This document shows, in pieces, positions 1 to 64,000 of a stretch of DNA of 64,000 bases. Source of the DNA: Lampris incognitus (Eukaryota > Chordata > Actinopteri > Lampriformes > Lampridae); assembly GCF_029633865.1 (NCBI RefSeq), contig NC_079230.1, forward strand, positions 30,267,388-30,331,387. The letters run 5' to 3'. Below the pieces are notes generated by a model. That model did no database searches. It saw only the letters and a list, made by a program, of their open reading frames with translations, and was not told where the DNA came from. The position numbers were made by a program, and so were the translations under genes. Each line of letters opens with the position of its first letter. The stretch's first letter is position 1.

Positions 1-2751
1 ATGTTAGTGGAGATAGAGAGGACCTCATGTCCATGTCGTTAGAGAGAGGGAGGACCTCATGTCCATGTTATTACAGATAGAGAGGACCTCATGTCCATGT
101 CATTAGAGATAGAGAGGACCTCATGTCCATGTCATTAGAGAGAAGGAGGACCTCATGTCCATGTTATTAGAGATAGAGAGGACCTCATGTCCATGTCATT
201 AGAGAGAAGGAGGACCTCATGTCCATGTTATTAGAGATAGAGAGGACCTCATGTCCATGTCGTTAGAGAGATGGAGGACCTCATGTCCATGATATTAGAG
301 ATAGAGAGGACCTCGTGTCCATCTCATTAGAGAGAGGGAGGACCTCATGTCCATGTTATTACAGATAGAGAGGACCTCATGTCCATGTCATTAGAGAGAG
401 GGAGGACCTCATGTCCATGTTATTACAGATAGAGAGGACCTCATGTCCATGTCATTAGAGAGAAGGAGGACCTCATGTCCATGTTATTAGAGATAGAGAG
501 GACCTCATGTCCATGTCATTAGAGAGAAGGAGGACCTCATGTCCATGTCATTAGAGAGAAGGAGGACCTCATGTCCATGTCATTAGAGAGAGGGGGGACC
601 TCATGTCCGTGTTATTAGAGATAGAGAGGACCTCATGTCCATGTCGTTAGAGAGATGGGGGACCTCTTGTCCGTGTTATTAGAGATAGAGAGGACCTCAT
701 GTCCATGTCGTTAGAGAGATGGGGGACCTCTTGTCCATGATATTAGAGATAGAGAGGACCTCATGTCCATGTCATTAGAGAGAGGGGGGACCTCATGTCC
801 ATGTTATTAGAAATAGAGAGGACCTCATGTCCATGTCATTAGAGAGAAGGAGGACCTCATGTCCATGTCATTAGAGAGAAGGAGGACCTCATGTCCATGT
901 CATTAGAGAGAAGGAGGACCTCATGTCCATGTCATTAGAGAGAGGGGGGACCTCATGTCCATGTTATTAGAGATAGAGAGGACCTCATGTCCATGTCATT
1001 AGAGAGAGGGGGGACCTCATGTCCATGTTATTAGAGATAGAGAGGACCTCATGTCCATGTTATTAGAGATAGAGAGGACCTCATGTCCATGTTATTAGAG
1101 ATAGAGAGGACCTCATGTCCATGTCGTTAGAGAGATGGAGGACCTCATGTCCATGATATTAGAGATAGAGAGGACCTCATGTCCATGTCATTAGAGAGAA
1201 GGAGGACCTCATGTCCATGTTATTAGAGATAGAGAGGACCTCATGTCCATGTCATTAGAGAGAAGGAGGACCTCATGTCCATGTTATTAGAGATAGAGAG
1301 GACCTCATGTCCATGTCGTTAGAGAGATGGAGGACCTCATGTCCATGATATTAGAGATAGAGAGGACCTCGTGTCCATCTCATTAGAGAGGGGGAGGACC
1401 TCATGTCCATGTTATTACAGATAGAGAGGACCTCATGTCCATGTCATTAGAGAGAGGGAGGACCTCATGTCCATGTTATTACAGATAGAGAGGACCTCAT
1501 GTCCATGTCATTAGAGAGAAGGAGGACCTCATGTCCATGTCATTAGAGAGAAGGAGGACCTCATGTCCATGTTATTAGAGATAGAGAGGACCTCATGTCC
1601 ATGTTATTAGAGATAGAGAGGACCTCATGTCCATGTCGTTAGAGAGATGGAGGACCTCATGTCCATGATATTAGAGATAGAGAGGACCTCATGTCCATGT
1701 CATTAGAGAGAAGGAGGACCTCATGTCCATGTTATTAGAGATAGAGAGGACCTCATGTCCATGTCATTAGAGAGAAGGAGGACCTCATGTCCATGTTATT
1801 AGAGATAGAGAGGACCTCATGTCCATGTCGTTAGAGAGATGGAGGACCTCATGTCCATGATATTAGAGATAGAGAGGACCTCGTGTCCATCTCATTAGAG
1901 AGGGGGAGGACCTCATGTCCATGTTATTACAGATAGAGAGGACCTCATGTCCATGTCATTAGAGAGAGGGAGGACCTCATGTCCATGTTATTACAGATAG
2001 AGAGGACCTCATGTCCATGTCATTAGAGAGAGGGAGGACCTCATGTCCATGTTATTACAGATAGAGAGGACCTCATGTCCATGTCATTAGAGAGAGAGAG
2101 GACCTCATGTCCATGTCATTAGAGAGAAGGAGGACCTCATGTCCATGTTATTAGAGAGAAGGAGGACCTCATGTCCATGTTATTAGAGATAGAGAGGACC
2201 TCATGTCCATGTCATTAGAGAGAAGGAGGACCTCATGTCCATGTCATTAGAGAGAAGGAGGACCTCATGTCCATGTCATTAGAGAGAGGGGGGACCTCAT
2301 GTCCATGTTATTAGAGATAGAGAGGACCTCATGTCCATGTCATTAGAGAGAGGGGGGACCTCATGTCCGTGTTATTAGAGATAGAGAGGACCTCATGTCC
2401 ATGTCGTTAGAGAGATGGGGGACCTCTTGTCCATGATATTAGAGATAGAGAGGACCTCATGTCCATGTCATTAGAGAGAGGGGGGACCTCATGTCCATGT
2501 TATTAGAAATAGAGAGGACCTCATGTCCATGTCATTAGAGAGAAGGAGGACCTCATGTCCATGTCATTAGAGAGAAGGAGGACCTCATGTCCATGTCATT
2601 AGAGAGAAGGAGGACCTCATGTCCATGTCATTAGAGAGAGGGGGGACCTCATGTCCATGTTATTAGAGATAGAGAGGACCTCATGTCCATGTTATTAGAG
2701 AGAGAGAGGACCTCATATCCATGTCATTAGAAAGAGGGAGGATGTCATTAG
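1..2751. repeat. 32-bp satellite array with higher-order structure
   Basis: About 86 head-to-tail units of 32 bp, each containing ggacctcatgtccatgt. Two main unit types alternate, one with attagagatagagagg and one with attagagagaaggagg. Rare variants mark longer periods. The cctcgtgtcc variant recurs at 311, 1367 and 1879, spacings of 33 and 16 units. The cctcttgtcc variant at 725 recurs at 2421, 53 units away. The array runs off the left edge. No open frame of note. Confidence 0.95.
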
Positions 2752-2833
2752 AGAGAGAGGATATTGCCACATGCTTTGGTAATATGTACACAAACGTATG
2801 TCATGCCAATAAAGCACATATTGAATTGAATTG
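2752..2833 (+). mobile_element. 3' end fragment of a LINE-like element inserted in the satellite
   Basis: An 82-bp block unlike the satellite interrupts the array. It ends with an AATAAA signal followed by gaattgaattga, the short tandem tail typical of fish CR1/L2-type retroposons. Satellite-like units resume directly after it. The family is inferred from the tail only. Confidence 0.55.
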
Positions 2834-3035
2834 AGAGGACCTCATGTCCATGTCGTTAGAGAGAGAGAAGACCTCATGTCCATATCATTAGAGAGAGAGA
2901 GAGGACGTCATGTCCATGCCATTAGAGAGAGAGAGGACATCATGTCCATGTTATTAGAGAGAGAGGGGACATCATGTCCATGTTATTAGAGAGAGAGGGG
3001 ACATCATGTCCATATCATTAGAGAGAGAGAGAGGA
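2834..3035. repeat. Diverged continuation of the 32-bp satellite
   Basis: Six or so degenerate units with the same core (tcatgtccatgtcattaga) but longer gagaga tracts and gacatcatg replacing gacctcatg. This is the decayed edge of the array, separated from the main block by the LINE tail. Confidence 0.85.
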
Positions 3036-3636
3036 TTGCCTGCTGGCAACCTTTTTGAGGTCCATCCAGTCATGTGTCCTCTGCAGCTTGTAGAACACTA
3101 ACTGGGAATGTCATGGATGGAGGCTAGAATGATCCGGGCATCATGGGACTTTTCCCCGTTACATAAAGCACATAAAGGATAATTCACACTGTTGTAATGC
3201 TGAGCAACCCCCCCTATTAAGCAATTAAATTTCGGTTAATTTTCAATGTTTTGGAAAACTAATTGCTCGAGATCGGTTCAATTATTAGAAACATTGAAAC
3301 TTCGTGAACGTGAGTTTGTGTTTGTTTTTTGCATGGCAACCGGGAAGAAGGTGGCACAGTATGATAAAGTAGGCAAATCTGCTCGTTCCCGGAAGTTTTT
3401 ACTCACTCAAGCCGCCTGTTGGAAATGTTGATTTTTACCATTACCACGATAATACTCAACGCAGAAAGATGACTAAGCCATGTTATAGGTTTATTTTCGT
3501 TCCTGAGAAATTGGCCGTGCCCAATTCAGCCAGTTTCTCCTGAATCTGTCAGCCGTTTGGTGGCTTTTACAATGATGCAAAGGAGAAGGATTTGTCAGTT
3601 GCTTGACAGAGCACCATTTCAAATGAGCAAATTTGA
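3036..3636. other. No gene seen
   Basis: Single-copy-looking sequence. A 61-codon open frame at 3246-3431 has no recognisable domain and no splice or homology support. Confidence 0.5.
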
Positions 3637-3990
3637 GACGTCCGGGTAGCGTGGCGGTCTATTCCGTTGCCTACCAACACAGGGATCGCAGGTTCGAATT
3701 CCCGTGTTACCTCCGACTTGGTCGGGTGTTACAGGCACAGTTGGCCGTGTCTGTGGGTGGGAAGCCGGATGTAGGTATGTGTCCTGGTCGCAGCACTAGC
3801 GCCTCCTCTGGTCAGTCGGGGCGCCTGTTCGGGGGGGACTGGGGGGAGTAGCGTGATCCTCCCATGCGTTAAGTCCCCCTGGTGAAACTCCTCACTGTCA
3901 GGTGAAAAGAAGCGGCTGGTAGTCTGCAGCCCTTCCCAGATCCGCAGAGGGGGTGGAGCAGCGACCGGGACGGACCCTTGACTTTTTTTT
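3637..3990 (+). mobile_element. tRNA-derived SINE (family 1), copy 1
   Basis: The head carries pol III-like box A (gtagcgtggcgg) and box B (ggttcgaattcc). The body matches the other family copies here (16381, 19534 and others), including cctctggtcagtcggggcgc and gtgaaactcctcactgtcag. The 3' part is shortened compared with the copy at 16381-16784. Confidence 0.85.
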
Positions 3991-4289
3991 CAAGGAACCA
4001 GATTTTTTTCAGCACAGTTGCTAATTGTTCACACTGCTGATTCAGCAGGGAGCGTTTCAATACTGAGGTTGTTGATACAGTTCAACGTCCCAATAACAAC
4101 AATGACCATAATTCATTAGGCACACTCTTTTTTTCAATGGGTGTGCTCCATTTGATCTAGAAAGTAAGTTGCATATTATTAGATTAGATTGGACTGTTTT
4201 ATTAGGAATTTATTTGTCATTTCACTTCATGTACTTGCACACATGGAATGAAACAAAACATCATTTCCCCCAAGCCCACAGCAGTGCAA

Positions 4290-4965
4290 CACAAAGACAA
4301 AAACACATATCCAGAAACTACAAGAACACATATATCCAAACTACAACACATATCCAAACTAAACACATATATCCAAACTAGAACACATATATCCAAACTA
4401 GAACACATATATCCAAACTAAACACATGTATCCAAACTAAGAACCCATATATCCAAACTAGAACATGTATATCCAAACTAGAACACATATATCCAAACTA
4501 GAACACATATGTCCAAACTAAGAACACATATGTCCAAACTAAGAACACATATATCCAAACTAGAACACATATATCCAAACTAGAACACATATATCCAAAC
4601 GTAGAACACATATATCCAAACTAAGAACACATATATCCTAACTAAGAACACATATATCCAAACTAGAACATGTATATCCAAACTAGAACACATATATCCA
4701 AACTAAGAACACATATATCCTAACTAAGAACACATATATCCAAACTAGAAAATGTATATCCAAACTAGAACACATATATCCAAGCTAAGAACACATATAT
4801 CCAAATTAAGAACACATATATCCAAACTAAGAACACATATATCCTAACTAAGAACACATATATCCAAACTAGAACACAAAGATCCAAGCTAAGAACACAT
4901 ATATCCAAACTAGAACACATATATCCAAATTAAGAACACATACTATATCCAAACCAGAACACATA
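4290..4965. repeat. Roughly 20-bp AT-rich minisatellite, left part
   Basis: Tandem units of aacacatatatccaaactag with 19-23 bp length variants. The array is interrupted at 4966 by a Tc1 transposon and resumes at 6582 with the same unit, so it existed before the insertion. Confidence 0.95.
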
Positions 4966-6581
4966 CACTACCGTTCAAAAGTTTGGGATCACCCAAACAA
5001 TTGTGTTTTCCATGAAAAGTCACACTTATTCACCACCATATGTTGTGAAATGAATAGAAAATAGAGTCAAGACATTGACAAGGTTAGAAATAATTATTTG
5101 TATTTGAAATAAGATTTTTTTTACATCAAACTTTGCTTTCGTCAAAGAATCCTCCATTTGCAGCAATTACAGCATTGCAGACCTTTGGCATTCTAGCTTT
5201 TAATTTGTTGAGGTAATCTGGAGAAATTGCACCCCACGCTTCCAGAAGCAGCTCCCACAAGTTGGATTGGTTGGATGGGCACTTCTTGCGTACCATACGG
5301 TCAAGCTGCTCCCACAACAGCTCAATGGGGTTCAGATCTGGTGACTGCGCTGGCCACTCCATTACCGATAGAATACCAGCTGCCTGCTTCTGCTCTAAAT
5401 AGTTCTTGCACAATTTGGAGGTGTGTTTAGGGTCATTGTCCTGTTGTAGGATGAAATTGGCTCCAATCAAGCGCTGTCCACTGGGTATGGCATGGCGTTG
5501 CAAAATGGAGTGATAGCCTTCCTTATTCAGAATCCCTTTTACCCTGTACAAATCTCCCACCTTACCAGCACCAAAGCAACCCCAGACCATCACATTACCT
5601 CCACCATGCTTAACAGATGGCGTCAGGCATTCTTCCAGCATCTTTTCATTTGTTCTGCGTCTCACAAACGTTCTTCTTTGTGATCCAAACACCTCAAACT
5701 TGGATTAATCCGTCCACAACACTTTTTTCCAGTCTTCCTCTGTCCAATGTCTGTGTTCTTTTGCCCATCTTAATCTTTTTCTTTTATTGGTCAGTCTCAG
5801 ATATGACTTTTTCTTTGCCACTCTGCCCTGAAGCCCAGAATCCCGCAGCCGCCTCTTCACTGTAGATGTTGACACTGGTGTTTTGCGGGTACTATTTAAT
5901 GAAGATGCCAGTTGGGGACCTGTGAGGCGTCTGTTTCTCAAACTAGAGACTCTAATGTACTTATCTTCTTGCTCAGTTGTGCAACGCGGCCTCCCACTTC
6001 TTTTTCTACTCTGGTTAGAGCCTGTTTGTGCTGTCCTCTGAAGGGAGTAGTACACACCGGTGTAGGAAATCTTCAATTTCTTAGCAATTTCTCACATGGA
6101 ATAGCCTTCATTTCTAAGAACAAGAATAGACTGTCGAGTTTCAGATGAAAGTTCTCTTTTTCTGGCCATTTTGAGCGTTTAATTGACCCCACAAATGTGA
6201 TGCTCCAGAAACTCAATCTGCTCAAAGGAAGGTCAGTTTTGTAGCTTCTGTAACGAGCTAAACTGTTTTCAGATGTGTGAACATGATTGCACAAGGGTTT
6301 TCTAATCATCAATTAGCCTTCTGAGCCAATGAGCAAACACATTGTACCATTAGAACACTGGAGTGATAGTTGCTTGAAATGGGCCTCTATACACCTATGT
6401 AGATATTGCACCAAAAACCAGACATTTGCAGCTAGAATAGTCATTTACCACATTAGCAATGTATAGAGTGTATTTCTTTAAAGTTAAGACTAGTTTAAAG
6501 TTATCTTCATTGAAAAGTACAGTGCTTTTCCTTCAAAAATATGGACATTTCAATGTGATCCCAAACTTTTGAACGGTAGTG
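4966..6581 (-). mobile_element. Tc1/mariner-type DNA transposon, 1616 bp, inactive
   Basis: Terminal inverted repeats start cactaccgttcaaaagttt at the left and end with its reverse complement at the right. They are flanked by TA on both sides (4964-4965 and 6582-6583), the TA target duplication of the Tc1/mariner superfamily. The single transposase frame on the minus strand is broken by two stops. Insertion is inside the 20-bp minisatellite, so both flanks are the same tandem repeat. Confidence 0.95.
5126..6169 (-). pseudogene. Tc1-like transposase, two premature stops
   Basis: One reading frame of 347 codons from ATG at 6169 to TGA at 5126-5128, the usual length for Tc1 transposases. It starts MARKRELSSETRQSI and has helix-turn-helix DNA-binding sequence in the first 120 residues (including GRPRCTT). 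The catalytic part carries the DDE residues: D in LWTD, D in QQDNDPKHTS and E in SPDLNPIELLWE, with DD34E-type spacing. Two in-frame stops break it: TGA after GYSM, where related copies read arginine (a likely CpG C-to-T change), and TAA straight after LWTD, where related copies read glutamate. No frameshift is visible. It cannot make active enzyme, but the intact ends could in principle be moved in trans. Confidence 0.93.
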
Positions 6582-7365
6582 TATATCCAAACTAGAACAC
6601 ATATATCCAAACTAAGAACATATATATCCAAACTAAGAACACATACTATATCCAAACTAGAACACATATATTCAAACTAGAACACATATATCAAACCAAG
6701 AACACATATATCCAAACTAAACACATATATCCAAACTAGAACACATATATCCAATCTCGAACACATATATCCAAACTAGAACACATATATCCAAACTAGA
6801 ACACATATCCAAACTAGAACACATCTATCCAAACTAGAACACATAAATCCAAACTAAGAACACATATATCCAAACTAAGAACACATACTATATCCAAACT
6901 AAGAACACATACATTGAAACTAGAACACATATATCCAAACTAAGAACACATATGTCCAAACTATGAACACATACTATATCCAAACTAGAACACATATATC
7001 CAAAGCTCGAACACATATATCCAAACTAGAACACATATATCCAAACTAGAACACATAGATCCAAACTAAGAACACATATATCCAAACTAAAAACACATAC
7101 TATATCCAAACTAGACAACATATATCCAAACTAAGAACACATATATCCAAACTAAACACATATATCCAAACTAAGAACACATATATCCAAACTAGAACTC
7201 ATATATCCAAACTAAGAACTCATATATCCAAACTAATAATGCATATATCCAAACTAAGAACACATATATCCAAACTAGAACACATATATCCAAACTAGAA
7301 CACATATATCCAAACTAAATACATATCCAAACTAGAACACATATATCCAAACTAAACAACAACAA
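6582..7365. repeat. Roughly 20-bp AT-rich minisatellite, right part
   Basis: Continuation of the 4290-4965 array after the Tc1 insertion, same unit (acatatatccaaactagaac) with similar variants. Confidence 0.95.
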
Positions 7366-7375
7366 AAAAAATTAC

Positions 7376-7985
7376 TGTCCAGGACAACGAACACCAGCCA
7401 GGATGACTGTCGGAAATGCTGTTCTGCATGGGCTAGCAGACCACCCTCGATGTTTCCTCTTCGGGCACAGCTCCAGGCAGGGCCGTGGTCCTTGGGCCCA
7501 CAGGATGCAGCAGACCAAGCTCCCCCAGCCGGTCCAGTGCCAGCTCTCCCAGCCAGACACCCTCGTCACACCTCCACACGATGACGCCAAAAACACAGTC
7601 AAGGCTAGGCAAGGCTGCCGCCAGACCGCCATCGGTGTTATCGGAACTGCCAGTCTGCATGGGCTAGCAGTTAGCTTAGCCTGCCACGCTTCCACATCCA
7701 GTCAGACCGCACATGGTGTTTCCTCTTTGGGCAAAGCTCTGGGCAGGGCCGTGGTCCCTGGGCCCACAGGAAGAAGCAGACCAAGCTTTCTTAACTGATC
7801 CAGTGCCAGCTCTCCCAGCCATCAGACGAAGACAAAATCTTAGACGCAGACATGGACAAAGACACTGCATGGACGGTACTGGGTGCGGCTGCCACAAATG
7901 TATGTTCGCGTCGCAGTCTTCCCACACCAGAAGCCACATGACCAAGGCCGGTGGAACAGCAGACACTCCGCATATTATCATCAAC
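7376..7985. repeat. Tandemly duplicated segment, period about 260 bp
   Basis: Blocks near 7425-7545 and 7665-7810 share ctgcatgggctagcag, gtttcctctt.gggca, gggccgtggtcc and ccagtgccagctctcccagc in the same order. The segment looks like a piece of an interspersed element that duplicated in place. I do not recognise the family. Overlapping open frames on both strands reflect high GC only. Confidence 0.6.
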
Positions 7986-8301
7986 AATACAGTTACACAA
8001 TAACAGAAACAAACTTATTACGCACAACAAGTAGGTGAATGGTAGTATGCATGCCAGTGGTGTGTGAGGAGGGGACTATCGGGAGGAATTCAGAGTCCTG
8101 ATAGCCAGGGGGGAGCGCCTCCCTGAGGGAAGGAGCTGCAGCCCGGGTGGGGAAAACTGCTTGAATGGAGTCCCGGCGGCAGTTATTATCTTGAATCCCA
8201 TCTGATGATAGCAGATGATAGCAGATAGTGTGGCAGAAGTTGTTGTAACAATCCGGAGTTGTCTCAACACAATAACTTTTCAGTTTGTTTTCAGCCATAC
8301 C

Positions 8302-8575
8302 ATCCATCCAAAGCAGTCATTGGACAGCAGACGGGGAGGCACCCTGGACAGCCTGCCAGACCATCACACAGGGCCAACACCCAGACACACACACACATTA
8401 ACACCTAGGGACAATTTGATACGGCCGATTCACCTGACCTACATGTCTTTGGACTGTGGGAGGAAACCGGAGCCCCCGGAGGACGACCCCCCCAATGTTG
8501 GGCTACCCCGGGGCTCAAACCCAGGACCTTCTTAATGTGAGGCGACTGCATTAACCACCGCGCCACCGTGCCCCC
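8302..8575 (-). mobile_element. tRNA-headed SINE-like retroposon (family 2), copy a
   Basis: On the minus strand it starts with a tRNA-like head (gtggcgcggtggttaa, box B-like gggtttgagccc). It continues through acatgtaggtcaggtgaatc and ends in a ggatggatg tail. An 11-bp duplication, tcagccatacc, flanks it exactly (8291-8301 and 8576-8586), showing insertion by target-primed retrotransposition. Confidence 0.9.
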
Positions 8576-8586
8576 TCAGCCATACC

Positions 8587-9600
8587 AGCCCATTATAACA
8601 GATGTGTTTTACTAGTCTTCCATTGTTCGCTGTGCTGTTGGTACCTGTGGCACTTTGTTTACTCGGCACACTTAGCTGTTGATTCAGAAAGGCGTGCCGA
8701 AATTAAATGTAGTGGAAACCACGCCCATCTGGCATAAACCGGCACTTTGCCTGATGGGTTTTGGAGCTCACCCAATGTTCCACAAAGCGCTCCTACAGGA
8801 GGTAACAGATGTGTTGTGGCCGAGAGAGAAAGGGGAGAAGGAAAGAAAGGTGGCCATACAAAGTGGTGTGTATCCCTGATACAGGGCTGTGGTCAGATTA
8901 CTACCAGAGTTGGGGCTTTTCTCCCAAAAAGGGGGCTTTTTATCCCTAACACAGGATCCCTTACGCAAGCCTTTGACCTACCACGGCTACAAATACACCA
9001 TGCTCGTGGACGACTCGCCACATAGTGGATATTTCAGGCGTAAAAACAGAATATCTTCATAACTATGAACTGATTATGCTGCTGTAGAAACCCTATCTGC
9101 TGCTTGGTTTCATCGAATACACTTGAGACCGTATGGATCTTTCATTTTTTGGGGGGTAGGTTACCCACAAAATGGTTGTAAACATCGGCTAAAATTGGTG
9201 GCGTTCGGATGGAATTCAAAACTTACTTTTAGACCGACTGGAAATCAAACCAAATTCAGGAAAACCCCCCCCCCTTTTTCTCCCGAATTGTATCCGGCCA
9301 GTTACCCCTAAATTCACGGAAAACACTACTCGCTGGACACGACCCGGGCGTGTCATCTGCACCGCAGGGGAAGTGGCGTGACCTCATCCTGCAGGAGCCT
9401 GTCAGCCCCTCCACCACTCAGGTCGGTGGATTCATCGCTTGTACTCCACCTGACTTCCCTGTTCAACGACTGGCTTGAAAATAGAAACCAACACGTGAAT
9501 ACTTGCACATATTATCCAGGTTTCTCACTACATGAATCCATAATGCAGACCACATTAATCATGTTGTTTAGCCGGTGCCATTGTGTGAGAGTGGCATGAC
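8587..9600. other. No gene seen
   Basis: Mixed sequence without tandem structure or a recognisable reading frame. Small open frames (for example 8679-8879 and 9378-9599) show no domain and no splice pattern compatible with the flanking peli3 exon. Confidence 0.45.
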
Positions 9601-9610
9601 ATGCAGAATT

Positions 9611-10004
9611 TTTGGGGATTTTTTTCCCCCTTTTTGGCCAGTTACCCCACTCTTCCGAGCCGTCCCGGTCTCTGCTCCACCCCCTCTGCTGATCCGGGGA
9701 GGGCTGCAGACTACCACGTGCCTCCTCCCATACATGTGGAGTCGCCAGCCGCTTCTTTTCACCTGACAGTGAGGAGTTTCACCAGGGAGACGTAGCGCGT
9801 GGGAGGATCACGCTATTCCCTCCCCGAACAGGCGCCCCGAGCGACCAGATGAGGCGCTAGTGCAGCGACCAGGAAACACACCCACATCTGGCTCCCCACC
9901 CGCAGACACGGCCAATTGTGCCTGACCAAGCCGGCGGTAACACGGGGATTCAAACCGGCGATCCCCGTGTTGGTAGGCAACGGAATAGACCACTACGCCA
10001 CCCA
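9611..10004 (-). mobile_element. tRNA-derived SINE (family 1), copy 2
   Basis: Full-length minus-strand copy: the tRNA-like head lies at the right end (box B ggtttgaatcc on the minus strand) and the body runs leftwards. Imperfect target duplications that share gacatgc followed by gaattt flank it (about 9592-9610 and 10005-10024). Confidence 0.88.
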
Positions 10005-10061
10005 GATGCCACGACATGCGGGAATTTCTAGCTATTAATTTTCTTATTCATGGTTAAAATT

Positions 10062-10165
10062 CCTCCAATGACTGCTGGGATAGGCTCCAGCATCCCCGCG
10101 ACCCTGAGAGCAGGATCAGCAGTTTGGATAACGGATGGGTGGATGGGTGGGTGGATGGATCGAAT
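10062..10165 (+). mobile_element. Family 2 retroposon, 5'-truncated copy b
   Basis: Only the 3' third is present: atgactgctgggataggctc, ccccgcgaccctgagagcag, then a ggatgggtggatgg tail. The 5' truncation is typical of retroposition. Confidence 0.85.
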
Positions 10166-10409
10166 TGTCTTATTAATATAAATTTAACATTTCACAATGT
10201 ATTGACAAAACATGTTAGTATTATAAATCTGTATCGTTTACTGATATTTCCATATATTTGAGCAGTCATACGTCGTCCAGCTCAGTAAACTGGTCCAGGG
10301 TTTGGTCAGAAACCACGTCGACCCATCTGGGACTGTGCTTTTGCAGAACGTAGCGGGACATTTTTTGCCACTGTTACAATCAGCTACACCTTGTCTCTCT
10401 GGCACGCAG

Positions 10410-10539
10410 GCACAACGGTTCGCTGGCCAACGGGGACAAGGGTCGCAGAAGAAGTCGGCTGGCGCTCTACAAGAGGCCCAAAGCCAACGGAGTCAAACCC
10501 GACGTCATCCACAATGTCTCAACCCCTCTGGTGTCGAAG
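10410..10539 (+). CDS. peli3: peli3 internal exon, start of FHA region
   Basis: The acceptor cacgcag lies just before 10410 and the donor AAG|gtaaga just after 10539. The first base completes a codon split across the intron, then 43 codons read HNGSLANGDKGRRRSRLALY, then KRPKANGVKPDV and a TPLVSK end. The basic GRRRSR stretch and NGVKP are hallmark Pellino sequence at the start of the FHA fold. The split codon fits the family's usual border after GELIVLG. The exon that should precede it is not visible in the 10 kb to the left. Confidence 0.93.
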
Positions 10540-11028
10540 GTAAGAGACCCCAACTGCCTTGTTACCCAACAGGATGCAGTGATTCCTATTGAAGTCCTGC
10601 AGGAGGCTGTGTTATTGCTACGGAGGGGGTTAAAGGGGATCTCCCTCTGTGCCTGTCTCAGTCCTTGTTCTTAGTTTCACTGCAGGCAAAAGCCAAACAT
10701 CTCATTTCAAGACTATGAGAGCAGTGATTTAAGGTAGATGTGGGGACGGGGGAAGCTAAATGTGAAAGTCAGACATTTTGTTTAGTTGCAGAATTGGGGG
10801 GGTTTTTTTGTACATTTTTTTTATGAACACACTACTAGATTTACAGGTTACCATTTTTAATTTTCCCCACCCACCCTTCCACTCTCCCCCGACCCCTGCA
10901 CCTCAACAGAAACACAGCATACAAAGCAAAAAAAACATATACTATATATCTATATAAAGGGGAAGACAACAATAACCATTGTCTCCCCCAATAGCGAACA
11001 TCAAAAACAACCACTACAACAGCAATAA

Positions 11029-11310
11029 TAATAATAACAATAATAATAAAATAATAATAACAATAACAATAATAATAATAATAATAAAACAATAATAATA
11101 ACAACAATAATAATAATAATAAAACAATAATAATAACAATAATAATAATAAAACAATAATAATAAAATAATAATAACAATAACAACAATAATAATAAAAT
11201 AACAATAACAATAATAATAACAATAATAACAATAATAATAACAATAATAATAACAATAACAGTAATAATAATAATAATGATAACAATAATAATAATAACA
11301 AGAATAATCT
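11029..11310. repeat. AAT/AAC trinucleotide array
   Basis: Interrupted (taa)n with scattered caa triplets, about 280 bp, in the peli3 intron. Long hydrophobic or leucine-only minus-strand frames across it are artefacts of the triplet repeat. Confidence 0.95.
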
Positions 11311-11624
11311 GCAGTAATCTGCCCTCAAACACCACCTGCACCCCAGGAGGCCACAGTCCCAGAAGTGTGTACCCACACATTGATGTATGTACCCACACAT
11401 TGTTATACCTGCATGTATGCCTGCCAACATGAGGGTGATTCTTCAGTTTGGCGTACTTCTGGCTTTTGCGATTTTTAAAAAATAAAAAATAAAATTCTCT
11501 AAAATCTGTTTTTCTTTTTCAAAAGCTCTGTTAAGTGGTGTGGGACAAATATCTTAGCGGAGCTTTGATCGTCCTACAACACAAGTTTCATATCATGATG
11601 CTTTTTTCAACGTAACAGCAAAAT

Positions 11625-12012
11625 GTGATGTAATGACATGTGACGATAACGACACGCGATGTAATGACACGCGATGTAATGACACGTGATGGTAATGACA
11701 CGTGACGATAATGACACGTGATGGTAATGACGCGCGATGTAATGACGCGCGATGTAATGACACGTGATGGTAATGACACGTGACGATAATGACACGTGAT
11801 GGTAATGACGCGCGATGTAATGACGCGCGATGTAATGACACGTGATGGTAATGACACGCGATGGTAATAACACGTGATGGTAATGACACGGGATGTAATG
11901 ACACGTGATGGTAATGACGCGTGATGTAATGACACGTGATGGTAATGACACGTGATGGTAATGACGCGCGATGTAATGACACGTGATGGTAATGACACGT
12001 GATGGTAATGAC
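11625..12012. repeat. 16-bp minisatellite rich in CACGTG
   Basis: Units of taatgacacgtgatgg, 14-16 bp, with variants tgacgcgcgatg. Thirteen CACGTG hexamers (the core E-box palindrome) occur in under 400 bp, plus several GCGCGC. It lies in the long peli3 intron. All three minus-strand frames stay open because of the unit composition. Confidence 0.93.
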
Positions 12013-12769
12013 AGTTTTCACTTTTTGGAGAAAAATTTGGCTAGGTCTTAGACTTGCTAAGCTAACTTGTTAGCTAGCATACAACGTACAGCGGATATAG
12101 GTGAATGAAGTGACATGTCTTATTTGTGAACTACGATACTCCACTAGTGACTTGTGTGGTAATAAGGTCTTTATACTGTCAGATCAGGACATACAAATCT
12201 ACACATCACATGTGTGCATATGAGAAAGTCACGCTTCCGCCATGACTGCTCACGCGCCTCTGGCACTTCTAGTTTCCATGGCAACCACATTGTTGTTGTT
12301 TGAAGAAACGTTGCTGGTCTAAAATGTTGGGTGTGATGTAATGACAGATGTATGAGGGACAGCGATATTTAACTATACAGGTGTGCAAATTGCACACATA
12401 TAAACCATATGAATGTGAAATTTGTCTTTTTAAATTATTATGAGAAAATGCAAAGTAAAGCTTTAATGAATTTAACCATTTTTATTACTTTATTATAGAG
12501 GGCAGGTTAAAAGGTCTGGGTTGGGGACAAAACCACAACAGTGAAATTCTGCCACATTTGAATTTTCAACAAACTGAAAAAGTATGAAAATGTCCTCACT
12601 GAGACACAAATCCTTTTTCATAGCTAACACAACCTAACTAAAAATTCAATAACTGTTTTTTCAAAAAAATAAATAAAAGAAATTCTTGAAAATCTACCCT
12701 GGGGACAGAAACACTCCCTTAACTGAAGACTCACCCATAAACACACACCCAATGTACCTATAGACACAC

Positions 12770-15680
12770 TAGCTGTATACCCCTCTATACACACTACATG
12801 TATACACCTCTATACACACTACATGTATACACCGCTATACACACTAGCTGTATACCCCTCTATACACACTACATGTATACACCTCTATACACACTACATC
12901 TATACACTCTACATGTAAACACCTCTATACACACTACATGTATAAACCTCTATACACAATACATGTATACACCTCTATACACACTACATCTATACACACT
13001 ACACGGTTACACCTCTATACACACTAGCTGTATACACCACTATACACACTACATGTATACACCTCTATACACACTAGCTGTATACACCTCTATACACACT
13101 ACATGTATAAACCTCTATACGCACTACATGTATACACCTCTATACACACTAGCTGTATACCCCTCTATACACACTAGCTGAATACACCACTATACACACT
13201 ACATGTATACACCTCTATACACACTAGCTGTATACACCACTATACACACTACATGTATACACCACTATACACACTACATGTATACACCTCTATACACACT
13301 AGCTGTATACACCACTATACACACTACATGTATACACCTCTATACACACTACATGTATACACCTCTATACACATTAGCTGTATACACCTCTATACACACT
13401 ACATGTATACACCCCTATACACAATACATGTATACACCTCTATACACACTACATGTATACACCTCTATACACACTAGCTGTATACACATCTATACACGCT
13501 ACATGTATACATCTCTATACACACTAGCTTTATACCCCTCTATACACACTACATGTATACACCTCTATACACACTAGCTGTATACACCTCTGTACACACT
13601 AGCTGTATACACCTCTGTACACGCTACATGTATACACCGCTATACAAACTACATGTATACACCGCTATACACACTAGCTTATACACCTCTATAAACACTA
13701 CATGTATACACCTCTATACACACTACATGTATACATCTCTATACACACTACATGTATACATCGCTATACACACTACATGTATACACCTCTATACACACTA
13801 GCTGTATACCCCTCTATACACACTACATGTATACACCTCTATACACACTACATCTATATACATTACATGTATACATCTCTATACACACTAGCTGTATACA
13901 CCTCTATACACACTACATGTATACATCTCTATACACACTACATGTATACATCTCTATACACACTACATGTATACACCTCTATACACACTAGCTGTATACC
14001 CCTCTATACACACTACATGTATACACCTCTATACACACTACATCTATATACATTACATGTATACACCTCTATACACACTAGCTGTATACACCGCTATACA
14101 CACTACATGTATACACCTCTATACACACTAGCTGTATACACCTCTATACACTAGCTGTATACACCTCTATACACACTACATGTATACACCCCTATACACA
14201 CTACATGTATACATCTCTATACACACTACATGTATACGCCTCTATACACACTGGCTGTATACACCTCTATACACACTAGCGGTATACACCTCTGTACACA
14301 CTACATGTATACACCGCTATACAAACTACATGTATACACCGCTATACACACTAGCTGTATACACCTCTATACACACTACATGTATACACCTCTATACACA
14401 CTACATGTATACATCTCTATACACACTACATGTATACATTGCTATACACACTACATGTATACACCTCTATACACACTAGCTGTATACACCTCTATATACA
14501 CTACATGAATACACCTCTATACACACTACATCTATACACACTACATGTATACACCTCTATACACACTAGCTGTATACACCTCTATACACACTACACGTAT
14601 ACACCTCTATACACACTACATCTATACACACTACATGTATACACCTCTATACACACTAGCTGTATACCCCTCTATACACACTACATGTATACACCTCTAT
14701 ACACACTACATCTATATACATTACATGTATACACCTCTATACACACTAGCTGTATACACCTCTATACACACTAGCTGTATACATCTCTATACACACTACA
14801 TGTATACATCTCTATACACACTACATGTATACACCTCTATACACACTACATGTATACACCTCTATACACACTAGCTGTATACCCCTCTATACACACTACA
14901 TGTATACACCTCTATACACACTACATCTATATACATTACATGTATACACCTCTATACACACTAGCTGTATACACCGCTATACACACTACATGTATACACC
15001 TCTATACACACTAGCTGTATACACCTCTATACACTAGCTGTATACACCTCTATACACACTACATGTATACACCCCTATACACACTACATGTATACATCTC
15101 TATACACACTACATGTATACACCTCTATACACACTAGCTGTATACACCTCTATACACACTACATGTATACACCTCTATACACACTACAATGTATACACCT
15201 CTATACACACTAGCTGTATACACATCTATACACACTACATGTATACACCTCTATACACACTACATGTATACACCTCTATACACACTAGCTGTATACACCT
15301 CTATACACACTACATGTATACACCTCTATGCGCACTATATGTATACAGCTCAATACACACTACATGTATACACCTATATACACACTAGCTGTATACACAT
15401 CTATACACACTACATGTATACACCTATATACACTCTACATGTAAACACCTATAAACACACTAGCTGTATACACCTATATACACACTACATGTATACACCT
15501 ATATACACACTAGCTGTATACACCTCTATACACACTAGCTGTATACAGGCTAGCTGTATACACCTATATACACGCTAGCTGTATACACCTCTATTCACAC
15601 TACATGTATACACTTCTATACACACTAGCTGTATACACCTACTATATACACACTAGCTGTATAGTCATACACACACATAT
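12770..15680. repeat. 25-bp minisatellite, about 2.9 kb
   Basis: Roughly 115 units of a 25-bp repeat containing tgtatacacctctatacaca, joined by either ctaca or ctagc. The unit lacks stop codons in forward frames. Because 25 is not a multiple of 3, each frame cycles through all phases and gives long YTPLYTLHVYTSIHT-type frames. The array is in the peli3 intron. Confidence 0.96.
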
Positions 15681-15689
15681 CCCAGAACA

Positions 15690-16368
15690 GTACACAGTTA
15701 TGTAAACCACATCACACATTCCCTGCTCCAGTCCAGTGGAGTCCAGTCCAGCGGGTAGTTGTAGTCCAGTAGGATTAAGTTGCAGCATTGAAGCTGTGGC
15801 TGCTCCAGCCCAGTGGAGTCCGGTCCAGTGGGTAGTTGTAGTTCAGTGGGGTGGAGCACATATAAGTTGCAGTATTGTAGCTGTGGCTGTGTCCCACCAC
15901 ACTGATGGACGAGTTAGAAGGGACATGCTTGACTCTAACAGCAGCCCTCAGGTCAAGTGGTTTATTGCAGCCTGGTAATATGTGCGGGTGGTGTCGACAC
16001 CTTCCCTCGTGGGTTTTGCTACCGATAAAAACACCATTTAAAAAGCAGAAAGGTGCAGGAGGTGACTGCTGGTATTTCCTGTTGTTGCACTGCAGTCCGG
16101 TATTGACCCGCCAGGGGGGATGAGGGGTAGCCACATCATCCATCTTTTTCCCCCCCTCCGCTTCTTAAGACGTGTCTCCAGCCTTGCTTTTATCTGGTTT
16201 TACGTTAATTACTTGATTTCTGCTTGCTGAGTTGAATCATGTGTCGCTGCGCTTACTTGTTTCCAGGTCACTTTGTTCTGGAAGGTTCTGTACAAATAAG
16301 GTTGATCATCATTACAATAAAAAACAACAAATTTGACCATTTCGCTCTCCAGCCCCTTCATAATAAGA
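15690..16368. other. Intron segment with an 85-bp tandem duplication, no gene
   Basis: Sequence near 15727-15895 is a two-copy duplication (gtccagtggagtcc, gggtagttgtagt and gttgcag.attg.agctgtggctg each occur twice). The rest, up to the SINE at 16381, shows no exon-like coding pattern. Confidence 0.55.
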
Positions 16369-16380
16369 ATTCATCGGAAA

Positions 16381-16784
16381 GGCGTCCGGGTGGCATGGCG
16401 GTCTATTCCGTTGCCTACCAACACGGGGATCACCGGTTCGAATCCCCGTGTTACCTCCGGCTTGGTTGGGCGTCCCTACAGACACAATTGGCCGTGTCTG
16501 CAGGTGGGAAGCCGGGTGTGGGTATGTGTCCTGGTCGCTGCACTAGCGCCTCCCTCTGGTCAGTTGGGGCGCCTGTTCAGGGGGGAGGGGGAACTGATCC
16601 TCCCTCACGCTACGTCCCCCTGGTGAAACTCCTCACTGTCAGGTGAAAAGGAGCGGCATGTGGTAGTCTGCAGCCCTCCCCGGATCAGCAGAGGGGGTGG
16701 AGCAGAGACCGGGACGGCTCAGAAGAGTGGGGTAATTGGCCAAGGACAATTGAGGAGAGGCGGGGGGTGTCCAAAAAAAAAATA
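16381..16784 (+). mobile_element. tRNA-derived SINE (family 1), copy 3, with target duplications
   Basis: Starts ggcgtccgggtggcatggcg. Box B is ggttcgaatcc at about 16435. It ends in a short A-rich tail. Flanking 12-bp duplications attcatcggaaa (16369-16380) and attcatgggaaa (16785-16796) differ at one base, so this is a retroposed copy with well-defined ends. Confidence 0.93.
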
Positions 16785-16837
16785 ATTCATGGGAAAAGAA
16801 GGAGCGAAGGGGACAACCAGTTGGCTGTCTGGGCAGA

Positions 16838-19190
16838 GTGTCCTGCAGCTGTCCCTCTGGTCAGAGTGTCCTGCAGCTGTCCCTCTGGGCAGAGTGTCCT
16901 GCAGCTGTCTCTCTGGGCAGAGTGTCCGGCAGCTGTCTCTCTGGGCAGAGTGTCCTGCAGCTGTCTCTCTGGGCAGAGTGTCCTGCAGCTGTCTCTCTGG
17001 GCAGAGTGTCCTGCAGCTCTCCCTCTGGGCAGAGTGTCCTGCAGCTGTCTCTCTGGGCAGAGTGTCCTGCAGCTGTCTCTCTGGGCAGAGTGTCCTGCAG
17101 CTGTCCCTCTGGGTAGAGTGTCCTGCAGCTGTCTCTCTGGGTAGAGTGTCCTTCAGCTGTCTCTCTGGGCAGAGTGTCCTGCAACTGTCCCTCTGGGCAG
17201 TGTCCTGCAGCTGTCTCTCTGGGCAGAGTGTCCTGCAGCTGTCTCTCTGGGCAGAGTGTCCTGCAGCTGTCTCTCTGGGCAGAGTGTCCTGCAGCTGTCT
17301 CTCAGGGTAGAGTGTCCTGCAGCTGTCTCTCTGGGCAGAGTGTCCTGCAGCTGTCCCTCTGGGCAGAGTGTCCTGCAGCTGTCTCTCTGGGCAGAGTGTC
17401 CTGCAGCTGTCTCTCAGGGTAGAGTGTCCTGCAGCTCTCTATTTGGGCAGAGTGTCCTGCAGCTGTCCCTCTGGGTAGAGTGTCCTGCAGCTGTCTCTCT
17501 GGGCAGAGTGTCCTGCAGCTGTCTCTCTGGGCAGAGTGTCCTGCAGCTGTGTCCTGCAGCTGTCCCTCTGGTCAGAGTGTCCTGCAGCTGTCCCTCTGGG
17601 CAGAGTGTCCTGCAGCTGTGTCCTGCAGCTGTCCCTCTGGGCAGAGTGTCCTGCAGCTGTCTCTCTGGGCAGAGTGTCCTGCAACTGTCCCTCTGGGCAG
17701 AGTGTCCTGCAGCTGTCTCTCTGGGCAGAGTGTCCTGCAGCTGTCTCTCTGGGCAGAGTGTCCTGCAGCTGTCCCTCTGGGCAGAGTGTCCTGCAGCTCT
17801 CTATCTGGGCAGAGTGTCCTGCAGCTGTCCCTCTGGGTAGAGTGTCCTGCAGCTGTCTCTCTGGGTAGAGTGTCCTTCAGCTCTCTATCTGGGCAGAGTG
17901 TCCTGCAGCTGTCTCTCTGGGCAGAGTGTCCTGCAACTGTCCCTCTGGGCAGAGTGTCCTGCAGCTGTCTCTCTGGGCAGAGTGTCCTGCAGCTGTCTCT
18001 CTGGGCAGAGTGTCCTGCAGCTGTCTCTCTGGGCAGAGTGTCCTGCAGCTGTCTCTCAGGGTAGAGTGTCCTGCAGCTGTCTCTCTGGGCAGAGTGTCCT
18101 GCAGCTGTCCCTCTGGGCAGAGTGTCCTGCAGCTGTCTCTCTGGGCAGAGTGTCCTGCAGCTGTCTCTCAGGGTAGAGTGTCCTGCAGCTCTCTATTTGG
18201 GCAGAGTGTCCTGCAGCTGTCCCTCTGGGTAGAGTGTCCTGCAGCTGTCTCTCTGGGCAGAGTGTCCTGCAGCTGTCTCTCTGGGCAGAGTGTCCTGCAG
18301 CTGTCCCTCTGGGCAGAGTGTCCTGCAGCTGTCCCTCTGGGCAGAGTGTCCTGCAGCTGTCTCTCTGGTCAGAGTGTCCTGCAGCTGTCCCTCTGGGTAG
18401 AGTGTCCTGCACTTGTCTCTCTGGGCAGAGTGTCCTGCACTTGTCTCTCTGGGCAGAGTGTCCTGCAGCTGTCCCTCTGGGCAGAGTGTCCTGCAGCTAT
18501 CCCTCTGGGCAGAGTGTCCTGCAGCTGTGTCCTGCAGCTGTCTCTCTGGGCAGAGTGTCCTGCAGCTGTCTCTCTGGTCAGAGTGTCCTGCAGCTGTGTC
18601 CTGCAGCTGTCTCTCTGGGTAGAGTGTCCTGCAGCTGTCCCTCTGGGCAGAGTGTCCTGCAGCTATCCCTCTGGGCAGAGTGTCCTGCAGCTGTGTCCTG
18701 CAGCTGTCTCTCTGGGTAGAGTGTCCTGCAGCTGTCCCTCTGGGCAGAGTGTCCTGCAGCTGTCTCTCTGGTCAGAGTGTCCTGCAGCTGTCCCTCTGGG
18801 CAGAGTGTCTTGCAGCTGTCCCTCTGGGCAGAGTGTCCTGCAGCTGTCCCTCTGGGCAGAGTGTCCTGCAGCTGTCCCTCTGGGCAGAGTGTCCAGCAGC
18901 TGTCCCTCTGGGCAGAGTGTCCTGCAGCTGTCCCTCTGGGCAGAGTGTCCTGCAGCTGTCCCTCTGGTCAGAGTGTCCTGCAGCTGTCCCTCTGGTCAGA
19001 GTGTCCTGCAGCTGTCTCTCTGGGTAGAGTGTCCTGCAGCTGTCCCTCTGGGCAGAGTGTCCTGCAGCTGTCTCTCTGGGCAGAGTGTCCTGCAGCTGTC
19101 CCTCTGGGCAGAGTGTCCTGCAGCTGTCCCTCTGGGCAGAGTGTCCTGCAGCTGTCTCTCTGGGCAGAGTGTCCTGCAGCTGTCTCCTTG
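16838..19190. repeat. 28-bp minisatellite, about 2.35 kb, ending next to a peli3 exon
   Basis: About 84 units containing gcagagtgtcctgcagctgt followed by a ctctctgg or ccctctgg segment. A few units are shortened (gcagctgtgtcctgcagctg). The array stops about 35 bp before the exon at 19226, so it reaches the branch-point zone of that intron. The open frames across it are low-complexity. Confidence 0.96.
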
Positions 19191-19225
19191 CTGTGTAACC
19201 TGGATAATGTGTTTTGCATCGACAG

Positions 19226-19327
19226 GCTCTCAGCAACAAAAGCCAGCACAGCATCTCCTACACACTGTCACGGAGCCACTCTGTCATTGTGGAGTACACT
19301 CATGACACCAACACAGACATGTTTCAG
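19226..19327 (+). CDS. peli3: peli3 internal exon, FHA region
   Basis: Exactly 34 codons between acceptor catcgacag and donor TTTCAG|gtcagt. It reads ALSNKSQHSISYTLSRSHSV, then IVEYTHDTNTDMFQ. The QHSISYTLSR and VEYTHD..TDMFQ motifs are near-invariant in the Pellino FHA core. Phase 0 at both ends joins it to the exons before (VSK|ALS) and after (MFQ|IGRSTES). The serine-histidine-serine (SHSVIV) version points to PELI3. Confidence 0.95.
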
Positions 19328-19341
19328 GTCAGTGGCTGCTC

Positions 19342-19342
19342 T

Positions 19343-19386
<44 letters not shown>

Positions 19387-19388
19387 AC
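19342..19388. repeat. CA microsatellite
   Basis: (CA)n of about 45 bp starting 15 bp after the donor of the peli3 exon, with two interrupting aaac steps. Confidence 0.95.
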
Positions 19389-19533
19389 CATACGCACAAC
19401 ACGTGCCGTGCCAACTTGACATTTTAGGTGTGACCTGCTGTGGAAACCGAACACCAGAAGTCAAACGAAGGGGAAGCCAGCAGGGCGTCGTCTCGCTGAC
19501 CCTGCAGGATGCACACAGAAAAAAACAAAACAC

Positions 19534-19966
19534 GGCGTCCGGGTGGCGTGGCGGTCTATTCTGTCGCCTACCGACACGGGGATCGCCGGTTCGAATCCCC
19601 GTGTTACCTCCGGCTTGGTCGGGCGTCCCCACAGACACAATTGGCCGTGTCTGTGGGTGTGAAGCCGGATGTGGGTATGTGTCCTGGTCCCTGCACTAGC
19701 GCCTCCTCTGGTCGGTTGGGGTGCCTGTTCAGGGGGGAGGGGGAACTGGGGGGGAATAGCGTGATCCACCCACGCGCTACGTCCCCCTGGTGAAACTCCT
19801 CGCTGTCAGGTGAAAAGAAGCGGCTGGTGACTCCACCTGTATGGGAGGAGACGTGGTAGTCTGCAGCCCTCCCCGGGTCGGCAGAGGGGGTGGAGCAGAG
19901 ACCGGGACGGCTCAAAGAATGGGGGTGATTGGCCAAGTACAGTTGGGGAGAAAAAGGGGAGGGAAT
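19534..19966 (+). mobile_element. tRNA-derived SINE (family 1), copy 4
   Basis: Full-length copy with head ggcgtccgggtggcgtggcg, box B ggttcgaatcc, the complete body (gtgaaactcctcgctgtcag) and a 3' end ttggggagaaaaagggg. The flanks are A/C-rich, so the target duplication is ambiguous. Confidence 0.9.
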
Positions 19967-20524
19967 AAAAAAAACACACATGCTCTACATACACTACACA
20001 TGTGATGTACACACACACACACAAAAAGAGGTTCTGCCTACACACAAACCGCCCTCGCTTTTCTCCCCCCGGCCACATGTGTCACCAGGGAGCGTTGAAA
20101 GCCATTTGTTAGCGGCCGCCTCTGAATCCTCCAGAATGCCGAGTCATGACAGAGCCGGGATTGCATCAGGCGAGCCGGAGAAAGGGGAGGGGGGAGAAGG
20201 CAGGGAGGGATGGTGAGAAGGAGAAAATGTGAGCTAGTGTGAGGTGGTGGTGGTGGTGGTGGGGGGGGGGGGGGAACTGAATACGAGCGAATGAGTCAAG
20301 CTTGTCGGCTTTAAGCAGCTCACAGCGTCAGTTAATTTCTCCTGTCTTGTCTCTCATCCAGGTGATGAATGTGAGGCCCCTAACTCCACCAGATGGAATC
20401 GAGCAGGCTCGAGCCCGGTCTATTTCTGTCCGCCTGTCTCCCTTTTTTCTTTCTCCCTGGCATCAAACCTCTTTTGGGTCCCTGACTTAAAACGGATACA
20501 GAAATAACCGAACATTCTCGACAG
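19967..20524. other. peli3 intron, no gene
   Basis: Includes a short CA run (about 20010) and a ggt/G-run near 20243-20275. A 62-codon frame at 20302 after a ctcatccag acceptor-like site was considered as an exon and rejected: no Pellino protein has extra sequence at MFQ|IGRSTES. Confidence 0.5.
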
Positions 20525-21434
20525 CATATGAGGGATGACAGATGGGTTCAAGGTGGAGGTGGGACTACGTCAAGGATCGGCTCTGAGCCCTTTCTTGGTT
20601 GCAATGGTGATGGACAGGTTGACGGACAAGATCGGGCAGGAGTCTCTGTGGACGATGATGTTTGCGGATGACATTGTGATCTGTAGTGAGAGTAGGGTGC
20701 AGGTGGAGGAGAGCCTGGAGAGGTGGAGGTGTGCACTGGAGAGAAGAGGAATGAAAGTCAGTAGGAGCAAGACGGAATACATATGTGTGAATGAGAGGGA
20801 GGACAGTGGAATGGTGAGGATGCAAGGAGTGGAGGTGACGAAGGTGGATGAGTTTAAACTGTCCAAAGTAACGGGGAGTACAGAAGAGAGGTGAAGAAGA
20901 GGGTGCAGGCAGGGTGGAGTGGGTGGAGAAGAGTGTCAGGAGTGATTTGTGACAGAAGGGTACCAGCAAGAGTTAAAGGGAAGGTTTACAAGATGGTTGT
21001 GAGACCAGCTATGTTGGCACTGATGAAAAGACAGGAAGGGTTAGGGTTAGGGTTAGGGTTAGGTGAGGTGGCAGAGATGAAGATGATAAGATTTTCATTG
21101 GGAGTGATGAAGAAGGACAGGATTAGGAAGGAGTATATTAGAGGGACAGCTCAGGTTGGACGGTTTGGAGACAAAGCAAGAGAGACAAGATGGAGATGGT
21201 TTGGACATGTGTGGAGGAGAGATGCTGGGTATACTGGGAGAAGGATGCTGAATATGGAGCTGCCAGGGAAGAGGAGAAGAGGAAGGCCAAAGAGGAGGTT
21301 TATGGGTGTGGTGAGGGAGGACATGCAGGTGGCTGGTGTGACAGAGGGAGATGCAGAGGACAGGAAGAGATGGAAACGGGTGATCCGCTGTGGCGCCCCC
21401 TAACGGGAGCAGCTGAAAGTAATAGAAGTAGTAG
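20525..21434 (+). mobile_element. RTE-like LINE fragment with interstitial telomere-type repeat
   Basis: Encodes the C-terminal half of a non-LTR reverse transcriptase: VGLRQGSALSPFLVAMVMD, the catalytic MMFADDIVI box, RSKTEY.CVNEREDSG, then WFGHVWRRDAGYTGRRML and GKRRRGRPKRRFM. The frame is broken after EFKLSKV. Compared with the copy at 40893 it lacks 18 bp after gctatgtt, and the segment after agacagg is replaced by four gggtta units (21038-21063). A gtagtagg-like tail ends it. It lies in a peli3 intron, same strand. RTE is inferred from the endonuclease start visible in the copy at 55951. Confidence 0.85.
21038..21063 (+). repeat. Interstitial (GGGTTA)n inside the LINE copy
   Basis: Four consecutive gggtta units sit inside the reverse transcriptase frame where the sister copy at 41090 has unrelated bases. 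This is the vertebrate telomere repeat sequence. Confidence 0.9.
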
Positions 21435-21493
21435 GTTCTCAACAGCATATATGGGACTTGTACATTTTTTGATGTTTCATTACTGTTCTGCCC

Positions 21494-21618
21494 TGTGTGA
21501 TGGCCCGGCGGCCTGTCCAGGGTGTCTCCCTGCCTGCTGCCCAGTGACTGCTGGGATAGGCTCCAGCACCCCCGCGACCCTGAGAGCAGGCTAAGCGGTT
21601 TGGATAACGGATGGATTA
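21494..21618 (+). mobile_element. Family 2 retroposon, 5'-truncated copy c
   Basis: 3' portion only: ggcctgtccagggtgtctcc, gactgctgggataggctcca, then ggataacggatgga. Directly follows the LINE copy after about 60 bp. Confidence 0.85.
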
Positions 21619-21794
21619 TTGCCCTTGCGGGGGGTGTAGATATCATGTCTCCTTGTATATGAGCGAGAGGATAAGAGAGTTGTAGTCCTGCCACGCCTCT
21701 ACACTCATAACTCCACAACTGATACAAGGTAGATTTTCCTGCCATTGTTACTGATGCTGCCATTGCAATAACCCCTCTCCATTTGCCTTTCTAG

Positions 21795-22034
21795 ATTGGC
21801 CGATCTACGGAAAGCATGATAGACTTCGTGGTGACTGACACAGCGGGCAGCAGCGGCGGTATTGGCAGTGGTGGGCAGGGCCAGGGAGCTGTCGGGGAAT
21901 GCGGAGGAGGAGGCCAGTCGGCCCAGAGCACCATCTCCCGCTACGCCTGTCGCATCATGTGCGAGCGCAGTGCTCCGTACACGGCCCGCATCTACGCCGC
22001 CGGCTTCGACTCGTCCAAGAACATCTTCTTGGGG
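21795..22034 (+). CDS. peli3: peli3 internal exon with glycine-rich insertion
   Basis: Eighty codons, phase 0 at both ends. Acceptor tttctag, donor TTGGGG|gtgagt. It begins IGRSTESMIDFVVTDT and ends SAPYTARIYAAGFDSSKNIF plus LG, all conserved Pellino FHA sequence, with STISRYACRI in between. Between VTDT and STISR there is a 30-residue glycine/glutamine-rich loop (GSSGGIGSGGQGQG then AVGECGGGGQ), longer than the corresponding loop I recall for human PELI1 and PELI3. The loop lies between FHA strands, where length change should be tolerated. Confidence 0.95.
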
Positions 22035-23907
22035 GTGAGTGCTCTCCCCGGGCACAGGAATCCTTTCTCCGGTTGGTCACCGGCAGGGGCGCCCGGGAAC
22101 CCCGACGGCCCCAGAAGTGAGCGAGAACGTGGCAGAAGGAGTGTTGTTGCACTGTCCACCAGTGATGTCATAGCTGTGAGGATGAGCCTCAGCAGGCGTG
22201 ACGGGGAGGGGGGCACTGTGTTCTACATGAATGCGTGATTGTGTGCGGGAGGGTATCTCCGTAAGTGTTGCTAAGGTTGGTCCCCTTCATTTCCTGTGTA
22301 AAACTTTGTTCTGGACACTCGTGGCCGCAGAAGCAGCAGCGTTGCGTTCTTGTTTAGTTCGTTCTGTGAGGAGGAGCTTGCACTTGGTTCTGTAGCAGAC
22401 GTTGTGACGGGGTCTGTATGGACTATGTGTAGCTCAGGCTGTTACTGCTCTGGCACAGCGAAAGGAGCATAATGCCTTTCCGATGTTCATGATGGCGGTA
22501 CACTGGTAGGCTGCCCAGTCGACTCAGCAGTCCTCTCTCTCTACGCTCTCTCTACGCTCTCTCTCTCTCTCTCTCTCTCTCGCTTACTCCCTCGCTCACA
22601 AACATACACCCCATTCTGTCTCCCTGTACCTCCACCTCAGCGAGCAGGGCTGGCTGTCTGGAGCAGTGCCCAGCCAGACAACATCTACTAGGACTTCTCT
22701 CTGTCTTTGTTCAGAAGGCCATCAGGGTTGATTACTAGAAACTCACTTGGTGCTGAAAGGATGGGTGCCTTTTCAAGCCACGGAAAACCGCCACACGAGG
22801 TAGCTAGTAATGGGGCTTTGAGAGGCGGACGGGGCCAGACAAATCAGAGGAGGAGCAGGGGAGGACACGGTAGAAGCGGCGCTGCTTATGGAGATACTAT
22901 CCCTACTGCAGAGTAACTGTCGATCACGTGCCGACTAGGACTTGCAGTAAGTAAGGAATGTATGTGCAGTTCGGTTAGTTTTTGTTCTCCGTGTCCAGGC
23001 ATCATCCAGAAACGCCCCAATTATTCCGGGCAGCATGAGCAGCCAACGAATGATACCGTGCAAGTACCCGGGGTTAGGAGGGTGTTCGCTTTCTCGTTGA
23101 TAAAAGCAGCTTTTGATCCATTTTGGCAGAGGCGCCCGATATAGATCTTGCCCCCTCCCTCTGGCAGGTAGCAAAGAAGGTGCCGGAAAGAACAGGTTTT
23201 TCTCCGAGATGAACCGCGTGGTGGGGGTCGGCGGGGTAGACAGGGAGTCCGGCCCTCCCGGGGAGGGTGCGCCGCAGCCGGCAGACACAGGAAGTAATCG
23301 ATTCAGTCCAAACGGCCTCGTTCTCTGGTCAGTCGGGGTCATCGACAAACGGTTCTTACTCGATGTTCAACTGTAAAACAAGTAAAATACGTGTTGGTGG
23401 TCCACCCCACAATACTTCTTAGACAAGAATTGATGGGGGCGGGGGGGGGCGGGTATGTCGGAAGTGGCAGAAATAGAATTATATCATCCACATGTGAAAT
23501 CCCTTACCAAAGTTAGAATGACGACATCCGGTTCTGGTTCTGTACCTTGTGTCTGGCAACGTGATGTGTAAGTGCACAACCCCCAGCTGGACCAGTAACA
23601 GACTCTTTTTTTATGAGCGCATGACAGCATCACATGAAACATTAAAGACCCCCCGCCCCCTCCCCCAACCGCTAGGACGGCTGATGGGATGACATCACTT
23701 CAGCAACAGCCGCTCGGCGCATGACTGCTGCGATGCGTGTAACCGAGGGATGGGTATCATTAAGATTTTAACAGTCCTGCTACTCTCACCGATTCTGCTC
23801 ATCAAGCCGGTCCTTTAGCGGTCCTTTATCGGTTCTGTTTGTTTTGTTTAAGAGGAAAAAAACAAAACCAATGAAGAACAGAAGTAACACTGCTCATGTC
23901 TGGACAG
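22035..23907. other. peli3 intron, no gene
   Basis: Contains a CT microsatellite near 22543-22583 and G/C-rich stretches. Short open frames (22707-22916, 22935-23348) have no recognisable domain. Confidence 0.5.
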
Positions 23908-23919
23908 AGCGTTGCTTTT

Positions 23920-24341
23920 TCTCCCCAATTGTATTCGGCCAATTACCCCACTCTTCCGAGCCGTCCCGGTCGCTGCCCCACCCCCTCTGCCGATCCCGGG
24001 AGGGCTGCAGACTACCACATGCCTCCTCCCATACATGTGGAGTCACCAGCCGCTTCTTTTCACCTGACAGTGAGGAGTTTCACCAGGGGGACGTAGCACG
24101 TGGGAGGATCACGCTATTTCCCCCAGTTCCCCCTCCCCCCGAACAGGCTCTCCGATCGACCAGAGGAGGCGCTAGTGCAGTGACCAGGACGCATACCCAC
24201 ATCCGGCTTCCCACCCGCAGACACGGCCAATTGTGTCTGTAGGGACGCCCGACCAAGCCGGAGGTAACACGGGGGTTCGATTCAGCGATCCCTGTGTTGG
24301 TAGGCAGCGGAGTAGAGCGCCGCGCTACCTGGACGCCCTGG
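23920..24341 (-). mobile_element. tRNA-derived SINE (family 1), copy 5
   Basis: Minus-strand full-length copy. Flanking near-duplications gcgttgctttt (23909-23919) and gcgttactttt (24342-24352) support retroposition. Box B is slightly decayed (ggttcgattca region read on the plus strand). Confidence 0.9.
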
Positions 24342-24635
24342 GCGTTACTTTTAATCATCACCCCATGTGTGTATAATGTAGTCAACTCCCTGTGGGCTCC
24401 AGGCTGCTAGCATGCATAAACATACCTTAGGTGGATGGGCCAACCAGAGATGAGCTACGAGCCAGGCAGCCCAAAACTGCACTTCTCCACCTGTACCTGG
24501 TGCTGTTTCACCAGATGTCTGGAAGAGCGCTCGTGTTTCCACCCTGACATGCAAAAAACCTGCTGCACTTGTGGCAACGAGCATCGCCAGCATCGACTCT
24601 GGCGATGTATTTTTTTATGTGCAGTTCTTTACATT

Positions 24636-25493
24636 TTAGAGAAAGAATCCTGTGTGTTTCTGTCCGGCCTCTTCCTGATCCATGACACCGGCTGAGGTTG
24701 TCAACTGATCCATGACGCCGGCTGAGGTTGTCAACTGATCCATGACACCATCTGAGGTTTTCAGCTGATCCATGACGCCGGCTGAGGTTGTCAGCTGATC
24801 CATGACGCCGGCTGAGGCTTTCAGCTGATCCATGATGCCGGCTGAGGTTGTCAGCTGATCCATGACGCCGGCTGAGGTTGTCAGCTGATCCATGACGCCG
24901 GCTGAGGTTGTCAGCTGATCCATGACGCCGTATGAGGTTTTCAGTTGATCCATGACGCCGGCTGAGGTCGTCAGCTGATCCATGACGCCGGCTGAGGTTG
25001 TCAGCTGATCCATGACGCCGGCTGAGGTTGTCAGCTGATCCATGACGCCGGCTGAGGTTGTCAGCTGATCCATGACGCAGTCTGAGGTCGTCAGCTCATC
25101 CATGACGCCGGCTGAGGTCGTCAGTTGATCCATGACGCCGGCTGAGGTTGTCAGCTGATCCATGACGCCGGCTGAGGTCGTCAGCACAGTGTATCCAAAC
25201 TGTCTTGAGGGCAACAGGTTGTTTTGCCACTTCTCCAAGTCTTTGAGCCGGAGGTCGAAGCGTGGACTGGTCACACCATGCTTGTTCAGTCTGGCCGTGA
25301 GACTGACGAGAGTATTCCCAGCTCTGTGGTCATCGGTGATCTCAAACTCACCGATGTAACTGTGCTTCATCACGACAGCCAGGAAGCACACAATGACCTT
25401 AGAACGCGGCCTGATAAGGACCTGGCGTTTCCCGCGCTTCTCGGCATTATTGGTGCATTTTAACGCGTCGGCGAGAACGTTCGTGTGCACCAT
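24636..25493 (-). pseudogene. RPS15A retrocopy with an expanded in-frame 30-bp repeat
   Basis: An intronless copy of ribosomal protein S15a, antisense inside a peli3 intron. From ATG at 25493 it reads [44 protein letters not shown] and [20 protein letters not shown], all S15a sequence with scattered substitutions. The parent has one [10 protein letters not shown] segment near its end; here it is present 17 times in tandem (24675-25184), mostly [11 protein letters not shown] short C-terminus [12 protein letters not shown] follows, lacking about five residues of the parent. The frame has no stop for 285 codons. Absence of introns, a short A-run after the stop (near 24609-24615) and many substitutions mark it as a processed copy. 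Whether it is transcribed cannot be told from sequence. Confidence 0.92.
24675..25184 (-). repeat. 30-bp coding minisatellite, 17 copies, inside the RPS15A retrocopy
   Basis: Seventeen exact-length 30-bp units (plus-strand unit gctgaggttgtcagctgatc then catgacgccg) encode [10 protein letters not shown] with variants LKTSYG, LTTSDC, LKASAG and GIMDQ. The length is a multiple of three throughout, so the reading frame is kept. Confidence 0.96.
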
Positions 25494-25631
25494 GACGCCG
25501 GTTCTGCAGTATGGCGGAAGAGACTCTCGTGAAGTACAACTTGACTTGTGACCGTTTAGGTCTCTCGCCGCCATCGCCACTAAGAGCAGCCTGTGTGTGG
25601 TGTGTGGATGGGAATAGTGAAAATGCATCAT

Positions 25632-26169
25632 AGGCTAATGTCCTCATCTTCCTGCGGATAAGACGGAGTTGGTAGGTGAGGTTAAAGGTGCAGAGACGTC
25701 TGCGTAGCCTAAATGAATAGGAAATGTATTTTCTTAATTTCTCCAATACAGAACCATTAATGTCGGAGCTTATCAGTACTACGGTCTTTAACAATTTTGC
25801 ACTGTTTAATACCAGGTTTCGGGACCCATCCCTAGCCTAACGCATCCTAAAATGCCGCCTGGCCTTCTAAAAATAGCACGAGGCCCGAGGAGGACAGACT
25901 AGCTTACGAGCGCTTGATGTCAGTAGCGGCAAGCTGAACAGTCCCAACACGGCTCCTGCTCAGCTGGCACCGACACAGTGTCCTTGGCAGAAAGCAGCAT
26001 CAGGGCGACGAGCAGGACCAGTGCGAGGGACAAGAGACGGAGACGGAGAGTAGTAGAGGTAGTTACAGTAACACGGTTGTCAGGGCTTCTTGCCCGGCAC
26101 GACTGCTTAAAATTCCATTAAAGACGCTCGGAAACAAAAGCACAAAAAGAAAAATTATGGGACGAATTC
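25632..26169. other. peli3 intron, no gene
   Basis: No exon, repeat array or known element seen. Confidence 0.45.
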
Positions 26170-26176
26170 GATTCAG

Positions 26177-26511
26177 GGCGGCGCGGTGGTTAGCGCTGTC
26201 GCCTCACAGCAAGAAGGTTCTGGGTTCGAGCCCCGGGGTAGTCCAACCTTGGGGGTCGTCCCGGGTCGTCCTCTGTGTGGAGTTTGCATGTTCTCCCCGT
26301 GTCTGCGTGGGTTTCCTCCCACAATCCAAAGACATGTAGGTCAGCCGACTCGGCCGTACTGAATCGTCACGAGGTGTGAATGTGTGTTGGTCCTGTGTGA
26401 TGGCCTGTCCAGGGTGTCTCCCTGCCTGCCGCCCCATGACTGCGGGGATAGGCTCCAGCCTCCCCCCACGAGCGACCCGGAGAGCAGGATAAGTGGTTGG
26501 GATGATGGATG
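26177..26511 (+). mobile_element. Family 2 retroposon, full-length copy d
   Basis: Best full-length plus-strand copy: tRNA-like head ggcgcggtggttagcgctgt, box B-like gggttcgagccccgg, middle gtttgcatgttctccccgtg and acatgtaggtcag, 3' tail ggatgatggatg. Flanked by gattcag on both sides (26170-26176 and 26512-26518). Confidence 0.92.
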
Positions 26512-26758
26512 GATTCAGTCCAAACTGGGATTTGTGAGCGGTTCTGATCATCTGCTGCTTCATGTCTGTACACGGGTCCAACACGTGTGCACAGACGTCA
26601 CACGGCAGCACAGAAAAACCATGTTGACTGTTTCTCTATGTAACCCCCATTGCCATTACCACCACCACCACCACCGCTGCACTGATTCATTCACCTCCCT
26701 CCCTCCACCCCTCCCCTGACCGTGACACGTGTCTTGTTTTTGTGGGGACATCTTGTAG

Positions 26759-26947
26759 GAGAGGGCTGCCAAATGGAGGACGTCAGATGGCTTGATGGAC
26801 GGTCTGACCACCAACGGGGTGCTGGTGATGCACCCGGCGGGGGAGTTCGTCTCGGAGCCGGCGCCGGGCGTTTGGAGGGAGATCTCGGTGTGCGGGAACG
26901 TCTTCGCTCTGCGGGAGACGCGCTCGGCCCAACAGAGAGGAAAACTG
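26759..26947 (+). CDS. peli3: peli3 internal exon
   Basis: Sixty-three codons, phase 0 at both ends. Acceptor tcttgtag, donor AAACTG|gtaaga. It reads ERAAKWRTSDGLMDGLTTNG, then VLVMHPAGEF, then PGVWREISVCGNVFALRETR and SAQQRGKL. GLTTNGVLVMHP and WREISVCGNV are Pellino signatures that close the FHA wing. The border KL|VENES is at the family's usual site. Confidence 0.96.
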
Positions 26948-27327
26948 GTAAGACGGGGGGGGGGGGGGGCCCAAGCGGCATCGGAGCAACACGAGCCGAC
27001 GGGGAAAATGAGCCCTGTGATTTCTCCGGAAAGGTCACAGACGGTTGGAGGGGGTTCCCTGACCTCGACTGGACTTCAGAGAAGGCCTCTGACATTTTGT
27101 GTAGCTCTAGGGGCTTGGGATTGTGTGGGTCATAACGCGCTGCGAAGTAAATTAGCCTCGAGCTTAGCGTGTCCCACTGTGAGTGTGCTGCTTGCATGTA
27201 GTTGAAGAGAAGATGACGTGTAAACCGTCCGCTAAAGCCCACACTGCCATCAAGTGGCGTTGCAGAAGTGCAATAGTAGGATGCAATAAGCTTGATCACA
27301 ATAGCTGAGTAATGTGTCTCTCCTCAG

Positions 27328-27927
27328 GTGGAGAACGAGTCCAACACCCTTCAGGACGGCTCTCTGATTGACCTGTGCGGCGCCACCTTGCTGTGGAGGA
27401 CCCCCGCCGGATTGCGTCGCACCCCCACCCTCAAACAGCTGGAGTCCCTTCGCCAGGAGCTCAATGCCGCCCGCCCCCAGTGCCCCGTGGGATTCAACAC
27501 CCTCGCCTTCCCTAGTCTAGCTCAGCGCGAGATTGTCGACAAAAAGCAGCCCTGGGTCTACGTCAACTGCGGTCACGTGCATGGCTACCACAACTGGGGC
27601 TACCGCAAGGAGAAGGGCCCCGCTGGCCCTGGGGGCACGGCCCCGGCCAGCACCGGGGAAAGGGAGTGCCCCATGTGCCGGCGCGTGGGCCCCTATGTGC
27701 CCCTGTGGCTGGGCTGCGAGGGTGGCTTGTACCTAGACGCAGGACCGCCCACCCACGCGTTCTGCCCCTGTGGCCACGTGTGCTCGGAAAAGACAGTGGT
27801 AGGTTGGAGCCAGATCCCGCTGCCCCATGGGACCCACGCCTTCCACGCCGCTTGCCCCTTCTGTGGCACCTGGCTGACTGGGGAACAAGGCCACATCAAA
27901 CTCATCTTCCAGGGCCCCGTCGACTGA
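27328..27927 (+). CDS. peli3: peli3 last exon: FHA end and RING-like ubiquitin ligase domain
   Basis: Acceptor tctcctcag, then 199 codons and TGA. The first 80 residues hold LQDGSLIDLCGATLLWRT and NAARPQCPVGFNTLAFPS. The C-terminal RING-like domain supplies zinc ligands in CGHVHGYHNW (81-90), CPMC (114-117), CPCGHVC (146-152) and HAACPFC (173-179), and ends IKLIFQGPVD. A glycine/alanine/proline loop (GPAGPGGTAPASTG, about 97-110) separates the first two ligand pairs, as in PELI3. An extra cysteine precedes PCGHVC where I recall S or A in the mammalian proteins. All expected ligands are present, so the enzyme looks functional. Confidence 0.97.
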   Translation: MENESNTLQDGSLIDLCGATLLWRTPAGLRRTPTLKQLESLRQELNAARPQCPVGFNTLAFPSLAQREIVDKKQPWVYVNCGHVHGYHNWGYRKEKGPAGPGGTAPASTGERECPMCRRVGPYVPLWLGCEGGLYLDAGPPTHAFCPCGHVCSEKTVVGWSQIPLPHGTHAFHAACPFCGTWLTGEQGHIKLIFQGPVD

Positions 27928-28135
27928 GCCCATGGCGCGGAACGCGGCGAGAAGAGCGGTCCCGAGGTGGTGAAGGTGCTGTCGAGACTGTACTAGCGAA
28001 CTGACTAGAAAAGGACGGAAGGGGGAATGAATACGGGGGGGGGGGGGAGGAAAGACTGTGAAAACGACAAGCTTCTTTTGAGAGGGAAAGTACATGCCAA
28101 GGCTTAACTGAAATGAGTTGTATGGACAAGATGTA

Positions 28136-28141
28136 AATAAA
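28136..28141 (+). promoter_or_regulatory. Probable peli3 polyadenylation signal
   Basis: AATAAA 209 bp after the stop codon, followed by a TG-rich stretch (attgtgttgc, tgttgtgatgtgg) suitable as downstream element. It implies a short 3' UTR of about 230 bases. Confidence 0.75.
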
Positions 28142-28789
28142 TTGTGTTGCAATGAAAAATAGTGTTGTGATGTGGTCAAGACAAAATTCTCCGTCGGTAG
28201 GGGGGAGATGTAGTCCGGTCACAGGGCCGCTCCACATTTTTGGGGCATACAGCCCCGCCCGCGGGTGTGCGTTTAGCTACATCAGCTCCACGGGCCCCTC
28301 TCTCCGGATGTGCAGCAAGCATGTGTGCAGCCGTGCTGCCGGTCTGCAGCGCCCGCACGGTGCTATAAATAACTCAAGGTCACCGGCACACCACTTCCTG
28401 TGTACAACAAGTGGGGGAAGATGGGGGAGGGGAGGTACATCCACATGGTGTGAATAGAGACATGGAGCAAAGTAGCGTCAAGAGTTGGAGCAGCCAATAT
28501 TCAACATCTATGCCAATTCTATTCAAATTAACATAATACCCAGTAACGAAATACCCAGTTTGTCTTTAGTGATACCAAGGAAACCGGTCGTTTGTGTTGT
28601 TGTGTTTGTGTGTCATTAGTGCTGCCGCAGACATCTTGTCAACACAAACGCTGAAATCTGGTCGAGCGGAGACCTACTGAAGGGGTCGAACGGCAGACTG
28701 CCAACTGCAAATGGAGCCGTTATGTCTGCAGAGTTTGTTAGAAACATCCCAGAGACGGAGCCACACGCCAGGCACGGCAACAAGCACGC
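28142..28789. other. Intergenic, no gene seen
   Basis: Unique-looking sequence between the peli3 3' end and the next minisatellite. No supported coding sequence. Confidence 0.5.
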
Positions 28790-29580
28790 CGCCATGACAG
28801 TGTGGCGCGACTCGAGCACGCCGCCATGACAGTGTAGCGCGACTCAACAAGCACGCCGCCATGACAGTGTGGCGCGACTCAACAAGCACGCCGCCATGAC
28901 AGTGTGACGTGACTCAACAAGCACGCCGCCATGATAGTGTGGCGCTACTCAAACACGCCGCCATGACAGTGTGGCGCGACTCAACAAGCACGCCGCCATG
29001 ACAGTGTGGCGCGACTCGAGCACGCCGCCATGACAGTGTGGCGCGACTCAAACACGCCGCCATGACAGTGTGACGCGACTCAACAAACACGCCGCCATGA
29101 CAGTGTGGCGCGACTCGAGCACGCCGCCATGACAGTGTGACGCGACTCAACAAACACGCCGCCATGACAGTGTGGCGCGACTCGAGCACGCCCCCATGAC
29201 AGTGTGGCGCGACTCAAACACGCCGCCATGACAGTGTGGCGCGACTCAACAAGCACGCCGCCATGACAGTGTGACGTGACTCAACAAACACGCCGCCATG
29301 ACAGTGTGACGCGACTCAACAAACACGCCGCCATGACAGTGTGGCGCGACTCGAGCACGCCCCCATGACAGTGTGGCGCGACTCAAACACGCCGCCATGA
29401 CAGTGTGGCGCGACTCAAGCACGCCGCCATGACAGTGTGACGTGACTCAACAAACACGCCGCCATGACAGTGTGGCGCGTCTCGAGCACGCCGCCATGAC
29501 AGTGTGGCGCGTCTCGAGCACGCCGCCATGACAGTGTGGCGCTACTCAAACACGCCGCCATGACAGTATGGCGCGACTCG
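28790..29580. repeat. 32/35-bp CpG-containing minisatellite
   Basis: About 24 units with core acgccgccatgacagtgtgg followed by cgcgactc and a spacer of gag, aaac or aacaag, giving 32- and 35-bp forms. The order of the two lengths is irregular. It lies 0.65 kb downstream of peli3. Confidence 0.95.
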
Positions 29581-29667
29581 GCCGAGCTGCAGGGAAACCT
29601 TCATACGCCCACATTGTTTGGAGTCTGGGATTTGGATCCCTGCGCACATAGTATACCCGAATCCACC

Positions 29668-29845
29668 GCAAGAAGGTCCTGGGTTCGAGCCCCGGGGTAG
29701 TCCAGCCTTGGGGGTCGTCCCGGGTCGTCCTCTGTGTGGAGTTTGCATGTTCTCCCCGTGTCGGTTTCTTCCGGGTGCCCCGGTTTCCTCCCACAGTCCA
29801 AAGACATGTAGGTCAGGTGACTCGGCCGTACTACATTGTCCCTAG

Positions 29846-29883
<38 letters not shown>

Positions 29884-30007
29884 TGGCCTGGCACCCTGTC
29901 CAGGGTGTCTCCCCGCCTGCCGCCCAATGACTGCTGGGATAGGCTGCAGCATCCCCGCGACCCTGAGAGCAGGTGAGCGGTTGGGGTAACGGATGGATGG
30001 ATGGATG
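29668..30007 (+). mobile_element. Family 2 retroposon, copy e
   Basis: Nearly full-length plus-strand copy lacking the tRNA-like start. It begins at the gcaagaaggtcctgggttcg block and ends with ggatggatggatgg. It carries a GT microsatellite (about 29850-29882) at the position where other copies have gtgaatgtgtg. Confidence 0.9.
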
Positions 30008-30579
30008 TAGATCCAGTATCACACAGACGAGCATATGTACACAAAAAAAGCATTTCATTTATCAAAAGAAACGACCAGCTCCCACGTTGACGTTGATTCC
30101 TTTTTATTTTATATTTATATATATATAATATAATATATATATTTATAATATGTACAGAAAAAACAATCAAACTCAGCAGACAGCGCACCAAAGTGAACAA
30201 GCAAAACAAACAAAACAAGAAAAAGGTGACTGACAGGTGGGGTCCTGTCCGGTGCTAAACACCGCCCATGTGGGCCTGTATAAACACCGCCCATGTGGGC
30301 CTGCATCAGCAGCTGAAGTGAGCGAATGGTGTGGATATCTAACAACCCTCTGTCCACATGAAACAGAAGAACACGGAGACCAAAGAAGAAGTCACTGAAA
30401 TCACATTCATATGTAAGCCCCCCCACCCCACCCCACCCCCCACCTTATCCTTGTAACCGCACCAGTTCCAACCCGGCAGCCCCTCGCCCCTCTGTGGACC
30501 AGACACAGTACTACCTCACAGTACATCATGAATATATTCCAGCCTCTGGAAAGTAAAAACATTCAGAGGAACTCCAGAA
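30008..30579. other. Intergenic, no gene seen
   Basis: AT-rich stretch near 30105-30150 and a two-copy 27-bp duplication (caccgcccatgtgggcctg) at 30250-30305. Confidence 0.5.
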
Positions 30580-30890
30580 GGGGGCGCACGCTCACCGTGG
30601 CGCCAACCGTCCGCCGTGTTGCGTGTCTGCGTGAGTGAAGAGCGCGTGTGGGGGTTTTACGTCGCTTCTTGCGCACGCACTCGAGTGCGAGACCGTCGTT
30701 AAACGCCAGGGGACCAATCATGTGTCCGAACTGCTCCACTCCTACACACCTTCTAACCGCTGTCCCCTCCCAGCGACCGGCGGCCGCTGAAAACGCGCGC
30801 CGGCCGGACTCCCGAGTCCTCGGGATGAGCGCCGGCCTTCCTCCAACACGGCGCCGCTGGGCTGAAGAGCTGCGTTCAAGACACGTGTCA
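30580..30890. promoter_or_regulatory. CpG-rich island without an assigned gene
   Basis: Dense CpG (for example ggcggccgctgaaaacgcgc and cgccggccggactcccgag) in an otherwise AT-leaning interval, with a CCAAT motif at about 30713. No exon of a known gene is adjacent. It may be a promoter for an unrecognised transcript or a GC-rich repeat. Confidence 0.4.
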
Positions 30891-30902
30891 CTAAGCACTG
30901 AT

Positions 30903-31035
30903 CACAGAACTACATCAGCCTGACCCACTGCTACATCAGCCTGACCCCACAGCTACATCAGCCTGACCCCACGGCTACATCAGCCTGACCCCACAGCTAC
31001 ATCAGCCTGACCCACTGCCACATCAGCCTGACCCC
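30903..31035. repeat. 21-bp short tandem repeat
   Basis: Six units of ctacatcagcctgacccc with acag/acgg/ctg joins. Confidence 0.9.
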
Positions 31036-31287
31036 AAACACAACCACGCGAGCACTGAAGACCCACATAAACCCCAAACCGTCTGGAGTGTCAGTCACAT
31101 TTGGGCCACACTAACAACAAACTATCAGTGCAATGTGTCTCCGGTCTCCATTGAGGAAGTCCGTGAAAAGTTACAAAAAAAACAAACTACAGCACGGCGG
31201 TGACAGACAGCGTGGACAGAAACGTCGGCCACTCTCGGAACTGGGGCTTTTCTGGTTTAATGGAGGCCGACATCGCCAAAGTAAGTC

Positions 31288-31613
31288 CATCCATTGTCCG
31301 AACCACTTACCCTGCTCTCAGGGTCACGGAGATGCTGGAGCCTAGCCCAGCAGTCACTGGGCGGCAGGCGGGGAGACACCCTAGACAGGTCGCCAGGCCA
31401 TCAAACACACATTCACACCTAGGGACAATTTAGTACGGCCAAGTCACCTGACCTCTGGACCGTGGGAGGAAACCGGAGCCCCCGGAGGAAACCCACGCAG
31501 ACACAGAGGAGGACCAGAGATGACCCCCCCCCCAAGGTTGGACTACCCTGGGGCTCGAACCCAGAACCTTCTTGCTGTGAGGCGACCACGCTAACCACGG
31601 CGCCAGCCACCCT
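31288..31613 (-). mobile_element. Family 2 retroposon, full-length copy f
   Basis: Minus-strand copy: the head at 31590-31613 (gcgccgtggttagcg on the minus strand) and box B-like gggttcgagccccag; the tail at the left end is ggatgg repeats read on minus. Middle motifs are as in copy d. Confidence 0.9.
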
Positions 31614-31730
31614 GCTGCCAGGTCAGGATGTAATTAGGTGAAATCTTGGCATGACAGTTCAGACAGACACGCCGATGTCAGGTGTAGGAGACACGTGTTA
31701 ACGCCTCAACAGAGGCGGCTGTCTGACCAC

Positions 31731-32945
31731 TAACCGTCCAGCCCGTGAGACTTTCTACAGATGTCTTGACCACTAACCATCCAGCCCATGAGACTTTCTA
31801 CAGATGTCTTGACCACTAACCATCCAGCCCATGAGACTTTCTACAGATGTCTGACCACTAACCGTCCAGCCCGTGAGACTTTCTACAGATGTCTTGACCA
31901 CTAACCATCCAGCCCATGAGACTTTCTACAGATGTCTTGACCACTAACCATCCAGCCCATGAGACTTTCTACAGATGTCTGACCACTAACCATCCAGCCC
32001 ATGAGACCTTCAACAGATGTCTGACCACTAACCGTCCAGCCCATGAGACTTTCAACAGATGTCTGACCACTAACCATCCAGCCCATGAGACTTCCTACAG
32101 ATGTCTGACCACTAACCGTCCAGCCCATGAGACTTCCTACAGATGTCTTCACCACTAACCATCCAGCCCATGAGACTTCCTACAGATGTCTGACCACTAA
32201 CCGTCCAGCCCATGAGACCTTCAACAGATGTCTGACCACTAACCATCCAGCCCATGAGACTTCCTACAGATGTCTGACCACTAACCGTCCAGCCCATGAG
32301 ACTTTCTACAGATGTCTGACCACTAACCGTCCAGCCCATGAGACCTTCAACAGATGTCTTGACCACTAACCGTCCAGCCCATGAGACTTTCTACAGATGT
32401 CTTGACCACTAACCGTCCAGCCCATGAGACTTTCTACAGATGTCTGACCACTAACCATCCAGCCCATGACTTTCTACAGATGTCTGACCACTAACCGTCC
32501 AGCCCATGACTTTCTACAGATGTCTGACCACTAACCATCCAGCCCATGAGACTTCCTACAGATGTCTTGACCACTAACCGTCCAGCCCATGAGACTTTCT
32601 ACAGATGTCTTGACCACTAACCATCCAGCCCATGAGACTTCCTACAGATGTCTTGACCACTAACCGTCCAGCCCATGAGACTTTCTACAGATGTCTTGAC
32701 CACTAACCGTCCAGCCCATGAGACTTTCTACAGATGTCTTGACCACTAACCGTCCAGCCCATGAGACTTTCTACAGATGTCTTGACCACTAACCGTCCAG
32801 CCCATGAGACTTCCTACAGATGTCTTGACCACTAACCGTCCAGCCCATGAGACTTTCTACAGATGTCTTGACCACTAACCGTCCAGCCCATGAGACTTTC
32901 TACAGATGTCTTGACCACTAACCGTCCAGCCCATGAGACTTTCTA
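31731..32945. repeat. 42/43-bp minisatellite, about 28 copies
   Basis: Unit contains accgtccagcccatgagact then ttctacagatgtct, ending in t or tt before the next gaccacta, so lengths mix 42 and 43 bp. Runs of 42-bp units create 80-84 codon frames on both strands; these are not genes. Confidence 0.95.
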
Positions 32946-33844
32946 GATGGTGAGCAGGTGATAAAAAAGAAAAAACTAATCCGTGTTTAACGACTCGGTT
33001 TTCAGGCGTGGAATTCACGCTTCTGCAGCTGTGTGATGTGCAGCAACTGGGTGGAGGACAAGGTGGTGTGAGCAGGAATGCGCCCGGTGTCTGTGAGCCG
33101 AGGGGCCGGTCAGGGAGAAGCCTGAATAATTCATTAAGCTGCAATGACATGGCTGGCTGGAGGCAAGAGCTGGGAGTTCATATCCGGTCTACAAGAAGAG
33201 ACCAGTCAGTCCCTGGGCCTCCTAAACGTCCCAAGACCAGACGCACTATGACCCAACGAAGCCGCCGACAACAAGCGCGCAGAAACGCTGCCGTTCAACA
33301 TGCACGCCCCCTGCTGACGAAGGTCAACGTCGACATGAAGAAACTAGAGAACTCGAGGACAATGTTCTAACTTGGATCCAGTCCAACCAAGAAGACAAGG
33401 CTGAAAGCCCTCTGCTCTTTTCATCGTACCACGCCTAAGCAAAAACGCTACTACCGCAGCGCTGTCAAGTCTTCCAGCTCTTAACAGTCTTTTACAAGTG
33501 TTCAAAGTCAAGCAGGACGTGGTTTGGGCAGAAAGGAAGAAGCCGAGCCCTTGTTATGAGGTAAAAGGTTTGTTTCATCCTGACATGGACCGGATCACAG
33601 GGCAACACCGTGGAGAAGTAACACACTGCTGTGACGGGTCATGGGACCGCTCGGCAGAGAAAACTCCTGACCACCTGACACGCACAACAATCTCGGGCAA
33701 GTAGGGCTGGGCAACATGTCCACATCATACTGGTATCGTATCGTGAGACCGGACGTCGTCGTGGACTCTGGGTATCGTGACATGGCACACATGTTGTCTT
33801 CCAGGTTTTAAAGGCTGCACTACAGTAAAAAGATGCCATTTTCT
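32946..33844. other. Intergenic, no supported gene
   Basis: A 120-codon plus-strand frame at 33008-33370 has an arginine-rich end but no recognised domain or splice context. Confidence 0.4.
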
Positions 33845-34278
33845 CCCCCCCCCCTTTTTCTCCCCAATTAAATCTGGTCAATTACCCCACTCTTCCGAGC
33901 CGTCCCGGTCTCTGTTCCGCCCCCTCTGCTGATCCGGGGAGGGTTGCAGACTACCACATGCCTCCTCCCATACATGTGGAGTCGCCAGCCGTTTCTTTTC
34001 ACCTGACAGTGAGGAGTTTCACCAGGGTGACGTAGCGCATGGGAGGATCACTTTAGTCGCCCCAGTTCCACCTCCCCCCCGAACAGGCGCCTCGATTGAC
34101 CAGAGGAGGCACTAGTGCAGCGACCGGGACACATATCCACATCTGGCTTCTCACCCACAGACACGGCCAATTGTGTCTGTAGGGACGCCCGACCAAGCCG
34201 GAGGTAACACGGGGATTCGAACCGGCGATCCCCGTGTTGGTAGGCAACGGAACAGACCGCCATGCCACCCGGACACCC
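33845..34278 (-). mobile_element. tRNA-derived SINE (family 1), copy 6
   Basis: Full-length minus-strand copy. Head at the right end (ccacccggacaccc in plus orientation), box B ggttcgaatcc on minus. The flanks share attttct. Confidence 0.9.
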
Positions 34279-35156
34279 ATAATTTTCTGAACTTGCCAGC
34301 CTTTCTAGCTGCTCTATTACTTGCCTTCACCCACTTAGTTATTTATAGACATTACCAATGATTATCAAAACTCTGATTGTGTAAATGTTCTGTACGAGCA
34401 ACAACGTCGATATCGAGGTTTTTGGTCCAAAAATATCGTGGTACTTCATTTTGGCCATATCGCCCACCCCTTCTGGCAAGTGACTGCGTCAGGCTTCCCT
34501 CTCTTAACTCAATGTTCCTACACAAACGGGGCTGACCCCTGCCACAGAGAGCCGGAGAGGAGCTCTGCAGGAGCTCTACAGAGGATCCTCCTTTATTTCA
34601 GTCTCGTTTGGTCTCAGTGAGAATTCCCTTCAGCCTGATAAACCTCGCTCCCGCTTCTGCACAAGGTGAAGGGAAGGCCACTAAAGCAACTGACCAGGGA
34701 CTTACCACGGACTGGTACCTGAATGTGCAGAGACATAAGTAGCGTTAAGTTAGGGTTGGCAATGGAGACATGCGACAGGCGTGTTGATCCTGGTGGATCT
34801 CCGGCAAGGTGGGGGAGGGAACAACAGCTTTAAGAAATACCCCTACACCATTACCTCTACCCAGCTTCACATGAAAACAAGCACAAACCAAAAAGTTAAA
34901 AGATGACCTACAACCCTCCCCGGCCATGTATACTGATCAGAACTACGCGATTTATACAAGCTTGCTCATTAGAAAAGTAAACAAATCAAGACAGAAATAA
35001 AAAAATCAAATCATAAGTACAATAAAACAGTCATTGTAATAAGTGACTAAATCTACACACATCGCCAGTTGCTCCCTGTTGTCTGCATTAAGTCAAATTC
35101 CAAGTGTGTATCATTGCCCCTAATGGAAGTCTGTTACTAGTTGTCATGCCACTATT

Positions 35157-35199
<43 letters not shown>

Positions 35200-36489
35200 C
35201 AGGGGTAGATACAGATCAGCTGTTATATCTTGACATAGTGTTTTCTCATCATTACCTAGCCATACTGCATGTTACATCATGTTTACCTCACGTTACCTCT
35301 TTTTACATGTGAAATCCTGTGAGTGATGAAGACTAGCCAACCCTATGAGTGACGAAGAAGAGCCAACACCACATACTGCAGCATCAGGGACTGCCCCCTC
35401 TTCCCCTCGCTATCTGATCTGGCTCTTGACTAGATCCCCTTCTCTAAATGTGGAATAATAAAAACAAAAAAAGGATGGAGGAAAACTGGTTAGAGTCCAA
35501 ATTGAAAGAGCCCAAATGCTCAGTCTGTAGTGTTGAGATGGGGGGGGGGGGGGCTTTGTTACATTCTCCCTTGGCCCGGTTTCACTCTGCTCCTAAACCA
35601 GACCCCCTTCTCTCAGGACAAACAAGCATGTCTTGCCTTTTTTTGTCCATCATTTACTTTCCTATACCTGCTAATTGGTAATTCGTTAAGATGGAAAGAA
35701 TGAGCGTGACATGGGAGGAAGATGAAGGTAGTAGGGCGAGAGGGAGGATGAAGGAAGAAGCACAGTGAATGGGCATCCCCATATCCTCATCAGTAAACCA
35801 CAAAGATGAGTCACTGGTCCTGTTGCGAGGCACAAGTTCTGGAGCGCGGCCACGAGCCCCACGCACTGCTCATGCTCTCCAGCTCCAACAACGCTACACC
35901 TCCTCTGACGCCGGGCGACACCGGCACATGCGGCGCCACCTAGAGTGTGCATACGTGTGTGCGCGCGAGTTGTCAGGCAGATTTTTCTAGAAACCAAATA
36001 GGATTATTTCTTTTTTTGAGGGTGGGTGGGGGTGGGGGTGGGGGGCAAAGAGACAGACACAGCCAGAGGAAAAATGGAAACACCACCCGGCTTTTCGGGG
36101 TCACGCCAAAAAAATCATTTAACCGCTAACACCCCACTTGCACCTTCTATACCGTTTGTGTGTGTGTTCTATAGATAACCTCACAGGAATCCAGTCCTAA
36201 TCGTTCACCACCTATGTTCCCATCTATTATCAATGTCAACCTTTTCCTCCATCTATTACTTTCTGACCAAAAATTACCAGAGAATTGCTGTGGCCTTGAA
36301 CACCCCCCCCCCCACCTCTGTCCTTCCTACCCTCCCGCCCACCTGTCATTTTCTTTCTTGTCTTTGCATGGAGATACAGCCCTCGCTCAACCCGTTCCGA
36401 GTTCTCATCTGTTCTTTTATCTACCCCCTGCTCTCAGCAACTATTGCTTCCTCGGTTTCGTTCTATCTGACCTCCACTTCTCCAGCCAT
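34279..36489. other. Intergenic, no supported gene
   Basis: Contains a GT microsatellite (35160-35198) and G-rich runs (35540-35553, 36020-36045). No coding exon recognised. Part of it may be rab1b 3' UTR; a minus-strand AATAAA occurs at about 34587-34592, but the distance makes it uncertain. Confidence 0.45.
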
Positions 36490-36708
36490 CTCCATCTCCG
36501 CCCCACAGAGATGGGGACAGGGCAGTGGTTGGCACCACAGCCATCTCCATCTCTGCCCCACAGAGATGGGGACAGGGCAGTGGTTGGCACCACAGCCATC
36601 TCCATCTCTGCCCCACAGAGATGGGGACAGGGCAGTGGTGGGCACCACAGCCATCTCCATCTCTGCCCCACAGAGATGGGGACAGAGCAGTGGTTGGCAG
36701 GTTATAAG
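36490..36708. repeat. 55-bp minisatellite with hairpin-forming unit, 4 copies
   Basis: Four units of 55 bp. Each contains the 9-bp inverted pair ccatctctg and cagagatgg around a cccca loop, followed by ggacagggcagtggttggca. Confidence 0.92.
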
Positions 36709-36886
36709 TTGTCATCAGGAGTCGTTGCTTTAGGCCCAGTGAAGAGGAGGAGGAGGAGGAGGAGAGAAATCAAGGAGAGGCTGAATCCTGGTCAGTGGCA
36801 GCGGTGGTTGTACAGGAGCTGCTGACGGAGGAGCTGGGGGGAGTATCCGGGGGGGGAGTATCCGGGGGGGGGGCATTAGCGTCCTT

Positions 36887-37081
36887 TTAACAGCAACCCC
36901 CTCCAGACTGCCTGACAGGGGTGCTCTCGATTTTCAGGTTGGGTTTGTCCCCACCAGCCGTGGCCCCAGGACCCATGCGTTTCTTGATCTCGGCCGCCAT
37001 GGTCATGAAAGCCTGCTCCACGTTGGTGGCGTTCTTGGCGCTGGTCTCCAGGAAGGGGATGGCCAAGGAGTCGGCAAACTC
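36887..37081 (-). CDS. rab1b: rab1b exon 6 (C-terminus)
   Basis: Acceptor read on the minus strand ends ttgcag before GAGTTTGCC. It gives 64 codons plus TAA. It contains the G5 guanine-binding motif ETSAK, the conserved [20 protein letters not shown] helix, the hypervariable tail, and the terminal GGGCC, a double-cysteine prenylation site. SLAIPF replaces the usual SLGIPF, a mild change. Confidence 0.97.
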
Positions 37082-37455
37082 CTGCAAGGGCACGGGGGGA
37101 CAAAAGGAGTTGTCAACTTGTTTTCAGTGTTATTCAGTTATGATATTGTAAGAAAAAAAAACGTTCTCACACAATATACTCCAAATGTGTTGCACTGACA
37201 GTATTCTCAGAAGTATAAATACATAACTACGTAATGTTACTCGGAATGACGGGACAGACGCATTGCGAGCCCACCCTTGTTCAAGCCACTATTTTTATCC
37301 ATGGGGGCCGTTCCAACAGAAAAGCTCTCTACACACTGAAAAACAAACGCTCTGTGTTGAACCTCTACAGGAATGACAGCCTTCGTCCAGCTGGTCTTCT
37401 CCCATGTCAATCATCATTAGTATAAAGACGCTCGTGGTTGCTGGTGCAAACCCAC

Positions 37456-37587
37456 CTTGGCTGTTGTGTAGTCGACGACTTTCTTGGTGGTGAGGTCACA
37501 TTTGTTGCCCACCAGAAGCTTGTTGACGTTTTCACTAGCGTAGCGGTCGATTTCTTGAAGCCACTGTTTCACGTTGTTGTAGGACTC
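37456..37587 (-). CDS. rab1b: rab1b exon 5
   Basis: Forty-four codons, phase 0 at both ends, between tgcag and gtgggt on the minus strand. It reads [20 protein letters not shown], then [20 protein letters not shown] and TTAK. NKCD is the G4 motif that gives guanine specificity (residues 121-124 of the product). Confidence 0.97.
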
Positions 37588-37799
37588 CTGCAAAACAACA
37601 CAAGTAGACCACATGGCTGAAGGCTGGCTTTCAGTCTGCCAGACACAGAATCCCAGTCACGTCCATTCCACTTACAACCAGTCCACCTGTCTTTGCTGAA
37701 CCACAGGTTCTAGGAAGGACAAACTTCAGCCAGTGCCAACCGTACAACTCTGCCAAATGTCTTGATGCCCAGTAACCCAGGTCACCCAGGTAAGGACAC

Positions 37800-39085
37800 C
37801 ACAGAGAGTTGAATCGGTTCATCTGGACACGTTTACTGAGAGAAACATTTCATCACTCATCTAATGCCCCTTTTCCACTGCATGGTACCGGCTCAACTCG
37901 ACTCAACTCTACTCGCTTTTTTTGGTTTTCCACTGGGCAAAAGTTAGGGATAGTACCTGGCACTGGTACCAGGTCCTTTTTTTGGTACCACCCCCGTCGA
38001 GGTTCCAAGTGAGCTGAGCGGATATGAAAAGACATGAAAACACCACGATAAATAAATTAATCAAACAGATTCAATCTAAATACAAATAAATATAAATATA
38101 CGTATATTTATTCATATTTATTTAAATATAAATAAATCTTAAAAATAAAAACTAGTCAACACGCCCACAGATCACCAGCGGGGGGCTCCGCCGTGAGGGG
38201 ATACTATCTGCAGTGGAAAACGAAATCCCAAAAAGTAAAGCGAGTAGAGTCGAACAGAGTTGAGCCAGTACCATGCAGTGGAAATGGGGCATAAGTGACC
38301 TCTTCGGTCTCAACTGACTGCAGGTGTCCCCACCCTTATGAACAATACAGTTGCATCATGACTTAAAACAACGACCAGCTTCATATGCAAATATGGGTGT
38401 GACCATTAACTAGAGTTACAATGGCCATGTGTACTATTGACAGAGGGTTGGGGAATAGTTGCAGTCACAGCATTGTAAGATGGCAACAGATGTACTCTTA
38501 GGGCCCCCCCCCCCCCCCCCCGGTTCAGGGACGGTTGTTCCCTCTTCACATAGATGGGCTCTTTTCACTACCCGTTCAAACCAGCGTTCCTCCCTATCAA
38601 GGATGTGCACATCCTCATCCTTGAAAGAGTGGCCACTGGTCTGTAGATGGTGCAGACTGTGGAGTCCTGGTCTGACATGTTAGCTCTCCTATGTTGTGCC
38701 GTCCTCTTGGCCAGCGTCTGTTTGGTTTCCCCAATGTACAAGTCTCGGCAATCCTCCTGGCGCTTAACAGCTATACTATATTGCTCCGTTTGTGCCGAGG
38801 GACCCAATCCTTGGGGTGGACCAACTTCTGGCCCAGCGCGTTTTGGGGTTTGAGAGCAACTGGGACACGGTGTTTGGAAAATACACATCTCAAATGTCCG
38901 ACACTCCCATCACATACGGAATCACCACTGGTTTAGACTTAGACAGCTGTTGTCCTTCTCCTCTCTTCAACCGGGTGGTGCACTGTTTGGGCATCTTCCT
39001 GGCTTCGACAAACGCCCAGTTAGGATAACCACACTTAACCAGGGCCTGTTTAATGTGGGACTTCTCCCCTTCCCTGGTCGCTGTG
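37800..39085 (-). mobile_element. Penelope-like retroelement fragment with GIY-YIG domain
   Basis: Minus-strand coding remains between about 39080 and 38500 read HIKQALVKCGYPNWAFVEAR, PVVIPYVMGVS and DCRDLYIGETKQTLAKR followed by AQHRRAN. This is the linker and GIY-YIG endonuclease domain typical of Penelope-like elements. Stops and frameshifts break the frame, so it is dead and lacks most of the reverse transcriptase. Its 3' flank (38460-38292 continuing at 37864-37800) has a homologous inverted fragment at 40190-40415. A MITE has inserted at 37865. It lies in the large rab1b intron, same strand as the gene. Confidence 0.82.
37865..38291. mobile_element. MITE, PIF/Harbinger-like, 427 bp
   Basis: Long terminal inverted repeats of about 50 bp start tgcccc, then tttccactgcatggtacc. 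They are flanked by TAA on both sides (37862-37864 and 38292-38294). The homologous Penelope fragment near 40340 (read in reverse complement) shows the uninterrupted sequence catctaagtgacc, which confirms the 3-bp duplication. TAA duplication fits PIF/Harbinger. No transposase frame inside. Confidence 0.9.
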
Positions 39086-39095
39086 TCGGTGGCAG

Positions 39096-39195
39096 CGTTG
39101 TAGTCGAGTCACTAAATCTCAAGTCCGAGTCAAGTCTCAAGTCCCCAGTGTTCAAGCCCGAGTCCCCAAAGAAGAGTCTGAGTCAAGTCCCCATT
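39096..39195. repeat. Partial AGTC-rich palindromic MITE
   Basis: Starts gcgttgtagtcgagtcacta and continues with aagtccgagtcaagtc motifs. Related to the complete element at 39337 but lacks the right arm. Confidence 0.7.
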
Positions 39196-39336
39196 ACCAC
39201 CGTAAAAAAGCTGACATACAAATAAAAAAGGTCTACATGAACAAAAATGACAGCTGTCACCACTTCAAAGGGAGTTTATTTACTTCATGACACAATAGCC
39301 AAATAAACGCACTCGCAAGCATGTCCACACACACCA

Positions 39337-39482
39337 GTGTTGTAGTCGAGTCACTAAACCTCGAGTCCCGAGTCCCCAGTGTTCGAGTCCGAGTCATCAG
39401 TGCTCAGGTCCAAGTCACGAGTCCTGATTTTCAGGACTCGAGTCTGACTCGAGTCCGAGTCCTGGACTCGAGTACAACACTG
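39337..39482. mobile_element. Short palindromic AGTC-rich MITE
   Basis: Ends are inverted repeats (agtgttgtagtcgagt at left, actcgagtacaacact at right) and the interior is built of gagtccgagtc motifs in both orientations around tcctgattttcagga. Non-coding; family not named. Confidence 0.75.
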
Positions 39483-39874
39483 GTCGGGGGGGACGTTGTC
39501 AGCTCGGTGGTACAGCAACCTGATGACTCCTAGTTTGTGATCCAGTGGATGATGAGAGTCAAACCTTAAGTACTGATCAGTATGTGTTGTTTAGAGTAAA
39601 CGTCACCAATCAAATGGCCCCCATCACCAATTGCCCAAGATGAATTTTAACCCAGGTGTTGTCCACAAATCTGAACCAATGGTTAAAATTTAAATCTCAG
39701 GACGTGCCACATCTAACCAACCACATAACTCTGTGGACAACTGCATCGAGTTCACCAGGGAGGATGTGAAAAATGACAGATCAGCCTTCTTGCACTGTGA
39801 AACTGCAACTGGTGATGGGGGACATGCAATCTGTTCGAATACAGGACAAACAGCAAGACTTTGCAGGACGATGT
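39483..39874. other. rab1b intron, no gene
   Basis: No recognised exon or element. Confidence 0.45.
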
Positions 39875-39881
39875 ATGACAG

Positions 39882-40006
39882 AGTCCTGTGATGGCCTGGC
39901 TGCCTGTCCAGGGTGTCTCCCCGCCTGCCGCCCAATGACTGCTGGAATAGGCTCCAGCATCTCGCGACCCCGATTGGGATAAGCGGCTTGGATAATGGAT
40001 GGATGG
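39882..40006 (+). mobile_element. Family 2 retroposon, 5'-truncated copy g
   Basis: 3' part only, ending ggatggatgg. It is flanked by atgacag at 39875-39881 and 40007-40013, a clear target duplication around a truncated copy. Confidence 0.88.
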
Positions 40007-40189
40007 ATGACAGATTTAATGTCCTCTCATTATGGGTTTCTGACACTAAAAGGTATAGAACTTAAATATAATGGGAATCGGCCTTCATTAGACGCACCTT
40101 CATCCCGCCTGCAGCTTACTGCTTGCCCCTAGCCATTACAATATAGAGAAGAAGAAGAATGAAAGCCACTTTATTTTGTCATTGTACAA

Positions 40190-40415
40190 ATTCTACATCG
40201 TATAACTATTACCCAATCCTCTGTGAATAGTACACATGGCCATTTAAACTCTAGTTGGTGGTCATGCCTCTCTGCATATGAAACCAGTCATTATGCAACT
40301 GTGCTGTTTATAAGGGTGGGGATACTGGCAGTCAGTTGAGACTGAAGAGGTCACTTAGATGAGCGATGAAACGTCTCTCCAGCTAAACGTTGTGTCCAGA
40401 TGAACTGATTCACCT
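40190..40415 (+). mobile_element. Penelope-like element terminal fragment, inverted copy
   Basis: Matches, in opposite orientation, the 37800-38460 flank of the Penelope-like element (gtacacatggccatt, ctagttggtggtca, gtttataagggtgggga, gatgaaacgtctc). It provides the uninterrupted version of the MITE target site. Confidence 0.8.
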
Positions 40416-40621
40416 TTCTGTGACTTTCTTACCTGCATTACTGATCATGCATAAAGACTTCGTTGTACAAGGTTACAACAAAATTTCGTTTTCTGCATGT
40501 AAGCCATCCTATTGTATAGGAGCAGTGGGCAACTGCAGCACCCAGGGACCATCTCCAGTTCTTCTTTCCACTGCTTTGCTCGGGGGCACAGGCAGGAGTA
40601 TTAACCCTAACATGCATGCTT

Positions 40622-40736
40622 TTTTGATGGTGGGAGGAAACCCACACAGACACAGGGAGAACATGCAAACCCCACACAAAAAGGACCTGGGATAGCCTTG
40701 GGGTTCGAACCCAGGACCTTCTTGCTGAGGTAACAG
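40622..40736 (-). mobile_element. Family 2 retroposon, fragment h
   Basis: Minus-strand head fragment: cagcaagaaggtcctgggtt and box B gggttcgaacccc, then gtttgcatgttctccc. It lacks both the extreme head and the 3' part. Confidence 0.8.
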
Positions 40737-40892
40737 CGCTTTTTTTTCTTTTTTTGAGAAGAATATATATGCTATGCTTGAATAAAAGGTTAGGAGAAAA
40801 AATTATGTAGGCAGGACCAGCAATAAATAATGAGAGCAGTCTTCAACTACTATGTTTTTTTTGTTTTGTTTTTTTGTGTTTTTTGACCAAAG

Positions 40893-41458
40893 CAGTTTAA
40901 ACTGTCCTGAGTAACGCGGAGTGTAGAAGAGAGGTCAAGAAGAGCGTGCAGGCAGGGTGGAGTGGGTGGAGAAGAGTGTCAGGAGTGATTTGTGACAGAA
41001 GGGTACCAGCAAGAGTTAAAGGGAAGGTTTACAAGATGGTTGTGAGACCAGCTATGTTATATGGTTTGGAGACAGTGGCACTGATGAAAAGACAGGAGGT
41101 GGAGCTGGAGGTGGCAGAGATGAAGATGATAAGATTTTCACTGGGAGTGATGAAGAAGGACAGGATTAGGAACGAGTATATTAGAGGGACAGCTCAGGTT
41201 GGACGGTTTGGAGACAAAGCAAGAGAGGCGAGATTGAGATGGTTTGGACATGTGTGGAGGAGAGATGCTGGGTATACTGGGAGAAGGATGCTGAGCATGG
41301 AGCTGCCAAGGAAGAAGAAAAGAGGAAGGCCAAAGAGGAGGTTTATGATGTGGTGAGGGAGGACATGCAGGTGGCTGGTGTGACAGAGGAAGATGCAGAG
41401 GACAGGAAGAGATGGAAACGTATTATCAGCTGTGGCGACCCCTAACAGGAGCAGCTAA
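40893..41458 (+). mobile_element. RTE-like LINE, 3' end copy
   Basis: Encodes the C-terminal part of the reverse transcriptase after the FADD box: GWSGWRRVSGVICDRRVPAR, VKGKVYKMVVRPAMLYGLET, SLGVMKKDRIRNEYIRGTAQ and WFGHVWRRDAGYTGRRML. One shift near RRFM breaks the end. It joins directly to the next LINE at its 3' edge. Confidence 0.88.
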
Positions 41459-42800
41459 AAATCAAATCAAATCAAATCTTAGTTTATTCAGACACAAAGG
41501 TAGGTCCATGTTAAAGACAACAACAAAGAAATACAACACAGGACAAGAACACAAAAATATAGCTAAAAACAGCAGCTCACAAGTCCACAATGATTAAAAG
41601 CTATACAGACATTTGTTCCAATGTTTCCAGAAACAAGAGGAGTACCTGGTGTCCCTTTGTGTAGGCTCCGTTAACAGCATTATAATCACATTCTTAGAAT
41701 CAATTAATCGACACATAAATGTGTACATAAAATTCCTCAACACAGCATGAAAAGTGGGAACATTACTAGTCACAAACACATGACTTGCACTTGTCCATCT
41801 TGGAAGCTTGAGCAAGATGCTAAATGCATCATTATATGCTACCTGCAGCTTTTTCATTTTCGCTTTGCTATAACTGCACCACAAGTGCGCAGTATAAAGC
41901 GGAGTACAGTTGGCCCCTAAAAAGAGCAGTTTTAACATCATCTGTACACATGTGACATTTGCGTGCCAGCATGTTGGCTTGTGCATACAGTTTGCAACAC
42001 TGGCGCTGCACATCATCGTCATCATCACATAGATCATTCCTGATGATGTGACCAGATATCTCATTTTGCTCACCACATGTAGTGCTTGGTTTGCCAAGAA
42101 GAATGAGGGAACATTTTGCTTCTGATGCTCCTTGGTTTTAGCAATCATGACAACACTCTTTTTAGAGTTAAATGTGATGTCATGCTGCACACCATAACTT
42201 GAGCAGACTCTGAGCAGTTGCTGTAGGCCAGCACTATAAGGGGACAGGAGGACTAAGTCATCAGCGTACATCAGAGGGTTATAAGATTATCCCCCACCAT
42301 ACAGCCAGTCTTACACTCTTAACTTTTTGGAGAGATCACCCATATACACATTGAAGAGAACAAGCAACAGTATTCCACCTTGTCGGACCCCATTGGTCAC
42401 TGGGAAGGGGGCAGATATACTCTTACCCCATCAGACTTGCATGGTTTGGTATGAATACCAAAAATGCAAGATCCTTATCAAATAAGAGGGGACCCCTCGC
42501 TCTTGTAGTTTAACAAACAATTTACCATGATTAACTCGGTCAAAAGCTTTTGATGCATCAAAAAGAAAAACCACATAAATACTGTAGTGGTACATCTTCT
42601 ATATTTACTAACAACTTCCTTCAGTGCATATATGCACAAATCTGTGCTGTGTTTATTTTTATAGCCAAACTGATTGTCAGTAGTTGATATATATTCTTGA
42701 AGCCTATCCAAGAGCATTCGTTCCAATACTTTGGAAGTACTTTGAAAGTAGTAGTAGTTTTGACTAAAGCAATATGAGAGTGGATAATGCCAGAGATTAC
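41459..42800 (-). mobile_element. CR1/L2-like LINE fragment, minus strand
   Basis: Minus-strand reverse transcriptase remains: GYKNKHSTDLCIYALKEV near 42650, then MYADDLVLLSPYSAGLQQLL (catalytic YADD), GANCTPLYTAHLWCSYSKAK, KLQVAYNDAFSILLKLPRW and NVPTFHAVLRNFMY. The 3' end (left) is a gatttgattt tail, typical of CR1/L2-type elements. Stops between the blocks show decay. The clade is inferred from motif style. Confidence 0.8.
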
Positions 42801-43093
42801 CATTTCAACAGTGAATAAAACTGATTGTTTAATGTTTAATTGGAAAAACGTGATTTTTTGTTATTTTGCTCCAAAATGCTGGACATCATCTTGACACACA
42901 TTAAGTCAGCACTGGAACGATGCTCAGTCCTACCATATTTTGCCCCCCCTCCCCCCCTTAATTCATGTGTTTATTTTTTGCAACATTAAACCATTCCCTA
43001 GAAATTCATTCAAAAGCTGGAAGGAAACATTGCTACTGTTGCTTTTTTTCATTTCAACTAAAAACTGCCAACCACCGGTGGACGTGAGCTCTA

Positions 43094-43240
<147 letters not shown>

Positions 43241-43727
43241 TCATCAGCAACCTTACTGAATGACTAACAACATACAGAAGTAGTATTAGCAGTTCTAGTA
43301 ACTGTTGCCTATGTCTCTTATCTTTCATGGATATATACAGTGCAGTGTATCTTGGCAACATAACCTCAACATGCTGTGTCTGTAAAACACAATAAATCTT
43401 TGACATTCTGCCTATTTGGGAGTCTACAACAGAAGTTGTTCCTTTAATAAGGCCATTTGTCTTTAGAGAGTTCCCTTGGCCAAACCAGTATCTAGTTACA
43501 CCCTGGTTTGACTATAACACACACACACACAGACTGCCTCTCACATTTTTTGACAACAGCTGGATCAAAGCTCCTAAATTGGAATGCAGTTAGGTAACTT
43601 TTTCACAGAAGCAAGCTCCTCAAGCGAAGACATCTTTATTTCATGTCTTTTAATGTAACTGGGTTAAGTAGTGGTTTCTGTGTGTGTGTGTGTGTGTGTG
43701 CGTCTCTTTTTATGTATTCAGACTCAC

Positions 43728-43823
43728 AATTTGCAGTTTGATGGTCTTGCCATCTAGCTCAATGGTGCGGATCTTAAAGTCCACTCCAATGGTGCTGATG
43801 TAGCTTTCTGTGTACGTGTCATC
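43728..43823 (-). CDS. rab1b: rab1b exon 3 (switch I)
   Basis: Thirty-two codons, phase 0: [20 protein letters not shown], then [12 protein letters not shown]. The threonine in STIGVDF is the magnesium-coordinating switch I residue, and the segment is the Rab1 effector loop. Acceptor gattcag, donor gtgagt on the minus strand. Confidence 0.97.
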
Positions 43824-43955
43824 CTGAATCGAGGGTGGTAGAAAGACAGGGGAAAGGTGACGTGAACAAACCTCGTGTCTGAAAATAGACCCGTTTAACA
43901 AGGCCGAGCAGGGGAAAAGCCAACATTTCGACATGAAGAAAGCCGAGCAACTCAC

Positions 43956-44028
43956 AGCAAACCGAAGCAGAAGACAGGACTTCCCCACACCGGAGTCTCC
44001 GATGAGCAGGAGCTTGAAGAGATAGTCA
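43956..44028 (-). CDS. rab1b: rab1b exon 2 (P-loop)
   Basis: Begins with the last base of the Tyr-5 codon, then [20 protein letters not shown] and LRFA, ending in phase 0 at donor gtgagt. GDSGVGKS (residues 15-22) is the phosphate-binding P-loop. Acceptor tatttcag on the minus strand. Confidence 0.97.
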
Positions 44029-44913
44029 CTGAAATAAAAGCATGTTAGGTCAGACCAGGGACCTGACATTTCTCGCCCTGCCATACATACCGTTTCTGAG
44101 TTCATCTGCCAGGCTTTGGTCATCCATACCCTGGTAATGCTGAGCACAAGCCACGCAGCTAATACCGACCTTGCTCACTTAACTGTGCCTCCCCGAAAGG
44201 TATTGTAGCGAAGTTGCTGCCCCGTCAGAATTGTGCCAATTGTCCTGGTTTACCCATCAGGCACTGTGTGCAGATTGTCAGTTGTTATTAAATGTTTTGT
44301 AAGTGTTTTATGTGGGTTTATGTGATTACAATTTGTTGTGGTGTAATTGCGGTTGTCATTCTGTTGTGTTGTGTAACCTTGGAAGTGAAACCCTGAACAA
44401 CTTTGTTGTTCGAGCTGATGACCCCCATGTACTGTGTCACATATCTGTAAGTTCTCGTTTCTGTGTGCGTTCAATAAAGGGGCTGCAACGTTACCTTTAT
44501 CGTCGCTTCTACGTTCGCCGCAGTACTTTGGTGAGCACATCTGCGGAAAGTGGTGTTTTCAGAGCCAAACCACAACTTGCCACACGTGTTCAGCGTCATC
44601 CTGTACCGCCGGAAGCCGCCGTGTGCTGCAGCGTGACACCGCCCGTCGAGTCGGCGTCTGGTATGACGTCACGGACGCCGAGCGTAATTGGAGCGTCGCG
44701 ATCTGCCAAGCCCCCCCCCCCCGCCGCGACTGCGCATGGGCGAAACTTCTGTAGCCGTCCAAAAGGCAACCGCGACGGGTCAACCAAGTCACACAGCTGC
44801 GCATTAAAAAACACCTTTCCAACGACCGAGTAACTGAGATTAGCGGTGAAGTTGAAACTGTAATGGTGGCCACCGTCGGTTACTACTTTTAAAAAAAATA
44901 AGAAACCATTCAA
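44029..44913. other. rab1b intron 1, no gene
   Basis: Moderately GC-rich in 44580-44770. The open frames here have no family match. Confidence 0.45.
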
Positions 44914-45085
44914 GGCCCGGGTGGCGTACCGTTGCCTACCAACGCGGGGGGGCGGGGAGGGGGGATCGGCGGTTCGAATCTCGGGCGTTATCTCCGGCTC
45001 GGTCGCAGCTGGCCGTGCCTGCGGGTGGGAAGCCGGGTGTGAAGGGTAGGGTGGTTGGCCAAGTACAAGCTGGGGAGGAAACAAA
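44914..45085 (+). mobile_element. Degenerate tRNA-derived SINE (family 1), copy 7
   Basis: Head cccgggtggcgtaccgttgc, a G-run insertion, box B ggttcgaatctc, then gggtgggaagccgggtgtga followed directly by the 3' end tggccaagtacaagctgggg. The middle is deleted. Confidence 0.75.
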
Positions 45086-45229
45086 GACATTCAAACCGAC
45101 AGAATGTGAGAAAAGGCTTCAATATGTAGAGGAGGGGGGGCAGTCGGCCGCAGGTGTCAAAGGGCTTCAGGTGGCTAGTTAGCATTAGCCAAAAAAATGG
45201 CCAGGTTTCGACGTGTCTTTGTCCCCGTC

Positions 45230-45640
45230 ACTTAGCAACGTGCCCCGGCCGGTTACCCCGCGACTCTTCACACCCGGCTCCCCGGGCCCGCACACGACGC
45301 GGCCGCTTGTGTCCGTCGAGACGCCCGACCAAGCCGGAGGCAACGCGGAGCCGCCGTTAGCACCGAGCCGTCGAGTTGACCGGCCGCCGGCGTGACGTCT
45401 CCGGGGTCGCCCGCCGACCGGGCACCCGGCCTCGCGGGCTTGCCGCGAGAGCCGGGGACGACTAAACGGTGGCACGAGCAGAACCGTCAGCTGACCGGGA
45501 GAGAGAGAAAAGGCTCGAGCCTGACACGTTCGTTAAGAGGATGTGTCCGCGCCCAGTCCGGCTCCCAGTCCGGCTCCCAGTCCGGCCCGCTGGAGCCAAG
45601 TCACACACGGTCTAACGGCCCTGGAAAATAACCGAAACCA
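45230..45640. promoter_or_regulatory. CpG-rich region at the 5' end of rab1b
   Basis: High CpG density beginning about 30 bp inside intron 1 and continuing into it (for example gccccggccggttaccccgc and gacgcggccgcttgtg), consistent with a housekeeping-gene CpG island. Part (about 45287-45360) resembles a decayed family 1 SINE in reverse orientation, which may contribute CpGs. Confidence 0.5.
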
Positions 45641-45671
45641 AACGTGGAAGCATCTTTTTAATTTTACTCAC

Positions 45672-45685
45672 TATTCAGGATTCAT
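45672..45685 (-). CDS. rab1b: rab1b exon 1 coding part
   Basis: Only 14 coding bases: ATG AAT CCT GAA TA, then donor gtgagt on the minus strand. They give MNPE and two bases of Tyr-5, completed by the first base of exon 2. This tiny exon is expected for Rab1B, whose protein starts MNPEYDYLF. The 5' UTR and promoter should lie just to the right. Confidence 0.93.
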
Positions 45686-46020
45686 GTTGGACCGACTGAG
45701 GCTCTGGCTGCGGGTTTCCGTCTGCGAGGCGACTGCTCCTCTTATTCCGCTTTCCACTCCGGCACAAAAAGATGACTTGTAGGTCTTGTTGTTCACAGGC
45801 CCTGAGATGGCTATTTACCGCCTCCTATGCCGTCCCTATTCAGTCCAGTCTACTCGACTTTAGTATTACCATGGAAAGCTAGCTGACATGTCCCTGTTTC
45901 ACCTGAGAACGTGGGGTTTATTCTCTTCCTTTACCTTCTTTTCGGTATCCGTTCTGCACTAGACGTACAAGATGGCTGCGCAAGTGCGGCAGTGACGTCA
46001 AATGACGTGACGCTACAGAC

Positions 46021-47440
46021 CACTACTACTGCTACTTCCGGCTGCTCCCGCTAGAGGGCGCCACAGAGGCTCACCCGTTTCCGTCTCTCCCTGTCCTCTG
46101 CATCTTCCTCTGTCACACCAGCCACCCGCGTGTCCTCCCTCATCACATCCGTAAACCTCCTCTTTGGCCTTCCTCTTCTCCTCTTGCCTGGCAGCTCCAT
46201 ATTCAGCATCCTTCTCCCAGTATACCCAGCATCTCTCCTCCACACATGTCCAAACCATCTCCATCTTGCCTCTCTTGCTTTGTCTCCAAACCGTCCAACC
46301 TGAGCTGTCCCTCTAATATACTCGTTCCTAATCCTGTCCTTCTTCATCACTCCCAGTGAAAATCTTATCATCTTCATCTCTGCCACCTCCACCTCCACCT
46401 CCTGTCTTTTCGTCAGTGCCACTGTCTCCAAACCATACAACATAGCTGGTCTCACTACCATCTTGTAAACCTTCCCTTTAACTCTTGCTGGTACCCTTCT
46501 GTCACACATCACTCCTGACACTCTTCTCCACCCACTCCACCCTGCCCGCACTCTCTTCTTCACCTCTCTTCTGCACTCCCCGTTACTTTGGACAGTTGAC
46601 CCCAAGTATTTAAACTCACACGTCTTCATCACCTCCACTCCTTGCATCCTCACCATTCCACTGTCCTCCCTCTCATTCACACATAGGCACACTCTCCTCG
46701 CTTGTCAGCACATTTCCATCTCTATCCTTCATCATCCTAACCTGCTTCACATCCTTCCCAGCTCGGTCCCTCTGTCTAGCCAATCAGTACAAGTCCTTTT
46801 CTCCTTCCTTGGTGTCCAACCTCTCATACAACTCACCATACACCTTTTACTTTACCTTCGCCACCTCTCTCTTTGCTTTACGCCGCATCTCCTTGTACTC
46901 CTGTCTACTCTCTTCATCTCTCTGACTATCCCACTTCTTCTTTGCCAACCTCTTCCTCGGTATACTTTGCTGTACTTCCTCATTCCACCACTGAGTCTCC
47001 TTGTCTTCCTTCCTCTGTCCTGATGACACACCAAGTACCTTCCTAGCTGTCTCCCTCACTATTTCTGCAGTGGTTTTCCAGCCATCTGGCAACTCTTCAC
47101 CACCACCCAGTGCCTGTCTTACCTCCTGCCTGAACTCCACACATCAATCTTCCTTCTTCAACTTCCACCTTTTGATCTTCGGCTCTGCCTTCACTCTCTT
47201 CCTCTTCTTGGTCTCTAAAGTCATCCTACAGACCACCAGCCGATGCTGCCTAGCTTATGTTCTCCCCCGTCACCTCCTTGCGGTCTCCAATCCCTTCCAG
47301 ATCGCACCTCCTACATAAGATATAGTCCACCTGTGTGCACTTTCCCCCACTCTTCTACGTCACCCTGTGTTCCTCCCTCTTGAAATATCTATTCACCACA
47401 GCCATTTCCATCCTTTTCTCAAAACGACGTGACACTGCGG
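46021..47440 (-). mobile_element. RTE-like LINE copy upstream of rab1b
   Basis: Minus strand: a central part (EFRQEVRQALGGGEELPDGW, RKVLGVSSGQRKEDKETQWW near 47140-46850) then, after an internal deletion around 46690-46840, the C-terminal part CVNEREDSGMVRMQGVEV to RGRPKRRFTDVMREDTRV. The 3' end has an (agtagt)-type tail at 46021. It ends about 335 bp upstream of the rab1b start codon, so it sits at or near that promoter. Confidence 0.88.
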
Positions 47441-48112
47441 ACAAATCTAGAAATAGGATGACATTGGGGCTTGTGGTTTATTGCACATTTTGAGCTTAAC
47501 AACGTCCGCACAAATGATGTGCGGTTGTACATACAAGTTACTTATTTTAAGAGTGTAAGGGAAAATTGATTATTCTTAATTAAGAGTAGTAATTTTCAAA
47601 TTTGTGCCAATCTCGCATAGCAGTAAATTCCCTCTGTGTTTCTTTGACATCAAGGCCAAGTAGAAACCAGCTCTCTGAGAGCAGATAGTCTGAGACAAGG
47701 CCTGCCTGGTGTCTAACAAGCAGAGAACCTAGTCAAGGACGCAACCTCAGCCCACCCTGAACTTATCCACTCAGAGCGTATTCAGGCACTCATGCCGGGT
47801 ATAAAAGTGGACTGAAGACAAAGATCAGGGCTCGTTCCTCCTGGTGGGGGGGGGTGGTTGAATAAAGCTTTATGAAAAGACAGAACTGGCGTCACCAGTG
47901 TTGTTAGCAAAATTGTCACGACACGTGTTATTCACAGATAGGTAGGATAGTGAATCTTTATTCATGGATGCAGTTTTCCGGGGGAGCACAGCAACTCGGC
48001 AGCTTCTTGCGTACCAGTTCTCAAATCTACAGCCAAACGATTTGCATATATTACCTCTGTTGTGAAAAGCAAATTTAAATCTTGAAATCATAAATGTATG
48101 CTGATTTTATAG

Positions 48113-48153
<41 letters not shown>

Positions 48154-48216
48154 TATTTACAAGAGAATTTGGCCACTCCAGGACATTTATTGGCTTTTGG
48201 CGCCTCTTTTTGGCAC
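47441..48216. other. Intergenic, with an LTR-like segment
   Basis: Around 47640-47920 the plus strand has a TATA-type box (gtataaaag at 47800), then AATAAA at about 47862 and a TG-rich stretch, the spacing seen in long terminal repeats. Ends and target duplication were not resolved, so this is only a candidate solo LTR. The rest has no gene. Confidence 0.35.
48113..48150. repeat. CT/CA compound microsatellite
   Basis: (ct)n followed by (ca)n about 65 bp past the stop codon of the receptor kinase gene. Confidence 0.9.
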
Positions 48217-48550
48217 TTATTGTTGCTTTGCGGAGGCTACGTTGACACACAAGAGGTAGCCGTCCTCTGTGCCGTCCTCCTTGTGCTCTGTCTTAGGTAG
48301 GGGTGCAGCACCCATGGAAGGAGACGGCAGGTAAATATTCCCCAGGGCGTCCGACTCTCCCTCCTCGTTCTGTCCATGGGCGGTGTAGTGAGAGGCAGCG
48401 GCCTCCAGGCCCTGGTTAATGTACAGGGCGTCCTGGCTGGCCTCCAGAACCGGCAGCTCAGACAGAAGGTCCTTGAGTCTTCTACCCAGTTCCCTAAAGC
48501 CAGGCCTGTGGGATACCTCCCTGTGCCAGCAGCTCCACATTATTTCATAG
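48217..48550 (-). CDS. TAM receptor kinase, last exon (end of kinase and C-tail)
   Basis: Minus strand acceptor gtatcag; the first base completes a split leucine codon, then 110 codons and TAA. It reads YEIMWSCWHREVSHRPGFRE (last kinase helices, with the conserved CW and RP), then LLSELPVLEASQDALYIN and a 60-residue acidic tail ending CVNVASAKQQ. YIN is a candidate phosphotyrosine docking site. The tail is shorter than I recall for mammalian TAMs. A minus-strand AATAAA lies only about 26 bases after the stop (48186-48191). Confidence 0.9.
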
Positions 48551-49167
48551 CTGATACGGAGAGGCGGATGGAGGAGAGGGGAGGAATCGAGGCAAGAGAC
48601 AAAACAACAACAAAAAGGGGAATAAAGAGAGGGAATATTAGGCCATGGAGAACAAGAGTAAAGCCATATCAAGGTTAAACACTGGGTTTAAACGACTGGA
48701 AGAGAAGAGGACAGGGTGGATTGTAGTCTGGAATATAATATTAATGACATGGTCAGTGTCCCCTCTTTGTCTCTGATGTGCACTCCTGTATTCTGAGTTA
48801 CAGTTTGTAGCATAATAAAAAGGCTCAAAATGATTCAGTTAGTCAAAGCCAAGAGGCCAGTAAGAGTATGGAGAGAGACCAGGAGCAGATCATCATCTTG
48901 GCTCGCTCAAGTTGTCAGCAATGCCGTGGAAGAGAATGTCTCTCCATGTGAATTCAGATGAAGTAAGACGATGATTTCCTGTACTATGTTTTATTTGGAT
49001 ACGATTCCCCCTGGGCTATACGAGCAACCACTTTTAACGCTGTGTGCCAAGTGTAGCTCAGTCGGCGCACACAAACCAGAATAACGCCACACACTGCCTA
49101 GAGCCAATACAGCTTCCTCATCACTAGCATGCTTTCTAAAAGATGTGAATGGGTAACAGCAACTCAC

Positions 49168-49304
49168 AGTTTGGAGTCACAGTCTTCCGGCTGTTTGGGC
49201 CTGTAGCCAGACCTCAGCAGATCCAGCAGTTCGTGATTGTGGACACCAGGATACGGGGTCCTCCCTCTGGTGACGATCTCCCACATGGTCACCCCAAAAG
49301 ACCA
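49168..49304 (-). CDS. TAM receptor kinase exon
   Basis: Starts in phase 0 with [20 protein letters not shown], then [20 protein letters not shown] and DCDSK, ending with two bases of a split codon at donor gtgagt. This is kinase subdomains IX-X: the [10 protein letters not shown] helix and the G.TPYPG loop are tyrosine-kinase hallmarks. HNHE and PKQPEDC are closest to MERTK among the TAM members I recall. Confidence 0.94.
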
Positions 49305-49483
49305 CTGAGAGAGCAGAGATGTGTTGGACACGATTTTACGACTCGGTGGATGAATTTGAATACCAAGTCCTCGTGCGCTCCTCATCAAATGTAATCCCAT
49401 TTCAACATTTTAACAACGGAATAATAATTCCTAAAGTTCATGTATGCAAATCATGAATGCTTTTTAAAATGTGTATTGATAAG

Positions 49484-49828
49484 GGCGTCCGTGTGGTGTG
49501 GCAGTATATTCCATCGCCTACCAACACGGGGATCGGCAGTTTGAATCCCCGTGTTACCTCCGGCCTTGGTTGGGCGTCCTTACAGACACAATTGGCCGTG
49601 TCTACGGGTATGTGTCACTGCACTAGCGCCTCCTCTGGTCGGTTGCTACACCAGTACGGGGGGGGAGGGGGAACTGGGGGGGGGGGATAGCGTGATCCTC
49701 CCACGCGTTACGTCCCCCTGGTGAAACTCCTCACTGTCAGGTGAAAAGCGGCTGGCGACTCCACATGCATGGGAGGAGGCATGTGGTAGTCTACAGCCCT
49801 CCCCGGATCAGCAGAGGGGGGTGGAGCA
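49484..49828 (+). mobile_element. tRNA-derived SINE (family 1), copy 8
   Basis: Plus-strand copy, 3'-truncated at gagcagc. Head ggcgtccgtgtggtgtggca, box B-like gtttgaatccc. It abuts a family 2 head fragment (49829-49858) with no gap. Confidence 0.85.
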
Positions 49829-49858
49829 GCGCTAACCACTGGGCCACCATGCCGCCCA
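49829..49858 (-). mobile_element. Family 2 retroposon head fragment j
   Basis: About 30 bp matching the tRNA-like head of family 2 in reverse orientation (gcgctaaccactgggccacc). The direct junction with copy 8 suggests recombination or template switching between the two families. Confidence 0.65.
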
Positions 49859-49961
49859 GTTCCAGTGGGTGTTGTATAGCAATGTAAGTCCTCAATCACA
49901 AGGCAAAAAGAAAATCCTGCTGGGAGATTCAATAGGGAGCATAACAAGTGAACAAACTCAC

Positions 49962-50121
49962 CACATCACTCTTGACGTTATACACGGACTCGGATAGGCT
50001 TTCCATGGCCATCCACTTTATTGGCATGCGAATAGATACCACTTGTCTGTAGTAATTACAGCTGTGGATTTTTTTGGACAGCCCAAAATCAGCTACACAC
50101 ACTTGGAGATCATCCCCCAGC
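49962..50121 (-). CDS. TAM receptor kinase exon (DFG and activation loop)
   Basis: The first base completes ATG split from the previous exon. It then reads [40 protein letters not shown] and [13 protein letters not shown], ending in phase 0 at gtgagt. DFG binds magnesium. The two tyrosines in NYYRQ are the expected autophosphorylation sites. KWMAMES occupies the position of the TAM signature KWIAIES. All catalytic positions are intact. Confidence 0.95.
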
Positions 50122-50278
50122 CTGTGAAGGACAAATGACAGCACTGCAGGTCAACTTCATTGTTATTTGGCTTAAATTACTATTTTTTGGATGAAAACAA
50201 CGTAACAGCTCCTGACAGATTTCCAAATTGGTCATGTAAGATAGGTACCGCCAGACTCTGCTTCCGGTAAAACTTCTT

Positions 50279-50740
50279 GGTAACACTTTAGTATGGGGAA
50301 CATAAAAAAACTTAATTACTAGTGAATTAGTAATGATCACGATGTCACTTTAGTATGGGGAACATAGTCTAAGTAACAAAAACTTAATTTAGAGTAATTT
50401 AACACTATGAACCCTTGTAGTTTTGTGTGTTGTTATGTAAGAACAGACCATATTCATTAAGTGTTAGTAAGGGAGAATAAGTCTTCTTGTGGTACTACCA
50501 CCTTATAAAGTCCATACTAAGCAAAGCATATTGAGATGGTACTACTAATAAGCAATACTTCTGAGGTTATAGAGGGAAAACTCATAGTTAATGGCTTACT
50601 GGTTGTATAATAAGGCCATGCAGAATAAGGCATTAATGAGTACGTAATAATGACCAATTAAGAGCCAATATGTTGCTAGTTTGCATGCTAATAAGCACCT
50701 AATTAATGGTGACTACGTTCCCCATACTAAAGTGTTACCG
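50279..50740. mobile_element. MITE with 23-bp perfect inverted ends, hAT-like
   Basis: Left end starts ggtaacactttagtatgggg and the right end is its reverse complement (50717-50739). acttctt occurs immediately before (50272-50278) and after (50741-50747), a 7-8 bp duplication compatible with hAT. An internal partial copy of the end (cactttagtatggggaac at about 50345) is present. No coding capacity. Confidence 0.88.
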
Positions 50741-50951
50741 ACTTCTTTATTCTAAGTGTAGGAAATATCTATGTATCATTCAAACGTTTCATAACCAATT
50801 TAGAATCCCAAGTCAGAAAACTAACAACAGGCTGTTTTGTCATTGTTCGTTTACAAATTGAAAATCGGAGAACCAATAACGGGCTGTTTTTCCTTGTTTT
50901 GCTCTGGTTCTGGAGTTAAAAATAGAATATGAGAAATTGGGGTATTTGTAG

Positions 50952-51325
50952 TGTAAGCGGTTATTATCTTGCCCGGTGCGGGATTCGATACGGAGTGTAC
51001 TGCACCATAAGGCGACGTCACTAACCGCTCGGCTAAAGGGTCAAAGTCGTTAGTTAGGGGGCTAACGGGTCTTATTAGTAGTTTACAGTCGTCACCCTCC
51101 CCGGAAGCGCGCCCTCGCGCTTTGTTCTTCCCGCACTCCGAAGAGACTTCTGAGGATCTGCACACTTCCGGATCCCACCGCTGCCACCAATGTAACCGGT
51201 TATTTTCTTGCCCGGTGCGGGATTCGATACGGGGTGTACTGCACCACAAGGCGACATCGCTAACCGCTCGGCTAAAGGTTCAGACCCGTTAACTAAGGGC
51301 TAACGTGTCTTATTAGTAGTTTACA
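50952..51325 (-). mobile_element. TRIM-like miniature LTR element with tRNA-like LTR, copy 1
   Basis: Direct terminal repeats at 50952-51087 and 51191-51325 (135-136 bp) flank a 103 bp interior. On the minus strand each repeat begins TGTAAACTACTAATAAGACA and ends TAACCGGTTACA, the TG...CA form of LTRs. After the left LTR (minus sense) comes TTGGTGGCAGCGGTGGGATC, a plausible tRNA primer-binding site. Before the other LTR is a purine-rich CCGGGGAGGGTGA. Each LTR holds box A TAGCCGAGCGG and a box B-like GTATCGAATCC 33 bases later. GTAG lies on both sides (50948-50951 and 51326-51329), a 4-bp target duplication. There is no reading frame, so it is non-autonomous. The reading as a TRIM is inference. 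Confidence 0.8.
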
Positions 51326-51584
51326 GTAGTCTTTGAATTTTTTCGTTTAACATTTCCGGTTTGCTGGGACCAGGAAATTGTCGACGTTTCACGTGCCTGG
51401 ACAGACGTGAGCGGCGGCTCATCCAGTCGTTCAACTGTCTGCCAGCTGCCGAGCCTGGAGTCATAAACTGCCGTAAAGTGAAACAGTGGTCAAACCGGCT
51501 GCCTTCTGAATTTCGTTGCGCCTAAAGTAGCGTCATTACGGGAAGGGCGGCTTCGGAGCGCGGCGGAGGTCCTGAAAGATACGG

Positions 51585-52021
51585 ATGGGTTATTCTCAAT
51601 CACGTGACCCTCTTTTTTTTTAGACAACGAACAGCTCCGCCATCTTGGAGGGCAGCTAGACCTTAGCAACCACCGTTTACGCCGGAGATCTGATTGTCGA
51701 TCTGTGTTTACAAGAACGACACGCTGTCCGCTGGCTGGCAGGTCTGACCCTTTAGTCTAGCGGTTAGCGATGCCTCCTGCGGTGCGGGCGATACGGGTTC
51801 GCGTCCCGGCCGCGGCAGTTCCTGTGGTTGCGTTGTCCCCCCGAATTCGCTACAGTATGAATCAAACCTTGAAACACATTCCGTCACGCTGACTGTTTGG
51901 AAGACCTTTAGCATCGCGCAGGGAGAGCAACGCAGCATCCTACGGACTGGAGCCGTTGTCCTCCAACATGGCGGACGTGTTGCCGTCACGTGGTATGTGA
52001 CGTAATATGAGAATAACCCAT
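51585..52021. mobile_element. MITE with about 65-bp imperfect inverted ends and internal tRNA-like module
   Basis: Ends are atgggttattctca and its reverse complement. The inversion continues imperfectly inward through tcacgtgac and ctccgccatcttggagg (left) versus cctccaacatggcggac (right). Inside, at about 51742-51860 on the plus strand, is tgaccctttagtctagcggt then tagcgatg and gggttcgcgtcccgg, a box A/box B pair related to the module in the neighbouring TRIM LTRs. The target duplication is unclear. Confidence 0.72.
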
Positions 52022-52029
52022 ATCCCTTT

Positions 52030-52570
52030 TCTGTCATCAAATCAGACCAAATCAATTTTATTTGCATAGCCCAATATCACAAATTTGCCTCAGTGGGCTT
52101 AACAGTGTAACCGGTTGTTTTCTTGCCCGGTGCGGGATTCGATACGGAGTGTACTGCACCACAAGGCAGCGTCACTAATCGCTCGGCTAAAGGGTCAGAC
52201 CCGTTAGCTAGGGGCTAACGTGTCTTATTAGTTGTTTACAGTCGTCACCCTCCCCGGAAGCGCGCCCTCGCGCTTTGTTATTCCCGCGCTCCGAAGAGAC
52301 TTCTGAGGATCTGCACACTTCCGGATCCCACCGCTGCCACTAACGTAACCGGTTATTTTCTTGCCCGGTGCGGGATTCGATACGGGGTGTACTGCACCAC
52401 AAGGCCACATCACTAACCGCTCGGCTAAAGGGTCAGACCCGTTAGCTAGGAGGCTGACGTGTCTTATTAGTAGTTTACAACAGCTACACAACATCCTGTC
52501 CTTAGACCCTCTCATCGGATAAGGAACAACTCCCGGAAAAAAAACCTTTAACGGAGAAAAATGTTTCTCT
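52030..52570. mobile_element. Interspersed repeat split by TRIM copy 2
   Basis: Sequence 52037-52105 (tttatttgcatagcccaata, aatttgcctcagtgggctta) and 52480-52570 (acatcctgtccttagaccct, ggagaaaaatg) read as one common fish repeat once the 374-bp TRIM is removed. The join is ggcttaacag then ctacacaacatc. The family name is not assigned. Confidence 0.65.
52106..52479 (-). mobile_element. TRIM-like miniature LTR element with tRNA-like LTR, copy 2
   Basis: Same architecture and length (374 bp) as the copy at 50952: terminal repeats 52106-52240 and 52344-52479, interior 52241-52343. It differs from copy 1 by scattered substitutions. The flanks carry ACAG on both sides (52102-52105 and 52480-52483), a different target duplication, so it inserted independently. 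The host site is another repeat, letting the empty site be inferred. It is in the same intron and orientation as copy 1. Confidence 0.8.
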
Positions 52571-52654
52571 CTGTTCTTTTATGAACACAATCGGTCTGCA
52601 TTGTTCTTTTTCCTCACGTCTGACCTGCTGTACTTTTTTTTTTTTTTTGCCAAT

Positions 52655-52985
52655 AGGTTATCAGATAACTCCCAGAGATTGCTGTTGCCAGTATTCTCTC
52701 TTACAGTATTAAAGTGGAGTCATCCCACTGTACCAGTTTGTGGACATTGCGAAATAAAATCACCTCTTCGCTCTGTATGCAGTCTGGTGTGTTTGTTTCA
52801 TCTGTTTTTATGCTTTGATGAAATATTTTTGCATTGCCCCCTACTGGCCCACTAATACCACTTCCGGCATCAACTCATTTTCCCGGGAGGTCTCCCATCC
52901 AAGTACTACCCAAGCCCATACCTGCTTAGCTTCCGTCATTTGGCAAAAACGGGGTACGTATTGGTATGGCTGCCGAGAGTGAATG
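52655..52985 (-). mobile_element. 5S rRNA-derived SINE
   Basis: On the minus strand, 52985-52880 reads GCAGCCATACCA, then GGAAGCTAAGCAGG, TATGGGCTTGGGTAGTACTT and GGATGGGAGACCTCCCGGGA, i.e. the 5S rRNA internal promoter regions and 3' half, with a shortened middle. It is followed by a non-5S body (gaagtggtattagtgggcca). 5S-headed SINEs (SINE3 class) are known in fish. It is not a functional 5S gene. Confidence 0.82.
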
Positions 52986-53221
52986 AACGTCAGTCTATAA
53001 CTATGCACAGTGACGACTCGTGGTTTTGATAGTCGACTATTCTGTGAAACCCCGATTACACACTGAGGCCCTCAGTCTCCCTTCCACAGACAGGCTATGG
53101 CGGAATACCAATGGCAGAGAACAAAGATGCCGTTTTATCTGAACAAGGCCACTCTGATCTCTAAGCCTTCCCCATCTGTGCCCAGGGTGTGCTGCTCTCG
53201 GTCGCCCTCTGGTGGACTCAC

Positions 53222-53331
53222 ATGCAGTTGCGTGCAGCCAGGTCCCTGTGCAGGAAACCCTGAGAGCTGAGATACTCCATCCCTGCTGCAATGTCAATCA
53301 TGAAGCGAAGGAGACTCTGGTGAGGCACAAA
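53222..53331 (-). CDS. TAM receptor kinase exon (catalytic loop)
   Basis: Phase 0 start after acceptor ctcccag: [20 protein letters not shown], then [16 protein letters not shown] and two bases of a split ATG at donor gtgagt. HRDLAARN is the tyrosine-kinase catalytic loop with the catalytic aspartate. [16 protein letters not shown] is TAM-typical. Confidence 0.96.
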
Positions 53332-53944
53332 CTGGGAGAAAGAGAAGTATGAGAATAAAAAAAGGACACTGGTGAAGAGATTCTGTCAACGTTTCAGGAA
53401 GTGGTAAAAGAAGGACCTTCTTGCCCTGACCTCATTCCAGAGTGCTGCCCAAGTCATTAGACCTGCACGAGTTGTTGTATTAAATACTTTCAAACATGTT
53501 TTGTCAAGATGGCGTAGAAACCCAAGGTCTTAGATCAAGTTATATTTGTTATCAGGGCAACTTCTGTTGAATTTAGCCTTCTCCTTCTTTGCTTCATCCT
53601 CGACTTACATCTCATGTGAAGTCCCCTGTCTACCCCCCCCCCCCGAGGTTATTCCTGCCTTACTTCTGAAAGACGTGTTTTGGGCTTCCAGTATGCAATA
53701 GCTCCCTGCAAGGGCAGATTTAAGGCTTGTCAGATAAATACCTGGCCATGCACCATCAAAGTAAAACTACATAGATCTGTGGATGTTGTGTTAGCGGTCA
53801 GGTCCTGTGGTGGAAAGTATCAAAGTATTCAAGTACTGCACTTAAGCGCAGGTTTGAGGTACTGATATTTTATTTGAGGATTGGCACTTTGTGAGACTCA
53901 GTACTTTGACTTCACTATATTTCTGAGAGAAAATATCGTACTTT
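53332..53944. other. Receptor kinase intron, no gene
   Basis: No recognised element; a poly-C run near 53630. Confidence 0.45.
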
Positions 53945-55520
53945 GCTGCTGACCTACATGTCTTTGAGTCACCTAACCTACATGTCTTTGGTTCACCTGA
54001 CCCACATGTCTTTGAGTCACCTGACCTACATGTCTTTGGTTCACCTGACCTACATGTCTTTGACTCACCTGACCTACATGTCTTTGGCTCACCTGATCGA
54101 CACGTCTTTGGCTCACCTGACCTACATGTCTTTGCTTCACCTGACCTACATGTCTTTGGCTCACCTGATCGACACGTCTTTGGCTCACCTGACCTACATG
54201 TCTTTGCTTCACCTGACCTACATGTCTTTGGCTCACCTGACCTACATGTCTTTGCTTCACCTGACCTACATGTCTTTGGTTCACCTGACCTACATGTCTT
54301 TGACTCACCTGACCTACATGTCTTTGGTTCACCTGACCTACATGTCTTTGACTCACCTGACCTACATGTCTTTGGTTCACCTGACCTACATGTCTTTGGC
54401 TCACCTGACCTACACGTCTTTGGCTCACCTGACATACATGTCTTTGCTTCACCTGACCTACATGTCTTTGCTTCACCTGACCTACATGTCTTTGAGTCAC
54501 CTAACCTACATGTCTTTGGTTCACCTGACCTACATGTCTTTGACTCACCTGACCTAGATGTCTTTGGTTCACCTGACCTACACGTCTTTGGTTCACCTGA
54601 CCTACATGTCTTTGGTTCACCTGACCTACATGTCTTTGAGTCACCTAACCTACATGTCTTTGGTTCACCTGAGCTACATGTCTTTGACTCACCTGACCTA
54701 CATGTCTTTGGTTCACCTGACCTACATGTCTTTGGTTCACCTGACCTACATGTGTTTGAGTCACCTGAACTACATGTCTTTGAGTCACCTAACCTACATG
54801 TCTTTGGTTCACCTGAGCTACATGTCTTTGACTCACCTGACCTACATGTCTTTGGTTCACCTGACCTACATGTCTTTGCTTCACCTGACCTACATGTGTT
54901 TGAGTCACCTGAACTACATGTCTTTGGTTCACCTGACCTACATGTCTTTGAGTCACCTGACCTACATGTCTTTGGTTCACCTGACCTACATGTGTTTGAG
55001 TCACCTGACCTACATGTGTTTGGTTCACCTGACCTACATGTGTTTGAGTCACCTGACCTACATGTCTTTGGTTCACCTGACCTACATGTGTTTGAGTCAC
55101 CTGACCTACATGTCTTTGGTTCACCTGACCTACATGTCTTTGAGTCACCTGACCTACATGTCTTTGGTTCACCCGACCTACATGTGTTTGGTTCACCCGA
55201 CCTACATGTCTTTGGTTCACCCGACCTACATGTCTTTGGTTCACCTGACCTACATGTCTTTGACTCACCTGACCTACATGTCTTTGGTTCACCTGACCTA
55301 CATGTCTTTGAGTCACCTGACCTACATGTCTTTGACTCACCTGACCTACATGTCTTTGGTTCACCTGACCTACATGTCTTTGAGTCACCTGAACTACATG
55401 TCTTTGAGTCACCTGACCTACATGTCTTTGACTCACCTGACCTACATGTCTTTGGTTCACCTGACCTACATGTCTTTGGTTCACCCGACCTACATATCTT
55501 TGTGTCACCTGACCTACATG
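53945..55520. repeat. 24-bp minisatellite derived from inside a family 2 retroposon
   Basis: About 65 units of 24 bp containing cacctgacctacatgtcttt followed by g and a two- to three-base variable join (gtt, gct, act, agt). The last unit runs without a break into the family 2 copy at 55520, whose own sequence has the same stretch (cctgacctacatgtctttgg). All frames are open on both strands (up to 568 codons) because 24 is a multiple of three and units lack stops; none is a gene. Confidence 0.95.
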
Positions 55521-55672
55521 TCTTTGGACTGTGGGACGGGGAGAACATGCAAACTCCACACAGAGGATGACCTGGGACGACCCGTCAAGGTTGGACAACC
55601 CCGGGGCTCGAACCCAGGACCTTCTTGCTGTAAGGTGACCGCGCTAACCACTGCGCCACTGTGCCGCCCACT
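55520..55672 (-). mobile_element. Family 2 retroposon, copy i, source of the 24-bp array
   Basis: Minus-strand head half: head gcgcagtggttagcgcggtc, box B gggttcgagccccgg, then gtttgcatgttctcc, reaching ccaaagacatgtaggtcagg, where the tandem expansion begins. Confidence 0.9.
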
Positions 55673-55950
55673 TTAGTACACATTACTGCCAAAACGTCAT
55701 CATGAAGTGACATTTTTAATGTAGGACTTTTGCTATTAATATTTGTATAAATCTGTATTGCTACTTCTGCTTAAGTAAAGCAGCTGAATGTTGACCGTCG
55801 ATCAGGCCACATGTCAGCAAATCTCTTCATCTAATAGCTTGTCTCAGATCAGCGTTCAAACACTTCTTACAAGAGACTTTACAATTACAGCTCCTGGTTT
55901 GGTTTGTAGACATTTCATTACTCCACCATAGAGCTGTCTGTACATGCTGT

Positions 55951-57066
55951 ACTACTACTACTACTTTCGGCTGCTCCCGTTAGGGGGCGCCACAGCAGAT
56001 CATCCTTCCATTTCTTCCTGTCTTCTGCGTCTTCCTCTGTCACACCAGCCACCTGCATGTCCTCCCTCACCACATCCATAAACCTCCTCTTTGGCCTTCC
56101 TCTTCTCCTCTTCCCTGGCAGCTCCATATTCAGCATCCTTCTCCCAGTATACCCAGCATCTCTCCTCCACACATGTCCAAACCATCTCAATCTTGTCTCT
56201 CTTGCTTTGTCTCCAAACCGTCCAACCTGAGCTGTCCCTCTAATATACTCGTTCCTAATCCTGTCCTTCTTCATCACTCCCAATGAAAATCTTATCATCT
56301 TCATCTCTGCCACCTCCAGCTCCTCCTGTCTTTTCATCAGTGCCACTGTCTCCAAACCATATAACATAGCTGGTCTCACTACCATCTTGTAAACCTTCCC
56401 TTTAACTCTTGCTGGTACCCTTCTGTCACACATCACTCCTGACACTCTTCTCCACCCACTCCACCCTGCCTGCACTCTCTTCTTCACCTCTCTTCTGCAC
56501 TCCCCTTTACTTTGGACAGTTGACCCCAAGTATTTAAACTCAAATGCATTCGTCACCTCCACTCCTTGCATCCTCACCATTCCACTGTCCTCCCTCTCAT
56601 TCACACATAGGTATTCTGTCTTGCTCCTACTGACTTTCATTCCTCTTCTCTCCAGTGCATACCTCCACCTCTCCAGGCTCTCCTCCACCTGCACCCTACT
56701 CTCACTACAGATCACAATCTTTCCATCATATCAGCCAGCTCTCTGCCTTTACCAGTCATAGTGCCAACATTCACAGTTCCAACTCTCACCTCCACACTCC
56801 TACCCTTCCTCCTCTCTAGCTGCCTCTGGACATGCTTTCCCCCTCTCCTTCTCCTTCGCCCAACAGTAGCATAGTTTCCACCAGCACCCTGCTGGTTAAC
56901 AGTACCGGTGGCGGTCGTTGGTATGAAAATTTCCGGTATGGAGATTTTATTTATGATCCGCATATTTGATTTGGCAAAGATTTTTTGCCGGATGCCCTTC
57001 CTGACGCAACCCTCCCCATTTGTCCGGGCTTTGGACCGGCACTAAGGATGCACTGGCTTGTGCATC
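55951..57066 (-). mobile_element. RTE-like LINE, internally deleted copy with both ends
   Basis: The 5' part (right) has the untranslated leader (gaggatgcacaagccagtgc on minus) and the start of an apurinic-type endonuclease, VRVGTVNVGTMTGKGRELAD. At about 56712 it jumps directly to the end of the reverse transcriptase (ICSESRVQVEESLERWR through RGRPKRRFMDVVREDMQV). The deletion removes the rest of the endonuclease and most of the RT. The 3' tail is an agtagtagt run at the left end. The endonuclease start supports the RTE-type assignment of the other copies. Confidence 0.88.
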
Positions 57067-57079
57067 CTCAGTGGCTGGG

Positions 57080-57242
57080 TTCTGTACATACTGTACTACC
57101 ATGTAGTAAATACTGTACTGCCATGTAGTAAATACTGTACTGCCATGTAGTAAATACTGTACTACCATGTAGTAAATACTGTACTGCCATGTAGTAAATA
57201 CTGTACTGCCATGTAGTAAATACTGTGCTACCATATAGTAAC
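57080..57242. repeat. 22-bp minisatellite, 7-8 copies
   Basis: Units of actgccatgtagtaaatact plus gt, continuing the 3-kb run of repeats in this intron. Confidence 0.93.
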
Positions 57243-57637
57243 AACCGTAAAGATGTTTTGAGCACAATAATTTCAATTCTGTATGACGTCAAACAGGTTT
57301 CTTAGTCTATTATATTCAAATTGTCATTTGCATTAATTCTCCAGCTGATGGCCTCTCGTTCCCCACTGCACAACTGTAGAATCTGGCCACCCCCACCCTA
57401 CACCTCATGCAGGTACCACTGGCTCCCTGTCATTGTTCAGTTTCCCTTTCAGCTTCACCGCGTGGTGATCAAACCTACGTCCTAAAACAACGGAACTGGA
57501 GAGATAAACTACAAAAACGGCCTCTTGTCAAGTTTTTGCTCGATCAGCCGAAAACTGACATCTTGGATCAATTCAAGTTTGGCTTTGAAACACTGCACAT
57601 CAGGGAAAATGTCCGAATGACAACAAATTAAAGATTA
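57243..57637. other. Receptor kinase intron, no gene
   Basis: No recognised exon or element. Confidence 0.45.
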
Positions 57638-58222
57638 GTGGTGGTAGTACTAGTAGTAGTAGTGGTAATAGTGGTAGTAGTAGTGGTTGTAATAGTGGTA
57701 GTAGTGGTAGTAGTAGTGGTAATAGTGGTAGAAGTGGTAATAGTAGTGGTAATAGTGGTAGAAGTGGTAATAGTAGTGGTAGTAGTAGTAGTGGTAATAG
57801 TAGTGGTAATAGTGGTAATAGTAGTGGTAGTAGTAGTGGTAATAGTGGTAGTAGTAGTGGTTGTAATAGTGGTAGTAGTGGTAGTAGTAGCGGTAATAGT
57901 GGTAGAAGTGGTAATAGTAGTGGTAGTAGTAGTAGTGGTAATAGTAGTGGTAATAGTGGTAGCAGTGGTAATAGTAGTGGTAATAGTAGTAGTGGTAATA
58001 GTGGTAGTAATAGTGGTAGTAGTAGTGGTTGTAATAGTGGTAGTAGTGGTAGTAGTAGTGGTTGTAATAGTGGTAGTAGTGGTAATAGTAGTGGTAGTAG
58101 TAGTGGTAATAGTGGTAGTAATAGTGGTAGTAGTGGTAATAGTGGTGGTAGTAGTGGTAGTAGTAGTGGTAGTAGTTGTAGTAGTAGTGGTAGTAGTAGT
58201 GGTAATAGTGGTAGTAGTAGTG

Positions 58223-58263
<41 letters not shown>

Positions 58264-58459
58264 GGTAGTAGTGGTGGTGGTGGTAGCAGTGGTAGTAGTA
58301 GTAGTAGCAGTAGTGGTAGTAGTAGTAGTGGTTGTAGTAGTAGTGGTAGTAGTAATAGTGGTAGTAGTGGTAATAGTGGTAGTAGTGGTAATAGTGGTGG
58401 TAGTAGTGGTAGTAGTAGTGGTAGTAGTGGTAGTAGTAGTGGTAGTAGTAGTAGTAGTG

Positions 58460-58500
<41 letters not shown>

Positions 58501-58501
58501 G

Positions 58502-58556
<55 letters not shown>

Positions 58557-58954
58557 TGGTGGTAGCAGTGGTAGTAGTAGTAGTAGCAGTAGTGGTAGTA
58601 GTAGTAGTGGTTGTAGTAGTAGTGGTAGTAGTAATAGTGGTAGTAGTGGTAATAGTGGTAGTAGTGGTAATAGTGGTAGTAGTGGTAGTAGTGGTGGTAG
58701 TAGTAGTAGTAGTAGTAGTGGTAGTAGTAGTGGTAGTAGTGGTAGTAGTGGTGGTAGTAGTAGTGGTAATAGTAGCAGTGGTAGTAGTAGTGGTAGTAGT
58801 AGTAGTAGTAGTAGTAATAGTAGTTGTAGTAGTAGTGGTAGTAGTGGTAGTAGTGGTAGTAGTAGTGGTAGTAGTGGTAGTAGTAGTGATAGTAGTGGTA
58901 GTAGTAGTAGTGGTAGTAGTGGTGGTAGTAGTAGTGGTAGTAGTAGTAGTAGTG

Positions 58955-58985
<31 letters not shown>

Positions 58986-59071
58986 TAGTAGTGGTAGTAG
59001 TAGTGGTAGTAGTGGTAGTAGTAGTAGTGGTAGTAGTGGTGGTAGTAGTAGTGGTAGTAGTAGTAGTAGTG

Positions 59072-59135
<64 letters not shown>

Positions 59136-59270
59136 AAGTAATGGTAGTAGTAATGGTAGTAGTAGTAGTAGTAGTAGTGGTAGTAGTAGTAGTGGTAGTA
59201 GTAGTAGTAGTGGTAGTAGTAGTAGTAATAGTAGTGGTAGTAGTAGTGGTAGTAGTAGTGGTAGTAGGAA
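57638..59270. repeat. GTA/GTG trinucleotide array, 1.6 kb
   Basis: Almost pure gtagtggta/aat triplet mixture. The plus strand reads as 573 codons of mainly valine, and the minus strand as tyrosine/histidine runs. Sub-blocks of about 300 bp are duplicated (tagtggtggtggtagcagtg at about 58265; a close relative with tagtggtggtagcagtg at 58555). It lies in an intron of the minus-strand kinase gene, so it is non-coding. Confidence 0.96.
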
Positions 59271-59389
59271 GTCAGGTTTCCTTTGGGGTGGGGGATGACA
59301 GACAGTTTGCGTGTCTCTTTAAAGCAGTTTTGTCCTCGGTTAAACATCTGACCACTTAAACCCTCCTGAACACGGGCTGAGTCAAGACT

Positions 59390-59690
59390 TGTATGGATAT
59401 GAATATTAATATGAATATGAATGTAAATACGAATAAGAGTATGAATATTAATATGAATATGGATGTAAATATGAATAAGAGTATGAATATTAATATGAAT
59501 ATGGATGTAAATATGAACATGAATATGAATGTAAATATAACTAAGAGTATGAATATGAATATAAATATTAATATGAGTATAAATATTAATGTGAATATGG
59601 ATGTAAATATAACTAAGAGTATGAATATGATTATAAATATTAATATGAGTATAAATATTAATATGAATATGGATGCATAGTTGTGGATAT
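59390..59690. repeat. ATGAAT/ATTAAT hexanucleotide-type array
   Basis: Degenerate repeats of gaatatgaat, ggatgtaaat and attaatatga over 300 bp. Confidence 0.92.
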
Positions 59691-59779
59691 GCATACATCC
59701 AAACACGCTCATGCAAGCATGTTTGCATCTGTAAGTGTGCCTGCAGCTGCAGCCACACACCTGAACGTGTATTTGGTCC

Positions 59780-59784
59780 GTGTG

Positions 59785-59859
<75 letters not shown>
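59780..59859. repeat. GT microsatellite, 40 bp downstream of a kinase exon
   Basis: (GT)n about 80 bp on the plus strand, so (CA)n in the kinase transcript, about 40 bases after the exon's donor. Confidence 0.97.
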
Positions 59860-59860
<1 letters not shown>

Positions 59861-59899
59861 ACTTTATTTGCATGCAAAAATATGCAGATTGCGTCTCAC

Positions 59900-60021
59900 C
59901 ATAGGAATATCCCCGTAGCGTGTGGCGACGAGGAAGCGGCGCAGGTCTCTGTGCTTCATGAAGGGAATGATGACCAGCGGCAGGGACAGATCAGAGTCCT
60001 GCTGTCTCTCCAGAGTGATGC
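59900..60021 (-). CDS. TAM receptor kinase exon (hinge region)
   Basis: Two bases complete a glycine codon, then 40 codons: ITLERQQDSDLSLPLVIIPF, then MKHRDLRRFLVATRYGDIPM, phase 0 at donor gtgaga. LVIIPFMKH.DL is the TAM hinge (family P/MVILPFMK.GDL). The acceptor's upstream region is tcctgcag preceded directly by (TG)n, with no normal polypyrimidine tract. Confidence 0.93.
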
Positions 60022-60026
60022 CTGCA

Positions 60027-60028
<2 letters not shown>

Positions 60029-60123
<95 letters not shown>
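60029..60123. repeat. CA microsatellite at a kinase splice acceptor
   Basis: (AC)47 on the plus strand, i.e. (UG)n in the transcript, ending 7 bases from the acceptor of the exon at 59900-60021. Confidence 0.97.
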
Positions 60124-60125
<2 letters not shown>

Positions 60126-60191
60126 GCTTTACTGTCAACAGCGCTGCGGCTCCTGCTGGGGACGTCTCCCTAAAGTCCGACAAAAAATGAT

Positions 60192-61125
60192 CTGTTGTTG
60201 AGGTGGCAGGGGGTGAACTGAGGTGGCAGGGGGGTGAATTGAGGTGGCAGGGGGTGAATTGAGGTGCAGGGGGTGAATTAGGTGGCAGGGGGTGAATTGA
60301 GGTGGCAGGGGGTTAATTGAGGTGGCAGGGAGTGAATTGACGTGGCAGGGGGGTGAATTGAGGTGGCAGGGGGTGAATTGAGGTGGCAGGGTGGTGAATT
60401 GAGGTAGCAGGGGGGTGAATTGAGGTGGCAGGGGGGTGAATTGAGGTGGCAGGGGATGAATTGAGGTTGCAGGGGGGTGAATTGAGGTGGCAGGGTGGCG
60501 AATTGAGGTGGCAGGGGGTGAATTGAGGTGGCAGGGGGGTGAATTGAGGTGGCAGGGGGTGAATTGAGGTGGCAGGGGTTGAATTGAGGTGGCAGGGGGT
60601 GAATTGAGGTGGCAGGGGTTGAATTGAGGTGGCAGGGTGGTGAATTGAGGTGGCAGGGGGGTGAATTGAGGTGGAAGGGGGGTGAATTGAGGTGGCAGGG
60701 GGTGAATTGAGGTGGCAGGGTGGTGAATTAGGTGGCAGGGGGGTGAATTGAGGTGGCAGGGGGATGAATTGAGGTGGCAGGGTGGTGAATTGAGGTGGCA
60801 GGGTGGTGAATTGAGGTGGCAGGGGGTGAATTGAGGTGGCAGGGTGGTGAATTGAGGTGGCAGGGGATGAATTGAGGTGGCAGGGGGGTGAATTGAGGTG
60901 GCAGGGGATGAATTGAGGTTGCAGGGGGGTGAATTGAGGTGGCAGGGTGGCGAATTGAGGTGGCAGGGGGTGAATTGAGGTGGCAGGGGGGGTGAATTGA
61001 GGTGGCAGGGGGTGAATTGAGGTGGCAGGGGTTGAATTGAGGTGGCAGGGGTGAATTGAGGTGGCAGGGCGGTGAATTGAGGTGGCAGGGTGGTGAATTG
61101 AGGTGGCAGGGGGTGAATTGAGGTG
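60192..61125. repeat. 19-21-bp G-rich minisatellite abutting a splice donor
   Basis: About 46 units of ggtggcagggggtgaattga with 4-7 G in the run and tggtg variants. It ends about 12 bases from the donor of the next exon. Minus-strand frames (PPATSIHPLPPQFT) are read-through of the repeat. Confidence 0.95.
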
Positions 61126-61136
61126 GGACAGCTCAC

Positions 61137-61229
61137 CGAGTAGTCTGACCACGTTTTTATGATCAAAGTTCTTCATGATCTCTGCCTCCTCCAAGAACTT
61201 GTGCAAGTCCTCCTGAGTGTGGAATCCAA
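61137..61229 (-). CDS. TAM receptor kinase exon (alpha-C helix)
   Basis: Two bases complete a valine codon, then GFHTQEDLHKFLEEAEIMKN and FDHKNVVRLL, plus one base before donor gtgagc. It carries the alpha-C glutamate (FLEEAEIMKNF) that pairs with the catalytic lysine, at the same spacing as TAM kinases (EEFLSEAACMK.F). Confidence 0.93.
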
Positions 61230-61336
61230 CTGGCGGCATGCGGAGGAAAGGCCACAGCACAGCATTACAAAACCAATACACGCGTTGTGCACAGAAATAT
61301 TTAGGACTGACGCCACATTTGACATCGACGTAGCAC

Positions 61337-61417
61337 CTCTCATGGTCTTCACGGCAACCTTGACATACGAGCCTTCCTCTGGGGAGAAGATCCCTTCGTA
61401 GACTGAGCCGAACTCTC
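61337..61417 (-). CDS. TAM receptor kinase exon (glycine loop and catalytic lysine)
   Basis: After acceptor cttgcag, two bases complete the loop glycine, then EFGSVYEGIFSPEEGSYVKV and AVKTMR, plus one base before donor gtgcta. AVK contains the ATP-binding lysine. The donor is a weak match (gtgcta), but the join to the next exon preserves phase and family length. Earlier exons are not in the window. Confidence 0.92.
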
Positions 61418-61494
61418 CTGCAAGCGAGACAAGCATGCTGCACTGAACATGGTGAGCCGCCCAGTTTCAAACGCTGATGAGGAAGGATAAAGCT

Positions 61495-63215
61495 ATGACT
61501 CATACTACTATCATACTATTACTCATACTATTACTCATACTATTATCATAATATTACTCATACTATTATCATACTATTACTCATACTATTATCATACTAT
61601 TACTCATACTATTATCATACTATTACCCATACTATTACTCATACTATTATCATACAATTACTCATACTATTATAGTACTATTACTCATACTATTACTCAT
61701 ACAATTACTCATACTATAACTCATACTATTACTCATACTATTACTCATACAATCACTCATACTATTACCATACTATTACTCATACAATTACTCATACTAT
61801 TATCATACTATTACTCATACTATTATCATACTATTACTCATACTATTACTCATACTATTATCATACTATTACTCATACCATTACTCATACTATTATCATA
61901 CTATTACTCATACTATTACTCATACTAGTATCATACTATTACTCATACCATTACTCATACTATTATCATACTATTACTCATACAATCACTCATACTATTA
62001 TCATACTATTACTCATACTATTACTCATACTACTATCATACTATTACTCATACTATTACTCATACTATTATCATACTATTACTCATACCATTACTCATAC
62101 TATTATCATACTATTACTCATACAATCACTCATACTATTACTCATACTATTACTCATACTACTATCATACTATTACTCATACTATTACTCATACTATTAT
62201 CATACTATTACTCATACTATTATCATACTATTATTCATACAATTACTCATACTATTATACTATTACTCGTACTATTACTCATACAATCACTCATACTATT
62301 ATCATACTATTACTCATACTATTATCATACTATTACTCATACAATTACTCATACTATTATCATACTATTACTCATACAATTACTCATACTATTATCATAC
62401 TATTACTCATACTATTACTCATAATATTATCATACTATTACTCATACAATTACTCATACTATTATACTATTACTCATACTATTACTCATACAATCACTCA
62501 TACTATTATCATACTATTACTCATACTATTATCATACTATTACTCATACAATTACTCATACTATTATCATACTATTACTCATACTATTATCATACTATTA
62601 CTCATACCATTACTCATACTATTATAATACTATTATCATACTATTACTCATACTATTACTCATACTATTATCATGCTATTACTCACACTATTATCATACA
62701 ATTACTCATACTATTATCATACTATTACTCATACTATTATCATACTATTACTCATACTATTACTCATACTATTATCATACTATTACTCATACTATTATCA
62801 TACAATCACTCATACTATTATCACACTATTACTCATACTATTATCATACTATTACTCACACTATTACTCATACTATTATCATACTATTACTCATACTATT
62901 ATCATAATATTACTCATACTATTACTCATACAATTACTCATACCATTACTCATACAATTACTCATACTATTACTCATACTATTACTCATACAGTTACTCA
63001 CACTATTACTCATACTATTACTCATACAATTACTCGTGCAATTACTCATACTATTACTCATACTATTACTCATACAGTTACTCACACTATTACTCATACT
63101 ATTACTCATACAATTACTCGTGCAATTACTCATACTATTACTCATACAATTACTCGTACAGTTACTCGTACAATTACTCGTGCAATTACTCATATTATTA
63201 TTCATACAAAACATC
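61495..63215. repeat. ACTATT/ACTCAT low-complexity array, 1.7 kb
   Basis: Irregular mix of tactattactca and tactattatca units of 11-13 bp with caatcactcat variants. The right part (62930-63200) contains a duplicated roughly 70-bp block. Confidence 0.95.
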
Positions 63216-63511
63216 CACGGCTTTCCCACACACACACACACACACACACAACCACACACATACAATTTAACGCAGCTATTTACTGTAATGACATAAAAAG
63301 ACAATTGTTTGTAAAAAAAAATTTAAAAAAGCATTTAAAATATGAGTCACCACATATACAAATTAAAACAAAATAAAGAGTAAATGACAGCAAGAACTGA
63401 GTATATGCAGAGCTCATATCTTTTATCCGTAGTCCATGTCTAGTTTTGGATGAAACTTTGACGAATACACATAATGTATACACATAATGCATACATGTTG
63501 AGTACCTTGTT
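63216..63511. other. Receptor kinase intron, no gene
   Basis: Short CA run at 63225-63250 and AT-rich sequence. Confidence 0.5.
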
Positions 63512-63922
63512 CCCCCCCTATTGTACTTGGCCAATTACCCCACTCTTCTGAGCCGTCCCGGTCTCTGCTGCACCCCCTCTGCCGATCTGGGGAGGGCTAC
63601 AGACTACCACATACCTCCTCCCATAGTACATGTGGAGTCGCCAGCCGCTCCTTTTCACCTGACAGTAAGGAGTTTCACCAGGGGGACGTAGCGCGTGGGA
63701 GGATCACGCTATTCCCCCTCCCCGAACATGCGCCTTGACTGACCAGAGGAGGCGCTAGCGCAGCGGCCAGGACACATACCCACATCCGGCGTCCTACCCG
63801 CAGACACGGCCAATTGTGTCTGTAGGGACGCCCAACCAAGCCGGAGGTAACACGGGGATTCGAACCGGCGATTCCTGTGTTGGTAGGCAACGGAATAGAC
63901 CACCGCGCCACCCGGACGCCCC
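63512..63922 (-). mobile_element. tRNA-derived SINE (family 1), copy 9
   Basis: Full-length minus-strand copy, box B ggttcgaatcc on minus. Target duplications gagtaccttgtt (63500-63511) and gaataccttgtt (63923-63934) flank it. Confidence 0.92.
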
Positions 63923-64000
63923 GAATACCTTGTTTTTTTTTTTAGACTTTACTGTGTCAGATATGCAAACAAAGCCAAGATTCAGCCTTAAACAGCATGG

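Follow-up and report, generated by a model that had tools for sequence, protein, structure and literature searches.

The closest described system to the elements reported here is Helenus, which was described in 2024 by Kojima in coelacanth, sturgeon/paddlefish and Ostariophysi (PMC10886601) and is mentioned in a 2026 meeting report (PMC12859917). Both this name and the term TRIMp3, for a TRIM driven by RNA polymerase III (pol III), come from the former paper. In its accessible text Helenus is defined by sequence anatomy, the pol III promoter function is given without experimental validation, and mobilisation by Gypsy elements is deduced from similar primer sites. For the TRIMs of plants, exon capture is already known (PMC4717578, accessible part). 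Titles and abstract openings in the literature on TRIM/Helenus, in which few subscription papers were covered, gave no other report on tRNA-LTR TRIMs of fish, and no LTR or SINE sequence letters were found in papers.

We analysed 64,000 nt of Lampris incognitus (GCF_029633865.1, NC_079230.1, 30,267,388-30,331,387); this whole stretch is called the window, and its positions serve as coordinates below. It contains two small elements, which an earlier note on this DNA had taken for an animal miniature LTR element with a tRNA-like LTR. That reading is well supported by 4-bp duplications at independent copies, solo LTRs, a primer binding site (PBS) for tRNA-Leu, a purine tract and related box-bearing LTR families: the elements are miniature LTR retrotransposons with a tRNA-like stretch in the LTR. 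The further statement of the note that no described fish family was alike was wrong at the level of kind, Helenus having been described in 2024 (PMC10886601). We consider it likely that both elements belong to a single non-autonomous TRIM family of the Helenus type (family A), with the cycle proposed below.

Anatomy of the two window elements

Element 1 (50952-51325) and element 2 (52106-52479) are both 374 bp long, and their sense strand is the minus strand, so that the right-hand repeats are the 5' LTRs. On the sense strand the order is 5' LTR, one base, the 18-nt PBS, a palindrome with a purine tract, and 3' LTR. The features of the window are the following.

50948-50951, no strand: target site duplication gtag of element 1, left copy, exact pair with 51326-51329
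50952-51087, minus: element 1, 3' LTR, 136 bp
51088-51190, minus: element 1, interior, 103 bp
51095-51102, minus: element 1, purine-rich tract GGGGAGGG, ending 7 nt before the 3' LTR
51105-51122, minus: element 1, palindrome AAGCGCG-AGGG-CGCGCTT beside the purine tract
51172-51189, minus: element 1, PBS, 18/18 to the tRNA-Leu 3' end plus CCA
51191-51325, minus: element 1, 5' LTR, 135 bp
51220-51230, minus: element 1, 5' LTR, box B-like GTATCGAATCC
51264-51274, minus: element 1, 5' LTR, box A TAGCCGAGCGG
51326-51329, no strand: target site duplication gtag of element 1, right copy
51587-52019, no strand: inverted-repeat (MITE-like) unit between elements 1 and 2, arms ~100 bp
51705-51854, plus: diverged solo LTR of family B, box B GGTTCGCGTCC, in the middle of the MITE-like unit
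52102-52105, no strand: target site duplication acag of element 2, left copy, exact pair with 52480-52483
52106-52240, minus: element 2, 3' LTR, 135 bp
52135-52145, minus: element 2, 3' LTR, box B-like stretch
52179-52189, minus: element 2, 3' LTR, box A with one change
52241-52343, minus: element 2, interior, 103 bp
52325-52342, minus: element 2, PBS, 17/18
52344-52479, minus: element 2, 5' LTR, 136 bp, sense end ACG
52373-52383, minus: element 2, 5' LTR, box B-like stretch
52417-52427, minus: element 2, 5' LTR, box A
52480-52483, no strand: target site duplication acag of element 2, right copy
3639-3973, 9634-10010, 16381-16758, 19534-19951, 23920-24337, 33859-34277 and 63520-63926: SINE-like interspersed repeat of ~340-420 bp, with box B-like GGTTCGAATCC in some copies

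The earlier note had read two LTR/interior/LTR copies, each with a private 4-bp duplication, and both statements were confirmed, with LTRs of 135/136 bp, interiors of 103 bp and duplications (gtag, acag) that are exact. Its description of every repeat as TGT...ACA holds on the sense strand for 3/4, but not for the 5' LTR of element 2, which ends in ACG; likewise, the perfect box A that it gave to each repeat is present in 3/4, but in the 3' LTR of element 2 one position is changed. The box B-like stretch 33 bases from box A was recovered unchanged in 4/4 repeats. The tRNA primer site, which matches the tRNA-Leu 3' end at 18/18 positions in element 1 and 17/18 in element 2, was likewise confirmed, as was the purine-rich tract at the other repeat. 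With up to 3 mismatches allowed, the PBS pattern occurs in the 64-kb window only at 51172-51189 (0 mismatches) and 52325-52342 (1 mismatch), the mean in shuffles being 0.02. The palindrome of element 1 could form a hairpin, yet this is absent from the minimum-energy fold of the interior, and no stable fold of LTR or interior was found in four sequences (z -0.3 to -2.0).

Genome copies, related families and the tRNA-like stretch

Searching the host genome (1.48 Gb) with the 374-bp unit and with a single LTR, as the earlier note had proposed, revealed an abundant family. A 30-nt junction of LTR end, PBS and interior start has 1,546 exact occurrences, which is a lower bound on the copies of family A, and its reversed-pattern control has 0. 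The full-element query gave 46 matches, 40 of its 1,649 candidates having been scored, and the LTR query 42, with 40 of 465 scored; 30 loci were cut from each (60 in all), and both sets are best matches, hence biased to low divergence. Duplications were counted only in distinct chains whose two outer ends were both aligned; a chain lacking either end was discarded. Exact 4-bp duplications were found at 23 of the 36 complete copies, with 6 more having one mismatch (permuted mean 1.6, largest 7), at 9 of the 15 solo LTRs, with 3 more having one mismatch (permuted 0.9, largest 6), and at one of two three-LTR arrays. Among 36 exact duplications scored for composition, which include 3 from other chain types, T stands at position 2 in 26 and A at position 3 in 30. 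Tandem arrays are present in L011, L021, L027 and L044. Across 28 aligned complete elements the PBS match is 18 in 23, 17 in 4 and 8 in 1. No family A copy was found in 20 kb of unselected DNA (L061, L062), where partial relatives occur in L062 only, and the LTR or interior patterns had 0 matches in three viral-contig scans and one genome-contig scan.

The solo LTR at 51705-51854, at which no target duplication was seen, is opposite in orientation to elements 1 and 2 and belongs to family B. This family has LTRs of ~150-157 bp, an interior of ~115 bp, GGTTC in box B and the PBS TGGTGTCAGAAGTGGGAT, of another tRNA-Leu type; its junction of LTR end and PBS has 2,658 copies in the genome. The palindrome stem of element 1 recurs in the interiors of families B and C, there with the loop GGGA, and in family B it stands by the purine tract, as in family A. 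GGTTC is also found in box B of the third type, C (L047), and AGTTC in that of a fourth, D, a tandem array in L062; box A of types C and D departs at one place. The tRNA alignment was better than 200/200 shuffles for 3/3 sequences of B and 2/2 of C, the score of D was reached by 1/200 shuffles, and the tRNA-likeness of a fifth fragment, E (L062), was no better than that of shuffles (29/200). On the alignment, judged by eye and not counted, the boxes seem better kept than the remainder across related LTRs.

Mosaic arrangements were also observed. At 448-582 of L007 (sense strand), the start of a family B LTR is joined to the tRNA-like part of family A, and at 1333-1518 of L065 (PBS-showing strand) a family B-type LTR is followed by the family A PBS, a primer-site change between related elements. 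In L062, the type D tandem array (1754-2959) adjoins one arm of a ~540-bp inverted repeat (2951-3483 / 9205-9747, 96% identity); similar blocks 7.3 kb apart in this locus had been considered as a large LTR element, which was rejected in favour of the tandem array plus inverted repeat.

The tRNA check of the family A LTR gave a divided answer. ARAGORN found 0 whole tRNAs in it and Rfam gave no tRNA match (nor was a 5S rRNA match found in Rfam), but when both LTRs of element 2 were locally aligned with 14 human tRNAs, the best match of each was tRNA-His, over ~50 nt including the anticodon arm, and this alignment beat 500/500 shuffles for 2/2 LTRs. A tRNA-like interior was discarded, 90/500 shuffles being equally good. 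Box A of family A fits the consensus TRGYNNARNNG; among genome LTRs TAGCCGAGCGG is exact in 47/56 and GTATCGAATCC in 52/56. The core of box B is GTATC, not GGTTC, in 4/4 window LTRs and in 52/56 genome LTRs. Near the start of the LTR there is an AATAA stretch.

We infer from this anatomy that family A may be transcribed by pol III. The elements could alternatively be ordinary TRIMs transcribed by RNA polymerase II, whose tRNA-like part would be a non-functional remnant passed on by descent; the altered core of box B, the AATAA stretch and the fact that no tRNA model scores on the LTR would all suit such an origin of the transcript. We regard it as unlikely, though as a serious alternative, since the altered box B is itself kept in 52/56 LTRs, albeit young-looking best matches, and GGTTC is present in families B and C, whose LTRs are diverged.

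Proposed cycle, a candidate partner and a copy with a cdcp1 piece

In the first step of the proposed cycle, pol III, directed by the tRNA-like boxes of the 5' LTR, would start slightly upstream of box A and read through the interior and 3' LTR; the sense sequences of elements 1 and 2 hold no TTTT that would stop it. Gypsy-like proteins would then package the RNA, and tRNA-Leu would pair with the 18-nt PBS, a site that is observed and presumably used in this way. Reverse transcription of the LTR type would follow, producing both LTRs from one template, as is supported by the alleles of paired LTRs and by the copy L068 described below. Finally, an integrase would insert the product, giving the observed 4-bp duplications, in which the second base is mostly T and the third mostly A. 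The observed solo LTRs and tandem arrays presumably arose via LTR recombination.

In 44 distinct elements, minor alleles common to own LTR pairs numbered 25, in comparison to 10.5 in permuted pairs (0/500 as high), which supports LTR-type reverse transcription making both LTRs from one template. Two LTR sites in elements 1 and 2 had suggested non-homogenised LTRs, the 5' LTRs agreeing with each other and the 3' LTRs likewise, and the 3' LTRs of 28 genome copies appeared more diverged (P 0.0008); this was dropped because of allele sharing within own pairs and of a query bias, the LTR used for picking showing less divergence whichever side it stood on (2.4 vs 7.6 differences in 11 elements; 2.7 vs 10.0 in 6). 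Between copies, interiors vary by 2.8% and LTRs by 3.3-5.7%. The interiors of elements 1 and 2 (51088-51190 vs 52241-52343) differ at 3/103 sites, whereas the ages of their LTRs, which differ within element 1 in 15/136 aligned columns and within element 2 in 10/136, predict ~9.5 (P ~0.01). The low interior divergence relative to LTRs counts against our best explanation.

The same PBS with another continuation was found at 49 sites, 12 of which were read. They yielded a candidate partner:

L070 1245-3020 and L077 2-2509: Gypsy-like element

In L070, a 255-bp LTR ending in GGTTACA is followed by T and a PBS identical to that of family A. An aspartyl protease (PF13975, 1.7e-8) lies downstream, two other L070 frames had no Pfam match, and L070/L077 hold an 835-aa frame with RVT_1, RNase H, H2C2 and rve; the stretch examined ends before the 3' LTR. 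The L070-type LTR is present twice in L066, around ~240 bp. At L067 and L073/L074 the PBS stands beside long frames that are retrotransposon-like by eye; the one frame of these that was scanned, in L073, had no Pfam match. As regards a larger element sharing the ends of family A, the LTR end and PBS are common to this family and L070/L077, but past 19 nt nothing matches. With the PBS present at other loci too, L070/L077 as the helper of family A is a lead, not a proof.

One copy of family A carries a piece of a host gene:

L068, reverse complement 1365-2279; C2:111686538-111687074: copy with cdcp1 piece

This copy (C2:111687073, minus) has the order LTR - PBS - 537 bp - PBS - interior - LTR, and the 537-bp insert codes for a portion of CDCP1 (PF23665 CDCP1_CUB_6, E 8e-33); no match to the insert was found in the PDB. 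The genome search with the insert gave five matches, namely L068 itself (contiguous), three cdcp1 exons on C24 with 98, 98 and 100% identity, and one match on C12 with 69% identity over the first 243 bases; the chimera is single, not amplified. Between the C24 exons lie introns of 414 and 274 bp, the second of which begins with GT if the join is shifted by one base common to both exons. When joined, these exons differ from the insert at 9/540 sites. The 5' join has a nine-base stretch, CGGTGGGAT, that occurs both in the PBS and in the parent gene; the 3' join has six bases that match neither of them, after which the PBS begins exactly. L068 has no 4-bp duplication (AGTA/CACA), and its LTRs differ by 5 substitutions and one 14-bp deletion; these two points and the single occurrence weigh against the capture reading given below. 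Of 11 odd sites, L068 itself and six more (L078-L083) were read, and these six have mutated, diverged or shortened LTRs and no capture; 3 others show ACATGG (a lost T), and C24:9249081 lies in L022, an ordinary copy.

The explanation of L068 that we favour, with a fair degree of confidence, is that, midway through its own reverse transcription, a tRNA-promoter TRIM captured a spliced host mRNA, so that the cdcp1 cDNA lies between a PBS copied from the element RNA and one copied from tRNA-Leu. The minus strand, after copying the RNA's own PBS, would have jumped to the cdcp1 mRNA, and the plus-strand strong stop, ending in the tRNA-copied PBS, would have joined the cdcp1 cDNA at the common 9-nt stretch. 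Strand transfer of the LTR type would place the repeat edges at the PBS edges, and the direct repeat in L068 is exactly the 18-nt PBS on both edges. This coincidence, together with the nine nucleotides that the 5' join has in common with the PBS and an insert that is an internal exon piece without poly(A), makes it rather improbable that a LINE inserted cdcp1 cDNA into an existing element, the two PBS being the LINE's target duplication, even though retrocopies made by LINEs can be flanked by direct repeats of such a length, no second copy of this sort was found and L068 is without a 4-bp duplication of its own.

Local duplication of a single insertion as the source of both window copies was set aside as highly improbable. 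The elements are 780 bp apart in the same orientation, and at two LTR sites the 5' LTRs agree with each other and so do the 3' LTRs; such a two-site grouping, however, arose in 18% of star-tree simulations with hot CpG sites (1.7% without them), and the target duplications differ and the flanks do not match, in agreement with the two independent elements of the earlier note. BLAST of the window with the element gave the two copies, one diverged LTR between them and short chance-like matches, and the similarity between elements 1 and 2 ends at the element borders; thus, they look like separate insertions and not like one duplicated segment. No empty sites of the two elements were found elsewhere in the window. 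There is next to no chance that a SINE dimer or tandem SINE came to resemble an LTR element, for although tRNA-like boxes are present and SINE-like repeats of ~375 bp that include a box B-like stretch occur commonly in the window, the LTR-interior-LTR anatomy is constant, the PBS is of tRNA-Leu type, the 4-bp duplications and duplicated solo LTRs refute such a dimer, and the traits of SINEs (absence of LTRs, and insertion of the LINE type, whose target duplications are longer and variable) are not those of family A. None of the outcomes that the earlier note had named as contrary to its reading (a SINE dimer, no duplications, no solo LTRs) appeared.

Comparison with Helenus and other TRIMs

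Compared by described anatomy, in so far as the text of PMC10886601 is accessible, family A fits Helenus, and its kind is thereby already known. Helenus elements have two LTRs, no protein and a length of 311-1263 bp; family A has 374 bp with an interior of 103 bp. Their LTR is tRNA-derived, as is indicated here by the alignment with tRNA-His, though ARAGORN and Rfam do not recognise it; the best match is tRNA-His here and tRNA-Val-CAC for the fish Helenus of that paper. Box A of most members, TRGCY..YGG, is matched by TAGCCGAGCGG in 3/4 window and 47/56 genome LTRs. Box B of Helenus is GGTTC, a reported trait and not part of the definition; it is GTATC in family A, and GGTTC in families B and C. 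The PBS of vertebrate Helenus corresponds to the 3' end of tRNA-His, -Leu or -Lys, here to that of tRNA-Leu (18/18, 17/18), and the polypurine tract before the 3' LTR is represented by GGGGAGGG. Target duplications of 4 bp, as given for animals, are exact at 23/36 complete copies, and the solo LTRs and tandem arrays reported for members have their counterparts in 9/15 duplicated solo LTRs and in arrays. LTR-11_DR, a fish Helenus, is likewise described with thousands of copies and tandem arrays. The Helenus PBS resembles that of Gypsy elements (PMC10886601); L070/L077 is a candidate Gypsy-like partner of family A with the same PBS, which stands at other loci too.

Other TRIMs are similar in part, according to the accessible text of the same paper. 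Cassandra of plants is likewise a TRIM with a small-RNA-derived pol III promoter in its LTR, but its LTR is 5S rRNA-derived, and family A had no 5S match in Rfam (PMC10886601). Ajax of nemerteans also combines a small-RNA promoter in the LTR with a tRNA-Leu PBS; it differs in being 5S rRNA-derived and in its 5-bp duplications (PMC10886601). In Lampris incognitus, two abundant tRNA-LTR families with tRNA-Leu-type PBS, a common palindrome and a candidate Gypsy-like helper make the helper question directly testable.

The cdcp1 piece of L068, if read correctly, records the strand-transfer step itself. It would provide direct evidence, from sequence, for the priming of Helenus RNA by tRNA-Leu and for the completion of LTR strand transfer amid cellular mRNA, and such a capture would mean that Helenus-type elements can move exons. 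Plant TRIMs with exon pieces and maize Bs1 are likewise small LTR elements holding intron-free host gene pieces (PMC4717578, accessible part); L068 differs from the exon-carrying TRIMs of plants in being an animal tRNA-LTR element with one piece flanked by exact PBS copies.
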